The notes under the pieces: model-generated
What the model was told of the DNA's origin: nothing
What the model saw: the letters and a program-made list of their open reading frames with translations, nothing else
The model's database searches: none
Assembly: GCA_021826315.1 (NCBI GenBank)
Contig: JAKAZZ010000020.1
Coordinates: forward strand, 1 to 45,230
Direction: 5' to 3'
DNA: 45,230 nucleotides
Origin: Actinomycetes bacterium
GTDB lineage: Bacteria > Actinomycetota > Acidimicrobiia > Acidimicrobiales > Acidimicrobiaceae
In this document: piece by piece, positions 1-45,230 of the stretch
Layout of the letters: each line of letters starts with the position of its first letter
How positions within the stretch are numbered: the stretch's first letter is position 1
Translations under genes and position numbers: made by a program

Positions 1-167
1 TGGTAGCAGGGATAGTCTCTGGTCTCGTGCGAGGTCTTGATATGGAAAAGACGATGGCAATCGGAGTTGCTTGCGGTAGTGCAACGTCGGAAAAAGATGG
101 AACAGAATTGTTTAGTATCGTCGACGTTGAAGAGCTCGTTGGAAAAGTTGAGATTGAGCGCTTCTAG
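1..167 (+). CDS. PfkB-family sugar kinase, C-terminal fragment
   Basis: The reading frame is already open at base 3 and runs 54 codons to TAG at 165-167, so only the C-terminus of this gene is present. The tail contains VAGIVSGLVRGLD followed by a small-residue helix with VACGSATS. This is how 1-phosphofructokinase and tagatose-6-phosphate kinase-like members of the PfkB/ribokinase family end, after the GAGD catalytic motif. That motif would lie upstream of the window, so substrate and catalytic competence cannot be judged. Such enzymes phosphorylate sugar phosphates in the cytoplasm. A longer open frame at 37-222 in another register is a shadow. Family assignment is fairly secure; the exact substrate is not. 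Confidence 0.7.
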   Translation, partial: VAGIVSGLVRGLDMEKTMAIGVACGSATSEKDGTELFSIVDVEELVGKVEIERF

Positions 168-259
168 AGGTAACTCAAAGCTTGTTAGTCGGTTGGAGCT
201 GAAGAAAGAATACCCGAGGTAGATCGCGTCGTTTGAAGCGGTGATGTCTAACCAATTTG

Positions 260-937
260 ATGCCGTTAGAATCAAAACACTATGGCGTTCTTGTACAGGT
301 CAATGGCTCAACTTTTTTTTATCGGAGACTTAATTTGACGGACTTTTCAATTCTCGAAGCCGGAATCGATAAGAGCGATGAGATGGTAGAAGTTAGGCGC
401 GCTATCTTCTCTAGCCTCCTCGATGGCAGAGTTGTGTCGATCGATGACCTGGTCGACTCCTTTGGTGAAGAGGTTATCCCTCGCATCGAGGAGCTCGTCG
501 ATGGGGGAGTGGCGATCCTCGACAATGAGCGAGCGTTGATCGTAGGAGCAGAGGGGATCTCGCTGGCCGAGACTGCTCATCGCCTCTCGATAGGCGATAT
601 TAGCCTCTATACGTGGTGTGCCTTCGACATAGTTGGTATCCCAGCGGCCCTAAAAGTCGACTCACGCGGTGTAACCAACTGTCCAACTTGCGGTAGAGAG
701 CTCCGTTTCGACGCGTCTAGAGGGAGCTTTGATCTCGGTAGTGAAGATGAACGAATAGTTGGTTTTTGGCCAAACTCCTCAGGGCCGGTTATCGCAAATT
801 TCTGCCCATCCGCTTTGATCTACTGTTCGATCGACCACCTCCGTGAACATAGGGGAGGATCTTTCGACGGCCAAGCACTTCCGATCGAAGATTTGGCTAG
901 TCGGGGTGAAGTTACGTGGAGGATCTTTTCTGCGTAG
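260..937 (+). CDS. MerB-like organomercurial (alkylmercury) lyase
   Basis: The 225-residue product matches the MerB layout: an N-terminal winged-helix-like part (about 30-95), the lead-in ETAHRLSI, then the catalytic core. Numbered from the TTG at 257, the MerB triad Cys96/Asp99/Cys159 appears as Cys121 and Asp124 in WCAFD and Cys183 in NFC. MerB cleaves the carbon-mercury bond of organomercurials by protonolysis and retains Hg(II) for reduction by MerA. Extra cysteines occur at 142, 145 and 190. No merA, merR or mercury transporter lies in the window, so it is an orphan. Start: ATG at 260 directly follows a possible TTG at 257; no convincing ribosome-binding site is seen. A related non-mercury function cannot be excluded, although all three catalytic residues are present. 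Confidence 0.8.
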   Translation: MPLESKHYGVLVQVNGSTFFYRRLNLTDFSILEAGIDKSDEMVEVRRAIFSSLLDGRVVSIDDLVDSFGEEVIPRIEELVDGGVAILDNERALIVGAEGISLAETAHRLSIGDISLYTWCAFDIVGIPAALKVDSRGVTNCPTCGRELRFDASRGSFDLGSEDERIVGFWPNSSGPVIANFCPSALIYCSIDHLREHRGGSFDGQALPIEDLASRGEVTWRIFSA

Positions 938-1118
938 GCGCCAAGTCATTCGGTGATTTATTAGCTCGAGTACGTATTTTTAACTCACTTCTATTAGCCT
1001 TAAAGTTCCCATGGATGGAGCAGGTTTCGAGAGTACATGCCGTCTGCCCCATCGATGGCAACATGGAGAGATTCGCTGCTAGGAATAGTTACAGCAGAAA
1101 AATTGGTGAGAGGCAACT

Positions 1119-2303
1119 TTGGCTAAGACGATTATGGTTCTGGGCGGAGATGGGTTCTGTGGATGGCCCACCTCGCTTCAATTGAGCGATATGGGAAACG
1201 ACGTTGTAATCGTCGACAACTTGTCCCGCCGAAAGATCGACGTTGAGTTAGAGGCGGAGTCACTTACTCCCATAGCCTCAATACATGGCCGCATTGCGAC
1301 TTGGAAAGAGTTGACCGGCAAGCAAATCGCCTATGAGAATGTCGATTTAGCTAATGAATACGACAGGATCCGCGATCTACTGCGCCGCTACAAGCCCGAC
1401 GCAATAGTTCACTTTGCTGAGCAGCGCGCTGCGCCGTATTCAATGAAGTCGGCAGATCACAAGCGCTACACCGTCGACAACAACGTGCGGGCTACTCACA
1501 ATCTATTGGCCGCACTGGTAGATACTGAGACCGACGCTCACCTAGTTCATCTCGGAACGATGGGTGTATACGGTTACGGTTGGGCTGGAGAGTCAGTCAT
1601 ACCTGAGGGTTACCTCTCCGTTGGATTAAAGACCAATAACGGCATGGAGATGAAGGAGATACTTCATCCTGCGGATCCAGGCTCTGTCTACCATATGACA
1701 AAGACGCTCGATCAATTGATGTTTGCCTTCTATGCCAAGAACGATAAGATCCGCGTGACCGATCTTCACCAAGGTATTGTTTGGGGAACCCAGACCCCGC
1801 AGACCCAGTTGGACGAGAGGCTCATAAACCGCTTCGACTACGACGGCGACTACGGTACCGTTCTAAACCGCTTTCTCATGCAGGCAGCCATTGGCTATCC
1901 TCTGACAGTTCATGGAACTGGCGGTCAAACTAGGGCCTTTATCCACATTAGGGATACTGTTCGCTGTATTGAATTGGCAATAATTAACCCACCTCAATCG
2001 GGTTCTAAGCCGATGATTATGAACCAGGTAACAGAGAGCCATCGAGTTCGAGATCTTGCCGGCCTCATCGCTGAAATGACCGGAGTAGAGATTCAATACC
2101 TAGAGAACCCTCGAGTTGAAGCCATCGAGAACACCTTGGTCGTCGCTAACGATAAGTTTCTCGCCTTAGGGTTGAATCCAACGACTCTTTCGCAAGGGTT
2201 GATGGAAGAGGTGCGTGAGATCGCTGGTAAGTACGCGAACCGCGTTGACTCATCCAAGATCAAGTCAATGAGTCTCTGGCGACGCCATCTTCACGATAAG
2301 TAG
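1119..2303 (+). CDS. sqdB: UDP-sulfoquinovose synthase
   Basis: This 394-residue protein is an extended short-chain dehydrogenase of the SQD1/SqdB family, which combines UDP-glucose and sulfite into UDP-sulfoquinovose, the head-group donor for sulfolipid. The NAD-binding loop reads GGDGFCGW (9-16), almost identical to plant SQD1. The catalytic set is Thr147 (HLGTMGVYG), Tyr191 and Lys195 (YHMTK). Length is normal for the family. The start is TTG, chosen because GAGAGG lies about 7 bases upstream and the product then begins AKTIMVLGGDG. An in-frame ATG at 1134 would cut into the Rossmann strand. No SqdX/SqdD-type glycosyltransferase is adjacent. A strong terminator follows. Enzyme family is very likely; use in a lipid rather than another glycan is inferred. 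Confidence 0.93.
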   Translation: MAKTIMVLGGDGFCGWPTSLQLSDMGNDVVIVDNLSRRKIDVELEAESLTPIASIHGRIATWKELTGKQIAYENVDLANEYDRIRDLLRRYKPDAIVHFAEQRAAPYSMKSADHKRYTVDNNVRATHNLLAALVDTETDAHLVHLGTMGVYGYGWAGESVIPEGYLSVGLKTNNGMEMKEILHPADPGSVYHMTKTLDQLMFAFYAKNDKIRVTDLHQGIVWGTQTPQTQLDERLINRFDYDGDYGTVLNRFLMQAAIGYPLTVHGTGGQTRAFIHIRDTVRCIELAIINPPQSGSKPMIMNQVTESHRVRDLAGLIAEMTGVEIQYLENPRVEAIENTLVVANDKFLALGLNPTTLSQGLMEEVREIAGKYANRVDSSKIKSMSLWRRHLHDK

Positions 2304-2331
2304 TCGGATGGTAAAGCTTGGTCGATGATTA

Positions 2332-2361
2332 AGGGTGGGGTCTTTGTTGAAACCCCACCCT
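2332..2361 (+). terminator. GC-rich hairpin after sqdB
   Basis: A perfect 10-bp stem (AGGGTGGGGT at 2332-2341 with ACCCCACCCT at 2352-2361) with a 10-base loop begins 28 bases after the sqdB stop. It is followed by CCTCTATTA rather than a clean T run. It may be a weak first terminator or an RNA-stabilising 3' hairpin ahead of the stronger terminator at 2414. Confidence 0.5.
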
Positions 2362-2413
2362 CCTCTATTATCGCAGTCCAGATGAGTTGGACAATGAATT
2401 TCAGAGAAGGCGA

Positions 2414-2458
2414 AATGCCACAGGCTGTGTTGGATTCACAGCGCCTGTGGCATTTTTT
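2414..2458 (+). terminator. Rho-independent terminator downstream of sqdB
   Basis: AATGCCACAGGC (2414-2425) pairs perfectly with GCCTGTGGCATT (2443-2454). The inner TGTG/CACA pairs extend the stem with a two-base bulge, and a run of six T ends at 2458. It ends plus-strand transcription from sqdB before the convergent acyl-CoA synthetase gene. The run of A on the other side makes it partly bidirectional. Confidence 0.85.
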
Positions 2459-2571
2459 ATTGAGTTAGCGACCTCGGAGCATTGCACTTTTAGCTTGAAG
2501 TAAATGCAACTGTCATTTTCAACGTTTGCGTCAAATGCCCGCAGAAGTAGCCGCCACTGATGGCGTGGTCA

Positions 2572-4119
2572 CTAAATGCGCGCCTTATAGTTAGCCCAGT
2601 ATTCGTCTTTGAGTAGTCGTTTGTAGAGCTTTCCGGTTGGCTGTCGCGGCAGCGACGGGCGAAAATCAATCGAACGAGGGCACTTGATTGTAGCTAGCTG
2701 ACTCCTGCAGAATTCTATGAGCTCTCTCTCTAGCGCTTGCGAAGCTTCATTTGGGTTGATTAATTCGACTACACCCTTTACCTCTTCGCCAAAGTCCTCG
2801 TTTGGTACTCCTATGACAGCGGCATCAGCAACCTTGGGGTGGGATATCAAGATGTTCTCAGCCTCTTGGGGGTATATATTTACACCGCCCGAGATAATCA
2901 CGTAGGATGCTCGGTCCGTTAGATATAAGAAGCCTTCTTCGTCCAAGTGGCCGATGTCGCCGATTGTGCTCCATCCATCCTTGGTATGTGCCTCTGACGT
3001 CTTGGCTTCGTCGTTGTGGTAGGTGAAACGCCCACCATTTGCGAAGTAGACTTTGCCATCTTGACCAACCGGAACCTCTTCGTACTCCTCATTTAGGATC
3101 TTGATCTCACCGTGGAGAGCCCGTCCAACGCTTCCCTTATGGGTAAGCCACTCCTTCGACGAACAGGCTACAAAGCCATTACCCTCAGTTCCTGCGTAGT
3201 ATTCGTAGATTACGGGCCCCCACCAATCAATCATTGCCTGCTTGATTGGGATCGGACATGGAGCTGCTGCATGGATGGCGTACTTGATCGATGACGGGTC
3301 GTATTTGGTGCGAATAGATTCCTCCAGCTTTAGGAGGCGCACGAACATCGTTGGTACCATCTGAGTGGTGTTGATCCTGTACTTCTCTACCTGTACGAGA
3401 AAGTCTTCTGGATCAAAATGATCCATGATGTATGTAGTTCCGCCCAAACGGTTAGTGGTGAGGTTGTACCTCAGTGGTGCGGCGTGATAGAGGGGAGCTG
3501 GCGAGAGATACTTTGTTTCGGGGGAAAATCCATAGAGCGCAGATGCAAGGGCTACGAGTTTGGTGGCCTCAGAAAGAAACGGCTTACCACTTAGGTTCCA
3601 TTTTATGCCTTTAGGACGACCGGTGGTTCCCGAGGAGTAGAGCATGTCGGCACCCTCTACTGGCTCATAAGGTGCCGAAGAGGCCACGTTTATGAGGGTG
3701 CCTACGTCTATGGCGCCTTCGTCTAACACGTAGCCATCTGCGAGTGCTTCGACTCTAACAATTTCACGATCGACCTTTGCTAGAGCCCTATTGGCTAGAT
3801 CCGATAGCTCTGCTGAGTAGAAGACGACTGTAGCCCCGCAGTCATTGATGATGTAGGCGACCTCGTCTTCAAGAAGTCTCGTACTTATTGCGGTGTAGTA
3901 GAGGCCGCTCCTTTGCCCCGCCCAAGCTACTTCAAGCATCTCTATCGAGTTCTTCATCAAAATTGCAATTGAGTCTCTCATACGTACTCCCATGGAGTAC
4001 AGATGGCCCGCTAAGTTGTGTGAGGCTCGATCGACTTCGCCGAATGTGGCTCTCTTGCCCGACGCGGTCATCACGATCGCGTCTTTATCTGGGTCGACCT
4101 CAAACATAGAGATTGTCAA
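2572..4119 (-). CDS. Acyl-CoA synthetase (AMP-forming, FadD type)
   Basis: This is an ANL-superfamily adenylating enzyme that activates a carboxylic acid as acyl-AMP and then acyl-CoA. Numbered from the upstream TTG at 4137, motifs are the P-loop SSGTTGRPKG (168-177), EYYAGTEGNG (312-321), the Asp of GDIG (394), the hinge region SGGVNIYPQEAEN and the catalytic C-terminal Lys503 in PTGKLYK. The arrangement is that of actinobacterial FadD enzymes; chain length or steroid/aromatic preference cannot be read. Start choice: TTG at 4119 has GGAAGGA nine bases upstream. The longer TTG start at 4137 has no ribosome-binding site, and ATG at 4107 is too far from one. The gene stands alone on the minus strand, convergent with sqdB. 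Confidence 0.9.
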   Translation of the reverse strand: MTISMFEVDPDKDAIVMTASGKRATFGEVDRASHNLAGHLYSMGVRMRDSIAILMKNSIEMLEVAWAGQRSGLYYTAISTRLLEDEVAYIINDCGATVVFYSAELSDLANRALAKVDREIVRVEALADGYVLDEGAIDVGTLINVASSAPYEPVEGADMLYSSGTTGRPKGIKWNLSGKPFLSEATKLVALASALYGFSPETKYLSPAPLYHAAPLRYNLTTNRLGGTTYIMDHFDPEDFLVQVEKYRINTTQMVPTMFVRLLKLEESIRTKYDPSSIKYAIHAAAPCPIPIKQAMIDWWGPVIYEYYAGTEGNGFVACSSKEWLTHKGSVGRALHGEIKILNEEYEEVPVGQDGKVYFANGGRFTYHNDEAKTSEAHTKDGWSTIGDIGHLDEEGFLYLTDRASYVIISGGVNIYPQEAENILISHPKVADAAVIGVPNEDFGEEVKGVVELINPNEASQALERELIEFCRSQLATIKCPRSIDFRPSLPRQPTGKLYKRLLKDEYWANYKARI

Positions 4120-4274
4120 GGCAGTTGATCCTTCCAATGTCGTTTGGATTAAGTTATCACGGCCGAAGTGAGCAATTTCGATGAAAATAAAGGCAAAAAT
4201 CGAAGAATCTTTCTTCTAAAGTTATGGACCGATTCAAACGATACGAAATAAGGGATAAGTGCGAAAGGAGTGAA

Positions 4275-4457
4275 ATGGACCCAGTATCGAGCAATGCAAG
4301 CGTTGGTCTCTTCAGGACGATAGAGAACCTTCAAAGTAGTACTGTTACTTCGTTGATCAACGGTGGGGTAGCAGCTGTGAACCAATCGAAGGCCAATGTG
4401 GCCTCGAATAAGTCAGCTATCGCGACCCTCCAGGCGGGCGGCAAGGTTTACGCCTAA
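4275..4457 (+). CDS. Small unknown protein, 60 residues
   Basis: ATG at 4275 is preceded by AAAGGAG with 5-base spacing, the best ribosome-binding site in this part of the window. The product is rich in Ser, Asn and Ala, begins MDPVSSNASVGLF and ends IATLQAGGKVYA. It has no cysteine, signal peptide or membrane segment. Composition and repeated small-residue heptads suggest a short amphipathic helical peptide. I do not recognise the family. It stands alone, with the upstream gene divergent, a stable hairpin 125 bases downstream, and GrpB further on. A longer reading from 4224 is possible but lacks a ribosome-binding site. Coding status rests on the ribosome-binding site and a clean open frame only. 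Confidence 0.5.
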   Translation: MDPVSSNASVGLFRTIENLQSSTVTSLINGGVAAVNQSKANVASNKSAIATLQAGGKVYA

Positions 4458-4581
4458 GTACTTAAAATTGCCCGTATGGTTTGATCACCCTTTGGTGGAC
4501 CACAGGTTGAATTGAATTTCGCCTATCGAAAGAGCACGTTGCTTCTTCAAAGGCTACTCGCGAACAATTGATAGGTGAGCA

Positions 4582-4612
4582 GTAGGCCCAAGTCGAAAAG
4601 ACTTGGGCCTAC
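4582..4612 (+). terminator. Perfect 13-bp hairpin, possible terminator
   Basis: GTAGGCCCAAGTC (4582-4594) and GACTTGGGCCTAC (4600-4612) form a mismatch-free stem closed by a GAAAA loop. The following bases are ACCTTTAGG, with no proper T run, and there is none on the opposite strand either. It lies between the 60-residue gene and grpB. It could be a 3' end-stabilising structure or a factor-dependent termination site. Confidence 0.5.
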
Positions 4613-4722
4613 ACCTTTAGGAACCCTCAAGCGATAGAAGTATTAGCAAAGAGCAACAGTTAACCATGGCATTTTTTCACTAGAGGCCGGAGAGGGTTGG
4701 AAAATTGCACTACATTTGAGTT

Positions 4723-5319
4723 ATGACTTCGGAGGTGCCTAGAGACGGAGAAGAGTTATCGCGTCACCCCTCCCTAGAGGACCGCTTCGATCCAGCGATT
4801 CGGATCGTTGACTATGATCCGGAGTGGCCGCGATTGGCGAATGCTGAGTTAGCTCGAATCAAAGTTGCCGTAGGAGAAGAGGTCGCACGTCTCGAGCATG
4901 TTGGCTCAACCTCTATCTCGGGTATGGCTGCGAAACCGATCATTGATCTTCAGCTCTCAGTACGCGAAATCGGTAAGCGCAGCGCCTTTATCGAACCGCT
5001 TTCATCGATTGGGTACCTGTTCGTTCCGGACCCTGAGTCGCCTGACTATCACTTCTTTGCGAAGCCTACGGAGAGGCCGCGAAGTTACCACCTTCATGTA
5101 TGTGAAGCTGGTAGTAAAGACGAGTTTCGCCACTTGGCGGTTCGCAATTTCTTACGCGCCCATCCTGAAGAGTCACTTATTTATGCCAGACTAAAGCGCG
5201 TGTTGGCTGCTAGATCACCATATGATCGCTTAGCCTATATCGAAGGCAAAGCATCCTTTATGGAAGGCCTCGAAGAGCGTGCACTCTACTGGGCTAATGC
5301 AGTTGCGCCTAAAGAGTGA
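4723..5319 (+). CDS. GrpB family nucleotidyltransferase-fold protein
   Basis: This 198-residue protein belongs to the GrpB/UPF0157 family, related to the nucleotidyltransferase fold and found fused to dephospho-CoA kinase in some actinobacteria. The core runs from IVDYDPEWPRLANAEL (28-43) through the signature HVGSTSISGMAAKPIIDL (59-76), with Gly61-Ser62 and Asp75 in the usual positions, then the FRHLAVRNFLRAHPEE block and a helical tail. The molecular function of the family is unsettled. Here it is a stand-alone copy with a 22-residue acidic N-terminal extension. The ATG at 4723 has only a weak GAG upstream. Identification of the family is secure; the reaction is unknown. Confidence 0.85.
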   Translation: MTSEVPRDGEELSRHPSLEDRFDPAIRIVDYDPEWPRLANAELARIKVAVGEEVARLEHVGSTSISGMAAKPIIDLQLSVREIGKRSAFIEPLSSIGYLFVPDPESPDYHFFAKPTERPRSYHLHVCEAGSKDEFRHLAVRNFLRAHPEESLIYARLKRVLAARSPYDRLAYIEGKASFMEGLEERALYWANAVAPKE

Positions 5320-5594
5320 CAAGAGTTGTGGTATCACGTCAATTTATGCCCGGCTCAGTCGCCCTACTTGCCTATCCAATACCACATCGAAATTACCAAA
5401 ACTTGGGACAGATTTAGCACGAATGGAGCAAATGTCATCTGGTAAGAAATCGGTGATGGGGAGCTGGGTATCTACTTTCGGTCAAGCCAAACCGGGGCAT
5501 TACTTCTCCTTCAAGTGCTCCTCGATAGAGTCGTAGCGCTGTGGTTGTTATGCAAACGGTAACCTTATGTAGCGATTTATGTGTCGGGAGGTAT

Positions 5595-6719
5595 ATGTCA
5601 AAGCGGTCGATAAAGGTCGCCTTTGTTGGTGGAGGTTGGATGGCTAGGGCTCATGCTAGAGCAATTGCCACGATCAACGTTTTGGGTATGGTAGATGCTA
5701 AGTTGGAGCTCGCTTCGATATTGACGCGCGATCCTTCTAAAGTGGATGCACTTGCGGAGTCGATTGGCTTTACCAAGGGCGTTGGGAGTCTCGAGGAGAT
5801 CATCGACGATGAAGAGATCGAAGTGGTTGCAATTCTCTCACCAACTCTCGATCACTTTGGCACCGTGTCGGCTCTCCTCGAAGGCGGTAAAACGCTAATC
5901 GTTGAAAAGCCTCTAACTACAAATTATGCGACATCCAAGCAATTAGCCGATTTGGTACAACGGGGTGATGGCTCCGATATTGATGTAATTGCGGGTGTGG
6001 GATATAACTATCGCTTCGTTCCCGGGGTTGCTCTCCTTCGAAGCTTGGTCTCTGAAGGTGCAATCGGTAGGGTGCGCCAGTTCAGGGGTCGCTACGATCA
6101 GTCATATGCCTTAGACCGAGACAAACGAAAGGGTTGGCGCTTCGACGACTTTATCGGAGGAAGTTCTGTTGGCGACTACTCCCACGTTGTCGACTTGGCA
6201 CACCTCTTCGTAGGTGACTTTGAAGTTTCCTATTCGCAGCTTTGGTCACTCAATGGAGCGGATGACACTTTGGTACGTATCGCGGCTGGCGAGGCGAGCG
6301 AAGATAGCTTCTTTGCAGTCGGTAATACCGATAATCGAGTGGTTACTTTGGCTGGAGGACGAATCCACAATGGCCGAGACAACTACCTTGAGATTGAGGT
6401 CGAAGGTGAAGAGGGGACACTTATTTGGAGCCTTGAAGAGATGAACAAGGTAAAGGTATTTCAGCGAAGTGGACCTTCGAAAAGCTCTGTAAATAGTGAA
6501 GGATTTAGAGAGGTCCTTGTAAGTGATGGCGATCACCCGTTTATGGCAAAGTGGTGGGGTTCCGGTCATACTCTTGGTTGGGCCGATACATTCGTCCACG
6601 AGTGGTCGGAACTTATCCAATGTCACATGGATGGAGAGGCAATTTTTCCAACCTTAGCGACTTTTGACGAGGCTGCAAAGGTACAAAAGAGTGTCGATGC
6701 CATTAGGAATTTAGCCTAA
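5595..6719 (+). CDS. Gfo/Idh/MocA family oxidoreductase
   Basis: The 374-residue product has an N-terminal Rossmann domain with VAFVGGGWMARAHARAI (8-24), the family hallmark EKP at 104-106, and the catalytic region GDYSHVVDLAHLF (193-205) with candidate catalytic Asp194, His197, Asp200 and His203. Members oxidise or reduce sugars, inositols or amino-sugars with NAD(P)H. The substrate is not evident. ATG at 5595 was chosen because GGGAGG lies just upstream and the protein then starts at the Rossmann strand; an upstream in-frame start at 5541 would add 18 residues of non-family sequence. The gene appears monocistronic and ends before a strong terminator. Confidence 0.88.
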   Translation: MSKRSIKVAFVGGGWMARAHARAIATINVLGMVDAKLELASILTRDPSKVDALAESIGFTKGVGSLEEIIDDEEIEVVAILSPTLDHFGTVSALLEGGKTLIVEKPLTTNYATSKQLADLVQRGDGSDIDVIAGVGYNYRFVPGVALLRSLVSEGAIGRVRQFRGRYDQSYALDRDKRKGWRFDDFIGGSSVGDYSHVVDLAHLFVGDFEVSYSQLWSLNGADDTLVRIAAGEASEDSFFAVGNTDNRVVTLAGGRIHNGRDNYLEIEVEGEEGTLIWSLEEMNKVKVFQRSGPSKSSVNSEGFREVLVSDGDHPFMAKWWGSGHTLGWADTFVHEWSELIQCHMDGEAIFPTLATFDEAAKVQKSVDAIRNLA

Positions 6720-6796
6720 GTTTCCCCCTCGAGCGTTCCAGTGGGCACCGGTCAGAACCGAAGATTCGTTTGCTTAACATGGATCAAATTAAAGAC

Positions 6797-6835
6797 GCGG
6801 CCCTCCGAGTTCTTCTCGGAGGGCCGCTTTGTTTT
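6797..6835 (+). terminator. Rho-independent terminator
   Basis: A perfect 13-bp GC-rich stem (GCGGCCCTCCGAG at 6797-6809, CTCGGAGGGCCGC at 6815-6827) with a TTCTT loop is followed by TTTGTTTT. It ends the oxidoreductase transcript 75 bases past its stop and sits between convergent genes. Confidence 0.9.
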
Positions 6836-6894
6836 ATACCTATTGCTCAGACTATCGTCCGAGTTGCGTTATCAAGCTTCGGAAGCCCAGGGAA

Positions 6895-8940
6895 CTAAAA
6901 GGCTGCCGCACCAGTTCTAATCTCTACCTTTGAGATTAAAGGGAAGTGGCATGCTGCCTGATGAAGTGCTCCAAAGCTTGTCATAGGTGGCTCTTCTTTG
7001 GCACATAGATCCGTTGCTCGTTCACACCTAGTTCGGAAACGACATCCTGACGGTGGATTGATCGCAGAAGGAAGTTCTCCCTTGATAATCTTTCGTACCT
7101 TGGTCTTTTCGCGCTCTGGTTCCGGTTCTGGAACTGCAGAGAGTAGGGCAGCGGTGTATGGGTGGGCTGGATTTTCGTAGATATCGTAACCAGTGCCGAT
7201 CTCTACCAATTTGCCAAGATACATAACCCCGATTCGATCTGCCAAGAACCGAACGACTGATAGGTCGTGCGAAATGACTACGTACGTTAAGCCATGTGTG
7301 CGCTGTAGATCTTTCATCAAATTCAGCACCTGAGACCTGATCGAAACGTCCAAAGCCGAAACTGGTTCATCTGCTACGATCAACTTAGGATTGAGCGCTA
7401 GCGCTCTAGCCAAACCAATTCTTTGTCGCTGTCCTCCTGAGAATTCGTGAGGGTATCGCTCGACCGCACGAGATGAAAGGCCCACCTCGGATAGGAGTGA
7501 TATTACCTTCTTTTCACGCTCCTGAGAGGTTCCAATCTTGTTGATGTCTAGGGGCTCTCGTATGATTGTTCCAACGCTCATCCTTGGATCTAACGAGGCA
7601 TATGGATCCTGGAACATCAACTGCAAGTTGGAGCGAATGAGCCGTAGCTCTTTGGGCTTGTGTCCAAAGAGGTCCTCTCCATTGAAGAGCACCTTGCCAG
7701 ATGTTGGCTTCTCTAGGGCGACCATCATCGATCCGGTCGTTGACTTTCCGCACCCGGATTCACCAACTATTCCAATCGTCTCTCCGTCGTAGATAGTGAG
7801 TGATAGGTCTGAGACTGCCTTGAGAGTCCCAGCTTTTCGCTGGAGGATCGCCCCCTTGGTGATATCGAACTCTTTGGAGACGTGTTCGAGAACCATTAGC
7901 GGCTTGCGGTCAGCGTGCTCAATCCTTTGGATCTCTTCGGCTTCTACCTTCAACGTAATCTTGACGTGGTTTGCCTCAATGCCAACTGGGTGGAAACAGG
8001 CAAAGCTGTGGTTCTGATCATTGGTAACAAGGGGTGGTTCGTTGTCACGGCATTGATCCGACGCAAGACGACACCTGTCAGCGAAACGACAACCCGTAGG
8101 GGGGTTCGAAAGATCCGGTGGAATACCTGGGATCGAGTAGAGGCGAGCCACAGAGCCGTCCATCTTCGGAATCGACGCCAATAGGGCCTCGGTGTACGGA
8201 TGGTTAGTCGATGCGAATATCTCTTCTGTACTGGCTTGCTCTACGACCTTACCGGCGTACATGACCACAACGCGGTCCGCTCGACCTGCAATTACTCCCA
8301 TGTCGTGGGTGATCAAAAGCATGGCCATACCAAGTTGGTCCTTGAGTGAATCGAGTAGTTCAAGGATCTGGGCTTGGATTGTGACGTCGAGAGCCGTAGT
8401 TGGTTCGTCAGCGATGAGAAGCTTTGGCTCACAGGAGAGAGCCATAGCGATCATGACTCGTTGGCGCAACCCACCGGAGAGTTGGTGAGGATAGTCGTTT
8501 ATTCGTTCCTGCGGCTTTGGCATTCCGACCAGATTGAGAACCTCTATGGCCCTCTCCATCGCCTTTGCTTTTTTGACCTTTCTGTGAAGGGCAACTGCTT
8601 CGGCTATCTGTGAACCAATCGTGAGGCATGGATTGAGCGATGTCATTGGGTCTTGGAATATCATGCCGATGTCGTTGCCGCGAACTGCGCGCATCTCCTC
8701 CTCGGAGATAGCAACTAAATCGCGCCCATCGAGTTTGACTTTGCCCGAGGCTATATATCCAGAAGCGGGCAGTAGGCGCATTATTGACATTCCGGTCATC
8801 GTCTTGCCGCAGCCAGACTCTCCGACTAATCCAACCGTCTCGCCGGCGTTGATCGATATTGAAACGCCGCCGACAGCCTTTACCTCGCCTTGTTTAAGGC
8901 GGATATTCGTGTAGAGGTCATCTATCTCTAAAAGTGGCAA
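6895..8940 (-). CDS. Oligo/dipeptide ABC importer, fused double ATPase (DppD-DppF type)
   Basis: The 681-residue protein carries two complete peptide-importer ATPase domains in one chain. Domain 1 (1-320) has Walker A GESGCGKT (40-47), signature LSGGLRQR (154-161) and Walker B LLIADEP (174-180). Domain 2 (about 345-681) has Walker A GESGCGKS (393-400), FSGGQRQR and LIVADEP. Each ends with the Cys-rich oligopeptide-transporter tail (GCRFADRC and GCRFRTRC plus later cysteines). Fusion removes the need for a separate DppD/DppF heterodimer. The start is TTG with GGAG six bases upstream. It is last in a four-gene minus-strand operon after the lipoprotein and two permeases, whose substrate is probably peptides, although nickel or sugar import by the same family is possible. 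Confidence 0.93.
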
Positions 8941-8999
8941 TTGATACTCCGAGCTAATTTCGCAAAATTTAAACTATGCAACATTCGTTATCGATGGGT

Positions 9000-9941
9000 C
9001 TACCTCTTTTGCAGACGAACCTCTAGAGAGTCACGGATGGCGTCTCCGATGAGGTTGAACGCGACAACTGTGAGGATGATTGCGATTCCGGCAGGGTAGA
9101 TTAGCCACCAATAGCCGTCATAGACGTAGTTGACGCCGTCAGAGAGCATCGATCCCCAGTTCGCTGCGGGAGGTGGAAGTCCTAATCCGAGGTAGGAGAG
9201 TGTCGCCATGACCAGGATCGCATCTGCGATCTGGAAGGTTGCGTTCACTACGATCGTACCTATAGCGTTAGGAACGATGTGGCGTAGGATTATACGCCTT
9301 GAACCGCCTCCCATTACCCTTACAGCTTTTACGTAGTCTCGCACACGCAGTGTTAGGGCTTCTCCTCTAACGAGACGGGCCGGAGAGAGCCACGACACTG
9401 CTGATATAACGATAATCAGTAGGGTGAGGGTCGGACGAAACACTGCCGCTAGGAAGATAAGAAGAAGGAGCGTAGGAATGGATAATAGGGTATCAACGAC
9501 ACGCATCATTATCGTGTCCACGACCCCGCCAATGAAACCAGCAATTGCGCCGTAAAGAACGCCAATGATAGTCGCGATGATTGCAACCGAAAAGCCAATC
9601 TCCAACGAAGACTGGCCGCCAACCATTAGTCGTCCTAGGACGTCATAGCCGTTCTGGTCAGTTCCTAACGGATGGCCATGGCCAGGCGCTTGCGTGATGT
9701 TGTAGCTGGTAGTTACTTGGTTGGTGTGGTAAAAAAGGGGTCCAACAAAACAAAATAGGACAGCGATAATTACGAGAGCGATACCCACTATCGCTAACTT
9801 ATTCTCAAGAAAAGTTTGAACTATCAGCTTCAGTTGCGACCCTGAAGCATGGGCCTCACCTCCAGAGTTAGAACCTATTATTCCGTTATTGTCCCCCCCT
9901 TCGCCGGAGAGACCTTCGTCTAGGTCGTCAATCTTTGACAC
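9000..9941 (-). CDS. Peptide ABC transporter permease (DppC/OppC type)
   Basis: Inner-membrane permease of 313 residues. A 35-residue Gly/Ser/acidic cytosolic N-terminus precedes an OppC-N segment and first helix (about 46-68). The periplasm-facing LGTDQNGYDVLGRLMVGGQ typical of DppC follows, then five more helices with the EAA coupling loop around VMGGGSRRIILRHIVPNAIG. It ends DAIRDSLEVRLQKR, the usual DppC ending. The start is GTG at 9941 with GGGG five bases upstream. It lies between the DppB-type permease (45-base gap) and the fused ATPase (59-base gap), all on the minus strand, and is assumed to form the heterodimeric channel with DppB. Confidence 0.93.
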   Translation of the reverse strand: MSKIDDLDEGLSGEGGDNNGIIGSNSGGEAHASGSQLKLIVQTFLENKLAIVGIALVIIAVLFCFVGPLFYHTNQVTTSYNITQAPGHGHPLGTDQNGYDVLGRLMVGGQSSLEIGFSVAIIATIIGVLYGAIAGFIGGVVDTIMMRVVDTLLSIPTLLLLIFLAAVFRPTLTLLIIVISAVSWLSPARLVRGEALTLRVRDYVKAVRVMGGGSRRIILRHIVPNAIGTIVVNATFQIADAILVMATLSYLGLGLPPPAANWGSMLSDGVNYVYDGYWWLIYPAGIAIILTVVAFNLIGDAIRDSLEVRLQKR

Positions 9942-9986
9942 TTTTTCCCCTTTTCAACTTCTAAAAAACTATTGCTGACTTTTCTA

Positions 9987-10934
9987 CTAGCGGTATCTCA
10001 CGCGGGGATCAAGTACCGCGTATGTGATATCGGCTAAAAGGTTTCCGACGACGGTCATAACGCCGATGACGATAATAATTCCGAGTAAAAGGGGATAGTC
10101 TTCGGTGTTCGCAGCATTTATAAAGCGGAAGCCTGTACCGGGGAAGTTGAAGACGCTTTCAGTTACGACGCCCGCGGTGATGAGCGATGGAAGTGAAAGT
10201 CCAACGAGAGTTGCAATAGGTATGAGTGCGTTTCGTAGCATGTGTTTGAAGAGAATTACTCTCTGCGATAGTCCCTTTGCCTTAGCAGTGCGGATCCAGT
10301 CTTGGGCCAATGCCTCTATTGCACTTGATCGCATGTAACGAGTGAATGAGGCGTAACTTACAAGTGTGAGTGTGATTACAGGTAGAAACATTGCCCGCGG
10401 GTTTGTAATTATCGCCCCAATTGTCTGGCCTTGGGGTGCTTCTGACGGGAATATATGGAGGTTGACAGCAAATGCCAAGATCAGGATTATACCCAACCAG
10501 AAGCTTGGCATCGAATAAAGTAGGAACGATACCGAGGTTGCTGCGTAATCATAGATGCCATTTCGTCGGACAGCTTGAAATATTCCAACAGGTATCGCGA
10601 TGATAAGCGAAAGGATCAAGGCTGACCCTACGAGAATTATTGACTTCGGCAAGTCGGTGGCTAGGACGGAGTTCACGGTTTGGTTGAGCTTGTAGGATCT
10701 ACCTAGATTGCCATGTAACAGGTTTCCAGTATATACAAAGTACTGTTCCCAAATGGGTTTATCCAAGCCATTTGCGTGGTTAAAGGCCGCGATCTGAAAT
10801 GGAGAAGCACGTCCTCCAAGGATTGCCTTTGCAGGTCCACCTGGTAGTAGATGTTCGAGAATGAATGCGATGATCGATACGCCGATTAGGACTATAACGC
10901 TTTGACCAACGCGTTTTACTAGAAAAGCTATCAA
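9987..10934 (-). CDS. Peptide ABC transporter permease (DppB/OppB type)
   Basis: This 315-residue protein has six predicted helices. It begins IAFLVKRVGQSVIVLIGVS, the standard DppB opening, continues with LLPGGPA and the long periplasmic loop containing LLHGNLGRSYKLN, and carries an EAA loop around GLSQRVILFKHMLRNALIP. It ends YAVLDPRVRYR, as family members do. The TTG start at 10934 follows a GAGGG about 10 bases upstream. It is the first permease of the importer operon and is separated from the lipoprotein gene by a 233-base gap holding a stable hairpin. Confidence 0.93.
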   Translation of the reverse strand: MIAFLVKRVGQSVIVLIGVSIIAFILEHLLPGGPAKAILGGRASPFQIAAFNHANGLDKPIWEQYFVYTGNLLHGNLGRSYKLNQTVNSVLATDLPKSIILVGSALILSLIIAIPVGIFQAVRRNGIYDYAATSVSFLLYSMPSFWLGIILILAFAVNLHIFPSEAPQGQTIGAIITNPRAMFLPVITLTLVSYASFTRYMRSSAIEALAQDWIRTAKAKGLSQRVILFKHMLRNALIPIATLVGLSLPSLITAGVVTESVFNFPGTGFRFINAANTEDYPLLLGIIIVIGVMTVVGNLLADITYAVLDPRVRYR

Positions 10935-11088
10935 CGGAATTGACCCTCTCTACCGTTTATTCCTCTGCCTTCGTGGCCACTAGTGGCTATTCAACTGAGG
11001 TTTGCGATTCAATTTAGCGACTCAATGTAAAATTCTGGACGTTTGAAAGGTAGTTAGCAGCGAATTAATACGAGGCCTTCCACATAAA

Positions 11089-11120
11089 GATGTGCCGAAG
11101 TTAGATAGCTCCGGCACATC
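11089..11120 (-). terminator. Hairpin between the lipoprotein and permease genes
   Basis: GATGTGCCG (11089-11097) pairs with CGGCACATC (11112-11120), with two further inner pairs after one mismatch. Read on the minus strand, the stem starts about 50 bases after the binding-protein stop and is followed by TTTATG. It probably works as a partial terminator or mRNA-stability element that keeps the binding protein more abundant than the membrane parts, a common arrangement in ABC import operons. Confidence 0.5.
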
Positions 11121-11167
11121 CCGTCTTTCGCATTTGAAGATCTACAGATACTGTCGATCTTTATGGG

Positions 11168-13033
11168 CTACTTGGTGTAGTACATGTATTCAGGCAGCAG
11201 GTTTCCGAATGCATTGAACTGTACGCCGTGCAGTGTGCTCTTTATCTCGGCTAGTTCGTAGTCAGGGTTTGGCTGATACATGACTGGGAGATTCTTCGCC
11301 ATGTAATCCTGATAAGCGTTTAGAGTCGACTGCGATTGTGATGCACTAGCGGTATAGGTTGCAGTGATCAAATTGTCAGCAGTTGGATCTGAGTAAGAGC
11401 CGAAGTTGGCACCCGCACCGGTCTGGAAGATTTCATCACCGGTTGGGTAGTAGTCAGGCGAGTACGTCCAGCCACCGGCCCAGTTTTCCATCTGCCACTT
11501 ACATGCAGCCTGGGTAGCGGTACATGGTGAGGCATTCGAAATAACTTGGTTGAAGGTCGATGAAGACACGTTAATCGTTATTCCAGCCTGTGCAGCAGCT
11601 GACTTGAAGGCGTCCATTGCCTGTTGGACAGCTTGGGTTCCGGAGGCGTATTCCAGGTTCAACGATAGAGCTTGACCCTGCGTTATACCAGCGCCGCACT
11701 GATTTGCTCCAGTACCGGGGCTTGTGCAGGTATCAGTTCCGCTTGAAGTTACTGTCCATCCGTGTGCCTTCAAAAGGTCGGTTGCAGCGGTAACTGAATA
11801 GGGGATTTGATTCGTCTTTGCCGTTGCATCTGCGAAGGCCGACGATGGTTCTACCGGAACTGGTGAGTAAGTAGGTACTGCGTATCCCTTGTAGAAGCTT
11901 GTGATCCACTGTTGCTGGTCAACTAGATGCTGAAGAGCTTGGCGAATATAAAGCTGCTTGAAGAGAGGTCCAACGGTTGGGTTGTTGAAGTTGATAACCC
12001 AATAGTTGAACGAGTAGAGAATCCATGGATTGAAGTTATATCCAAGCGAGGTAAGAAGGCCTTTTTGGGCGACATCGGTTACGGGAATGTAACCAAAATC
12101 GACTCCGGAACCGCTTCGGAGCTGGTTGTACTCTGCGGTATCGGTTGTGTAAGGCTTCTCGACAAACTGCGCAATTGTTGACTTTACTGGTCCTGAGTAG
12201 CTTGGGTTTGGAACAAAGGTTGCTTGACCTGCTGAGGTGAAGCTAGTTAGCTTGTAAGGTCCATCGACAATTTGCCACAGTGGATTCGTGGCATACGTCG
12301 AGGTGTCCTTGGACAAGCCGTCGAGGTACTTGTACACTGCCTGGGCTCCGGCAGCCGTAGTATCAGGAAGGTTCTGATCTGTCGGTTGTGGGGTAGGAGA
12401 TGTGGAGCTGGTTACATCCCATGCGATTGGCATTGGTGTGATTTGGGAGAGTTCGTTGTAAGTGAACCACGTTGGGTTGTAACTCTTGTCCAAGTTGAAG
12501 ACGATTGTCTTCGCATCAGGCGTACTCATGGATACGACGTTGTCAGGGAAGGCGCCTGGTACGTAAGCCGCCCAGTTTGCTTTGTTGGCCTTGAGCATGT
12601 TCATCCAAAACATGACGTCGCGTGACGATAGCTGTTCCCCATTTGACCACTTGTAGTCTTTGAGAGTTATCGTTACGGTCTGGTTGTTGTTTGAATAGAC
12701 CGGTGGGTTTGCGAGGCTCAACGTATTGTTGATCAGAATGTCGCTTCCGTTACCGAAGAAGTAGAGGGGGCGGTACATCAAGAACTGGAACTGCGAGAGG
12801 TTAGCTACTGAGAAGTAGGCGCCGCTCGTTAGTGGGAAGATATAGTTCGGGGTGGCATTTGGTGCTTCGGCAAAGTTTACGGTCCCGCCGGCAACCTTAG
12901 TTCCACCTGAACTGCTAGATGACGAAGACGAGCTTGAGCTACTGCTTCCACTACTACCGCATGCGGCTAGTAGAAGTGCGGTTGCAGCAGAAGTCGCAAT
13001 AATCGTCGATATGCGTTTTCTCTTTGAAACCAT
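11168..13033 (-). CDS. Peptide ABC transporter substrate-binding lipoprotein (SBP family 5)
   Basis: This 621-residue extracytoplasmic binding protein has a lipoprotein signal: basic MVSKRKR, a hydrophobic stretch, then lipobox LLAAC with the lipidated Cys25. A serine-rich linker (about 26-43) follows and tethers the domain to the membrane. The mature part has family-5 landmarks such as YKWSNGEQLSSRDVMFWMNM and KQLYIRQALQHLVDQQQWI. It captures peptides or similar ligands and delivers them to the DppB/DppC-type permeases encoded next. ATG at 13033 is preceded by AGGAGG, but at a long 14-base spacing. It is the first gene of the operon, behind a 536-base region that must hold the promoter. Confidence 0.93.
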   Translation of the reverse strand: MVSKRKRISTIIATSAATALLLAACGSSGSSSSSSSSSSSSSGGTKVAGGTVNFAEAPNATPNYIFPLTSGAYFSVANLSQFQFLMYRPLYFFGNGSDILINNTLSLANPPVYSNNNQTVTITLKDYKWSNGEQLSSRDVMFWMNMLKANKANWAAYVPGAFPDNVVSMSTPDAKTIVFNLDKSYNPTWFTYNELSQITPMPIAWDVTSSTSPTPQPTDQNLPDTTAAGAQAVYKYLDGLSKDTSTYATNPLWQIVDGPYKLTSFTSAGQATFVPNPSYSGPVKSTIAQFVEKPYTTDTAEYNQLRSGSGVDFGYIPVTDVAQKGLLTSLGYNFNPWILYSFNYWVINFNNPTVGPLFKQLYIRQALQHLVDQQQWITSFYKGYAVPTYSPVPVEPSSAFADATAKTNQIPYSVTAATDLLKAHGWTVTSSGTDTCTSPGTGANQCGAGITQGQALSLNLEYASGTQAVQQAMDAFKSAAAQAGITINVSSSTFNQVISNASPCTATQAACKWQMENWAGGWTYSPDYYPTGDEIFQTGAGANFGSYSDPTADNLITATYTASASQSQSTLNAYQDYMAKNLPVMYQPNPDYELAEIKSTLHGVQFNAFGNLLPEYMYYTK

Positions 13034-13569
13034 GACTATTTAGAGATCCTCCTAATTGATGGTGAGCTTCTAGAAAAGATAGTCCGAATTTATCTCTCAG
13101 GTCAGTCACAGTTTCCACTTTGTTTACTCTTATGTTGCTTTTTAACATTCGGTTCGTAATTCGAAGTTTTATGCAAGTATGCATTGATGGATGTATAAGT
13201 CCTTATCAATGGCAATTTAGTACATACCAATGGTGAAAACTTATCAAGAAATATACCCTCAAAAATTTTTTGGATACGGAATCCGTAGTATTAAAGTTAA
13301 CAGTGTGAGTTTTATCTGATCTATAGTGCTTTTGAAGTCGGTTTTTACTTCTGAATTGGTGCTTTGGATTCCGTATTCTTTTCATTTCTTGCTTTTATGC
13401 CCTCTCTTACGGGATAGCCCCTTTTGGGTGGTTGGACGGATAATGACCCATCCAGCGGATGTGAAAATAATGTTGGGGAAATGTCTATTGAATTAGTCAA
13501 GAATTCCGGCAAAAGATTCTATTATCTCTATGGTGAGATCGCTTAGATCCATTAGACGAGGAGTATTAG
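13034..13569. promoter_or_regulatory. Divergent intergenic region between importer operon and peroxiredoxin
   Basis: These 536 bases separate two divergent transcription units and must contain both promoters, but I cannot fix either by eye. The middle (about 13130-13320) is AT-rich. It contains an 11-bp perfect inverted repeat, ATACGGAATCC at 13274-13284 and GGATTCCGTAT at 13366-13376; the first arm also extends into a local palindrome-like TACGGAATCCGTA. The spacing suits a pair of operators or a looped regulatory site. No coding sequence is evident. Confidence 0.4.
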
Positions 13570-14208
13570 ATGGCACTTTTGCTTGGCGAAGTTGCGCCCG
13601 ATTTTCAGGCGCCCACAACCCAAGGCGAGATCAATTTCCACGATTGGATTGGGGATTCGTGGGCAGTGTTGTTCTCACACCCTAAAGACTTCACGCCGGT
13701 GTGTACAACCGAGTTGGGCCAGGTTGCTAAGTTGAAGGGCGAATTCGATGCACGTAACACCAAGGTAATTGGTCTCAGCGTTGATCCAGTTGACTCTCAC
13801 GTCGAGTGGGAGGCTGACATAGCCGAGACTCAAGGTCAAGCTGTCAATTTTCCTATGATCGGTGACCCTGAAGGAGCTGTAGCAAATCTTTATGGGATGA
13901 TCCACCCAAATGCATCGGGGACTCTCACAGTGCGTAGTGTGTTCGTGATCGATCCTGCGAAGAAAATCAGGTTATCCCTTACTTATCCAGCTTCGACGGG
14001 ACGAAATTTTGACGAGATTCTTCGCGTCATTGACTCGCTTCAATTAACTGATCAATTTATGGTTTCTACTCCCGCTAACTGGAGAGACGGAGATGACGTT
14101 GTCATCTCACCTGCGCTCTCTGACGACGAGGCGTCTTCGCGTTTTCCAAAGGGTTTTACCAAGTTGAAGCCTTACTTGAGGATGACTCCACAGCCAAATC
14201 GAGACTGA
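13570..14208 (+). CDS. 1-Cys peroxiredoxin (Prx6 type)
   Basis: This 212-residue AhpC/TSA-family peroxidase has the peroxidatic motif DFTPVCTTELG with Cys45 as the only cysteine in the protein, so it is a 1-Cys enzyme. Arg122 in LTVRSVFVIDP completes the active site. The long C-terminal extension (about 150-212) including WRDGDDVVISPALSDDEA is typical of the Prx6 group. It reduces hydrogen or organic peroxides in the cytoplasm using an external thiol donor. ATG at 13570 has GAGGAG with six-base spacing. Downstream are a hairpin and a cation diffusion facilitator on the same strand. Confidence 0.93.
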   Translation: MALLLGEVAPDFQAPTTQGEINFHDWIGDSWAVLFSHPKDFTPVCTTELGQVAKLKGEFDARNTKVIGLSVDPVDSHVEWEADIAETQGQAVNFPMIGDPEGAVANLYGMIHPNASGTLTVRSVFVIDPAKKIRLSLTYPASTGRNFDEILRVIDSLQLTDQFMVSTPANWRDGDDVVISPALSDDEASSRFPKGFTKLKPYLRMTPQPNRD

Positions 14209-14260
14209 ACTTTGTTTAGCCAAAGCGAAAGTTTCGGTGCAAGTAACTGATAGATAAGTG

Positions 14261-14295
14261 TGATGCGACGTTCTCGTAATGAGAGGGTCGCATCA
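14261..14295 (+). terminator. Hairpin after peroxiredoxin
   Basis: TGATGCGAC (14261-14269) pairs with GTCGCATCA (14287-14295), with an inner TCTC/GAGA helix. TCTTT follows. This is a weak terminator or processing stem between the peroxiredoxin and the CDF transporter gene. Confidence 0.5.
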
Positions 14296-14356
14296 TCTTT
14301 AAGGAGAAGAATTGGAGGACGTTCAATAAGGTAGACTCTTCGGTGGAGGCTATCTT

Positions 14357-15319
14357 GTGCACGAACACTCTTCTGACGGCAAAATCCACGATGGGTTACA
14401 CTCAGGCGGACGAGGTAGATATTTTTTAGTAACTTCACTTAACACCGTTCTTTTTGTCGCAGTTACGGTTATCGGAGCCGCCTACTCTTCTAAGGCTCTG
14501 ATTGCTAATGGTTTACATCTTTTGCTAGATGTAGCTTCGTTATTGATCTCTGCCATTGCTTCGTCCCTTAGCGGGAGGGCACCTAATAAAAAAAATAGCT
14601 TCGGATTGATTCGCCTTGAAGTGGTAGCTGCGCTCATCACGTCGGTGTCGCTACTTTTAGCAAGTATCTACTTGGTCGTGGATGCAATAGTTGCCACGGG
14701 ATCAATACCGTCGAATTCATCGGTCGCCATGGCAGCATTTCTGACGCTATTTGGGGCGATCGGTATCGTTGTCAACTTTGTCTCAATTGTCCTTCTTGCA
14801 GGAGTCAAGGGAGATCCCTTGCTCAAAAAGGCAAATATGTTGCACTTTGCCTCAGACTCGATTGCATGGCTTGCAGCACTTGTAGCTGGTATCGTTGCTC
14901 GTTTTATTTCGATATCGATAGCTGACTTAATAGCGACGGTAATAGTTGCAGTAGTTATAGTCGCTTCGACTCTGGCGGTTATACGAGAGATTATCTCGAT
15001 ACTTCTCGATTCAGTTCCATCGCGCCTTTCCATCGACGCGATTGAGGCCGAGATAAAGCTTGTCGAACGGGTGGTTGACGTTCATCACCTACATGTCTGG
15101 TCTCTCAGTTCGAGCGAATTGATGCTTTCCGCCCACGTAGTCTGCGAGAGCGATGTAACAATACACGAGGGACAGGGCATCGTTACCAAGATCAAAGAGA
15201 TGCTCGAGGGTCAATTCTCGATCCGTCACGCGACGATCGAGATAGAGTGCCATGTTTGTGACGTTCCTATCCACGAAATTGCAAACTTGCAAAGCCACGA
15301 TCACGGACATGTTCACTGA
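14357..15319 (+). CDS. Cation diffusion facilitator (CzcD/ZitB type)
   Basis: This 320-residue membrane transporter has six predicted helices. The two metal-binding HxxxD pairs are present: His54/Asp58 in helix 2 (NGLHLLLDVA) and His163/Asp167 in helix 5 (MLHFASDSIA), the H-D/H-D site associated with zinc and cobalt export in exchange for protons. A cytosolic C-terminal domain contains VVDVHHLHVWSLSS. Both termini are histidine-rich (HEHSSDGKIHDGLH and HDHGHVH), as in zinc-binding members. The start is GTG with GGTGGAGG about seven bases upstream. It converges on a TetR gene whose stop is 46 bases away, a possible but unproven regulator. Confidence 0.93.
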   Translation: MHEHSSDGKIHDGLHSGGRGRYFLVTSLNTVLFVAVTVIGAAYSSKALIANGLHLLLDVASLLISAIASSLSGRAPNKKNSFGLIRLEVVAALITSVSLLLASIYLVVDAIVATGSIPSNSSVAMAAFLTLFGAIGIVVNFVSIVLLAGVKGDPLLKKANMLHFASDSIAWLAALVAGIVARFISISIADLIATVIVAVVIVASTLAVIREIISILLDSVPSRLSIDAIEAEIKLVERVVDVHHLHVWSLSSSELMLSAHVVCESDVTIHEGQGIVTKIKEMLEGQFSIRHATIEIECHVCDVPIHEIANLQSHDHGHVH

Positions 15320-15365
15320 CGTCGGGCACGACGCGTAACTGCTAAAGGCGAGCGCAGGCGCTCTG

Positions 15366-15998
15366 CTAGCGCTTTATACCTTCAACCAGAGAGTTGATTA
15401 AGCCGCGGCATTCGTCTGGGGTGTATTCGTCTTGTTGAAGGATGGCCCTAGTGCAAATAGCACCAAAGATCATCTCACTGATGACGTAGGGATTGAACGA
15501 GTCGCGAAAGATTCCTGCTTTAGCACCAACGCGAAGTAGTTCGACGATGGGACCATCTTCGTGTGCTTTGTAACGACGATAGTTCAGTTCGTTTACCCTT
15601 GGGTCGGTTTGACCCTCACCAATGAGGCGTGCAAATGCTGAGTTTGAACCATTCTTGAATACCGAAGCAACGTTGACAGTGACAGTAATTAGGTCCTCTA
15701 TGACATCTGTACCCTTGACGTTATTGGTTAGGACGTCTAATTCTCTATCTATTGCCTCTTCGATCAGCTCAGTTTTGCTCTTCCAGTGACGGTAAATCGT
15801 CGATTTGCCGACCTTTGCCTCCCTGGCTACAGCCTCGATAGTCACTGATGCGAATCCTCTTTGACCCAAGATCGTTAGTGCTGCGGAGATGATACGACTC
15901 TGCGCATCTTTACTACGTGGTCTTCCCCGCTTACGGCGGCCCTCTCCATCAAGCGAAACTACGCCTTCAACACCGAGGGAGCTAGCAATGACAGCCAT
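15366..15998 (-). CDS. TetR family transcriptional regulator
   Basis: The 210-residue product has a basic lead (GRRKRGRPRSKDAQ) and a TetR N-terminal helix-turn-helix: IISAALTILGQRGFASVTIE, then VAREAKVGKSTIYRHWKSK. A ligand-binding/dimer domain follows with no strong subfamily marks, consistent with a TetR_C domain. ATG at 15998 was chosen because AGGTGG lies about 10 bases upstream; the upstream in-frame start at 16067 would add 23 odd hydrophobic residues. The gene converges with the CDF transporter. Targets are unknown; self-regulation from the 288-base upstream region is likely by analogy with the family. Confidence 0.88.
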   Translation of the reverse strand: MAVIASSLGVEGVVSLDGEGRRKRGRPRSKDAQSRIISAALTILGQRGFASVTIEAVAREAKVGKSTIYRHWKSKTELIEEAIDRELDVLTNNVKGTDVIEDLITVTVNVASVFKNGSNSAFARLIGEGQTDPRVNELNYRRYKAHEDGPIVELLRVGAKAGIFRDSFNPYVISEMIFGAICTRAILQQDEYTPDECRGLINSLVEGIKR

Positions 15999-16355
15999 TT
16001 TATGTATCCACCTACACGCTTTGTAGAAAAGTCCAAAACATTCGAAGACCAAAAGTGCGCTTTGCACACGATATAGAAAGCGAAATATTATCTATCTCAA
16101 AGATGGTAACCCGGGATAGGAAAGTAACGTGAAATCTTTTTTAGTTTTTACCGAACTATAACTTTTCGAAGCTTTTGAGGCATCAGGTGGTCTCAATTTT
16201 ACGTTCAGATGATGGTTTTTACAGAAAACTCTCGAGTTCAACTTAGTCAAAAGTCGAATGTTGCAGCGATGGACAAAGATCTACTGTACGAGGTTAAATC
16301 AAAATTGGAACCGCATAAGTCAAAGGAAAAACAAACCAATGTATGGTTCATTCGC
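15999..16355. other. Intergenic region, no recognised gene
   Basis: This AT-rich stretch of about 350 bases lies between the start of the TetR gene and the end of the four-cysteine membrane protein gene, both on the minus strand. It should hold the TetR promoter. A 32-codon plus-strand frame starting at 16269 has no ribosome-binding site, and I do not call it. I see no convincing terminator or repeat. Confidence 0.4.
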
Positions 16356-16931
16356 CTATATGGATGAAGAGATTTTCCTCATTACGCGAAGGATATAGAT
16401 CTCGTATATCGAAGATAGCGTTAACACGATTCCCGCAAGGGTTGCAATTGAGTTGGGGGACTTCACTGCGAGGCCCACTCCAAGTACCCCCCATATTCCT
16501 AAAAATATATAGCTAGCAATGCCCTGTCGGCCGAGAAGGACGGCGAGTCGCTCGAGTTCGCCCTTGAGCATCGCTTTTTCTCGTTCCGCACCAAGTCGAC
16601 TCGCGCATGATCCTTGTTTATCTGGGGCACATTCATCGTTGCCGCATGAGTCGCCCACGGAGCAGCCATCGGAAGCACCCGCCCACTTCGCTGTCTCGTT
16701 GCGCCAATCGATAACTGCAAAGGATATTCCAACTACGGCTACCGCGACAGCGACAAGAAGCGCGACAATCGGGAGATGAGTGAAGATGAGTGATGACGCT
16801 AGGACGAGCATTGAACCGATCCAAGCGATCCCCGCTACTTTGGCGGACGTTTTAGCGCGAGAGTAGTCACTCGCAACCTTCTTGAAACTTGACTTTATCA
16901 CTATTGACTGACTCGACAATTTGGGCTCCAC
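16356..16931 (-). CDS. Four-helix membrane protein with a four-cysteine cytosolic or external loop
   Basis: The 191-residue protein has four predicted transmembrane helices (about 33-52, 53-74, 137-156 and 161-181). Between helices 2 and 3 is a 60-residue hydrophilic loop holding Cys90, Cys96, Cys101 and Cys109 in an acidic, glycine-rich setting, followed by a charged helix. The cysteine cluster could bind a metal or an Fe-S centre, or form disulfides. I do not recognise the family. The start is GTG at 16931 without a clear ribosome-binding site. The gene is divergent from the CrtQ-like glycosyltransferase. Confidence 0.75.
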   Translation of the reverse strand: MEPKLSSQSIVIKSSFKKVASDYSRAKTSAKVAGIAWIGSMLVLASSLIFTHLPIVALLVAVAVAVVGISFAVIDWRNETAKWAGASDGCSVGDSCGNDECAPDKQGSCASRLGAEREKAMLKGELERLAVLLGRQGIASYIFLGIWGVLGVGLAVKSPNSIATLAGIVLTLSSIYEIYILRVMRKISSSI

Positions 16932-17067
16932 TTCATTGCGGTCGCTTCACTGGTAAATCACATCGTTTTGGGCGTGAAAGCTTCTTCCATAGACGTAGTT
17001 GTTTCAACAGTCGTTGATGCGCTCAGATAAGAGTCTATCGACCGCGGCATACGACAGCGAAACTGTA

Positions 17068-18213
17068 ATGAAGCGACGCCTTTTTGACAATTACTATGTC
17101 GGTGTGAACATATCTGATTTCGTAGCTGTCGCATTAATCGTAGCAACCAGCCTTACTGTACGAGCGATACTGCATCAGCTGCAACGAAAGGTCGTCGCTA
17201 AGCCAGATTTGAAAACCGCATCGAAGGTCTCGGTACTAATTCCGGCCCGCAACGAAGGTGCATCGATTTTTACATTGCTCTCGTCGCTTGCTACTGCTTT
17301 TCGAGGCAGCGACTTCTCATATGAGGTGATCGTCGCAAATGATGGATCAACCGATGAAACTGCCGCGGTCGCAATGTCATTTGATTTCGTGCAAGTCATT
17401 GACGTGGCTGCGGGAATCCGAAGTGGAATCAACGGCAAGTCCAACGCACTCTTCGCTGCATTCGAACACGCGTCTGGTGACATACTTGTCTTCCTAGATG
17501 CTGATGTGAGGGTAGGAGACAAATTTCTGAGCGCAATAAGAACTGTTGCTGGTGATAGCGGAATTGACCTTTTGAGCGTTCAGCCTCACCACAATGCCCA
17601 AACGCTGGGTGAGAGTTTTGCGCTTACCTTTAATATCGTCTCGCTTTACAGTTCATTGATATCGAATCGTTCGCATAGGCGTCCCCAACTAGCCTTCGGT
17701 CCGGTTTTTGTAACAAAGCGAAAGTGTTATTTGGCCGCTGGAGGCCACGCGATGATTCTTGGAGAGGTTGTAGACGACGTGGCACTGTCACGTCTCTACT
17801 TCGAAAGTGCTCTCAAAGTGGTAACGCTTTTGGATAAAAGATTGGCGACATTTCGAATGTACCCATTTGGATTTAGACAAATGGTAGAGGGGTTCACTAA
17901 GAACTTCGTTGCCGGTGCCACCTCACTTTCACCTCTTGGCTCCTTGGTTGGCTTTGGGTACATATTTGCATTCTTGGCTTTGGACATTTCAATAGTCCGA
18001 GATTTTATTCAACTTCGAATAGTTCGTGGGCTGTTTCTCTATGCAGTTACCACATGTTTGATAGCATTCGAGGCGAGGGTAGTAGGGAGATTCAAAGTTT
18101 GTGCAATAGCGTTACACCCTCTGACATTTTGTATCTTTGTCTTCGTCTTTGTTCGAGCGCTCCTACGGAGAGCGCTCTCACTTCCGAATACCTGGAAGGG
18201 AAGAGCGATATAG
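17068..18213 (+). CDS. Membrane glycosyltransferase family 2 (CrtQ-like)
   Basis: A family-2 glycosyltransferase with an N-terminal membrane anchor, a GT-A domain beginning VSVLIPARNEGASI, the VIVANDGSTDET nucleotide-binding block, GKSNALFAAFEHASGDILVFLDADV (carrying the metal-binding acidic residues), VDDVALSRL as the acidic acceptor motif, and two or three C-terminal helices. Overall it resembles CrtQ, the diaponeurosporenoate glucosyltransferase of staphyloxanthin synthesis. The next gene encodes a CrtO-like acyltransferase, strengthening that reading. No carotenoid desaturase or synthase is nearby, so the acceptor may be another lipid. Start uncertain: ATG at 17068, ATG at 17017 or TTG at 16999; none has a good ribosome-binding site, and 17068 places the anchor at the usual distance. 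Confidence 0.83.
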   Translation: MKRRLFDNYYVGVNISDFVAVALIVATSLTVRAILHQLQRKVVAKPDLKTASKVSVLIPARNEGASIFTLLSSLATAFRGSDFSYEVIVANDGSTDETAAVAMSFDFVQVIDVAAGIRSGINGKSNALFAAFEHASGDILVFLDADVRVGDKFLSAIRTVAGDSGIDLLSVQPHHNAQTLGESFALTFNIVSLYSSLISNRSHRRPQLAFGPVFVTKRKCYLAAGGHAMILGEVVDDVALSRLYFESALKVVTLLDKRLATFRMYPFGFRQMVEGFTKNFVAGATSLSPLGSLVGFGYIFAFLALDISIVRDFIQLRIVRGLFLYAVTTCLIAFEARVVGRFKVCAIALHPLTFCIFVFVFVRALLRRALSLPNTWKGRAI

Positions 18214-18259
18214 GAGGTCAACGATTCTAGGGTCAATATTGGGGAGAAGTGGCTCGCTA

Positions 18260-18742
18260 ATGGCCGTATCTCTCATTCATCAAGACCTTCGCTACGTCTT
18301 ATATGACGTCCTCTTTTGGATTGGAGCCAACTTCATCATCGGCTTTGTGCTCTCCTCGATAGATAACAGGCGGTTTGGTAGGTTCGTTCCGTCTGCTCCA
18401 GCTAATGAACTGAGTCGAAGAGCAGTCACAATAAAGAAATTTACGAAGGTAGATAAGTGGAAGAGGTATCTTCCTGAAGCGGGAGCGTTCTTCAAGGGTG
18501 GTGTAAACAAGGCTTCGCTCGGACGCAGTACAACGAATCGCCTCGAAACTATGATGAATGAGTTCCAGAGGGCCCGAGTAGTTCATCTCTTGCTTATCTT
18601 TGTTTGGCCCATAACGTTGGCGTTCAATCCGCTTTGGATAACTTTAGCGATGGCGCCCTATGTGCTGATAGCAAACGTTCCCTGTCTGATATCGTTGACC
18701 TACTCCTACTATCGCTTTGGCGCAGTGTTAAAGAGACGCTAA
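18260..18742 (+). CDS. CrtO-like glycosyl-carotenoid/glycolipid acyltransferase
   Basis: The 160-residue membrane protein has a helix near the N-terminus (about 13-33), then KVDKWKRYLPEAGAFFKGG, an NEFQRARVVHLL segment, and a C-terminal hydrophobic block ending VLIANVPCLISLTYSYYRFG. This pattern matches CrtO, the glycosyl-4,4'-diaponeurosporenoate acyltransferase, which esterifies the sugar placed by CrtQ. It directly follows the CrtQ-like gene on the same strand. Start uncertain: AGGAGG at 18212-18217 overlaps the upstream stop, but the only in-frame codon at proper spacing is ATT at 18224. TTG at 18239 and ATG at 18260 are farther away; the ATG is listed by default. Confidence 0.78.
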   Translation: MAVSLIHQDLRYVLYDVLFWIGANFIIGFVLSSIDNRRFGRFVPSAPANELSRRAVTIKKFTKVDKWKRYLPEAGAFFKGGVNKASLGRSTTNRLETMMNEFQRARVVHLLLIFVWPITLAFNPLWITLAMAPYVLIANVPCLISLTYSYYRFGAVLKRR

Positions 18743-18806
18743 AGCGATCGAGAACCACAGACCATTGCTTTGGATTACGTGGACGCCTCGACGATCGGTG
18801 CTATTT

Positions 18807-19349
18807 CTAGCTATTTGCTACCCGTATGAAGTTGTCTCGATAGTGCTTCAATTCGGCGACTGATTCAAGAATGTCGTCCAATGCTCGATGGCCTACGGCC
18901 TTCTTCGGAGCAGTATCAAGCACCGATTTGTTCCATCGCCGAGCGAGTTCTTTTAGGGTTGAGACATCTATCGATCGATAATGTAGGTACTCCTCGATCG
19001 AAGGCGCATACTTATCTAAAAATCTTCGGTCTGTGCCGATTGAATTTCCACACAATGGTACGCTTCGTGGACTCTTTACATGCTCTTTGATGAACGCAAG
19101 GGTCTCTTCGACTGCCGCATCGATCGTCTTGGTTGATGCACGTATTGCGTTAAGGAGGCCAGAATTAGCGTGCATCTTTTCGACATAGCTGTCCATTTGA
19201 GCGAGTTCTTCTTCGGATGCGTGAATCACTATGTCGGGCCCTGTAATGACGTTTTCGAGATTGTCATCGGTAATGATTGTTGCCATTTCAACGATGACGT
19301 GGCGATTAAGGTCAAGCCCCGTCATCTCTAAGTCCATCCAAACTAACAT
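18807..19349 (-). CDS. orn: Oligoribonuclease
   Basis: The 180-residue DEDDh 3'-5' exonuclease degrades short RNA oligonucleotides and pGpG, the product of c-di-GMP hydrolysis, to mononucleotides. Exo I is LVWMDLEMTGLD (Asp6, Glu8). Exo II lies in LCGNSIGTDRRFL, and Exo III is VGHRALDDI with the catalytic His and Asp. Length and motif spacing are normal for Orn. ATG at 19349 starts a gene divergent from the mannosyltransferase gene with only 55 bases between. Its role in c-di-GMP turnover is functionally relevant to the GGDEF-EAL protein in this window. Confidence 0.95.
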   Translation of the reverse strand: MLVWMDLEMTGLDLNRHVIVEMATIITDDNLENVITGPDIVIHASEEELAQMDSYVEKMHANSGLLNAIRASTKTIDAAVEETLAFIKEHVKSPRSVPLCGNSIGTDRRFLDKYAPSIEEYLHYRSIDVSTLKELARRWNKSVLDTAPKKAVGHRALDDILESVAELKHYRDNFIRVANS

Positions 19350-19404
19350 TGATAGAAGTCTAGCCTTTCATTGGGTAGGATATAGAACCGACATAAGGAG
19401 GAGC

Positions 19405-20226
19405 GTGTCACAACCAATGCCAAGTACTAAGCCCTTTGTGATAATCCCAACCTACAATGAGGCGCAAAACATTGAGGGCGTGACAAAGCGAATCTTCGCC
19501 GCTGTTCCAAATGTCAACGTCTTAGTGATTGATGATTCGTCCCCCGACGGAACTGCGGACGTAGTTCGAGAATTAATGAAGGACAATCCAAGTTTGGATC
19601 TGCGCGTACGTGCAGGAAAGCAGGGCCTTGGATCAGCCTACCGTTTCGGTTTTCGCGAAGCGATAACCTTGGGTGCAACAGCATTGATTGAGATGGACGC
19701 AGATCTCTCGCATGAGCCAGAGGCTCTTCCTTCTTTGCTAGAGGCGTCAGATGGAGGCGCTGATCTAGTGATTGGATCGCGTTACGTTCATGGAGGAAGA
19801 TCTCCAGGGCTATCTCCATCGCGACTCGCTCTTAGCCGTGCCGGAAATGTTTATGCCAACATTGCTCTTGGTATCGGAGTTAGGGACGCGACGAGCGGAT
19901 TCCGTGTTTATCGCCCGGAATTGATCGAGAAGATTAACTTGGATACTGTTAGCGCAGATGGATATGGTTTCCAAATCGAGATGGTTTTCAGGAGTAGGCT
20001 CCTAGGCGCAACTATCCGTGAAGTTGCAATCATATTTCACCAGAGAACGCATGGTACTTCCAAGATGTCCAATGATATCGTCAAAGAGGCAATGACGCTC
20101 TGTACAGTGTGGGGATTTCAGCGCAGGGCACGTCAGCTAAAGGGCCTTCGGGGCGACTTCGTTCCCTACCACAAAGATGCTTCCTCCATTAAGGATGCAA
20201 TAATATCTGCAATTAGAACGAATTAA
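19405..20226 (+). CDS. Polyprenol-phosphate mannose synthase-like glycosyltransferase
   Basis: This 273-residue GT2 protein of the DPM1/Ppm1 catalytic family would transfer mannose (or another hexose) from the GDP-sugar to polyprenyl phosphate on the inner membrane face. Motifs are FVIIPTYNEAQNIE, VLVIDDSSPDGTADVV, GKQGLGSAYRFGF and EMDADLSHEPE with the DxD-like site, then DATSGFRVYR and GYGFQIEM. There is no C-terminal membrane domain, as in actinobacterial stand-alone Ppm1. The GTG start at 19405 follows AAGGAGG closely; ATG at 19417 is the alternative. It leads a same-strand group with dut and the WS/DGAT gene. Confidence 0.9.
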   Translation: MSQPMPSTKPFVIIPTYNEAQNIEGVTKRIFAAVPNVNVLVIDDSSPDGTADVVRELMKDNPSLDLRVRAGKQGLGSAYRFGFREAITLGATALIEMDADLSHEPEALPSLLEASDGGADLVIGSRYVHGGRSPGLSPSRLALSRAGNVYANIALGIGVRDATSGFRVYRPELIEKINLDTVSADGYGFQIEMVFRSRLLGATIREVAIIFHQRTHGTSKMSNDIVKEAMTLCTVWGFQRRARQLKGLRGDFVPYHKDASSIKDAIISAIRTN

Positions 20227-20241
20227 TTCTGGTGAATTAAG

Positions 20242-20688
20242 GTGGTTAGCGAATTTAAGGTCGGCTTCAAAGTACTACGCGATGGGGTATCGACCCCTGT
20301 GTACGGCCATCGTGGCGACGGTGCAGTTGACCTAACAGTATTCGAAGCTGTAGTTCTCGAACCATTCGAACGACTTGCATTGCCCCTAGGTTTCGCACTT
20401 GAGATGCCATCCGATGCAATAGCGCTGATATTGCCTAGGTCAGGAATATCACTGAACACATCGATTATCCTCCCAAACTCGCCCGGCCTAATCGACCCCA
20501 CATACAAGGGTGAAGTTGCGGTAATCGTGGCAAATATCGATCCAAAGAATCGTTGCGTTATTGAAGCGGGAACGAGAATCGCCCAAATGCTTTTCTTGTC
20601 TCGAACCGGTGTTGAATTTTACTCAATTGATGCATTGAGCGATAGCTCTAGAGGATCGGGAGGCTTTGGTTCGACCGGCTATCGGTAG
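20242..20688 (+). CDS. dut: dUTP diphosphatase
   Basis: This 148-residue trimeric-type dUTPase hydrolyses dUTP to dUMP and diphosphate, protecting DNA from uracil and feeding dTMP synthesis. All five motifs are present: GDGAVDLT (1), LPRSGIS (2), NSPGLIDPTYKGEV with the catalytic Asp (3), GTRIAQMLF (4) and the glycine-rich RGSGGFGSTG (5). The start is GTG at 20242, with GGTG seven bases upstream, and the gene lies 15 bases after the mannosyltransferase stop, suggesting co-transcription. Length is typical for bacterial enzymes. Confidence 0.95.
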   Translation: MVSEFKVGFKVLRDGVSTPVYGHRGDGAVDLTVFEAVVLEPFERLALPLGFALEMPSDAIALILPRSGISLNTSIILPNSPGLIDPTYKGEVAVIVANIDPKNRCVIEAGTRIAQMLFLSRTGVEFYSIDALSDSSRGSGGFGSTGYR

Positions 20689-20758
20689 AACTTTTGGTTT
20701 AGATGCTGAAAAGCCACTATCTTTAAGCTAACGATAGCTCGATGTAGGGTGGATAAGG

Positions 20759-22174
20759 TTGACTGCTAAACGACTAAGTGGACTCGATAGCGGTTTTTTA
20801 GCACTCGATAACCCTACTATGCATCTCCATATCGGAGTATTGCTTTTATTTAAAGATGGTGCAAATAGCAATACTTCGTCGCTTGGAAGGGTGAGAGGTC
20901 AATTTGCCGCCCGTATCGATTCCATGGAAAATTTTCAATCACGTGTAGTTGAAGTTCCCCTAGGGCTGGCTGAGCCATTTTGGGTAAAGGTCGACGACTT
21001 CAATATCGAAGATCATGTTTCTGACGCCAACTTCACTGGTGACAGTAGGGATCTTTTTGACTACGCAGGCGCTTTCATATCGGAACCGCTGGCTAAAGAT
21101 CGTCCACTCTGGCAAGTTAGGGTTGTGGATTCAATTGCTGATCGACCAGGGCACTTTGCGGTGCTCGCGAAGATTCACCACGCTCTTATCGACGGGGTGA
21201 TGGGTATCGAAGTACTTGCAAATCTCTTTGACTTCGAAGCGAATCCTGAAACCTTCTGGGGTGCTGAGCTATCGAAGTCAAGTGATGACGTAAGTAATTT
21301 AAATCCCTTTGACCTTGTCGGTTCGGTTCTAAACGATATCGTCAATAAGGCTCGCGAGGCACCAAAGATCGTTGACATGCTTGGTAGAACGGCCCTTGAT
21401 TTTCTCAACTATACGAAGGCTGCCGAAAACACCATTCACCTACCAGCTCTCTTTACAGCACCTAGGACACCACTAAATGGTGCGCTGTCTTCAGATCGGG
21501 TTGTGGCCTTCATCAAACTGCCGATCGATAGGTTCAAAGATACAGCTCGCCGCGCTAGCGTTACGGTCAATGACTTAGCTATGGCTGTAGTTTCGGTTGC
21601 ACTAGATCGTTATTTGGAACAGCTCGGGTATCAGGGTGGTGAGGATTTGGTATCGATGATGCCAATTTCGAATCCTCGTCGAGAAAGATCCACTTCGAAT
21701 CAGATTAGTGCTCTGCTGGTGTCACTCGGTAACTCTATCAGCGATCCTATCGAGAGGATGAAATTTATCTCGGCTGCTACGAGAAAGGCGAAGGATTTTC
21801 ATAGGCGGGCACAACTTGAAAATGTTACGCTCGTGACAGCTCTTATTCCTCCAGTTCTCACATCCGCCCTTTCAAATCTGGCTCACCGGATTCGCGCCTT
21901 CGATTCAATCTCTCCAGCCTTCAACGTCTTGATATCGTCCGTAAAGGGCCCTGACTTGCCCTTGTACCTTGCCGGAGCGGAATTAGCTTCAGTAATTCCT
22001 TTTGGCCCATTAGCTGAGTCCGTGCCACTAAACGTCACAGTTGTAAGTTACTGCGCAGAGATGGTCTTTGGGATAGTTAGCGACGAAAGGAGTCGGGCGA
22101 CGATCGGCTCGTTCGCAGAATTGTTGGAGAATGCTTTCGAAGAGCTTTACGACCGAGTGCATTCTGGTGATTAA
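20759..22174 (+). CDS. Wax ester synthase/diacylglycerol acyltransferase (WS/DGAT)
   Basis: This 471-residue acyltransferase starts KRLSGLDSGFLALDNPTMHL, the standard WS/DGAT opening. It carries the catalytic HHxxxDG motif as HHALIDG (140-146) and ends with the DUF1298-type domain, including FNVLISSVKGP and VPLNVTVVSYC. The family esterifies acyl-CoA to long-chain alcohols or diacylglycerol to make storage wax esters or triacylglycerol, common in actinobacteria. The start is TTG with AGGGTGG about seven bases upstream. It is separated from dut by 70 bases, so it may share its transcript or have its own promoter. Confidence 0.93.
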   Translation: MTAKRLSGLDSGFLALDNPTMHLHIGVLLLFKDGANSNTSSLGRVRGQFAARIDSMENFQSRVVEVPLGLAEPFWVKVDDFNIEDHVSDANFTGDSRDLFDYAGAFISEPLAKDRPLWQVRVVDSIADRPGHFAVLAKIHHALIDGVMGIEVLANLFDFEANPETFWGAELSKSSDDVSNLNPFDLVGSVLNDIVNKAREAPKIVDMLGRTALDFLNYTKAAENTIHLPALFTAPRTPLNGALSSDRVVAFIKLPIDRFKDTARRASVTVNDLAMAVVSVALDRYLEQLGYQGGEDLVSMMPISNPRRERSTSNQISALLVSLGNSISDPIERMKFISAATRKAKDFHRRAQLENVTLVTALIPPVLTSALSNLAHRIRAFDSISPAFNVLISSVKGPDLPLYLAGAELASVIPFGPLAESVPLNVTVVSYCAEMVFGIVSDERSRATIGSFAELLENAFEELYDRVHSGD

Positions 22175-22212
22175 TACTTCTTCTTCCAACGGCACCGAAC
22201 CAAATACATCCT

Positions 22213-22221
22213 TGTTATAAT
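22213..22221 (+). promoter_or_regulatory. Extended -10 promoter element of tRNA-Gly
   Basis: TGTTATAAT (22213-22221) is a consensus extended -10 (TGnTATAAT), 14 bases before the first base of the tRNA. No good -35 is seen 17 bases further upstream, which fits an extended -10 promoter. Confidence 0.65.
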
Positions 22222-22235
22222 CTATAGAGCGTTGT

Positions 22236-22310
22236 GCGGACGTGGCTCAGTGGTAGAGCATCACCTTGCCAAGGTGAGGGTCGCGGGTTCGAATCCCGTC
22301 GTCCGCTCCA
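22236..22310 (+). tRNA. tRNA-Gly (GCC)
   Basis: A 75-base cloverleaf with encoded CCA. The acceptor stem GCGGACG/CGTCCGC is perfect, the D arm is GCTC/GAGC, and the anticodon stem TCACC/GGTGA encloses loop TTGCCAA with anticodon GCC at 22268-22270. The T arm has loop TTCGAAT. All invariant positions look normal. It reads glycine GGC/GGU codons. Confidence 0.97.
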
Positions 22311-22646
22311 AAAATTTCACTTCTCAGATCGCTGATAAATTCGATTGTGTGGTACTCGGATATTATCGGCTCGTCGGACAGGGTGTTTGACGTTTCATCA
22401 ATCTACCGGATGTGGATTCTAGTAGGAGATCGTCTCTAGTCCAAAGATTGTGGCGGGCTGGTCCGAAGAGATCCTTTGTATTCAACAAAGTCACTACATA
22501 GAAAAACGCGTTAATCCATTTCTAAGTGGCCGATAGTGTGCTTGCGGATCCTTAGGAATCGCAGTTGTCACTATCGGCTACATCCTTCTTATCAACTCAT
22601 TTATTCATTTTCTTTCATTCTGATGCGAAGGAATGGTTTCGTTTCC
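22311..22646. other. Intergenic region with a long imperfect hairpin
   Basis: These 336 bases separate tRNA-Gly from a convergent oxidoreductase gene. GCCGATAGTG (22529-22538) and CACTATCGGC (22569-22578) are a perfect 10-bp inverted repeat. Inside it TGCGGATCC and GGAATCGCA pair at seven of nine positions around a TTA turn. TACATCCTTCTT follows on the plus strand. It may act as a bidirectional terminator. I see no gene in the rest. Confidence 0.5.
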
Positions 22647-23573
22647 CTACTTCATGACTATCGCTATTTTACCTCGGGTGTGCCCTGACATATTCGAGCT
22701 GAATGCGTCAGCTGCATTTGACAGGGGGAAGGATTCTGTGACGATCGGGCGAACCTTACCTTCTTCGATTAGACGAGTAAGTGCGTTTAGATCTTCAACA
22801 CTTGGACGAACAAAGAGGTATTTCCCACCGTATTGCTGAACCGTAGTATCCGTGATCGATGCGACACGGCTTTGGTCCTTGAGTAACTCAACGGGCTTGT
22901 GTCCGTCTGGGCCACCGCTGAGATCGAAGAATCCGTCGATTCCGCTCGGTGCTTTTGCCTTTATCTCATCGATCAATGAGTTACCGTAAGTAACAGCCTC
23001 TGCGCCAAGTGAGGATATGAAATCGTGATTATGCGGCGATGCGCTTGCAATTACCTTCAAGCCGAGAGCCTTTGCTATCTGGATCGCGAAGGTTCCTACG
23101 CCACCTGCACCGCCGCTTATGAATACCGTCTCGCCTTTGCGCACCGCCAGCGCCTCAACAAGTCCTTGGTAGGCAGTCAATCCAGCAAGTGGAACGCACG
23201 CAGCCTCAGTGAAGCTTAGGTTTTTTGGCTTTAGCGCAACGGTTCGCGCTGGTGCTGCTATTTTCTCGGCGAATGTACCTGGGTGTACAAAGTCCAGACG
23301 TACGTAACCGTAGACCTCGTCACCCTCTTTGATCCCTCTAACAGCGGGTCCTGTAGTAACAACGGTACCGGCTGCGTCCCAACCTGGGATGATCGGGAAC
23401 TTTGAGTAAAGAACTTGATCTAAATAACCAGCGGTAATCTTCCAATCGACAGGATTTACAGAGGCAGCAGCGACTTCAATCAGTACCGAATCTGGACCAA
23501 CCTTAGGTTCGGGCATTTCTCCATATTTAAGAACTTCTGGCCCACCGTAATTTTCGTAATATATTGCCTTCAT
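22647..23573 (-). CDS. Quinone oxidoreductase-like medium-chain dehydrogenase
   Basis: This 308-residue zinc-free MDR family protein starts MKAIYYENYGGPEVLKYGEMP, with the alcohol-dehydrogenase GroES-like domain (about 1-120) containing ASVNPVDWKI and IIPGWDAAGTV. The NADPH-binding Rossmann domain has FISGGAGGVGTFAIQIAK. It is of the quinone reductase/zeta-crystallin or reticulon-4-interacting type, reducing quinones or enones with NADPH. ATG at 23573 has GGAGAG six bases upstream. No operon partner is visible; the 490-base upstream region separates it from the phytochrome. Confidence 0.9.
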   Translation of the reverse strand: MKAIYYENYGGPEVLKYGEMPEPKVGPDSVLIEVAAASVNPVDWKITAGYLDQVLYSKFPIIPGWDAAGTVVTTGPAVRGIKEGDEVYGYVRLDFVHPGTFAEKIAAPARTVALKPKNLSFTEAACVPLAGLTAYQGLVEALAVRKGETVFISGGAGGVGTFAIQIAKALGLKVIASASPHNHDFISSLGAEAVTYGNSLIDEIKAKAPSGIDGFFDLSGGPDGHKPVELLKDQSRVASITDTTVQQYGGKYLFVRPSVEDLNALTRLIEEGKVRPIVTESFPLSNAADAFSSNMSGHTRGKIAIVMK

Positions 23574-24063
23574 GTTCTACTCTCCGCAACGTTGGTTCCT
23601 TTGGTGAAAACGTAATGAATATCCAGCTATTCCCATAATTGCAAAAGGGGGGTGCTGGTGTCCTTGTTAGAAATACAAAAAATCTTCCCAATTACTGACA
23701 TTCGGCAACGTATGAGTAGGTAGTAATGGGCATATCGCTGCGCGCTGAGACTTTAGTAGGTTGGGGCGTAAAGCCATTTGAAGTCATTTTGAACCTATCC
23801 AATTACAAAGTTATGGATTGTTCAGAGTGCAGGAGCAGCGCTTATGCGATATTTGGTAACCTCCATTTTGTTAGGGCACTTATCGAGAGACAGGTTACGC
23901 CTCTGAGCGGCGTACTTTGATGTCATCGATCTAGAACACAATTCAAGGGAGGCGTCGTTGAATGCCTTTGGTTCGTAATCTATTGCCGGGGTTCGGTTTT
24001 CGCCGTCGACCAAGTTGAAACTTTGAGTTCTAGTTTTGGATAGCTGATTGGAACCATCAAAAT
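23574..24063. other. Intergenic region, no recognised gene
   Basis: This stretch lies between the start of the oxidoreductase gene and the end of the phytochrome gene, both on the minus strand. It should contain the oxidoreductase promoter. A 64-codon plus-strand frame at 23726 and an overlapping minus frame at 23822-24013 are both open but have unremarkable products and poor ribosome-binding sites, so I do not call either. No strong hairpin is evident after the phytochrome stop. Confidence 0.4.
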
Positions 24064-25530
24064 CTATAAAGGTGCATAAGAGCCGCTTCGTTCTCCGTAA
24101 CTTAGCGCACGTGCGATGGTAGTCAAAGTCCGTATATCGTAGCGAGTGAAACTTCTGCAGTGACCGTGGCGTAATTCAACGTAGCTTTCAAACGATGCGC
24201 TCGGCGAAGTTGGGTAAGGTGAAGTCGAAGTGTTCGAAGGATTTTCACTTCTATGTCCCCATGTGATCTCTTCGATCTCCTCGCGACGGAAGAGGATTAA
24301 ATTCCAAACCGCACCTTCAAAGACGAACACTACTCGCGCGAGGCCAACATAGTTTGAAAGCATTAGTGGGAAGTCTTTGGGGATTGCTTCGGATACGTGA
24401 GGCCTTTCTAAATGATTATCGATAGAAATTAGGCTGGCTACGTTTTCAATTGGGTCTACGAAGTTATGGCTAAATATCACTTCACCGTCTGTTGCAATGA
24501 GCGCTGAAGATTTAACTAGGCCACAAATCTCTGTGGCCGATTCGCTCAAGATAGTTTCTAGGGATCTTTCGTCGAGAACGTCTCTTCGAATACGCCTTTC
24601 GAGGCGACCTAAGCTGTCGAGGGCTTCGAACTGCCTTTTATGAAGATCGGTAAGAACTTTATTGTTGAAACTCCTTGACAGTTCCTTTGCTTTGAGCAGC
24701 TGGGATAGAGTCAGGTGTGTGTAGCTTTTGCTGTGCCCACTGACTAGACCCCAGAGTCTTCCGTCAACGGCAATTGGTATTGATAGTGATGTGCAAGTAC
24801 CCATCGCCTGCATGTATTCAATGTGATATGGAGATACGCTTCGGACGTCGCTGTAAGTTAAGTCAGGCGGCTTTTGATCAATTGAAATAACTGAGGCCGC
24901 TTCTCCGTCACGATCACGGATTGTCCTCCATGGGTTCAAAAGGTAGAGTCGTCGCGCTATCATCGGTACATCGCTGGCTGGATAGCGATGGTTCAGGTAC
25001 GACCCAATATCGGGGATGTGAGACTCGGCTACTACTTCCCCATCTTCGTTACCTGTAAAGCGATATACCATAATCCTATCTAGGTGGGTGAGCAAGCGAA
25101 TTTGCTCGACAAAATCCGTGTAATCGTCGAAATCTGGGGGTAATTTAGGTGAGGGTGACGGAATATCGTCACCCTCACCGTAAATCTCTAACACGAAGGT
25201 GGAGGAGTACTTAAGTAGTGCTCCTTCTATAAATACTCCCCTTTGAAATAGCGAAAAGTAGCGACGGTTGACGTTGTTCTCTTCAGATGAGGAGACAAAG
25301 TGCAGGTTCGGTAGAGAGGTGAATGTCGAGATTCTTGCCTCATTCGCAATCGCATCAAAGACATCTTTGTGAAGTAGTAGGGCGGGGTCAAAATTGGTTG
25401 AGATATCCGTTATGACGCCATCGTTATCAAATACCGCAAGCGAATTTCCACTCTGAACTTTTCCGCTAAGGTGAAGTCTTTCTTGCTCGCAACGCTCTAT
25501 GAAGTTCGTCTTAGCCAAATGCTGTACCAC
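24064..25530 (-). CDS. Stand-alone bacteriophytochrome photosensory module (PAS-GAF-PHY)
   Basis: The 488-residue protein contains the entire photosensory core and nothing after it. The PAS domain (about 10-115) has Cys14 in RCEQERLHL, the biliverdin-attachment position of bacteriophytochromes. The GAF domain (about 135-295) has DRIMVYRF (Tyr156), YPASDVP (Tyr183, Asp187), Arg230 and His236 in VRSVSPYHIEYM, and His266; the spacings match Y203/D207/R254/H260/H290 of Deinococcus BphP. The PHY domain (about 310-475) has a tongue with EITWGHR and PSASFESY, in which the conserved PRxSF Arg is Ser444. No kinase or other output domain follows. The GTG start overlaps by one base the TAG of the upstream CheB-CheR-GGDEF-EAL gene and has no ribosome-binding site, implying translational coupling and a partner acting in trans. 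No heme oxygenase is visible here. Confidence 0.9.
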   Translation of the reverse strand: MVQHLAKTNFIERCEQERLHLSGKVQSGNSLAVFDNDGVITDISTNFDPALLLHKDVFDAIANEARISTFTSLPNLHFVSSSEENNVNRRYFSLFQRGVFIEGALLKYSSTFVLEIYGEGDDIPSPSPKLPPDFDDYTDFVEQIRLLTHLDRIMVYRFTGNEDGEVVAESHIPDIGSYLNHRYPASDVPMIARRLYLLNPWRTIRDRDGEAASVISIDQKPPDLTYSDVRSVSPYHIEYMQAMGTCTSLSIPIAVDGRLWGLVSGHSKSYTHLTLSQLLKAKELSRSFNNKVLTDLHKRQFEALDSLGRLERRIRRDVLDERSLETILSESATEICGLVKSSALIATDGEVIFSHNFVDPIENVASLISIDNHLERPHVSEAIPKDFPLMLSNYVGLARVVFVFEGAVWNLILFRREEIEEITWGHRSENPSNTSTSPYPTSPSASFESYVELRHGHCRSFTRYDIRTLTTIARALSYGERSGSYAPL

Positions 25531-28500
25531 TAATTGGTCGTCTTGGCTATTAAATCTTCGAAGTCAATGGCCCTCATTGGCCTGTGGAAGAGATAGCCTT
25601 GGCCGACTTCGCATCCATTTTGCACTAGCCAATTGGCCTGCTCCTTCTCTTCGATCCCTTCTGCGATCATTTCAAAGTTGAGGGCTCGAGAGATCTCAAT
25701 TATTGCTCGCGTGATCGCTTCTCCGGTACCCTCTTGTCCTACGTCTGAGATGAAGCTTCGGTCGATCTTGATCTCAGTCGCGGGTATGGTTCGCAGGTAG
25801 GCTAGCGAAGAAAATCCGGTTCCAAAGTCGTCAATCGATAGGGCGATCCCTCTCGCCCTGAGTTGGTTGATGTTTGCGAGTGCGACTTCTGAGTCAGAGG
25901 CGAGTGCGCTCTCTGTGATTTCAAGTTTGATCGAATCTCGACCAAGTCCTCGATCTTCGATCTCCGATATGACCCAATCTGCAAAGTCCTTCTGGTAAAG
26001 GTTTTTCACAGAGATATTGACTGCGATCGGTGGCACTGATATTTTCAGCCTTTTCCACTCTGCAAGATCGTCTAATACTTGTCGAACTACAAAGTTGGTA
26101 ATCGCTTCGATCTGACCGGTTGTCTCTGCAATAGCGATCAATCGACCTGTGTCAACAGGTAGCGAACTCTCTGGAATATGTCGCAAGAGTGCTTCGGCGC
26201 CTCGTATTGCTCCACTAGATATCGCAACTTGCGGTTGATAGAAGACTTTGAATTCGTTGGAAGCTAGAGATCGTCGAATTGAATGTTCGATTCGGCTTCT
26301 ATCGTCAGCTTCAGCCTTTAGCTGAGGATGGAAAAATTGAACCTGGTTTCGCCCAAGTTTTTTGGCCTGATACATCGCCGCGTCGGCGGACTTAAGGAGA
26401 GTGTTTGAATCTTCCCCATCTTCTGGAAAAATCGCTACGCCAATTGAAGCACTTACATATTGTTCGGCGCCACTGATTACGTACTTTTCAGTAAGTAGTG
26501 ACAGTATTCTATTGCTGAGATGATCTAAATTTTCGTTTTCGGCGTCTTCGACGATGATGGTGAATTCATCACCACCGAAGCGGGTGACGAGGTCGGCTTC
26601 TCGAACAGAGTCTTTGATTCGGTTTGATACTTCGCGCAAGAGTTCATCACCGGCATCGTGACCTTGGCTATCGTTTATGAACTTGAAGTTGTCAAGGTCA
26701 ACGAAGAGAAGCGCTAGATTTCCGCCATCTCTTCTCTTTCGCGCAAGAGCCCGATTTAGGTACTCTTTGAAGAGAAGGCGATTTGGAAGTGACGTCAGCT
26801 CGTCATGAGTAGATAGGAATTCAGCCTTTTCACGGGCCAATACGTTGGACGAAATGTCGCTAAAGATTGCGAGAATGTGCTCTAATTTACCTTTTGAATC
26901 TTCTACAACAGAGAGAGATAGCCAAACAGGCGTCTTTGTGCCATCTGCAGCTAGTACTTTCTCTTCACCACTCCATCTCCCAAATTCTCTAAGAGCATTT
27001 GAGATCGCCTCTGCTTCATTACGCTTCGACGTAGTCTTGATGTCAAATACGAAGAATTTTTCACCAACTACGTCAGAGAGTGCTTGGCGAGTTACTTCAA
27101 GATATGCCGAGTTCACAGTTATAACTTCTCCCGTCGAAGAGAGAACTGCGATTGCTTCACCGGCGTTTTCAAATACCTTTGCTGCAAGGCGAAGTTCTTC
27201 TTCAGCTAGCCGCTTGGCGCTTTCGTCTAATAGCTGAACGCACACTGCGTTGACGCTTCCGTCTTCTTCGAAGAGTGGTAGGTGAGTGGCCGTTAGAAAT
27301 ATGCTTTGCGCATCTTCGGTATTGAACTCGTATTCGGCATTACGAGCGTTCCTCGTCCTAATTGCAATCAAGTCATTTTCCATGACCTGAGTAGCCATGG
27401 CATTGGGGAAGATGTCGAAGTCGCTAATCGTCTGTTCGACGGCCTCGACCCTGTGAAAGAATTGCTGGAATCGGCGGTTGGCGTAGAGGTAGCGACCTTG
27501 AATGTCCTTTATGACAAACATGATGGTTGTATTCTCCATCAGAGATTCAACCATCAACTCGGCGCTGCGGCGCTTCAATTGTGCCGTAACCAGTTCGCTC
27601 GTATCGATTAACGTGAGTATCGTCCCAGCGAAGAGTCCGTATTCGTCAAGGTATGGCGTAGCGTTTGCTTGCCAGGTTATGTTTTCTTCTACTATTAGGT
27701 CTGAAACGCTGTCTCCGAGTTCGCGCGCTTCATTGATAAGCGAGTGAAGCTTGAGCATCTTTTTGGGAAGTCTAAGTAGGTCTATCTTTGTCCCGACCAT
27801 AATCGTTCGAAGGTTGAAGAGGCGGGCAGCGGCAAAGTTGAAGCGTTTGAGGGCCATAGAGTTATCGAGGACGAGAAGTGGAAAGTCAAGGGCGTTGTAC
27901 AAGTTCTCATAGTCGTTTGTGACGCCGGTGAGTTGAGCAGTGCGAAGTGAAAGCTCGGTATTCAAAGAGATGAGCTCTTCGTTGGTTGCTTGGAGCTCTT
28001 CGTTTGCCGCCTCTAGCTCTTCGTTGGCGGCCTGCATCTCCTCGTTGGCTGCTTGAGCCTCTTCATTGAGAGCCTGCATCTCCTCGTTGGAGGTTGCCAA
28101 CTCTTCGATCATTGCTTGTAGATTTTCGCGCGTTACCGCAAGTTCGTCTTCGACGACCATATTCGATATCTCAGGTATTGCCCTACCTTCCTGAGTTTTG
28201 ATAACGCTGTCGAATTCGATTGTAACGAGGTAGTTGGTTGTATCGCTTTCAGCCAACGGTGTCACGCTTAGTCTGAAGGATTCGCCATCTATGGAGCGAC
28301 GCCTGCCGATTGACTCTTCTCGTTTTCGTGTAGAGCGACTGAGAAGCGTTTGAAAGTCTGCTTGAAGCTCATAACGCAAAATGTCAAATGCGTTCGAGGT
28401 ATTCATGCCGGTACGCACTTGAGTGAAATGACCGATGTCGCCAGCGCTATGAAGTAGGAGACCGTTCGAATCAACTAGCAGAATCGCGCTCTTTCTCGAG

Positions 28501-30146
28501 TCGAGATAGTTGTTCAGGAGCAGTTCCAGGCGCTTGGTCTCAATATTGCGTTTATCCCTTTGCGTTGACTTGGTCAACAGATGTCGCTGGAGCAAGTCAG
28601 TACTCGTGTGCGGCGCAATTCCAAGGGCAACTTTATTGAAGATGCGGTTTTTGCGATCGAGGGGTCTAAAGAGATGTTCTTGGGCTGATACAGACTCTGA
28701 ACGTCCAAGAAAGAGGATCCCCGCTGGATTTAGAGCGAAGTGGAATGCGGATAGTGCCGCAGATTGTAGATTTTGGTCTAGGTAGATGAGTACGTTTCGG
28801 CATGAGACTAGATCGAGGCGTAGGAATGGTGGATCTACCGCCAAGTTCTGCTTAGCGAAGATTATTGAGTCGCGGAGGTTCTTTGAGATCTCGTAGTTTC
28901 TTCCATTGAAGTTGAAGTACTTGAGTATCAAAGTGGGGTCAAGATTTTCGAGGGCCGCCGCCGGATAGGTGCCGCTCCGGGCAATTGAGAGGGCTCTCTC
29001 ATCGATATCTGTAGCAAATATCTGCAGCCGAATGTCGCTTAAGCGGGAGCCTAGCTTTTCCGTGAAGAGCATCGAAATGGTATATGCCTCTTCGCCACTC
29101 GCGCAGCCCGGAACCCAAATTCGAACTTCGCCACCAGGGGACTTTTGTTCAATGATTCGTTCGATAGCTACAGACAGGGCGTTGAAGGCCTCTGCGTCCC
29201 TAAAAAAGCTGGTAACGGAGATCAAAATGTCTTGGAAGAGCTCGCCCTTTTCATCATCGCTCTCAACAATTCGTTCCGCATATCCAGTAAGGTTAGTGAT
29301 CTTCGTAAGGCCCATGCGGTGCTCGATTCTGCGAAAGAGAGTGCCTCGTTTGTACCCGCGAAAGTCAACTCCGAACTTTTCATGCAGTTCTGCTAGGACC
29401 GTCTCGAGCGCAGTCTCACGCCCCTTGTCTTCGAATTCATCTAGCGAATAGATTCGCTCGGGAAGCGCCATCAGTAGTTGTGCGATCTCTTGAGGATCCA
29501 AGATCTTCATTGGAACGCCGGACTCTATTGCCGAAAGTGGCATTCCAGTGAACTTGGCACTCTCTGGTCGTTGCACGATACATTGACCACCACTATCGCT
29601 TATCGCCCTTAGGCCTGCGGTACCATCATTTCCAGTGCCCGACAATACAACGCCAATGGCTCGATCTGAGTACTCGTCGGCGAGTGCAACAAAGAAGGAG
29701 TTTACTGAGGGCTTTGGTGACGTCTGATTTGAAGCTTGCGTTAGTGCAATTCTCCCGTTGAGTATTGAAGCGTTGTTATTGGGAGGAATTATCAATATCT
29801 TGCCAGCCGCGATCTGGTCGCCTGATTTGGCCTCTTCAACCGGTATTGCAGTCTCTCTTGAGAGTATTTCAGCCATCATCGATCGATAGCTTGGTGATAG
29901 ATGTTGAAGTATGACTATAGCCATCTTGCTGGTCATCTCTAAACCTGTTAGGAGTTGCGAGAGTGCCTCTAACCCGCCGGCTGAAGAGCCGATTGCAACA
30001 ACGTAGTATCCTCTTGGGACGGGAGACGAATCGCCAAATGGGTCGACCGCTGATTCAGGGTTGTGATTATCAGCTATTTGCTCTCGAAGGTCAATCGCGA
30101 TACCGTCAAAACCTGAGCCGTCTTCTTTAGCTACTTGGTCCGTCAC
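25530..30146 (-). CDS. CheB-CheR-coiled-coil-PAS-GGDEF-EAL fusion protein
   Basis: A 1,538-residue signalling protein. CheB methylesterase domain (about 45-230): IGSSAGG with Ser55, His82 in QHLSP and Asp174 in GTGNDG, so the triad is intact; no receiver precedes it. CheR methyltransferase (about 240-505): VPGCASGEEAY at 345-355 and ATDIDE bind S-adenosylmethionine. A PAS-like region (545-650) is followed by a heptad coiled coil (about 665-740) with repeated NEEMQA/NEELEA. Three PAS-like domains follow (about 745-850, 865-975, 985-1100). GGDEF domain: RFGGDEF at 1189-1195, with inhibitory site READ at 1182-1185. EAL domain: Glu1318 in GAEALLR and IDDFGTG at 1438-1444. Both c-di-GMP synthesis and hydrolysis look possible. 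The start is GTG at 30146 with a weak ribosome-binding site. It is the first gene of a two-gene unit with the phytochrome. Confidence 0.93.
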   Translation of the reverse strand: MTDQVAKEDGSGFDGIAIDLREQIADNHNPESAVDPFGDSSPVPRGYYVVAIGSSAGGLEALSQLLTGLEMTSKMAIVILQHLSPSYRSMMAEILSRETAIPVEEAKSGDQIAAGKILIIPPNNNASILNGRIALTQASNQTSPKPSVNSFFVALADEYSDRAIGVVLSGTGNDGTAGLRAISDSGGQCIVQRPESAKFTGMPLSAIESGVPMKILDPQEIAQLLMALPERIYSLDEFEDKGRETALETVLAELHEKFGVDFRGYKRGTLFRRIEHRMGLTKITNLTGYAERIVESDDEKGELFQDILISVTSFFRDAEAFNALSVAIERIIEQKSPGGEVRIWVPGCASGEEAYTISMLFTEKLGSRLSDIRLQIFATDIDERALSIARSGTYPAAALENLDPTLILKYFNFNGRNYEISKNLRDSIIFAKQNLAVDPPFLRLDLVSCRNVLIYLDQNLQSAALSAFHFALNPAGILFLGRSESVSAQEHLFRPLDRKNRIFNKVALGIAPHTSTDLLQRHLLTKSTQRDKRNIETKRLELLLNNYLDSRKSAILLVDSNGLLLHSAGDIGHFTQVRTGMNTSNAFDILRYELQADFQTLLSRSTRKREESIGRRRSIDGESFRLSVTPLAESDTTNYLVTIEFDSVIKTQEGRAIPEISNMVVEDELAVTRENLQAMIEELATSNEEMQALNEEAQAANEEMQAANEELEAANEELQATNEELISLNTELSLRTAQLTGVTNDYENLYNALDFPLLVLDNSMALKRFNFAAARLFNLRTIMVGTKIDLLRLPKKMLKLHSLINEARELGDSVSDLIVEENITWQANATPYLDEYGLFAGTILTLIDTSELVTAQLKRRSAELMVESLMENTTIMFVIKDIQGRYLYANRRFQQFFHRVEAVEQTISDFDIFPNAMATQVMENDLIAIRTRNARNAEYEFNTEDAQSIFLTATHLPLFEEDGSVNAVCVQLLDESAKRLAEEELRLAAKVFENAGEAIAVLSSTGEVITVNSAYLEVTRQALSDVVGEKFFVFDIKTTSKRNEAEAISNALREFGRWSGEEKVLAADGTKTPVWLSLSVVEDSKGKLEHILAIFSDISSNVLAREKAEFLSTHDELTSLPNRLLFKEYLNRALARKRRDGGNLALLFVDLDNFKFINDSQGHDAGDELLREVSNRIKDSVREADLVTRFGGDEFTIIVEDAENENLDHLSNRILSLLTEKYVISGAEQYVSASIGVAIFPEDGEDSNTLLKSADAAMYQAKKLGRNQVQFFHPQLKAEADDRSRIEHSIRRSLASNEFKVFYQPQVAISSGAIRGAEALLRHIPESSLPVDTGRLIAIAETTGQIEAITNFVVRQVLDDLAEWKRLKISVPPIAVNISVKNLYQKDFADWVISEIEDRGLGRDSIKLEITESALASDSEVALANINQLRARGIALSIDDFGTGFSSLAYLRTIPATEIKIDRSFISDVGQEGTGEAITRAIIEISRALNFEMIAEGIEEKEQANWLVQNGCEVGQGYLFHRPMRAIDFEDLIAKTTN

Positions 30147-30875
30147 TCAACCACACATTCGTTTTTTTGAATCGCCAATATTTCCTATCTTTCAATATTA
30201 GGTGAATCCGTATCGCTATGGACTTTGATAACTAAAGATACTCTCATCGATCTGCCTTTTGCAAGAGATTATTTGATAGTTGACACTTAGAAGGAACGGC
30301 CTAAGTAAATATTGGGCGTATAGTTATGAAATTAACTGTCTACTCTCGCGATTCTATATAGGCACCTGAGGCGGGTGTGATCCCGTCCAACGTTGAGATA
30401 TGTGGAAGTTTGAGTTGATGTTTCTTCTTAGGATTTGATCGCTTTGATTGTGGGTCGATATCATATATTCATCGGATATATCAAGATTTTATGAAATGCT
30501 ATTCAAAGTTCCTTTAGATCTTTTCATAATATTTTTTTTCCGCGTGGTGCGCTACGAGAGTAATAGGGTAACTGGGAATAAAGGATTTCTTTTCTGGCAC
30601 GTTTGGATCCGCGAACGATTCGAAATATGTGTGCGCAATGTAACTTTGCTCTCAAACTATCACTTGTCCTCAATCTGGAGTTTGAAAGTTGAGTACACGT
30701 TGACGTGGAAAAGTAGCTCGAAATGAGGAATTTGGTCCACCTGAGTGGGAAGCTGCAAATGTCGTTGATCGCGTGATTCTTTGCAGACTTTGGGATAGCA
30801 TCGACTGCGATAAGGTTTAAGTAAGGTTGAGATTGGTAGAGGGTAGTGCTCTCCAATCGCGTTGAAAGGTGTTAC
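30147..30875. other. Long divergent intergenic region
   Basis: This AT-rich stretch of 729 bases lies between the divergent CheB-CheR-GGDEF-EAL gene and the AcuI-like gene and should contain both promoters. On the minus strand TTGCAA, an 18-base spacer and TATCTT (around 30240-30270) could be a -35/-10 pair for the signalling operon; this is tentative. A 92-codon plus frame at 30448 and a 110-codon minus frame at 30524 are open, but their products are low-complexity-free and unrecognisable and lack ribosome-binding sites, so they are not called. No known riboswitch fold was recognised. Confidence 0.4.
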
Positions 30876-31868
30876 GTGGCTCGAGCTCTCGTGTTGAATG
30901 AGGTAGAAAAGAAGGTAAACGCTTCGATTGTTGAGCTTAGTGAGGCTGACTTTCCTGAAGGTGACGTTGAGCTAGACGTACTTTATTCGACGCTAAATTA
31001 CAAAGATGGAATGATCATTAGGGGTCTTGGAAGGCTTGTACGGAGCTACCCCCACGTCCCTGGGGTTGACATGGTGGGAGTGGTTCGCAAGTCGTCAAGC
31101 GACCGCTTTGCAGCTGGCGATACTGTACTTGCGACTGGTTGGAGAATCGGTGAAAGTTTCTGGGGAGGATATTCAACCTTTGCTAGGGTCAACTCTGCCT
31201 TCTGCATCAAACTCCCGAGCAACCTCTCTCCAGTTATGGCAATGTCGCTTGGAACGGCAGGCATCTCGGCGATGCAAGGAGTTATCGCCCTCGAAGACCA
31301 GGGTTTAGCCGCACTGAAGGATGTTGGAAGTGTTCTGGTGACTGGTTCGGCTGGAGGCGTCGGGTCAGTGGCGATCATAGCTCTCAGTGCTCTTGGTTAT
31401 AACGTAACCGCCTCTACTAGGCGAGTCCAGGAAAGTGCGTACCTCAACTCGCTTGGGGCAACTGAGGTAATTGCCGCTGATGAAGTATCTGGGGAATTGA
31501 CGAGGCCTCTCGAGAGTGAGAGGTGGATCGGTGCGATCGAAAATGTTGGTGGAAGCACCCTCGGTCGTATCGTCTCTCAGATGGTAACTGGAGCATCGAT
31601 AGCATCGATCGGGCTTACTGCCGGTGCCACGTTCACGGCCAATGTGATGCCCTTTCTCCTTCGGGGTGTAAATATTCTGGGTATTGATTCGGTGAAGTAT
31701 CCAAACGAAAAGCGTGCAATCGCTTGGGAGCGCTTAGGTGATCTTGTCCCAAGTGAGAAGATGGCATCAATGACCCAGATAGCAACCCTCGATGACCTTG
31801 AGAACCTCGCCGATCAAATCCTCGCTGGTGGCGTGCGTGGCCGAGTTGTGGTAGACGTCAACGGTTGA
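30876..31868 (+). CDS. AcuI/YhdH-type acrylyl-CoA reductase-like oxidoreductase
   Basis: This 330-residue medium-chain dehydrogenase belongs to the YhdH/AcuI branch. It shows STLNYKDGMIIRG, the VPGVDMVGVV segment, LGTAGISAMQGV, the NADPH motif VTGSAGGVGSVAI, the YLNSLGATEVI turn and the long diagnostic PFLLRGVNILGIDSV. The best-known members reduce acryloyl-CoA to propionyl-CoA with NADPH and detoxify acrylate. Which enoyl-CoA this enzyme prefers is not visible. GTG at 30876 was chosen because AAAGG lies about six bases upstream and the product then starts ARALVLNE, as in the family; an upstream GTG at 30846 is unsupported. The next gene begins four bases after its stop. Confidence 0.9.
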   Translation: MARALVLNEVEKKVNASIVELSEADFPEGDVELDVLYSTLNYKDGMIIRGLGRLVRSYPHVPGVDMVGVVRKSSSDRFAAGDTVLATGWRIGESFWGGYSTFARVNSAFCIKLPSNLSPVMAMSLGTAGISAMQGVIALEDQGLAALKDVGSVLVTGSAGGVGSVAIIALSALGYNVTASTRRVQESAYLNSLGATEVIAADEVSGELTRPLESERWIGAIENVGGSTLGRIVSQMVTGASIASIGLTAGATFTANVMPFLLRGVNILGIDSVKYPNEKRAIAWERLGDLVPSEKMASMTQIATLDDLENLADQILAGGVRGRVVVDVNG

Positions 31869-31872
31869 TGGC

Positions 31873-32238
31873 GTGGCCCTCTTGCGAGACGAAGGCTTAG
31901 ATATCATTGATAGAAGTGGCACCGAGAGATTTAAGGTAGTAAAGGTCGAAGGGGTCATGTCGACCGAAGACCTCTACGGTGGTCCACCCTCTCTTGCCAT
32001 CTTCTTCAGAGTTCAAAGTGGACTTAGCACCTACAAACTGATGCGCTTTCTCGATGGCCTTGAGACAAAGAAGATTCAAATCGTCTATCTCATCGATGTA
32101 GAGGGTAATTGGAAGTTAGTCGCAGACCTTGGGATCGAATTTTCACCTACTACTCTGCGGTTCGACTCGAGGCGAGAGGTAAAAAGAGTCGTGGGGCTAC
32201 CTCCGCCTAGAGTTTTCGCAGGAAGGCTTGGCCTGTAG
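31873..32238 (+). CDS. Hypothetical protein, 121 residues
   Basis: The frame opens with GTG four bases past the stop of the AcuI-like gene, so the two are probably co-transcribed and translationally linked. The product is soluble, mixed alpha/beta by appearance, without cysteines, and contains EDLYGGPPSLAIFFRVQ, QIVYLIDVEGNWKLVAD and a basic, proline-rich C-terminus (LPPPRVFAGRLGL). I do not recognise a family. Codon use looks like that of its neighbours, which supports coding. A minus-strand frame in the same place is a shadow. Confidence 0.6.
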   Translation: MALLRDEGLDIIDRSGTERFKVVKVEGVMSTEDLYGGPPSLAIFFRVQSGLSTYKLMRFLDGLETKKIQIVYLIDVEGNWKLVADLGIEFSPTTLRFDSRREVKRVVGLPPPRVFAGRLGL

Positions 32239-32367
32239 AACTACGGCTATATACCAAATCTTTTGAAACTCAACTTGGGTAGTGAGTGGTTTTCCATTGA
32301 AGATATTGCTACACGCCGTTATGAATAAGTTGCGGTCGGCAATGGGCGCCACTACGTCTTCGGACGA

Positions 32368-33477
32368 CTAACGGTAGTCGAGGCCTCTTGGAATTGAGGA
32401 CTTGTCGAGGTCGAGGAGAATCTCAGCCATATGAAATACGTACCGATCCGTCATTCCCGCTACGTAAGCCACGACTTGTCTAATAAAGGCGACCTCATCT
32501 GTGGATGCACTCTCTTTGGCAAGCGAGGAGAAAAGTTCTCGATCGCTCAATAGATGTCTAACTAATCTGTCGATAACTGATATCACCTGTTCACCCTGGC
32601 GTACGCTCTCGGGGCGAAGGTAGATCGCTTCGTAATTGAAGCGACGAAGTAGTCCCAAGAGTTCACCGTCCTCTTTAGACATTGTTATCTTCTTAGTTCT
32701 CAGCGTCGAAGACACGACGGAGTTGATGAAGTGGTTAAGGTGTGCTGAACGTGCTGTTCCAATGGTGCTGGCTATTTCAATTGGGATGTCACTTGGTCCG
32801 ATGACCTTAGCACTTATTGCATCTTCAAGGTCGTGGGCACAGTAGGCAATTCGATCCGCCCAAGACACTACGATTCCCTCGGGAGTTTTTGGTTCGGGAA
32901 GGGACCACGAATGGTTGCGAATTCCATCGATAGTCTCCTGTGTCAAGTTCAAGCTCTTCACGGTTATATCGGCGCCAAAGATCGCGTGATCGTATCCCTC
33001 AGATAAAAAGGGAGAGAGGGCGTCTTCACTGGCGTGTCCCCCTGGCCCGTGACCGCAATCGTGGCCTAATGCTATAGCTTCGGTGAGGTCTACGTTAAGA
33101 CCTAATCTTCTTGATATCGCTTTTGCAACCTGGGCCACTTCAAGGGCGTGGGTAAGGCGACTTCTCTGGTGGTCTGCGGGAAAGATAAATACCTGGGTTT
33201 TGCCGGCCAATCGTCGAAAGGCTCGTGAATGGAGGATTCGGTCCCGATCGCGTTCAAAGGGTGTCCTGTAGGCGTCGTCGTCTTCGTATCGAAGACGTCC
33301 CTCGCTCTCTTTAGAGAGGGTTGCATTCACAGAGAGTGTCGGTTGGTCACTCCTTCGAACTTCTTCGAAGTCTGACAGTACCATCGATGACTCCTTATGG
33401 GCGTGAATTAGTTCGTCGCCTTCAGACCAACCGCCCATCGTCTTTGCCCACTCGATCGCCCTATCGCTAATATTCAT
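32368..33477 (-). CDS. dgt: Deoxyguanosinetriphosphate triphosphohydrolase-like protein
   Basis: The 369-residue HD-domain enzyme of the dGTPase family splits dNTPs into deoxynucleoside and triphosphate, tuning nucleotide pools. FERDRDRILHSRAFRRLAGK is the classic opening. The HD metal ligands are His110 (RLTHALEVAQ), His139-Asp140 (LGHDCGHGPGGH) and Asp208 (SWADRIAYCAHDLED). The family's C-terminal helices follow. An unusual 60-residue N-terminal extension precedes the core. ATG at 33477 is preceded by GGGGAG at 10-base spacing; the TTG at 33495 lies within that ribosome-binding site. In many actinobacteria it sits near dnaG, not so here. Confidence 0.92.
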   Translation of the reverse strand: MNISDRAIEWAKTMGGWSEGDELIHAHKESSMVLSDFEEVRRSDQPTLSVNATLSKESEGRLRYEDDDAYRTPFERDRDRILHSRAFRRLAGKTQVFIFPADHQRSRLTHALEVAQVAKAISRRLGLNVDLTEAIALGHDCGHGPGGHASEDALSPFLSEGYDHAIFGADITVKSLNLTQETIDGIRNHSWSLPEPKTPEGIVVSWADRIAYCAHDLEDAISAKVIGPSDIPIEIASTIGTARSAHLNHFINSVVSSTLRTKKITMSKEDGELLGLLRRFNYEAIYLRPESVRQGEQVISVIDRLVRHLLSDRELFSSLAKESASTDEVAFIRQVVAYVAGMTDRYVFHMAEILLDLDKSSIPRGLDYR

Positions 33478-33575
33478 TTCAACGCTTCTCCCCAAGATCT
33501 TCTACCATCATTATTGCTCAACCGTGTAACAGTGGCCGACGGTTGATATCGGATAGCCAGCGATAGGCTTTGAAT

Positions 33576-33773
33576 ATGGCAAATGATCAGAGACGCCCGC
33601 AATTTGAAGAGATTTGCAAAGTAGTCAGCGTAATTAATCGCCTTATCTCAGAGAGGGTTGAAGAGACCCTAAACGATCTTGCTCATCAGGGTCGCGTAGC
33701 TGCGAGTAAGCGGTGCGCGGCACTCTATAAGGTTCGCGATGGGGTAGTGAGTTACCTTGGTATCGACCGTTAG
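33576..33773 (+). CDS. Small hypothetical protein upstream of tlyA
   Basis: A 65-residue frame begins ANDQRRPQFEEICK and is predicted mostly helical, with VINRLISERVEETLND, two cysteines and a basic middle (RVAASKRCAALYK). ATG at 33576 has only AGG about 9 bases upstream. I do not recognise it. It is divergent from dgt and 286 bases ahead of tlyA. From memory, mycobacteria also carry a very small gene just before tlyA, but homology was not tested. Coding is plausible, not certain. Confidence 0.45.
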   Translation: MANDQRRPQFEEICKVVSVINRLISERVEETLNDLAHQGRVAASKRCAALYKVRDGVVSYLGIDR

Positions 33774-34059
33774 GTGGATTGAGCAATAGCTACTTCGGTT
33801 GTCCACAAATGCAGCCACTGAGCTTCTTTAGGACGCAGTCAGATCCGGATCGCTTTTGACTCTTTTGGTATTCGAAAGTGAGTTTGGTGGGATCGTGCCT
33901 TCAGCAACGGAATACTTATGTTCAATTTTGTCAAATAGCTAAGTCGGATCTACATCGCTTCTAGATCTATCCCTCGTAGTTGACTTTTCCGTAGTTGTGT
34001 ATTTACGCTATTGCATCGCTGCATTGTCGTAAAGATTTCCGAGTTAGCATCTTTACCCT

Positions 34060-34896
34060 ATGGCAGCTGCACCTCTTCGACTTGATAAAGCCTTGGTGGC
34101 TAGGGGATTGGCGCGCAGTCGCGAGGTAGCGCTTTCAATGATAGAGGCGGGCCACGTTTTAGTGAATGGGTCGATTGCGCAAAAGGCCACGCGACAGGTG
34201 CGAAGTAGCGATCAGATAGTTGTTGCGAACCACTTTCCTCGCTATGTTGGTCGGGGCGCAGAAAAGCTTCTAGGACTCTTAGAGCGCCATCCCTTGGATA
34301 TAGCGGGCACCGAAGTTGCTGACCTAGGCTCTTCGACTGGAGGCTTCACTCAAGTTCTTCTTGAGGTCGGTGCTGCTAGGGTGTGGGCTATCGACGTCGG
34401 GAAGGGCCAGCTCGACCAGTCGCTTCGAACCCACCCCAAAGTAGAGGTTATGGAGGGCGTCAACCTTAGATTCCTTGACCGAAGGCAATTCAACCTTCCA
34501 AAGCTCGATTTAGCCGTTGGCGATCTAAGTTTTATCTCGCTAACCAAGCTCGTAGACGCAATTGTAGATGTCGTTCTTGAACAAAGGGGAACCTTCGCGC
34601 TACTCGTTAAGCCTCAATTTGAAGTCGAGCGTGAGGTGGCTGCTCGGTTTAAGGGCGTAATTACGGACCCGCAATATTGGCGGAGCGCAATTTCTAAGGT
34701 GGGAGATCGCTTCGTTGAGGCCGGTGCGAGGATTGATGATTTGATTCTTTCGCCAATATCCGGCGGTGACGGTAACCGCGAGTTTTTTATCGTTGGAAGT
34801 GTCGGTGTTTCTGACCGTGCACAAAATGCAACTTCAATCGATGAGATGATCGAACGTGAGGTTCAATTGGCTCTCCAACCTGTCGCTAAGCCATAG
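34060..34896 (+). CDS. tlyA: TlyA-family rRNA 2'-O-methyltransferase
   Basis: The 278-residue protein has an S4 RNA-binding domain (about 6-60; LDKALVARGLARSREVAL, AGHVLVNG) followed by an FtsJ-like Rossmann methyltransferase domain with VADLGSSTGGFTQVLL (86-101). The catalytic tetrad of TlyA/RrmJ can be placed at Lys69, Asp155, Lys184 and Glu241. Actinobacterial TlyA methylates 2'-hydroxyls of 16S and 23S rRNA, and its loss gives capreomycin resistance. It starts with ATG. It opens the tlyA-nadK-recN-pyrG-NUDIX series, in the same order as in mycobacteria, which supports orthology. Confidence 0.93.
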   Translation: MAAAPLRLDKALVARGLARSREVALSMIEAGHVLVNGSIAQKATRQVRSSDQIVVANHFPRYVGRGAEKLLGLLERHPLDIAGTEVADLGSSTGGFTQVLLEVGAARVWAIDVGKGQLDQSLRTHPKVEVMEGVNLRFLDRRQFNLPKLDLAVGDLSFISLTKLVDAIVDVVLEQRGTFALLVKPQFEVEREVAARFKGVITDPQYWRSAISKVGDRFVEAGARIDDLILSPISGGDGNREFFIVGSVGVSDRAQNATSIDEMIEREVQLALQPVAKP

Positions 34897-35088
34897 CGCT
34901 CGTCCCTTACTACTGTTCGCGAACTAGCAATGAATTCTTGCTGACAAAGGCAAAAAACAGCTAACTTGTCCATGAATCTACTGAATCATCTCGCTGGCTC
35001 AACAATCGCTCGCTAATTAGTGCTAGCAATACACTTATAATCTTCCTAAAGTAGAAGAGTCATTACAGTTTTTCAAAAATTTGATCGG

Positions 35089-35949
35089 TTGGTGCACTTG
35101 AAGCGTCGCGTAGGAGTTCTCGTTCACACTGGCCGCAGAGGAGCCCTCGCAGCCTTCGAAGAGATTGGCGACTGGTGTAAAGTGAACGGCTTTGAGGTAG
35201 TCAATGTCCTCAAGAGCTCCGACTGTTTAGGCCTTGAACTCCTTGTTTCTCTCGGTGGTGACGGCACCATGCTTCGCGCAATTGATCTTTCTCTTGCATA
35301 TCAAATTCCAGTTCTTGGCGTGAACTTTGGCCATCTTGGCTATTTGACCGAGATCGAGCCAGCCGAGCTATCGGGTTCATTAGATAAGTTCTTTGAAGGC
35401 AACTATCGCCTGGAGGAGAGGATGACTCTCAACATTGAGGTCTACCCTATGGCAGTAGCTGACAGAGGAAGGGGCTCAAGGGAGCACCTTCACTTTGTTG
35501 CGTTGAATGAACTAGTGGTCGAAAAGTCGTTCTCTGGAAATGTGGTGAAACTATCCGTTGGGATCTCAGGTAAGCACTTTTTGGACTATGAAGCTGATGG
35601 ATTGATAGTGGCTACGCCAACGGGATCGACTGCGTACTCCTTCTCAGCGAGAGGACCGATTGTCTCGCCGTCGTTATCAGCTCTGGTTATGACTCCAATC
35701 TCGCCTCATATGCTCTTTGACCGGGCGCTTATCCTTGCTCCAACTGAAAGAGTGGAGATAACGATCATGGATGGCCAAGATGCGACATTGATGGTGGATG
35801 GGATTAATCGTCACTCACTATCGATGGGTGAGATGGTCTCAGTAGGCGCATCACCATTATGTGCCAATATCGTTAAATTCTCCGAACGGGACTTTAGGGA
35901 GATCCTCAAGCAGAAGTTTGGCCTTGGTGAAAAGAAGATGTATCGCTAG
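35089..35949 (+). CDS. nadK: NAD kinase
   Basis: This 286-residue cytosolic ATP- (or polyphosphate-) dependent NAD kinase makes NADP. Hallmarks are LVSLGGDGTMLRA with GGDGT at 56-60, Asn140-Glu141 in ALNELVVEK, and DGLIVATPTGSTAYS (170-184), which binds NAD and the catalytic Asp region. Length is normal. The start is uncertain among TTG 35089, GTG 35092 and TTG 35098, none with a clear ribosome-binding site. It lies between tlyA and recN; the stop is 46 bases before the recN start. Confidence 0.94.
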   Translation: MVHLKRRVGVLVHTGRRGALAAFEEIGDWCKVNGFEVVNVLKSSDCLGLELLVSLGGDGTMLRAIDLSLAYQIPVLGVNFGHLGYLTEIEPAELSGSLDKFFEGNYRLEERMTLNIEVYPMAVADRGRGSREHLHFVALNELVVEKSFSGNVVKLSVGISGKHFLDYEADGLIVATPTGSTAYSFSARGPIVSPSLSALVMTPISPHMLFDRALILAPTERVEITIMDGQDATLMVDGINRHSLSMGEMVSVGASPLCANIVKFSERDFREILKQKFGLGEKKMYR

Positions 35950-35995
35950 AGAGCCACAAGTACTTGAGAAACTGTGATTGAGAGGCTTGACGATA

Positions 35996-37594
35996 GTGCT
36001 CGAAGAACTAACAGTGTCTAATTTGGGTGTAATTGAATACGGTAGAGTCACCTTCGGGGACTCTATGAATGTTTTGACGGGTGAGACCGGTGCGGGAAAG
36101 ACCCTTGTGGTAGGGGCTATCCAGCTGCTACTCGGAGCTAAGGGTGATAGTCAGATCGTTCGAACCGGCGCTGATGCGGCCACAGTTACCGCTCGAATCG
36201 TCGACGAGAAGGAAAATGAATATATCGTCGAAAGAAGTGTCCTCGCAAATGGGCGCTCGCGTGCTTACATCGACGGAAAGGCCGTAACGATTGCGCAACT
36301 AGAGGAGTTCACGAGCGACTTCCTCGAAGTCCATGGGCAGCATGCAGCCATGAAGTTAGGTTCGCAGCCCAAGCAGCTTCGAATTGTTGATCAGTACGGA
36401 AAGGTCGATACCAGCAAGCTCAATGATCTTCGATCCCTGCTTAGAGAGAAGGTTGAAGAGATAGCGAGAATTGAGTCCTCTCGAGATGAGATAGAGCGTG
36501 AAGCCGCTATCGTCGCCTTTGAAATTTCGGAGATCAAGAAGATTGCGATAAAGGGCCCAACCGAAGATGGTGACTTGGAGCTAGAGCTTAACCGTCTTGA
36601 GTCGATTGAATCCTATCGCGAGCTTTTCGGTGAGATAATCGACCTTTGCGATGGAGACGGCGCCTCGACAACCGGAAAATTCTCGCAGTTGCTGAAGAGA
36701 TCGAGATCGCTCGCCGGTACTGAGGCAATATCTGAAATTCTCGATACCATCTCAGCCAATATCAGCGAGTTGTACCACGAAGCTGTCACCTCAATCGATG
36801 ACTTAGAGTTCGATCCTTCACGCGTGGAGGAGATTCGCCATCGCCTTATGGCCCTTCGAGACATAAAGAAGCGATATGGACCTTCCTTAGCGGACGTAAT
36901 TAGCCAGCTATCGAGGCTTGAGGCAAGGATGGAGTCGTTTCATATTGCTCCGGAAGACATCGAGGCACTAAAGGAAGAGATAGTGGCCCTTCGAGAATCG
37001 GTTGCGGTTGAAGAAGAGATGGTTGCCAGTGAACGTCGGAGAGCCGCCGATTCGCTCTGCGCAGGAGTCAATCTTCGACTCGGTGATCTTGCCCTAGCTA
37101 GAGCGACCCTTTCCTATCAGCCTGGTATCGCCCGTGATATGTCAAACCTGCTCTTCTACTTTCAAGCTAATCCCGGTCTGGCACCAGTCGAGTTGGCAAA
37201 GTTTGCATCGGGGGGTGAATTGTCGAGGTTGATGCTCGCTATCTCTCTCGAGGCTTCAAAAGACTATACATCACTGTTGTTCGATGAGGTCGATGCGGGA
37301 GTAGGCGGCCAAGCCGGTGTCTCAATTGGCCGTGCACTGCAGTCGTTAGCTAATGATAGACAGGTGATCGTGGTCACGCACCTAGCCCAAGTCGCCGCAT
37401 TCGCCCTTACGCATTTCTACATCGATAAAGTGACTGATGGGGCAAACACCCGAACCGAGATTGTCAAATTAGCCCCTGATGGTCGGGTAGATGAGGTCGC
37501 GCGAATGCTATCTGGTCATGGGGGTTCGACTAGCGCTAGAGCGCACGCCAAGGAGTTAATCGAGGCCTCACGATCGAGCGCCAAGGGGGGCTAA
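35996..37594 (+). CDS. recN: DNA repair protein RecN
   Basis: This 532-residue SMC-like ATPase acts early in double-strand break repair by homologous recombination. The N-terminal half has MLEELTVSNLGVIE and Walker A LTGETGAGKT, followed by FLEVHGQHAAMKL. A long coiled-coil-forming middle (about 145-380) follows. The C-terminal half has ABC signature ASGGELSRLMLAI, Walker B LLFDEVDAGVGG and VIVVTHLAQVAAF. GTG at 35996 is chosen because it gives the canonical RecN beginning and has AGAGG upstream; TTG codons at 35978 and 35987 would add residues unlike the family. Confidence 0.94.
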   Translation: MLEELTVSNLGVIEYGRVTFGDSMNVLTGETGAGKTLVVGAIQLLLGAKGDSQIVRTGADAATVTARIVDEKENEYIVERSVLANGRSRAYIDGKAVTIAQLEEFTSDFLEVHGQHAAMKLGSQPKQLRIVDQYGKVDTSKLNDLRSLLREKVEEIARIESSRDEIEREAAIVAFEISEIKKIAIKGPTEDGDLELELNRLESIESYRELFGEIIDLCDGDGASTTGKFSQLLKRSRSLAGTEAISEILDTISANISELYHEAVTSIDDLEFDPSRVEEIRHRLMALRDIKKRYGPSLADVISQLSRLEARMESFHIAPEDIEALKEEIVALRESVAVEEEMVASERRRAADSLCAGVNLRLGDLALARATLSYQPGIARDMSNLLFYFQANPGLAPVELAKFASGGELSRLMLAISLEASKDYTSLLFDEVDAGVGGQAGVSIGRALQSLANDRQVIVVTHLAQVAAFALTHFYIDKVTDGANTRTEIVKLAPDGRVDEVARMLSGHGGSTSARAHAKELIEASRSSAKGG

Positions 37595-37661
37595 CTCCAA
37601 CCTTTTGACGCCGTGGGAACGTCTAGGCTATGTGAGTACGAACGGATGAGAAAGTAGAGTA

Positions 37662-39275
37662 ATGGTGGCTAAGCATATTTTTGTAACTGGAGGGGTCGCC
37701 TCTTCACTTGGAAAAGGGCTCACCGCTTCATCACTCGGTCGACTACTCAAGGCTCGTGGTCTCAGGGTGGTCATGCAGAAGCTTGACCCATATATCAACG
37801 TCGATCCAGGGACGATGAACCCATTCGAACACGGCGAAGTCTTTGTAACCGATGACGGTTTTGAAACAGACCTCGACCTCGGCCACTACGAGCGCTTCAT
37901 TGACGTCAATCTTAAAAAGAACTCCTCAGTCACCACCGGATCTATCTATCAGACGGTCATCGCCCGTGAGAGGCGCGGAGACTATCTAGGTAAGACTGTT
38001 CAGGTTATTCCACACGTAACCGACGAGATCAAGAGGCGAGTCAATCTCCTAGCGCGCGAAGATGTCGACGTCGTGATAACTGAAGTTGGTGGAACGGTTG
38101 GCGACATCGAAATCCTTCCATTCCTTGAGGCGATCCGCCAATTTCGTAAAGACATCGGTCGCGATAACGTCTGTTATGTTCACCTCACACTAGTGCCCTC
38201 TATCGGACCTGGCGGGGAGCAGAAGACTAAGCCTACGCAACACTCTGTTACCGAGTTGCGCTCTCGCGGCATCCAGCCCGACGTGATCGTATGTAGAACT
38301 TCTGAGGATCTCACCGAGAGCCTGAAGTCGAAGATATCAATGCTCTGTGACGTTCCAAAGGACGCAGTCATTAGCGCCGCAGACGTTGCTAATATCTACG
38401 AGCTTCCTGTGGTTCTTCATAAAGAGGGGCTTGATCGCTACATCATTAATCACCTAAAACTTGAAAGTGGGGGAGGATTCGAACTCAACCTCGATTCATG
38501 GCTTGATCTTGTGGCTCGCTCTTCCAACCTAAAAGAGAGTGTCAAGATTGGGATAATCGGTAAATATGTAGAGCATCCAGATGCCTACTTGAGTGTGGTT
38601 GAGGCGTTGCGTCACGGAGGAATCTACCATGGCGTTGCAATTGACTTCGAGTGGATTCACTCCGAGGAGGTCACTCCCATGATGGCCGAGTCGATGCTTG
38701 GCCACCTAGCCGGAATAGTGATTCCTGGAGGATTTGGAGAGCGCGGTATTGAGGGTAAAGTTGCAGCCGCTGGTTATGCACGAGAGGCCAAGCTTCCCTG
38801 CCTAGGACTCTGCCTCGGCCTTCAGACCATGGTTATCGACTACGCTCGAAACGTCGCCGGACTTGAACACGCTCATTCGCGAGAGTTCAAAGAGGATGCG
38901 CCACACCTTGTTATTGACCTAATGGAAGAGCAGCGAGCCATAAAGGACCTTGGTGGTACGATGCGCTTAGGGGCATACGTCGCGAGGCTACGGTCTGGTT
39001 CAAAGGTAGCAAACTTGTATGGCGAGACAATTGTTTCAGAGCGCCATCGCCATAGGTTCGAAGTTAATTCAAACTATAGAAGTCGCCTTGAAGAGGCGGG
39101 GTTAGTCTGCTCCGGGGAATCTCCGGACGGTTCGTTAGTTGAATTTGTCGAGTTAGAAGACCATCCATTCTGGATCGGAACCCAGGCTCATCCGGAATTC
39201 AAGAGCCGTCCAGATCGTGCCCATCCGCTCTTTCGTGGTCTCGTAGAGGCGGCGATCGCCCATCAGAAGAGCTAA
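37662..39275 (+). CDS. pyrG: CTP synthase
   Basis: The 537-residue enzyme converts UTP, ATP and glutamine to CTP. The N-terminal amidoligase domain starts [20 protein letters not shown] and carries the P-loop and the UTP-site segment [19 protein letters not shown] is also present. The C-terminal class I glutaminase has [10 protein letters not shown], the nucleophile Cys in CLGLCLGLQ, and AHPEF with the His/Glu pair. Length is standard. It is 67 bases after recN. Mycobacteria have two genes between recN and pyrG that are missing here. Confidence 0.96.
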
Positions 39276-39346
39276 ATTTCATATAACGTGACTAACCATC
39301 CCTTGAGGCACCTTGCAATCGCTGACCTAAAAAGGTAGGAGAAACT

Positions 39347-39973
39347 TTGGCTAAATTTTGGATTGATCGCGAACGATCGAAGGTCGTCTGGCCAGGCCAA
39401 GACGATACGGTTCGCTACCTCAAAATTGAGCGTGTAGCGATTGCAAATAGCGAGTCTGATGAATTGGGATTTCGTGACGTAATCAGGCATCCAGGTGCGG
39501 TCGTTATTGTTGCATATCTTGAAGAGTTGTCTTCAGTTCTATTCATAAAGCAATACCGAGCCGCTCTCGATACCGAGGTGGTTGAACTACCTGCGGGCAA
39601 GAGAGATGTAGCTGGGGAACTCCCTATCGACTGTGCCTCTCGAGAGTTAGCTGAAGAGCTAGGCGTCTCTGCATATCAAATTGAGCCTTTGATAACCTTC
39701 TATAACACCCCTGGATTTTGCGATGAGGAGACCCAGGTCTTTCTCGCTCGGGGGTTATCTTCCGTTGCGATCGATCCTCAGAGTCCAGAGGAAAAGAGTG
39801 CGGTTCGAATGATTGCACCTTTAGACAAGGTTGAGGCACTCATCTCATCTGGAGTGGTAGTCGATGGAAAGACCATACTTGGTCTTTATGCGCTAAAGGG
39901 TCGAATAGCTGAGGGGCTAATCCGATGCGAAGCGCAAGATTCGTTGGATCTGGATCAGTTCATATCCCTGTAG
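39347..39973 (+). CDS. NUDIX hydrolase, ADP-ribose pyrophosphatase type
   Basis: The 208-residue protein has the Nudix box GKRDVAGELPIDCASREL extending to AEELGV, with the GX6E spacing seen in ADP-ribose pyrophosphatases, preceded by FIKQYRAAL and VVELPAG. The downstream TPGFCDEETQVFLARGL is also characteristic. It would hydrolyse ADP-ribose to AMP and ribose-5-phosphate. TTG at 39347 has GGTAGGAG about six bases upstream. The position after pyrG matches the mycobacterial order. Confidence 0.92.
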   Translation: MAKFWIDRERSKVVWPGQDDTVRYLKIERVAIANSESDELGFRDVIRHPGAVVIVAYLEELSSVLFIKQYRAALDTEVVELPAGKRDVAGELPIDCASRELAEELGVSAYQIEPLITFYNTPGFCDEETQVFLARGLSSVAIDPQSPEEKSAVRMIAPLDKVEALISSGVVVDGKTILGLYALKGRIAEGLIRCEAQDSLDLDQFISL

Positions 39974-40030
39974 ATTTCTACAGAAAGCTGAGCCGACTTT
40001 GATTGGTAGCTGTAAAGAGAATCAAAGTCG
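39968..40030 (+). terminator. Two hairpins at and after the NUDIX stop codon
   Basis: CTGTAG-ATTT-CTACAG (39968-39983) is a perfect 6-bp stem containing the TAG stop. It is followed by a second stem, CGACTTTGATT (39994-40004) with AATCAAAGTCG (40020-40030), 11 bp perfect with a 15-base loop. Only ATCGATTTCGG follows, so T-run termination is weak. They probably mark the end of the housekeeping cluster transcript. Confidence 0.5.
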
Positions 40031-40759
40031 ATCGATTTCGGGTATTGATTAGGTCGGGCTCCCAGATGAACTCGCATTTTGGGGTTGTTGTTTGTTCAAT
40101 GCGTGGTAGTTTCTAATTGTACGTACATTTATATATAATTCTTTATCACTTCGTTATTGTATTGAAGTAAATAATTCTAGGCAGCAAAAGCTTTACGGAT
40201 TGAACTAGCTGTAATTGAATGTTGAATCTATTCGTCAAGTTAGGAATCCAGAAGAGTCGTCAAAGGAACATTGCGAAAGATTCTTAGACATTCGCCGCAC
40301 TAGGAGCTATAGGAATTTTTTTGCCGACAATTCCTATGCAGAGAGGTTGAAAGGGGACGAAGGCTTTGGACCCAGTCGCATGCGCATTGAACTTTGTCGT
40401 AAACAAAGTATTGGTAAGGGCTGTCGCTAAGGCAATTGATCCATTTGGTAGGAGATTGCGACCTTTGGCGCGGAATTTCGACTTTACTGATGCTCGGGGA
40501 TGGGTTAGCTTCGACACTTCCACTAACGCAGGGTCTTCCGAGATCTTCGTCGGCACTCCTATCAGGCAGAAGTGGTTCGATTGCTGAAATCGCTTCAACT
40601 TTGAGGTTGGATTTTCACGTGAGCAAGCCATCTGGCAGTAACGCCAAGCTTTTTGAACCATATTCGGGCACAGAGTAGTCTTGAAGATCGCGCTTCCCAC
40701 ATTCTGACCGATGGCGTAGTAGTAGAAAGATTTTGTATCTTAGAATTGCCGAGTTCTCC
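40031..40759. other. Gene-poor region with a 9-bp inverted repeat
   Basis: About 730 bases without a gene I can support. The first 170 bases are strongly AT-rich. ATAGGAATT (40309-40317) and AATTCCTAT (40329-40337) form a perfect inverted repeat with an 11-base spacer. Several frames of 70-138 codons overlap on both strands (for example TTG 40366 to 40587 with GGGG upstream), but none gives a recognisable product, and the mixture of frames may reflect decayed coding sequence. The LysR promoter should lie at its right end. Confidence 0.4.
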
Positions 40760-41665
40760 TTGACCCTAAACCAGATGAAGACATTAGTAACCGTGGTTGA
40801 AAGCGGCTCCATCACTGCAGCGGCTAAGCGCCTATTTGTAACACAGGCTGCAGTCTCAACGGCACTTGCTGCTCTGAAGAGCGAAGTGGGGGTAGAGCTC
40901 TTTGTACGTGAGGGTCGTGGAGTTCGACTCACGGAGGCTGGCGCTACTTTGTATGAGTACGCCAAGAAGATCCTTGGTTTAATTGAAGAAGCGACCAGCG
41001 TTACTCGGGGAAGTGGGGGATTAACAAAGCGCATTCTTCGTATCGCAGCTGTCACTACGGCTGGAGAGGTTCTCCTCCCAAGATGGCTCGATTCTTACTT
41101 AGTTATCGACGCTGAAATTGAAATTAAGTTAGAGGTATCAAATCGGAGCAGAGTGTTCGATCTTCTCGAGAGTCACAACGTCGACCTAGCTGTCTGTGGA
41201 ACTCCACCTCCAAATCGCCTCCTTGAAGTAAAAGCCGTCCGAGGCCACAAGCTCTTTTTGGTTATCGGGCGAAGCAGGCTATCGTCCCTTGGAGAGACGG
41301 CCGATGTAGGTCAAATGATCGAGATCCTGTCTCGCACGCCGTGGCTAGTTAGGGAAGAGGGATCGGGGACTCGAAGCAACAGCGATGAGTTGATCGCTCG
41401 ATTAAATATCGAACCGCAGCTGTTTACCCTTTCGTCCAATGTAGCTATCAAAGAGGCGTGCCTTTTGGGAGTTGGAGTTGCCTTACTCTCAATTGATAGC
41501 GTCTCAGAAGAATTAAGTGACGGACGACTTTCGATACTTGAAGTACCGACGACTCCCATCAAAAAGATTTGGAACGTGGTTGTTCGGCGAGACGAACCAT
41601 TGAATCGCGTCGCTGCTGCTTTTCTTGACCACATAGTTGAAGCAGCCTACGTCGAAAGAACCTAA
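40760..41665 (+). CDS. LysR family transcriptional regulator
   Basis: The 301-residue regulator has an N-terminal winged helix-turn-helix, TLNQMKTLVTVVESGSITAA then AKRLFVTQAAVSTALAALK and ELFVREGRGVRLTEAG. A type-2 periplasmic-binding-like effector domain follows (about 90-300). The helix-turn-helix resembles the CbbR/CysB-like branch, but the ligand is unknown. TTG at 40760 gives the usual TLNQ start; TTG at 40733 would add nine residues. Neither has a good ribosome-binding site. It is convergent with the TetR gene. No divergently transcribed target is next to it, which is unusual for LysR. Confidence 0.9.
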   Translation: MTLNQMKTLVTVVESGSITAAAKRLFVTQAAVSTALAALKSEVGVELFVREGRGVRLTEAGATLYEYAKKILGLIEEATSVTRGSGGLTKRILRIAAVTTAGEVLLPRWLDSYLVIDAEIEIKLEVSNRSRVFDLLESHNVDLAVCGTPPPNRLLEVKAVRGHKLFLVIGRSRLSSLGETADVGQMIEILSRTPWLVREEGSGTRSNSDELIARLNIEPQLFTLSSNVAIKEACLLGVGVALLSIDSVSEELSDGRLSILEVPTTPIKKIWNVVVRRDEPLNRVAAAFLDHIVEAAYVERT

Positions 41666-41762
41666 CAATAGTAACAACACTTGCTAAAGTATGGTTTGGA
41701 TGCGAAGAACGCCGTCGAGGTTACTGTACCGGCACTCATTGGCCCTAAGAGGCAAATCGGTT

Positions 41763-42497
41763 TTATAGAGCGGCTCTAGATTCATTGACCTCTGGGAATT
41801 CTTCGTCGTTACCTTCGGTGACATACGATGGTCTTGCTGCTAGGCCCGTAGTAAGTATGTCGGCGAACTCTTGAAGAAGCTCGTCGACGGTAATGTTATC
41901 GATTCCGTAGGTCTCTAAAACCGGTATCGCCGATCCGATAGCCGGAACTATCACCATGGAAATAAGGATCCACATTGCATTTGATATCTCTCGCATGGCG
42001 CCTATATGCCTGTAGCGAGCCAGAGCTTCCATGGAAGCGGCCCTTTGGGCGTGCATAGCCTCAAGTGCGTACTCTCTGCGCTCTTTCGATCCTTTAGAGT
42101 TATCCTTTAGCACGCCAGCTATGACAGCTGAAGTTGTGAGCGAGGTAAGTCTTTTTGCGACGATCTGGCCGGCAATTTCTAGAGTCTTTGGATCATTGAG
42201 TAGTGAAGGGTCGAAGTTGTCTCCGATTGCTCGCGCAGTATCTCGGCTCGACCGAATCTGAGGAACTACCTCTTCGTCGATCACGGCATAAAGTAGCTCC
42301 TCTTTAGTCGCTATATGGTACTGTATTGCGGCAAGTGAAACTCCAAGTTCATTTGCAAGGGAACGTAGCGACGTTCCGACATACCCAAAGTGTGCAAAGT
42401 GGAGTGCTGCCGTCTTGATGAGCTGGTTCCGATCGAGTACCCGTCCAATATCTTTAGGAGGCCGGCCACGACCTCGTTGATTCTGTATCTCTGCCAT
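41763..42497 (-). CDS. TetR family transcriptional regulator
   Basis: The 244-residue protein starts with a basic arm (RGRGRPPKDIG) and has the TetR DNA-binding domain: LIKTAALHFAHFGYVGTSLR, then SLANELGVSLAAIQYHIATKEELL, followed by an all-helical ligand domain and an acidic tail. ATG at 42497. It lies 160 bases downstream of the PaiB-like gene on the same strand. Effector and targets are unknown; actinobacterial TetR proteins near acyl-CoA genes often sense acyl-CoA, which is only a suggestion here. Confidence 0.88.
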   Translation of the reverse strand: MAEIQNQRGRGRPPKDIGRVLDRNQLIKTAALHFAHFGYVGTSLRSLANELGVSLAAIQYHIATKEELLYAVIDEEVVPQIRSSRDTARAIGDNFDPSLLNDPKTLEIAGQIVAKRLTSLTTSAVIAGVLKDNSKGSKERREYALEAMHAQRAASMEALARYRHIGAMREISNAMWILISMVIVPAIGSAIPVLETYGIDNITVDELLQEFADILTTGLAARPSYVTEGNDEEFPEVNESRAAL

Positions 42498-42657
42498 ACT
42501 TCTATCCGACCTAAGATGCGACCCAGCGATCGTTTGCGATAGTTTACCGAACGAATTATATCGATGTATGAACTTGGGGTGTTTTCATCTACTTCTGTGG
42601 TGCTATTGGGTATTGCTGAGCTTCACATAGGCGATTGGCCTGTGAAGAGGTTGAACT

Positions 42658-43290
42658 TTACTGACCTTCTTCAAGACGGTTCACTCTTATCATCTCAGCT
42701 GCGGTCCTTTTATCCTGAAAGTCATTACTTTTGTTGAGAAAATTTGCGACGGCGATACGATCCTCAAGTGCTCGATTCTGACTCAACTTGAACTTGCCCT
42801 CAATGTCGGCGACGTCAATTTTGATTACTTCGATGCCCCGCTTCATTGAAGCGATGTAACTGTCATTTGAGGTGGATGTAAAAGAGCTACCTCTTTGATC
42901 TTCAAAGTGGCGAGTCATCTCTTCTAGATCCCGATCGAAGTGATCTGCTTCTACGAATCGAATGGTCCCACGAAGGTGGACAACTGAATAGTTCCATGTG
43001 GGGACTCCCGATTCGCTATAGAGGGTCGGGGTGACGCTAGAGGAGACTCCGTGGAAGACGAGGTAGACATCGGGTACTTCATGGCAGATAGCAAGGTGGG
43101 GATTCGCCTTTGAGAAGTGGCTAGTGAGAATTATTTTATCGTCGTTTAAAGTTGCAACCATGGGGAGGTGGGAGACGAAGGTTTCATCACCCTTAGAGGT
43201 GATGACTGTTGCTAGAGGATTATCCTCTATGAACTTCAATAATTCGTCGACGTTGTTCGTGCGAAAGGCAGAAGGGTTGTAAAAGCGCAT
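42658..43290 (-). CDS. PaiB-like FMN-binding protein/regulator
   Basis: This 210-residue split-barrel flavin-binding protein of the PaiB family begins MRFYNPSAFRT and has LTSHFSKANPHLAI, DVYLVFHGVSSSVTPTLY, then VPTWNYSVVHLRGTIRF. These are the classic PaiB segments that bind FMN; a C-terminal part with VIKIDVADIEGKFKLSQNR also fits. Bacillus PaiB is described as a negative regulator of sporulation and protease genes; a role as a flavin-dependent redox protein or regulator here is inferred. It starts with ATG, with no strong ribosome-binding site, and is divergent from ychF. Confidence 0.88.
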   Translation of the reverse strand: MRFYNPSAFRTNNVDELLKFIEDNPLATVITSKGDETFVSHLPMVATLNDDKIILTSHFSKANPHLAICHEVPDVYLVFHGVSSSVTPTLYSESGVPTWNYSVVHLRGTIRFVEADHFDRDLEEMTRHFEDQRGSSFTSTSNDSYIASMKRGIEVIKIDVADIEGKFKLSQNRALEDRIAVANFLNKSNDFQDKRTAAEMIRVNRLEEGQ

Positions 43291-43420
43291 AATTGGATCG
43301 TAGCGAGATATTGTTGCGAGTGCTAACTGCTTTTTGACTACTACTTATCTCTCGGAGGGTGAAAAACTACAAAGGGATCGCCTAACATGAAACGTTGGTA
43401 GTTTTTCAAAGGAGTTCATC

Positions 43421-44506
43421 TTGGGTCTTTCGATTGGAATCGTCGGTCTCCCAAACGTCGGTAAGTCGACACTCTTCAACTCGTTGACTGCAAATAACGT
43501 CCTTGCGGCTAATTATCCGTTTGCCACAATCGAGCCTAACGTTGGAGTAGTTGCAGTCCCTGACGAGAGACTCGACAGACTTGCAGCGCTGTATAACTCC
43601 GACCAGATCGTGCCGGCCCTAATCACCTTTGTTGACATCGCGGGCATTGTCAAGGGTGCATCCACCGGGGAGGGGCTTGGAAATAAGTTTCTATCGCATA
43701 TTCGCGAAACCGATGCCATCTGCCAAGTAGTTAGGGTATTCGACGATCCGGATGTAATTCACGTAAACGGCGAAGTAGCGCCTATCGCCGACATCGAGAC
43801 GATCAATACCGAACTGATCCTCGCGGATATGGCCACCCTCGAATCCCGTTTGGCCAAGCTCGCTCGTGACGCTAAGCGCGGAGGCGAGGCTCAAATTAAG
43901 TATGACGCAGTAGCAAAGGCGCTTGAGTATCTGAATCGCGGCGAGACGCTCTACTCGCACGTCCAGGATGGAAGTGTCGATATCGAGGCGATCTATGATT
44001 CGCACTTGATCACAGCAAAGCCATTCATATACGTATTCAATGTGGATGAGGATTCGATCAGTGACGAGGAGTTGCATAAGAGACTTGGCGAGGTGGTTGG
44101 TGAGGCTCCATATGTAGTTCTGTGTGCCAAGATCGAAGCCGAACTGGCCTCCCTCGATAAGGTTGAGGCAAAGGAGATCCTTGATTCATATGGTCAGAGT
44201 AGAAGTGGATTAGAACGGCTAGCTGGTGTCGGTTTTCGCACCCTCGGATTGCAGACCTACCTAACAGCAGGTCCAAAGGAGGCGCGCGCGTGGACCATTC
44301 ATATTGGTGATACAGCTCCTGTGGCAGCGGGCGTAATTCACACTGACTTTCAACGTGGCTTCATAAAAGCCGAAGTGGTGAGCTTCGACGATCTCATGGA
44401 GGCTGGAAGCATTGCAGCCGTTCGAGCGGTAGGTAGAGCTCGGATTGAAGGCAAGGATTACGTGATGCAAGACGGCGATGTGGTCGAGTTCCGTTTCAAC
44501 GTTTAA
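43421..44506 (+). CDS. ychF: Redox-regulated ATPase/GTPase YchF (OLA1 family)
   Basis: The 361-residue Obg-related P-loop protein has G1 GLPNVGKST (9-17), G3 FVDIAGIVKGAS, and NVDE in place of NKxD, the known YchF change that favours ATP over GTP. A coiled-coil insertion (about 130-200) and a C-terminal TGS domain, ending YVMQDGDVVEFRFNV, follow. It binds ribosomes and is linked to stress and translation control. TTG at 43421 has AAAGGAG about eight bases upstream. Its TAA stop overlaps the stop of the convergent DUF35 gene within TTAA. Confidence 0.95.
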   Translation: MGLSIGIVGLPNVGKSTLFNSLTANNVLAANYPFATIEPNVGVVAVPDERLDRLAALYNSDQIVPALITFVDIAGIVKGASTGEGLGNKFLSHIRETDAICQVVRVFDDPDVIHVNGEVAPIADIETINTELILADMATLESRLAKLARDAKRGGEAQIKYDAVAKALEYLNRGETLYSHVQDGSVDIEAIYDSHLITAKPFIYVFNVDEDSISDEELHKRLGEVVGEAPYVVLCAKIEAELASLDKVEAKEILDSYGQSRSGLERLAGVGFRTLGLQTYLTAGPKEARAWTIHIGDTAPVAAGVIHTDFQRGFIKAEVVSFDDLMEAGSIAAVRAVGRARIEGKDYVMQDGDVVEFRFNV

Positions 44507-44925
44507 CTAGGCGCCACCGTTGATGACCCATCCAGGGGTACTGCCACAATTAGGGTTACTCCGTCGCGGTAGACCTTTGTTCTGATTTCGACGCGGCCCC
44601 CTGGATTATCTGATTCAGCTTCGATTCGACAGTAGATCAATGCTCCAAATCGATCTTCGCGAACAACACCGATTGTATACGGGGCCTCTTCGTCGAGTAG
44701 TGGATGTGGGTGCCTTTCGATGCGTGTACTGGTTACGATCTGACCGGTGGGGGCTATCTCGTGGGCTTGTACATCTTTTAGGCCATGGTCTTTGCAGATC
44801 AATGTTCCATATGGAAGTGGACAATTGCAACTGCTACAAACGTCTACGGTGATCACTCCTTGAGCTATCTTTTGCCAAAATACTTCGTAGTGGCTCGATT
44901 CGTTTGGTCTCGGACGCGCAACCAC
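44503..44925 (-). CDS. DUF35/OB-fold Zn-ribbon protein, thiolase partner
   Basis: The 140-residue protein has an N-terminal helix (SSHYEVFWQKI), a rubredoxin-like zinc ribbon with Cys30, Cys33, Cys35 and Cys44 (CSSCNC, ICKDHG), and an OB-fold domain starting at TGQIVTSTRIE. DUF35 proteins form complexes with thiolases or MaoC hydratases in lipid and steroid degradation and can channel or bind acyl-CoA. The GTG start overlaps the TAG stop of the upstream thiolase by one base, so they are translationally coupled. The gene converges with ychF, sharing a TTAA stop overlap. Confidence 0.9.
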   Translation of the reverse strand: MVARPRPNESSHYEVFWQKIAQGVITVDVCSSCNCPLPYGTLICKDHGLKDVQAHEIAPTGQIVTSTRIERHPHPLLDEEAPYTIGVVREDRFGALIYCRIEAESDNPGGRVEIRTKVYRDGVTLIVAVPLDGSSTVAPS

Positions 44926-45230
44926 TACTTATTAGCCTTCAATACAACAACTGCCTCGCAACTCATAGCGGGTCCTCCATTTGAAGTAACTACACCTAGG
45001 TCGAAGCACCTTCCGTCATCGAGTGGTATCGTACCAGCTAACCTTTCAATGACTTCGAGCAAGTTGACCATACCTCCTGCATCGCCAATCTGGCCGTTAC
45101 TTAATTGACCTCCACTTGTGTTGACCGGAACTTTACCACCTAAGGTAAGGTCGTTCTCTAATACCCAAGGTCCGATCTCACCCTTGGATGTAATGCCAAG
45201 GTCTTCAAGAGCGATCATCACTGCAATTGG
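44925..45230 (-). CDS. Thiolase/lipid-transfer type acyltransferase, C-terminal fragment
   Basis: The frame is open to the right edge of the window (reading PIAVMIALEDLG at its start there), so only about the last 100 residues are present. VMIALEDLG, GGKVPVNTSGGQLSNGQIGD and a terminal block with MSCEAVVVL resemble SCP-x/acetyl-CoA acetyltransferase C-termini. In this subgroup the usual GHP...G loop is replaced by GQIGDAGG, and the catalytic C of the C-terminal Cys motif may be the Cys of MSCEAV; this needs the full protein. It is coupled to the DUF35 gene by a TAGTG junction. Confidence 0.85.
   Translation of the reverse strand, partial: PIAVMIALEDLGITSKGEIGPWVLENDLTLGGKVPVNTSGGQLSNGQIGDAGGMVNLLEVIERLAGTIPLDDGRCFDLGVVTSNGGPAMSCEAVVVLKANK

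Follow-up and report, generated by a model that had tools for sequence, protein, structure and literature searches.

Organization of the locus

Two genes lie end to end on the minus strand of the window (the whole 45,230-nucleotide stretch that was analysed), and both open reading frames have the positions assigned to them in a preliminary description of this DNA. The upstream gene (25530–30146, minus strand, GTG start) encodes a protein of 1538 amino acids, here called the partner, with the order CheB-CheR-coil-PAS-PAS-PAS-GGDEF-EAL. Near full-length Pfam matches were found for the CheB methylesterase domain (residues 50–225, positions 29472–29999; 3.1e-54), the CheR_N and CheR methyltransferase domain (247–498, 28653–29408; 1.5e-10 and 2.2e-49), the GGDEF domain (1113–1268, 26343–26810; 7.6e-49) and the EAL domain (1289–1523, 25578–26282; 3.4e-64), all on the minus strand. 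The residues checked are retained – S55/H82/D174 in CheB, the RxxD inhibition-site motif and GGDEF, and eight further catalytic positions in EAL – in agreement with the earlier view that CheB and CheR are complete and the GGDEF and EAL motifs intact. Judged by its two intact active-site motifs, the partner is a putative bifunctional GGDEF-EAL enzyme. It also combines CheB, CheR, a glutamate-pair coiled coil and PAS in one chain, as do the other members of what is called here the CheB-CheR-PAS hybrid family, a grouping made in this analysis.

Four PAS-like domains had been described in the partner, and Pfam supports three, all over the cut-offs (residues 747–848, 872–974 and 991–1098; 26853–27908, minus strand). 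The remaining stretch able to hold a fourth, residues 483–659, had no hit to any Pfam profile even at an E of 10, within the HMMER filters.

The downstream gene (24064–25530, minus strand, GTG start) encodes a bacteriophytochrome photosensory module of 488 amino acids. Its GAF domain (residues 140–273, 24712–25113; 4.8e-9) and PHY domain (310–476, 24103–24603; 5.3e-10) are both over the Pfam cut-off, and a PAS_2-like N-terminal region (14–115, 25186–25491) spans nearly the full profile at an E of 0.042, under the cut-off. The best PDB match is a bacteriophytochrome (6.3e-38); the NCBIfam equivalog model for bacteriophytochrome BphP (NF041576) matches over part of the profile with 114.3 bits, below its curated cut-off of 1040 bits. 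In an alignment with PaBphP, Cys14, the presumed bilin-binding residue, and 11 further pocket positions are the same; the GAF domain has PASDVP and the histidines H236 and H266, and the PHY domain has the WG and SF residues of the tongue. The roles of the attachment cysteine and of the pocket residues are those that we take phytochromes generally to have. The PHY match ends 12 residues before the C-terminus and the Pfam scan found no output domain, so the photosensory module is indeed a separate protein without output, as had been proposed. By sequence, the two genes are genuine and appear intact.

The gene junction

In the window the two genes have one base in common – in TAGTG (25528–25532, minus strand), the G of the partner's TAG stop is the first base of the GTG start of the phytochrome. 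Fixed stoichiometry and docking had been deduced from this 1-nt overlap. The overlap is present in the window but is not conserved in the two other genomes that carry both genes. In one of these (G011), the phytochrome ATG lies 9 nt past the partner stop; in the other (G008), the open phytochrome frame starts before the partner stop, with no in-frame ATG, GTG or TTG ahead of the conserved Cys. Because of this, the overlap as a basis for stoichiometry and docking is weakened. Fusion of the two products by a programmed frameshift or by read-through was rejected: relative to the partner, the phytochrome frame is -1 in the window and in G008, but the two genes share one frame in G011. Promoter and terminator scans returned sites no more numerous than in shuffled sequence.

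Conservation of the gene pair

The phytochrome and the full-length partner occur together in three of 12 genomes of the genus (the window genome, G008 and G011), are adjacent in all three, and were both not found in the other nine. Among 42 genomes of the family, the pair is found in those three and no others, and 39 have no phytochrome match. Lack of conservation in relatives, which had been named as grounds for refutation, applies outside these three genomes but not among them: in three genomes of one genus, a phytochrome with no output has been kept next to a GGDEF-EAL protein that seems intact.

Relative to the window copies, the partner orthologues are 87% identical over their full length, while the faster-diverging phytochrome orthologues are 62–67% identical. 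Synonymous sites are saturated (pS 0.78–0.87), with a pN of 0.22–0.26 for the phytochrome and 0.08–0.10 for the partner, and by this measure both genes are under purifying selection. The three phytochrome orthologues do not differ at any of the 12 chromophore-pocket positions checked or at the WG and SF residues of the tongue, while the remainder of the protein drifts. The domain matches, and orthologues kept despite synonymous saturation, indicate that the gene pair is more than chance.

Co-occurrence in three congeneric genomes may reflect a single event. Synteny among the three genomes extends to the genes around the pair, as it would if phytochrome and partner were chance neighbours in one lineage with no functional link. 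The interval upstream of the partner varies, however, with two extra ORFs in G008, while the pair stays adjacent, and both frames are still open after synonymous saturation; chance neighbourhood is accordingly very improbable. The upstream ADH and dGTPase genes are also present in four genomes without the pair (G003, G005, G009 and G013), three of which have TlyA as well. As far as these sequences go, the pair may have been gained in the three carriers or lost in the others. A recent horizontal gain was considered, and composition gives no sign of it (GC of 0.468 for the phytochrome and 0.486 for the partner, 0.487 for the window). In another genome (G004), the upstream ADH has an unrelated-looking GGDEF-EAL frame of 715 amino acids close by.

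Two other actinobacteria (L112 and L114) have a phytochrome-type GAF and a GGDEF in one open frame, in which the PHY part was not matched. The pairing was not found in nine other CheB-CheR-PAS stretches or in 10 plasmid phytochrome loci, and in nine actinobacterial stretches, phmmer queries with the GGDEF and EAL domains of the window had no hit in the CheB-CheR-PAS frames. A "CheB" frame of 1796 amino acids in G119 was set aside as an open, GC-rich frame enclosing a seemingly ordinary REC-CheB.

A homologue of the partner is encoded on a plasmid of Shewanella sp. LC6 (WP_140906637.1; 33.9% identical over 97%, including GGDEF-EAL) and has the same CheB-CheR-ladder-PAS plan. There is no annotated phytochrome within 8 kb of its gene, so the partner architecture can occur without one. 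This would fit genes that are only co-transcribed, with a different target for the phytochrome (for example CheW or a kinase) and a partner that answers signals of its own PAS domains. Such arrangements have precedents – the output-less phytochrome Cenrod_2641 lies beside a heme oxygenase gene (PMC4053972), and Ppr, a phytochrome-containing photoreceptor, interacts with CheW (PMC5812497). Set against this are the joint presence or absence of the two genes across the genus and the ORF list of the window, in which no other signalling gene adjoins the phytochrome. Co-transcription alone is an unlikely explanation, but one to be taken seriously.

Chemotaxis, flagellar and heme oxygenase genes

The ORF list, and Pfam searches with ten more ORFs of the window, agree with the earlier statement that no chemoreceptor or flagellar gene is in the window. 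Elsewhere, the source genome has 11 MCP matches, two flagellin matches and a CheW-CheY-CheB-CheR cluster (CheB by PF01339; CheW, CheY and CheR named by eye). The three carriers have 11, 9 and 10 MCP-domain matches, and all have flagellin. Since chemoreceptors and a separate CheB and CheR are encoded in the genome as well, the fused CheB/CheR of the partner could act on those receptors instead of on the partner itself. The light signal might then pass mainly through CheB/CheR to the chemoreceptors and tune chemotaxis, c-di-GMP being a secondary output; the retained CheB and CheR motifs are in keeping with this, as is the position of the Shewanella homologue, one IS5 transposase gene away from an annotated PAS-chemoreceptor gene. 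But the separate CheB and CheR are canonical, and the GGDEF domain is conserved about as well as CheR in the orthologues (93–95% vs 92–95%). A primarily chemotactic route therefore seems improbable.

None of the three pair carriers has a PF01126 heme oxygenase match, vs 8 of 10 other phytochrome carriers. If the carriers make no biliverdin of their own, the phytochrome might be no light switch, sensing scavenged bilin or serving as a bilin-free scaffold. However, in a single-contig genome of the same order (G043) a phytochrome likewise occurs with no match to PF01126, so the search may miss another heme-cleaving family, and pocket residues are invariant in a protein that otherwise drifts. That the phytochrome is no light switch is distinctly improbable.

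The glutamate-pair coiled coil

Between CheR and the PAS domains, the partner has a coiled-coil ladder of seven Glu-Glu pairs at an exact spacing of 7 (residues 681–724, 27975–28106, minus strand). Residues 656–742 are 98% identical in the orthologues. AlphaFold2 models of the phytochrome and of partner residues 505–1112 were weak (mean pLDDT 38.0 and 41.8, from three-row alignments) and no fold search was based on them; the coil helix, predicted over the ladder region at 74–83, is the one part above 70.

The spacing hints at methyl-acceptor sites for the partner's own CheR, though it is only suggestive. In a shuffle test of EExxA[STA], none of 2000 shuffles reached 4, which is weak evidence, as any heptad repeat inflates the result; a stricter ten-residue MCP pattern had no match in the partner. 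A similar ladder is present in all 13 CheB-CheR-PAS hybrids looked at, and EExxA[STA] is absent from four of them, the Shewanella one included. A ladder that is family-wide, and a homologue without the receptor-like motif, temper the case for self-methylation. It is unlikely that the partner is a self-adapting enzyme whose CheR and CheB methylate and demethylate the seven-pair ladder, turning light sensed by the phytochrome into a transient c-di-GMP change with a receptor-like memory.

A possible split light input to c-di-GMP

Output-less phytochromes (PMC4053972) and split pairs of a sensor and a c-di-GMP enzyme (PMC8846402) are already published, as the available texts of these sources describe. 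PapB-PapA of Rhodopseudomonas palustris consists of a BLUF-only protein that acts on a separate EAL protein (PMC8846402). The window encodes an output-less photoreceptor that is proposed here to act likewise on a separate c-di-GMP enzyme, the product of the adjacent gene. PapB-PapA is a blue-light flavin system with a solo EAL, whereas the window has a phytochrome, GGDEF and EAL together, and CheB/CheR. In Shewanella woodyi, the stand-alone sensor SwH-NOX is bound to the GGDEF-EAL protein SwDGC and shifts its cyclase/phosphodiesterase balance (PMC8846402), much as is proposed for the window pair; SwH-NOX senses NO, and the available text mentions no CheB/CheR for SwDGC. BphG of Rhodobacter sphaeroides has a phytochrome-type photosensory part linked to c-di-GMP (PMC8846402). 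The operon partner of Cenrod_2641, a photoactive bacteriophytochrome of Candidatus Symbiobacter mobilis, is a heme oxygenase and not a c-di-GMP enzyme (PMC4053972). RpBphP1 passes on its signal by binding a separate protein, RpPpsR2, in a light-dependent manner, but RpPpsR2 is a gene repressor, and RpBphP1 retains C-terminal PAS9 and HOS domains (PMC6899989). The window has two genes where the fused GAF-GGDEF frames have one chain. BphG, whose output we take to be GGDEF-EAL, is also one chain.

The sequences themselves show two genes with intact motifs that are conserved together in three genomes, along with genes for flagella and chemotaxis; from these we infer chromophore binding, contact, the direction of a light effect and methylation. 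With moderate confidence, we propose that the pair is a two-gene system by which red/far-red light would feed into c-di-GMP, in an actinobacterium that has genes for flagella and chemotaxis; the phytochrome would act in trans on the GGDEF-EAL partner. The phytochrome would bind a bilin at Cys14 and be switched by light. Because it has no output domain, it would signal by touching the product of the preceding gene, most likely at the coiled coil or the PAS part, and contact would shift the balance between synthesis by GGDEF and breakdown by EAL, as modelled on PapB-PapA and on H-NOX with its cyclase. CheB and CheR might reset sensitivity by reversible methylation, either of chemoreceptors or of the partner's own ladder.

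The split arrangement is favoured by joint presence and adjacency in all three carriers, the output-less phytochrome, its invariant pocket, purifying selection, the fused frames elsewhere and the known split pairs; it is disfavoured by a possible single event, the non-conserved overlap, the faster divergence of the phytochrome, the lack of a PF01126 match and the Shewanella homologue with no phytochrome nearby. On this evidence the case is about evenly poised.

Red-light sensing, if true, would occur in an actinobacterium that has flagellar genes and in which PF01126 recognises no heme oxygenase. If the phytochrome drives the partner from a separate chain, the pair would extend the split designs known for BLUF and H-NOX sensors to red/far-red light and might serve as a two-part near-infrared tool for c-di-GMP. 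Should CheB and CheR modify their own coiled coil, this would give a testable mechanism for a hybrid family that many plasmids and genomes encode, and self-methylation, given a ladder in every hybrid looked at, would be a general logic of CheB-CheR-PAS hybrids with any output.

The gene pair and its occurrence

The phytochrome gene (25530–24064, minus strand, 488 aa) follows the partner gene (30146–25530, minus strand, 1538 aa). As the preliminary description had stated, a separate photosensor is encoded after a GGDEF/EAL protein with a one-base stop/start overlap in the window: the coordinates agree, as does the G common to the TAG of the partner and the GTG of the phytochrome. Pfam models matched in the partner are CheB, CheR_N, CheR, PAS_10, PAS_4, PAS, GGDEF and EAL, so that profiles back three PAS domains rather than the four PAS-like domains first described. 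The phytochrome matches GAF and PHY, with a sub-threshold PAS_2 match at the N-terminus and a partial match to the NCBIfam bacteriophytochrome equivalog (114 bits vs. a cut-off of 1040). A phmmer search of PDB chains with the phytochrome returned 101 distinct sequences at E≤0.001, the top one a bacteriophytochrome (6.3e-38), and most of the best 60 of the 101 are named bacteriophytochrome.

Among 42 genomes of the family, 12 of them in the genus, the phytochrome was matched only in the window's genome and in two relatives, G008 and G011. These three genomes also have a full-length partner, at 87% identity, among the matches listed; elsewhere in the family (E≤1e-60, again among the matches listed) only the PAS-GGDEF-EAL half was matched, and in many genomes just 13 of the first-look candidates were scored for the partner. 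Two peptide patterns taken from the alignment and scanned over genome contigs led to the same two relatives. The three carriers are 86–90% complete, and none of the 20 family genomes over 90% complete has a phytochrome match. The two-gene order that was to be sought in other genomes is thus present in G008 and G011, while the other family genomes have no phytochrome match.

In each of the three carriers the partner and phytochrome frames adjoin. In G011 the phytochrome ATG is 9 nt past the partner stop, in the partner's frame. In G008 (1462–1705 of locus L003) the frame contains no ATG, GTG or TTG from the stop that precedes it up to the conserved Cys; either an ATA or ATT start is needed or the assembly is in error at that point. 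Because these junctions differ from that of the window, the 1-nt overlap has no special meaning, and the fixed stoichiometry and docking once read from it are weakened, since neither relative keeps the junction. G008 also has two small ORFs, membrane-like by eye, in the upstream interval between an alcohol dehydrogenase and the partner (L005, 3710–4788), which are not in the window.

Divergence and conserved residues

Synonymous sites are saturated among the three species, with pS of 0.78–0.87 for both genes. pN is 0.22–0.26 for the phytochrome, 0.08–0.10 for the partner and 0.08–0.15 for three neighbour genes – selection holds both genes, the phytochrome more loosely. Compared with the window's copy, the partner is 98% identical in the coil, 96–98% in the first PAS, 92–95% in CheR, 93–95% in GGDEF and 81–85% in EAL; the phytochrome is 72–78% identical in the GAF region and 55–56% at the N-terminus.

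The chromophore pocket was checked by comparing the three species and by alignment to 3c2w, which we take to be the phytochrome of Pseudomonas aeruginosa. All 12 positions checked are kept and identical across the species: Cys14, Tyr156, Tyr183, Asp187, Arg202, Arg230, Ser233, His236, Tyr239, Ser248, Ser250 and His266. The PHY tongue retains W-G and S-F. Where its PRxSF motif usually has arginine, the three species have S, H and R. The roles given to the pocket and tongue residues are presumed.

In the partner, S55, H82 and D174 of CheB, six CheR positions, RxxD and GGDEF are identical in the three species (the residue preceding GGDEF is F, L and F), as are E1318, A1319, L1320, N1377, E1409, D1439, D1440, K1460, E1496 and Q1516 of EAL. 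The GGDEF and EAL motifs are therefore intact, as described, and the kept residues predict a potentially bifunctional pair of domains.

The partner's CheR part and PAS domains are separated by a coiled coil, along which seven Glu-Glu pairs follow one another at exact 7-residue spacing (aa 681–724; 27975–28106). A ladder of five to nine such pairs occurs, regardless of output, in all 13 CheB-CheR-PAS proteins compared – three orthologues, a Shewanella protein and nine actinobacterial proteins (L087 by its CheR-PAS frame) – spaced by 7, or by multiples of 7 in four. The methyl-accepting glutamates of chemoreceptors are likewise seven apart. Four Glu pairs of the window's partner fit EExxA[STA] and none fits a stricter ten-residue pattern; the Shewanella protein fits neither. 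On the strength of the ladder, putative self-methylation of the partner is worth testing, no more.

Homologues of the partner and other phytochromes

The partner was searched against 72,556 plasmid records, 1458 of which had a match at E≤1e-50. At least 80% of it was covered at one place by a protein of Shewanella sp. LC6 (33.9% identity over 97%), with matches in the order CheB, CheR, coil-PAS, GGDEF, EAL. The Shewanella gene is flanked by transposase genes, with a PAS-chemoreceptor gene close by, and has no annotated phytochrome within 8 kb. An IS5 transposase and the PAS-containing chemoreceptor gene adjoin it at 12824–15233 of its locus, L066. Phytochromes were matched in 123 plasmid records; in the ten examined, no CheB or CheR is annotated within 5–8 kb, in an incomplete gene table.

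The N-terminal 1112 aa of the partner are matched in 34 genomes of the phylum, the window's own included. None of nine other such stretches examined has a GGDEF or EAL match inside the CheB-CheR-PAS frame, and none has a phytochrome match; contig ends truncate three of them (L082, L083, L086), and L087 has its CheB in a separate frame from CheR-PAS. In two of the nine (L081 of G509, L084 of G519) a convergent EAL frame of ~1100 aa adjoins the CheB-CheR-PAS gene.

Across 395 genomes of the class, the phytochrome model matched three loci besides the window's; their open frames are 906, 1312 and 841 aa long, with C-termini that by eye are SpoIIE/PP2C-like in two and kinase-like in one. In 396 genomes of the phylum there were nine matches, those of the window and of G043 included. 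Five of the other seven loci were examined, and in two of these, L112 and L114, a single open frame (666 and 738 aa) combines a phytochrome-type GAF with a GGDEF domain. Fused versions elsewhere are supported to that extent; the PHY part was matched in neither by the single-sequence query.

Host genome and chromophore supply

The assembly holding the window (contig C106) is 2.82 Mb in 110 contigs and 89.9% complete. It has 11 MCP matches, and its contig C88 carries two flagellin matches together with another CheB match, the latter within what reads as CheW, CheY, CheB, CheR (all but CheB named by eye). An ORF in the window (257–937, plus strand) encodes an alkylmercury lyase (MerB) domain (8.4e-13).

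Heme oxygenase (PF01126) was matched in none of 12 genomes at E≤0.01, the three pair carriers among them, and in none of the three carriers at E≤1. At E≤1 it was matched in eight of ten other phytochrome carriers, one weakly (G727, 2.9e-4). G043 (L034; a single contig, 99% complete) and G310 (L035), of the same order, are phytochrome carriers with no PF01126 match. Biliverdin in the pair carriers must come from an unrecognised enzyme, from one encoded in a stretch missing from the assembly, or from outside.

Relation to known systems

PapB-PapA, SwH-NOX-SwDGC and BphG are treated in PMC8846402, Ppr (with CheW) and Cph2 in PMC5812497, RpBphP1-RpPpsR2 in PMC6899989, and Cenrod_2641, along with a phytochrome with GGDEF, EAL and MCP domains, in PMC4053972. 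Among the open-licence papers listed, no title or abstract opening describes a phytochrome paired with a CheB-CheR-GGDEF-EAL protein. Each ingredient of the pair is already known; their combination makes a new variant. A functional link between phytochrome and partner is putative, and could equally well exist or not. The pair itself is real, and within its single lineage it is old.
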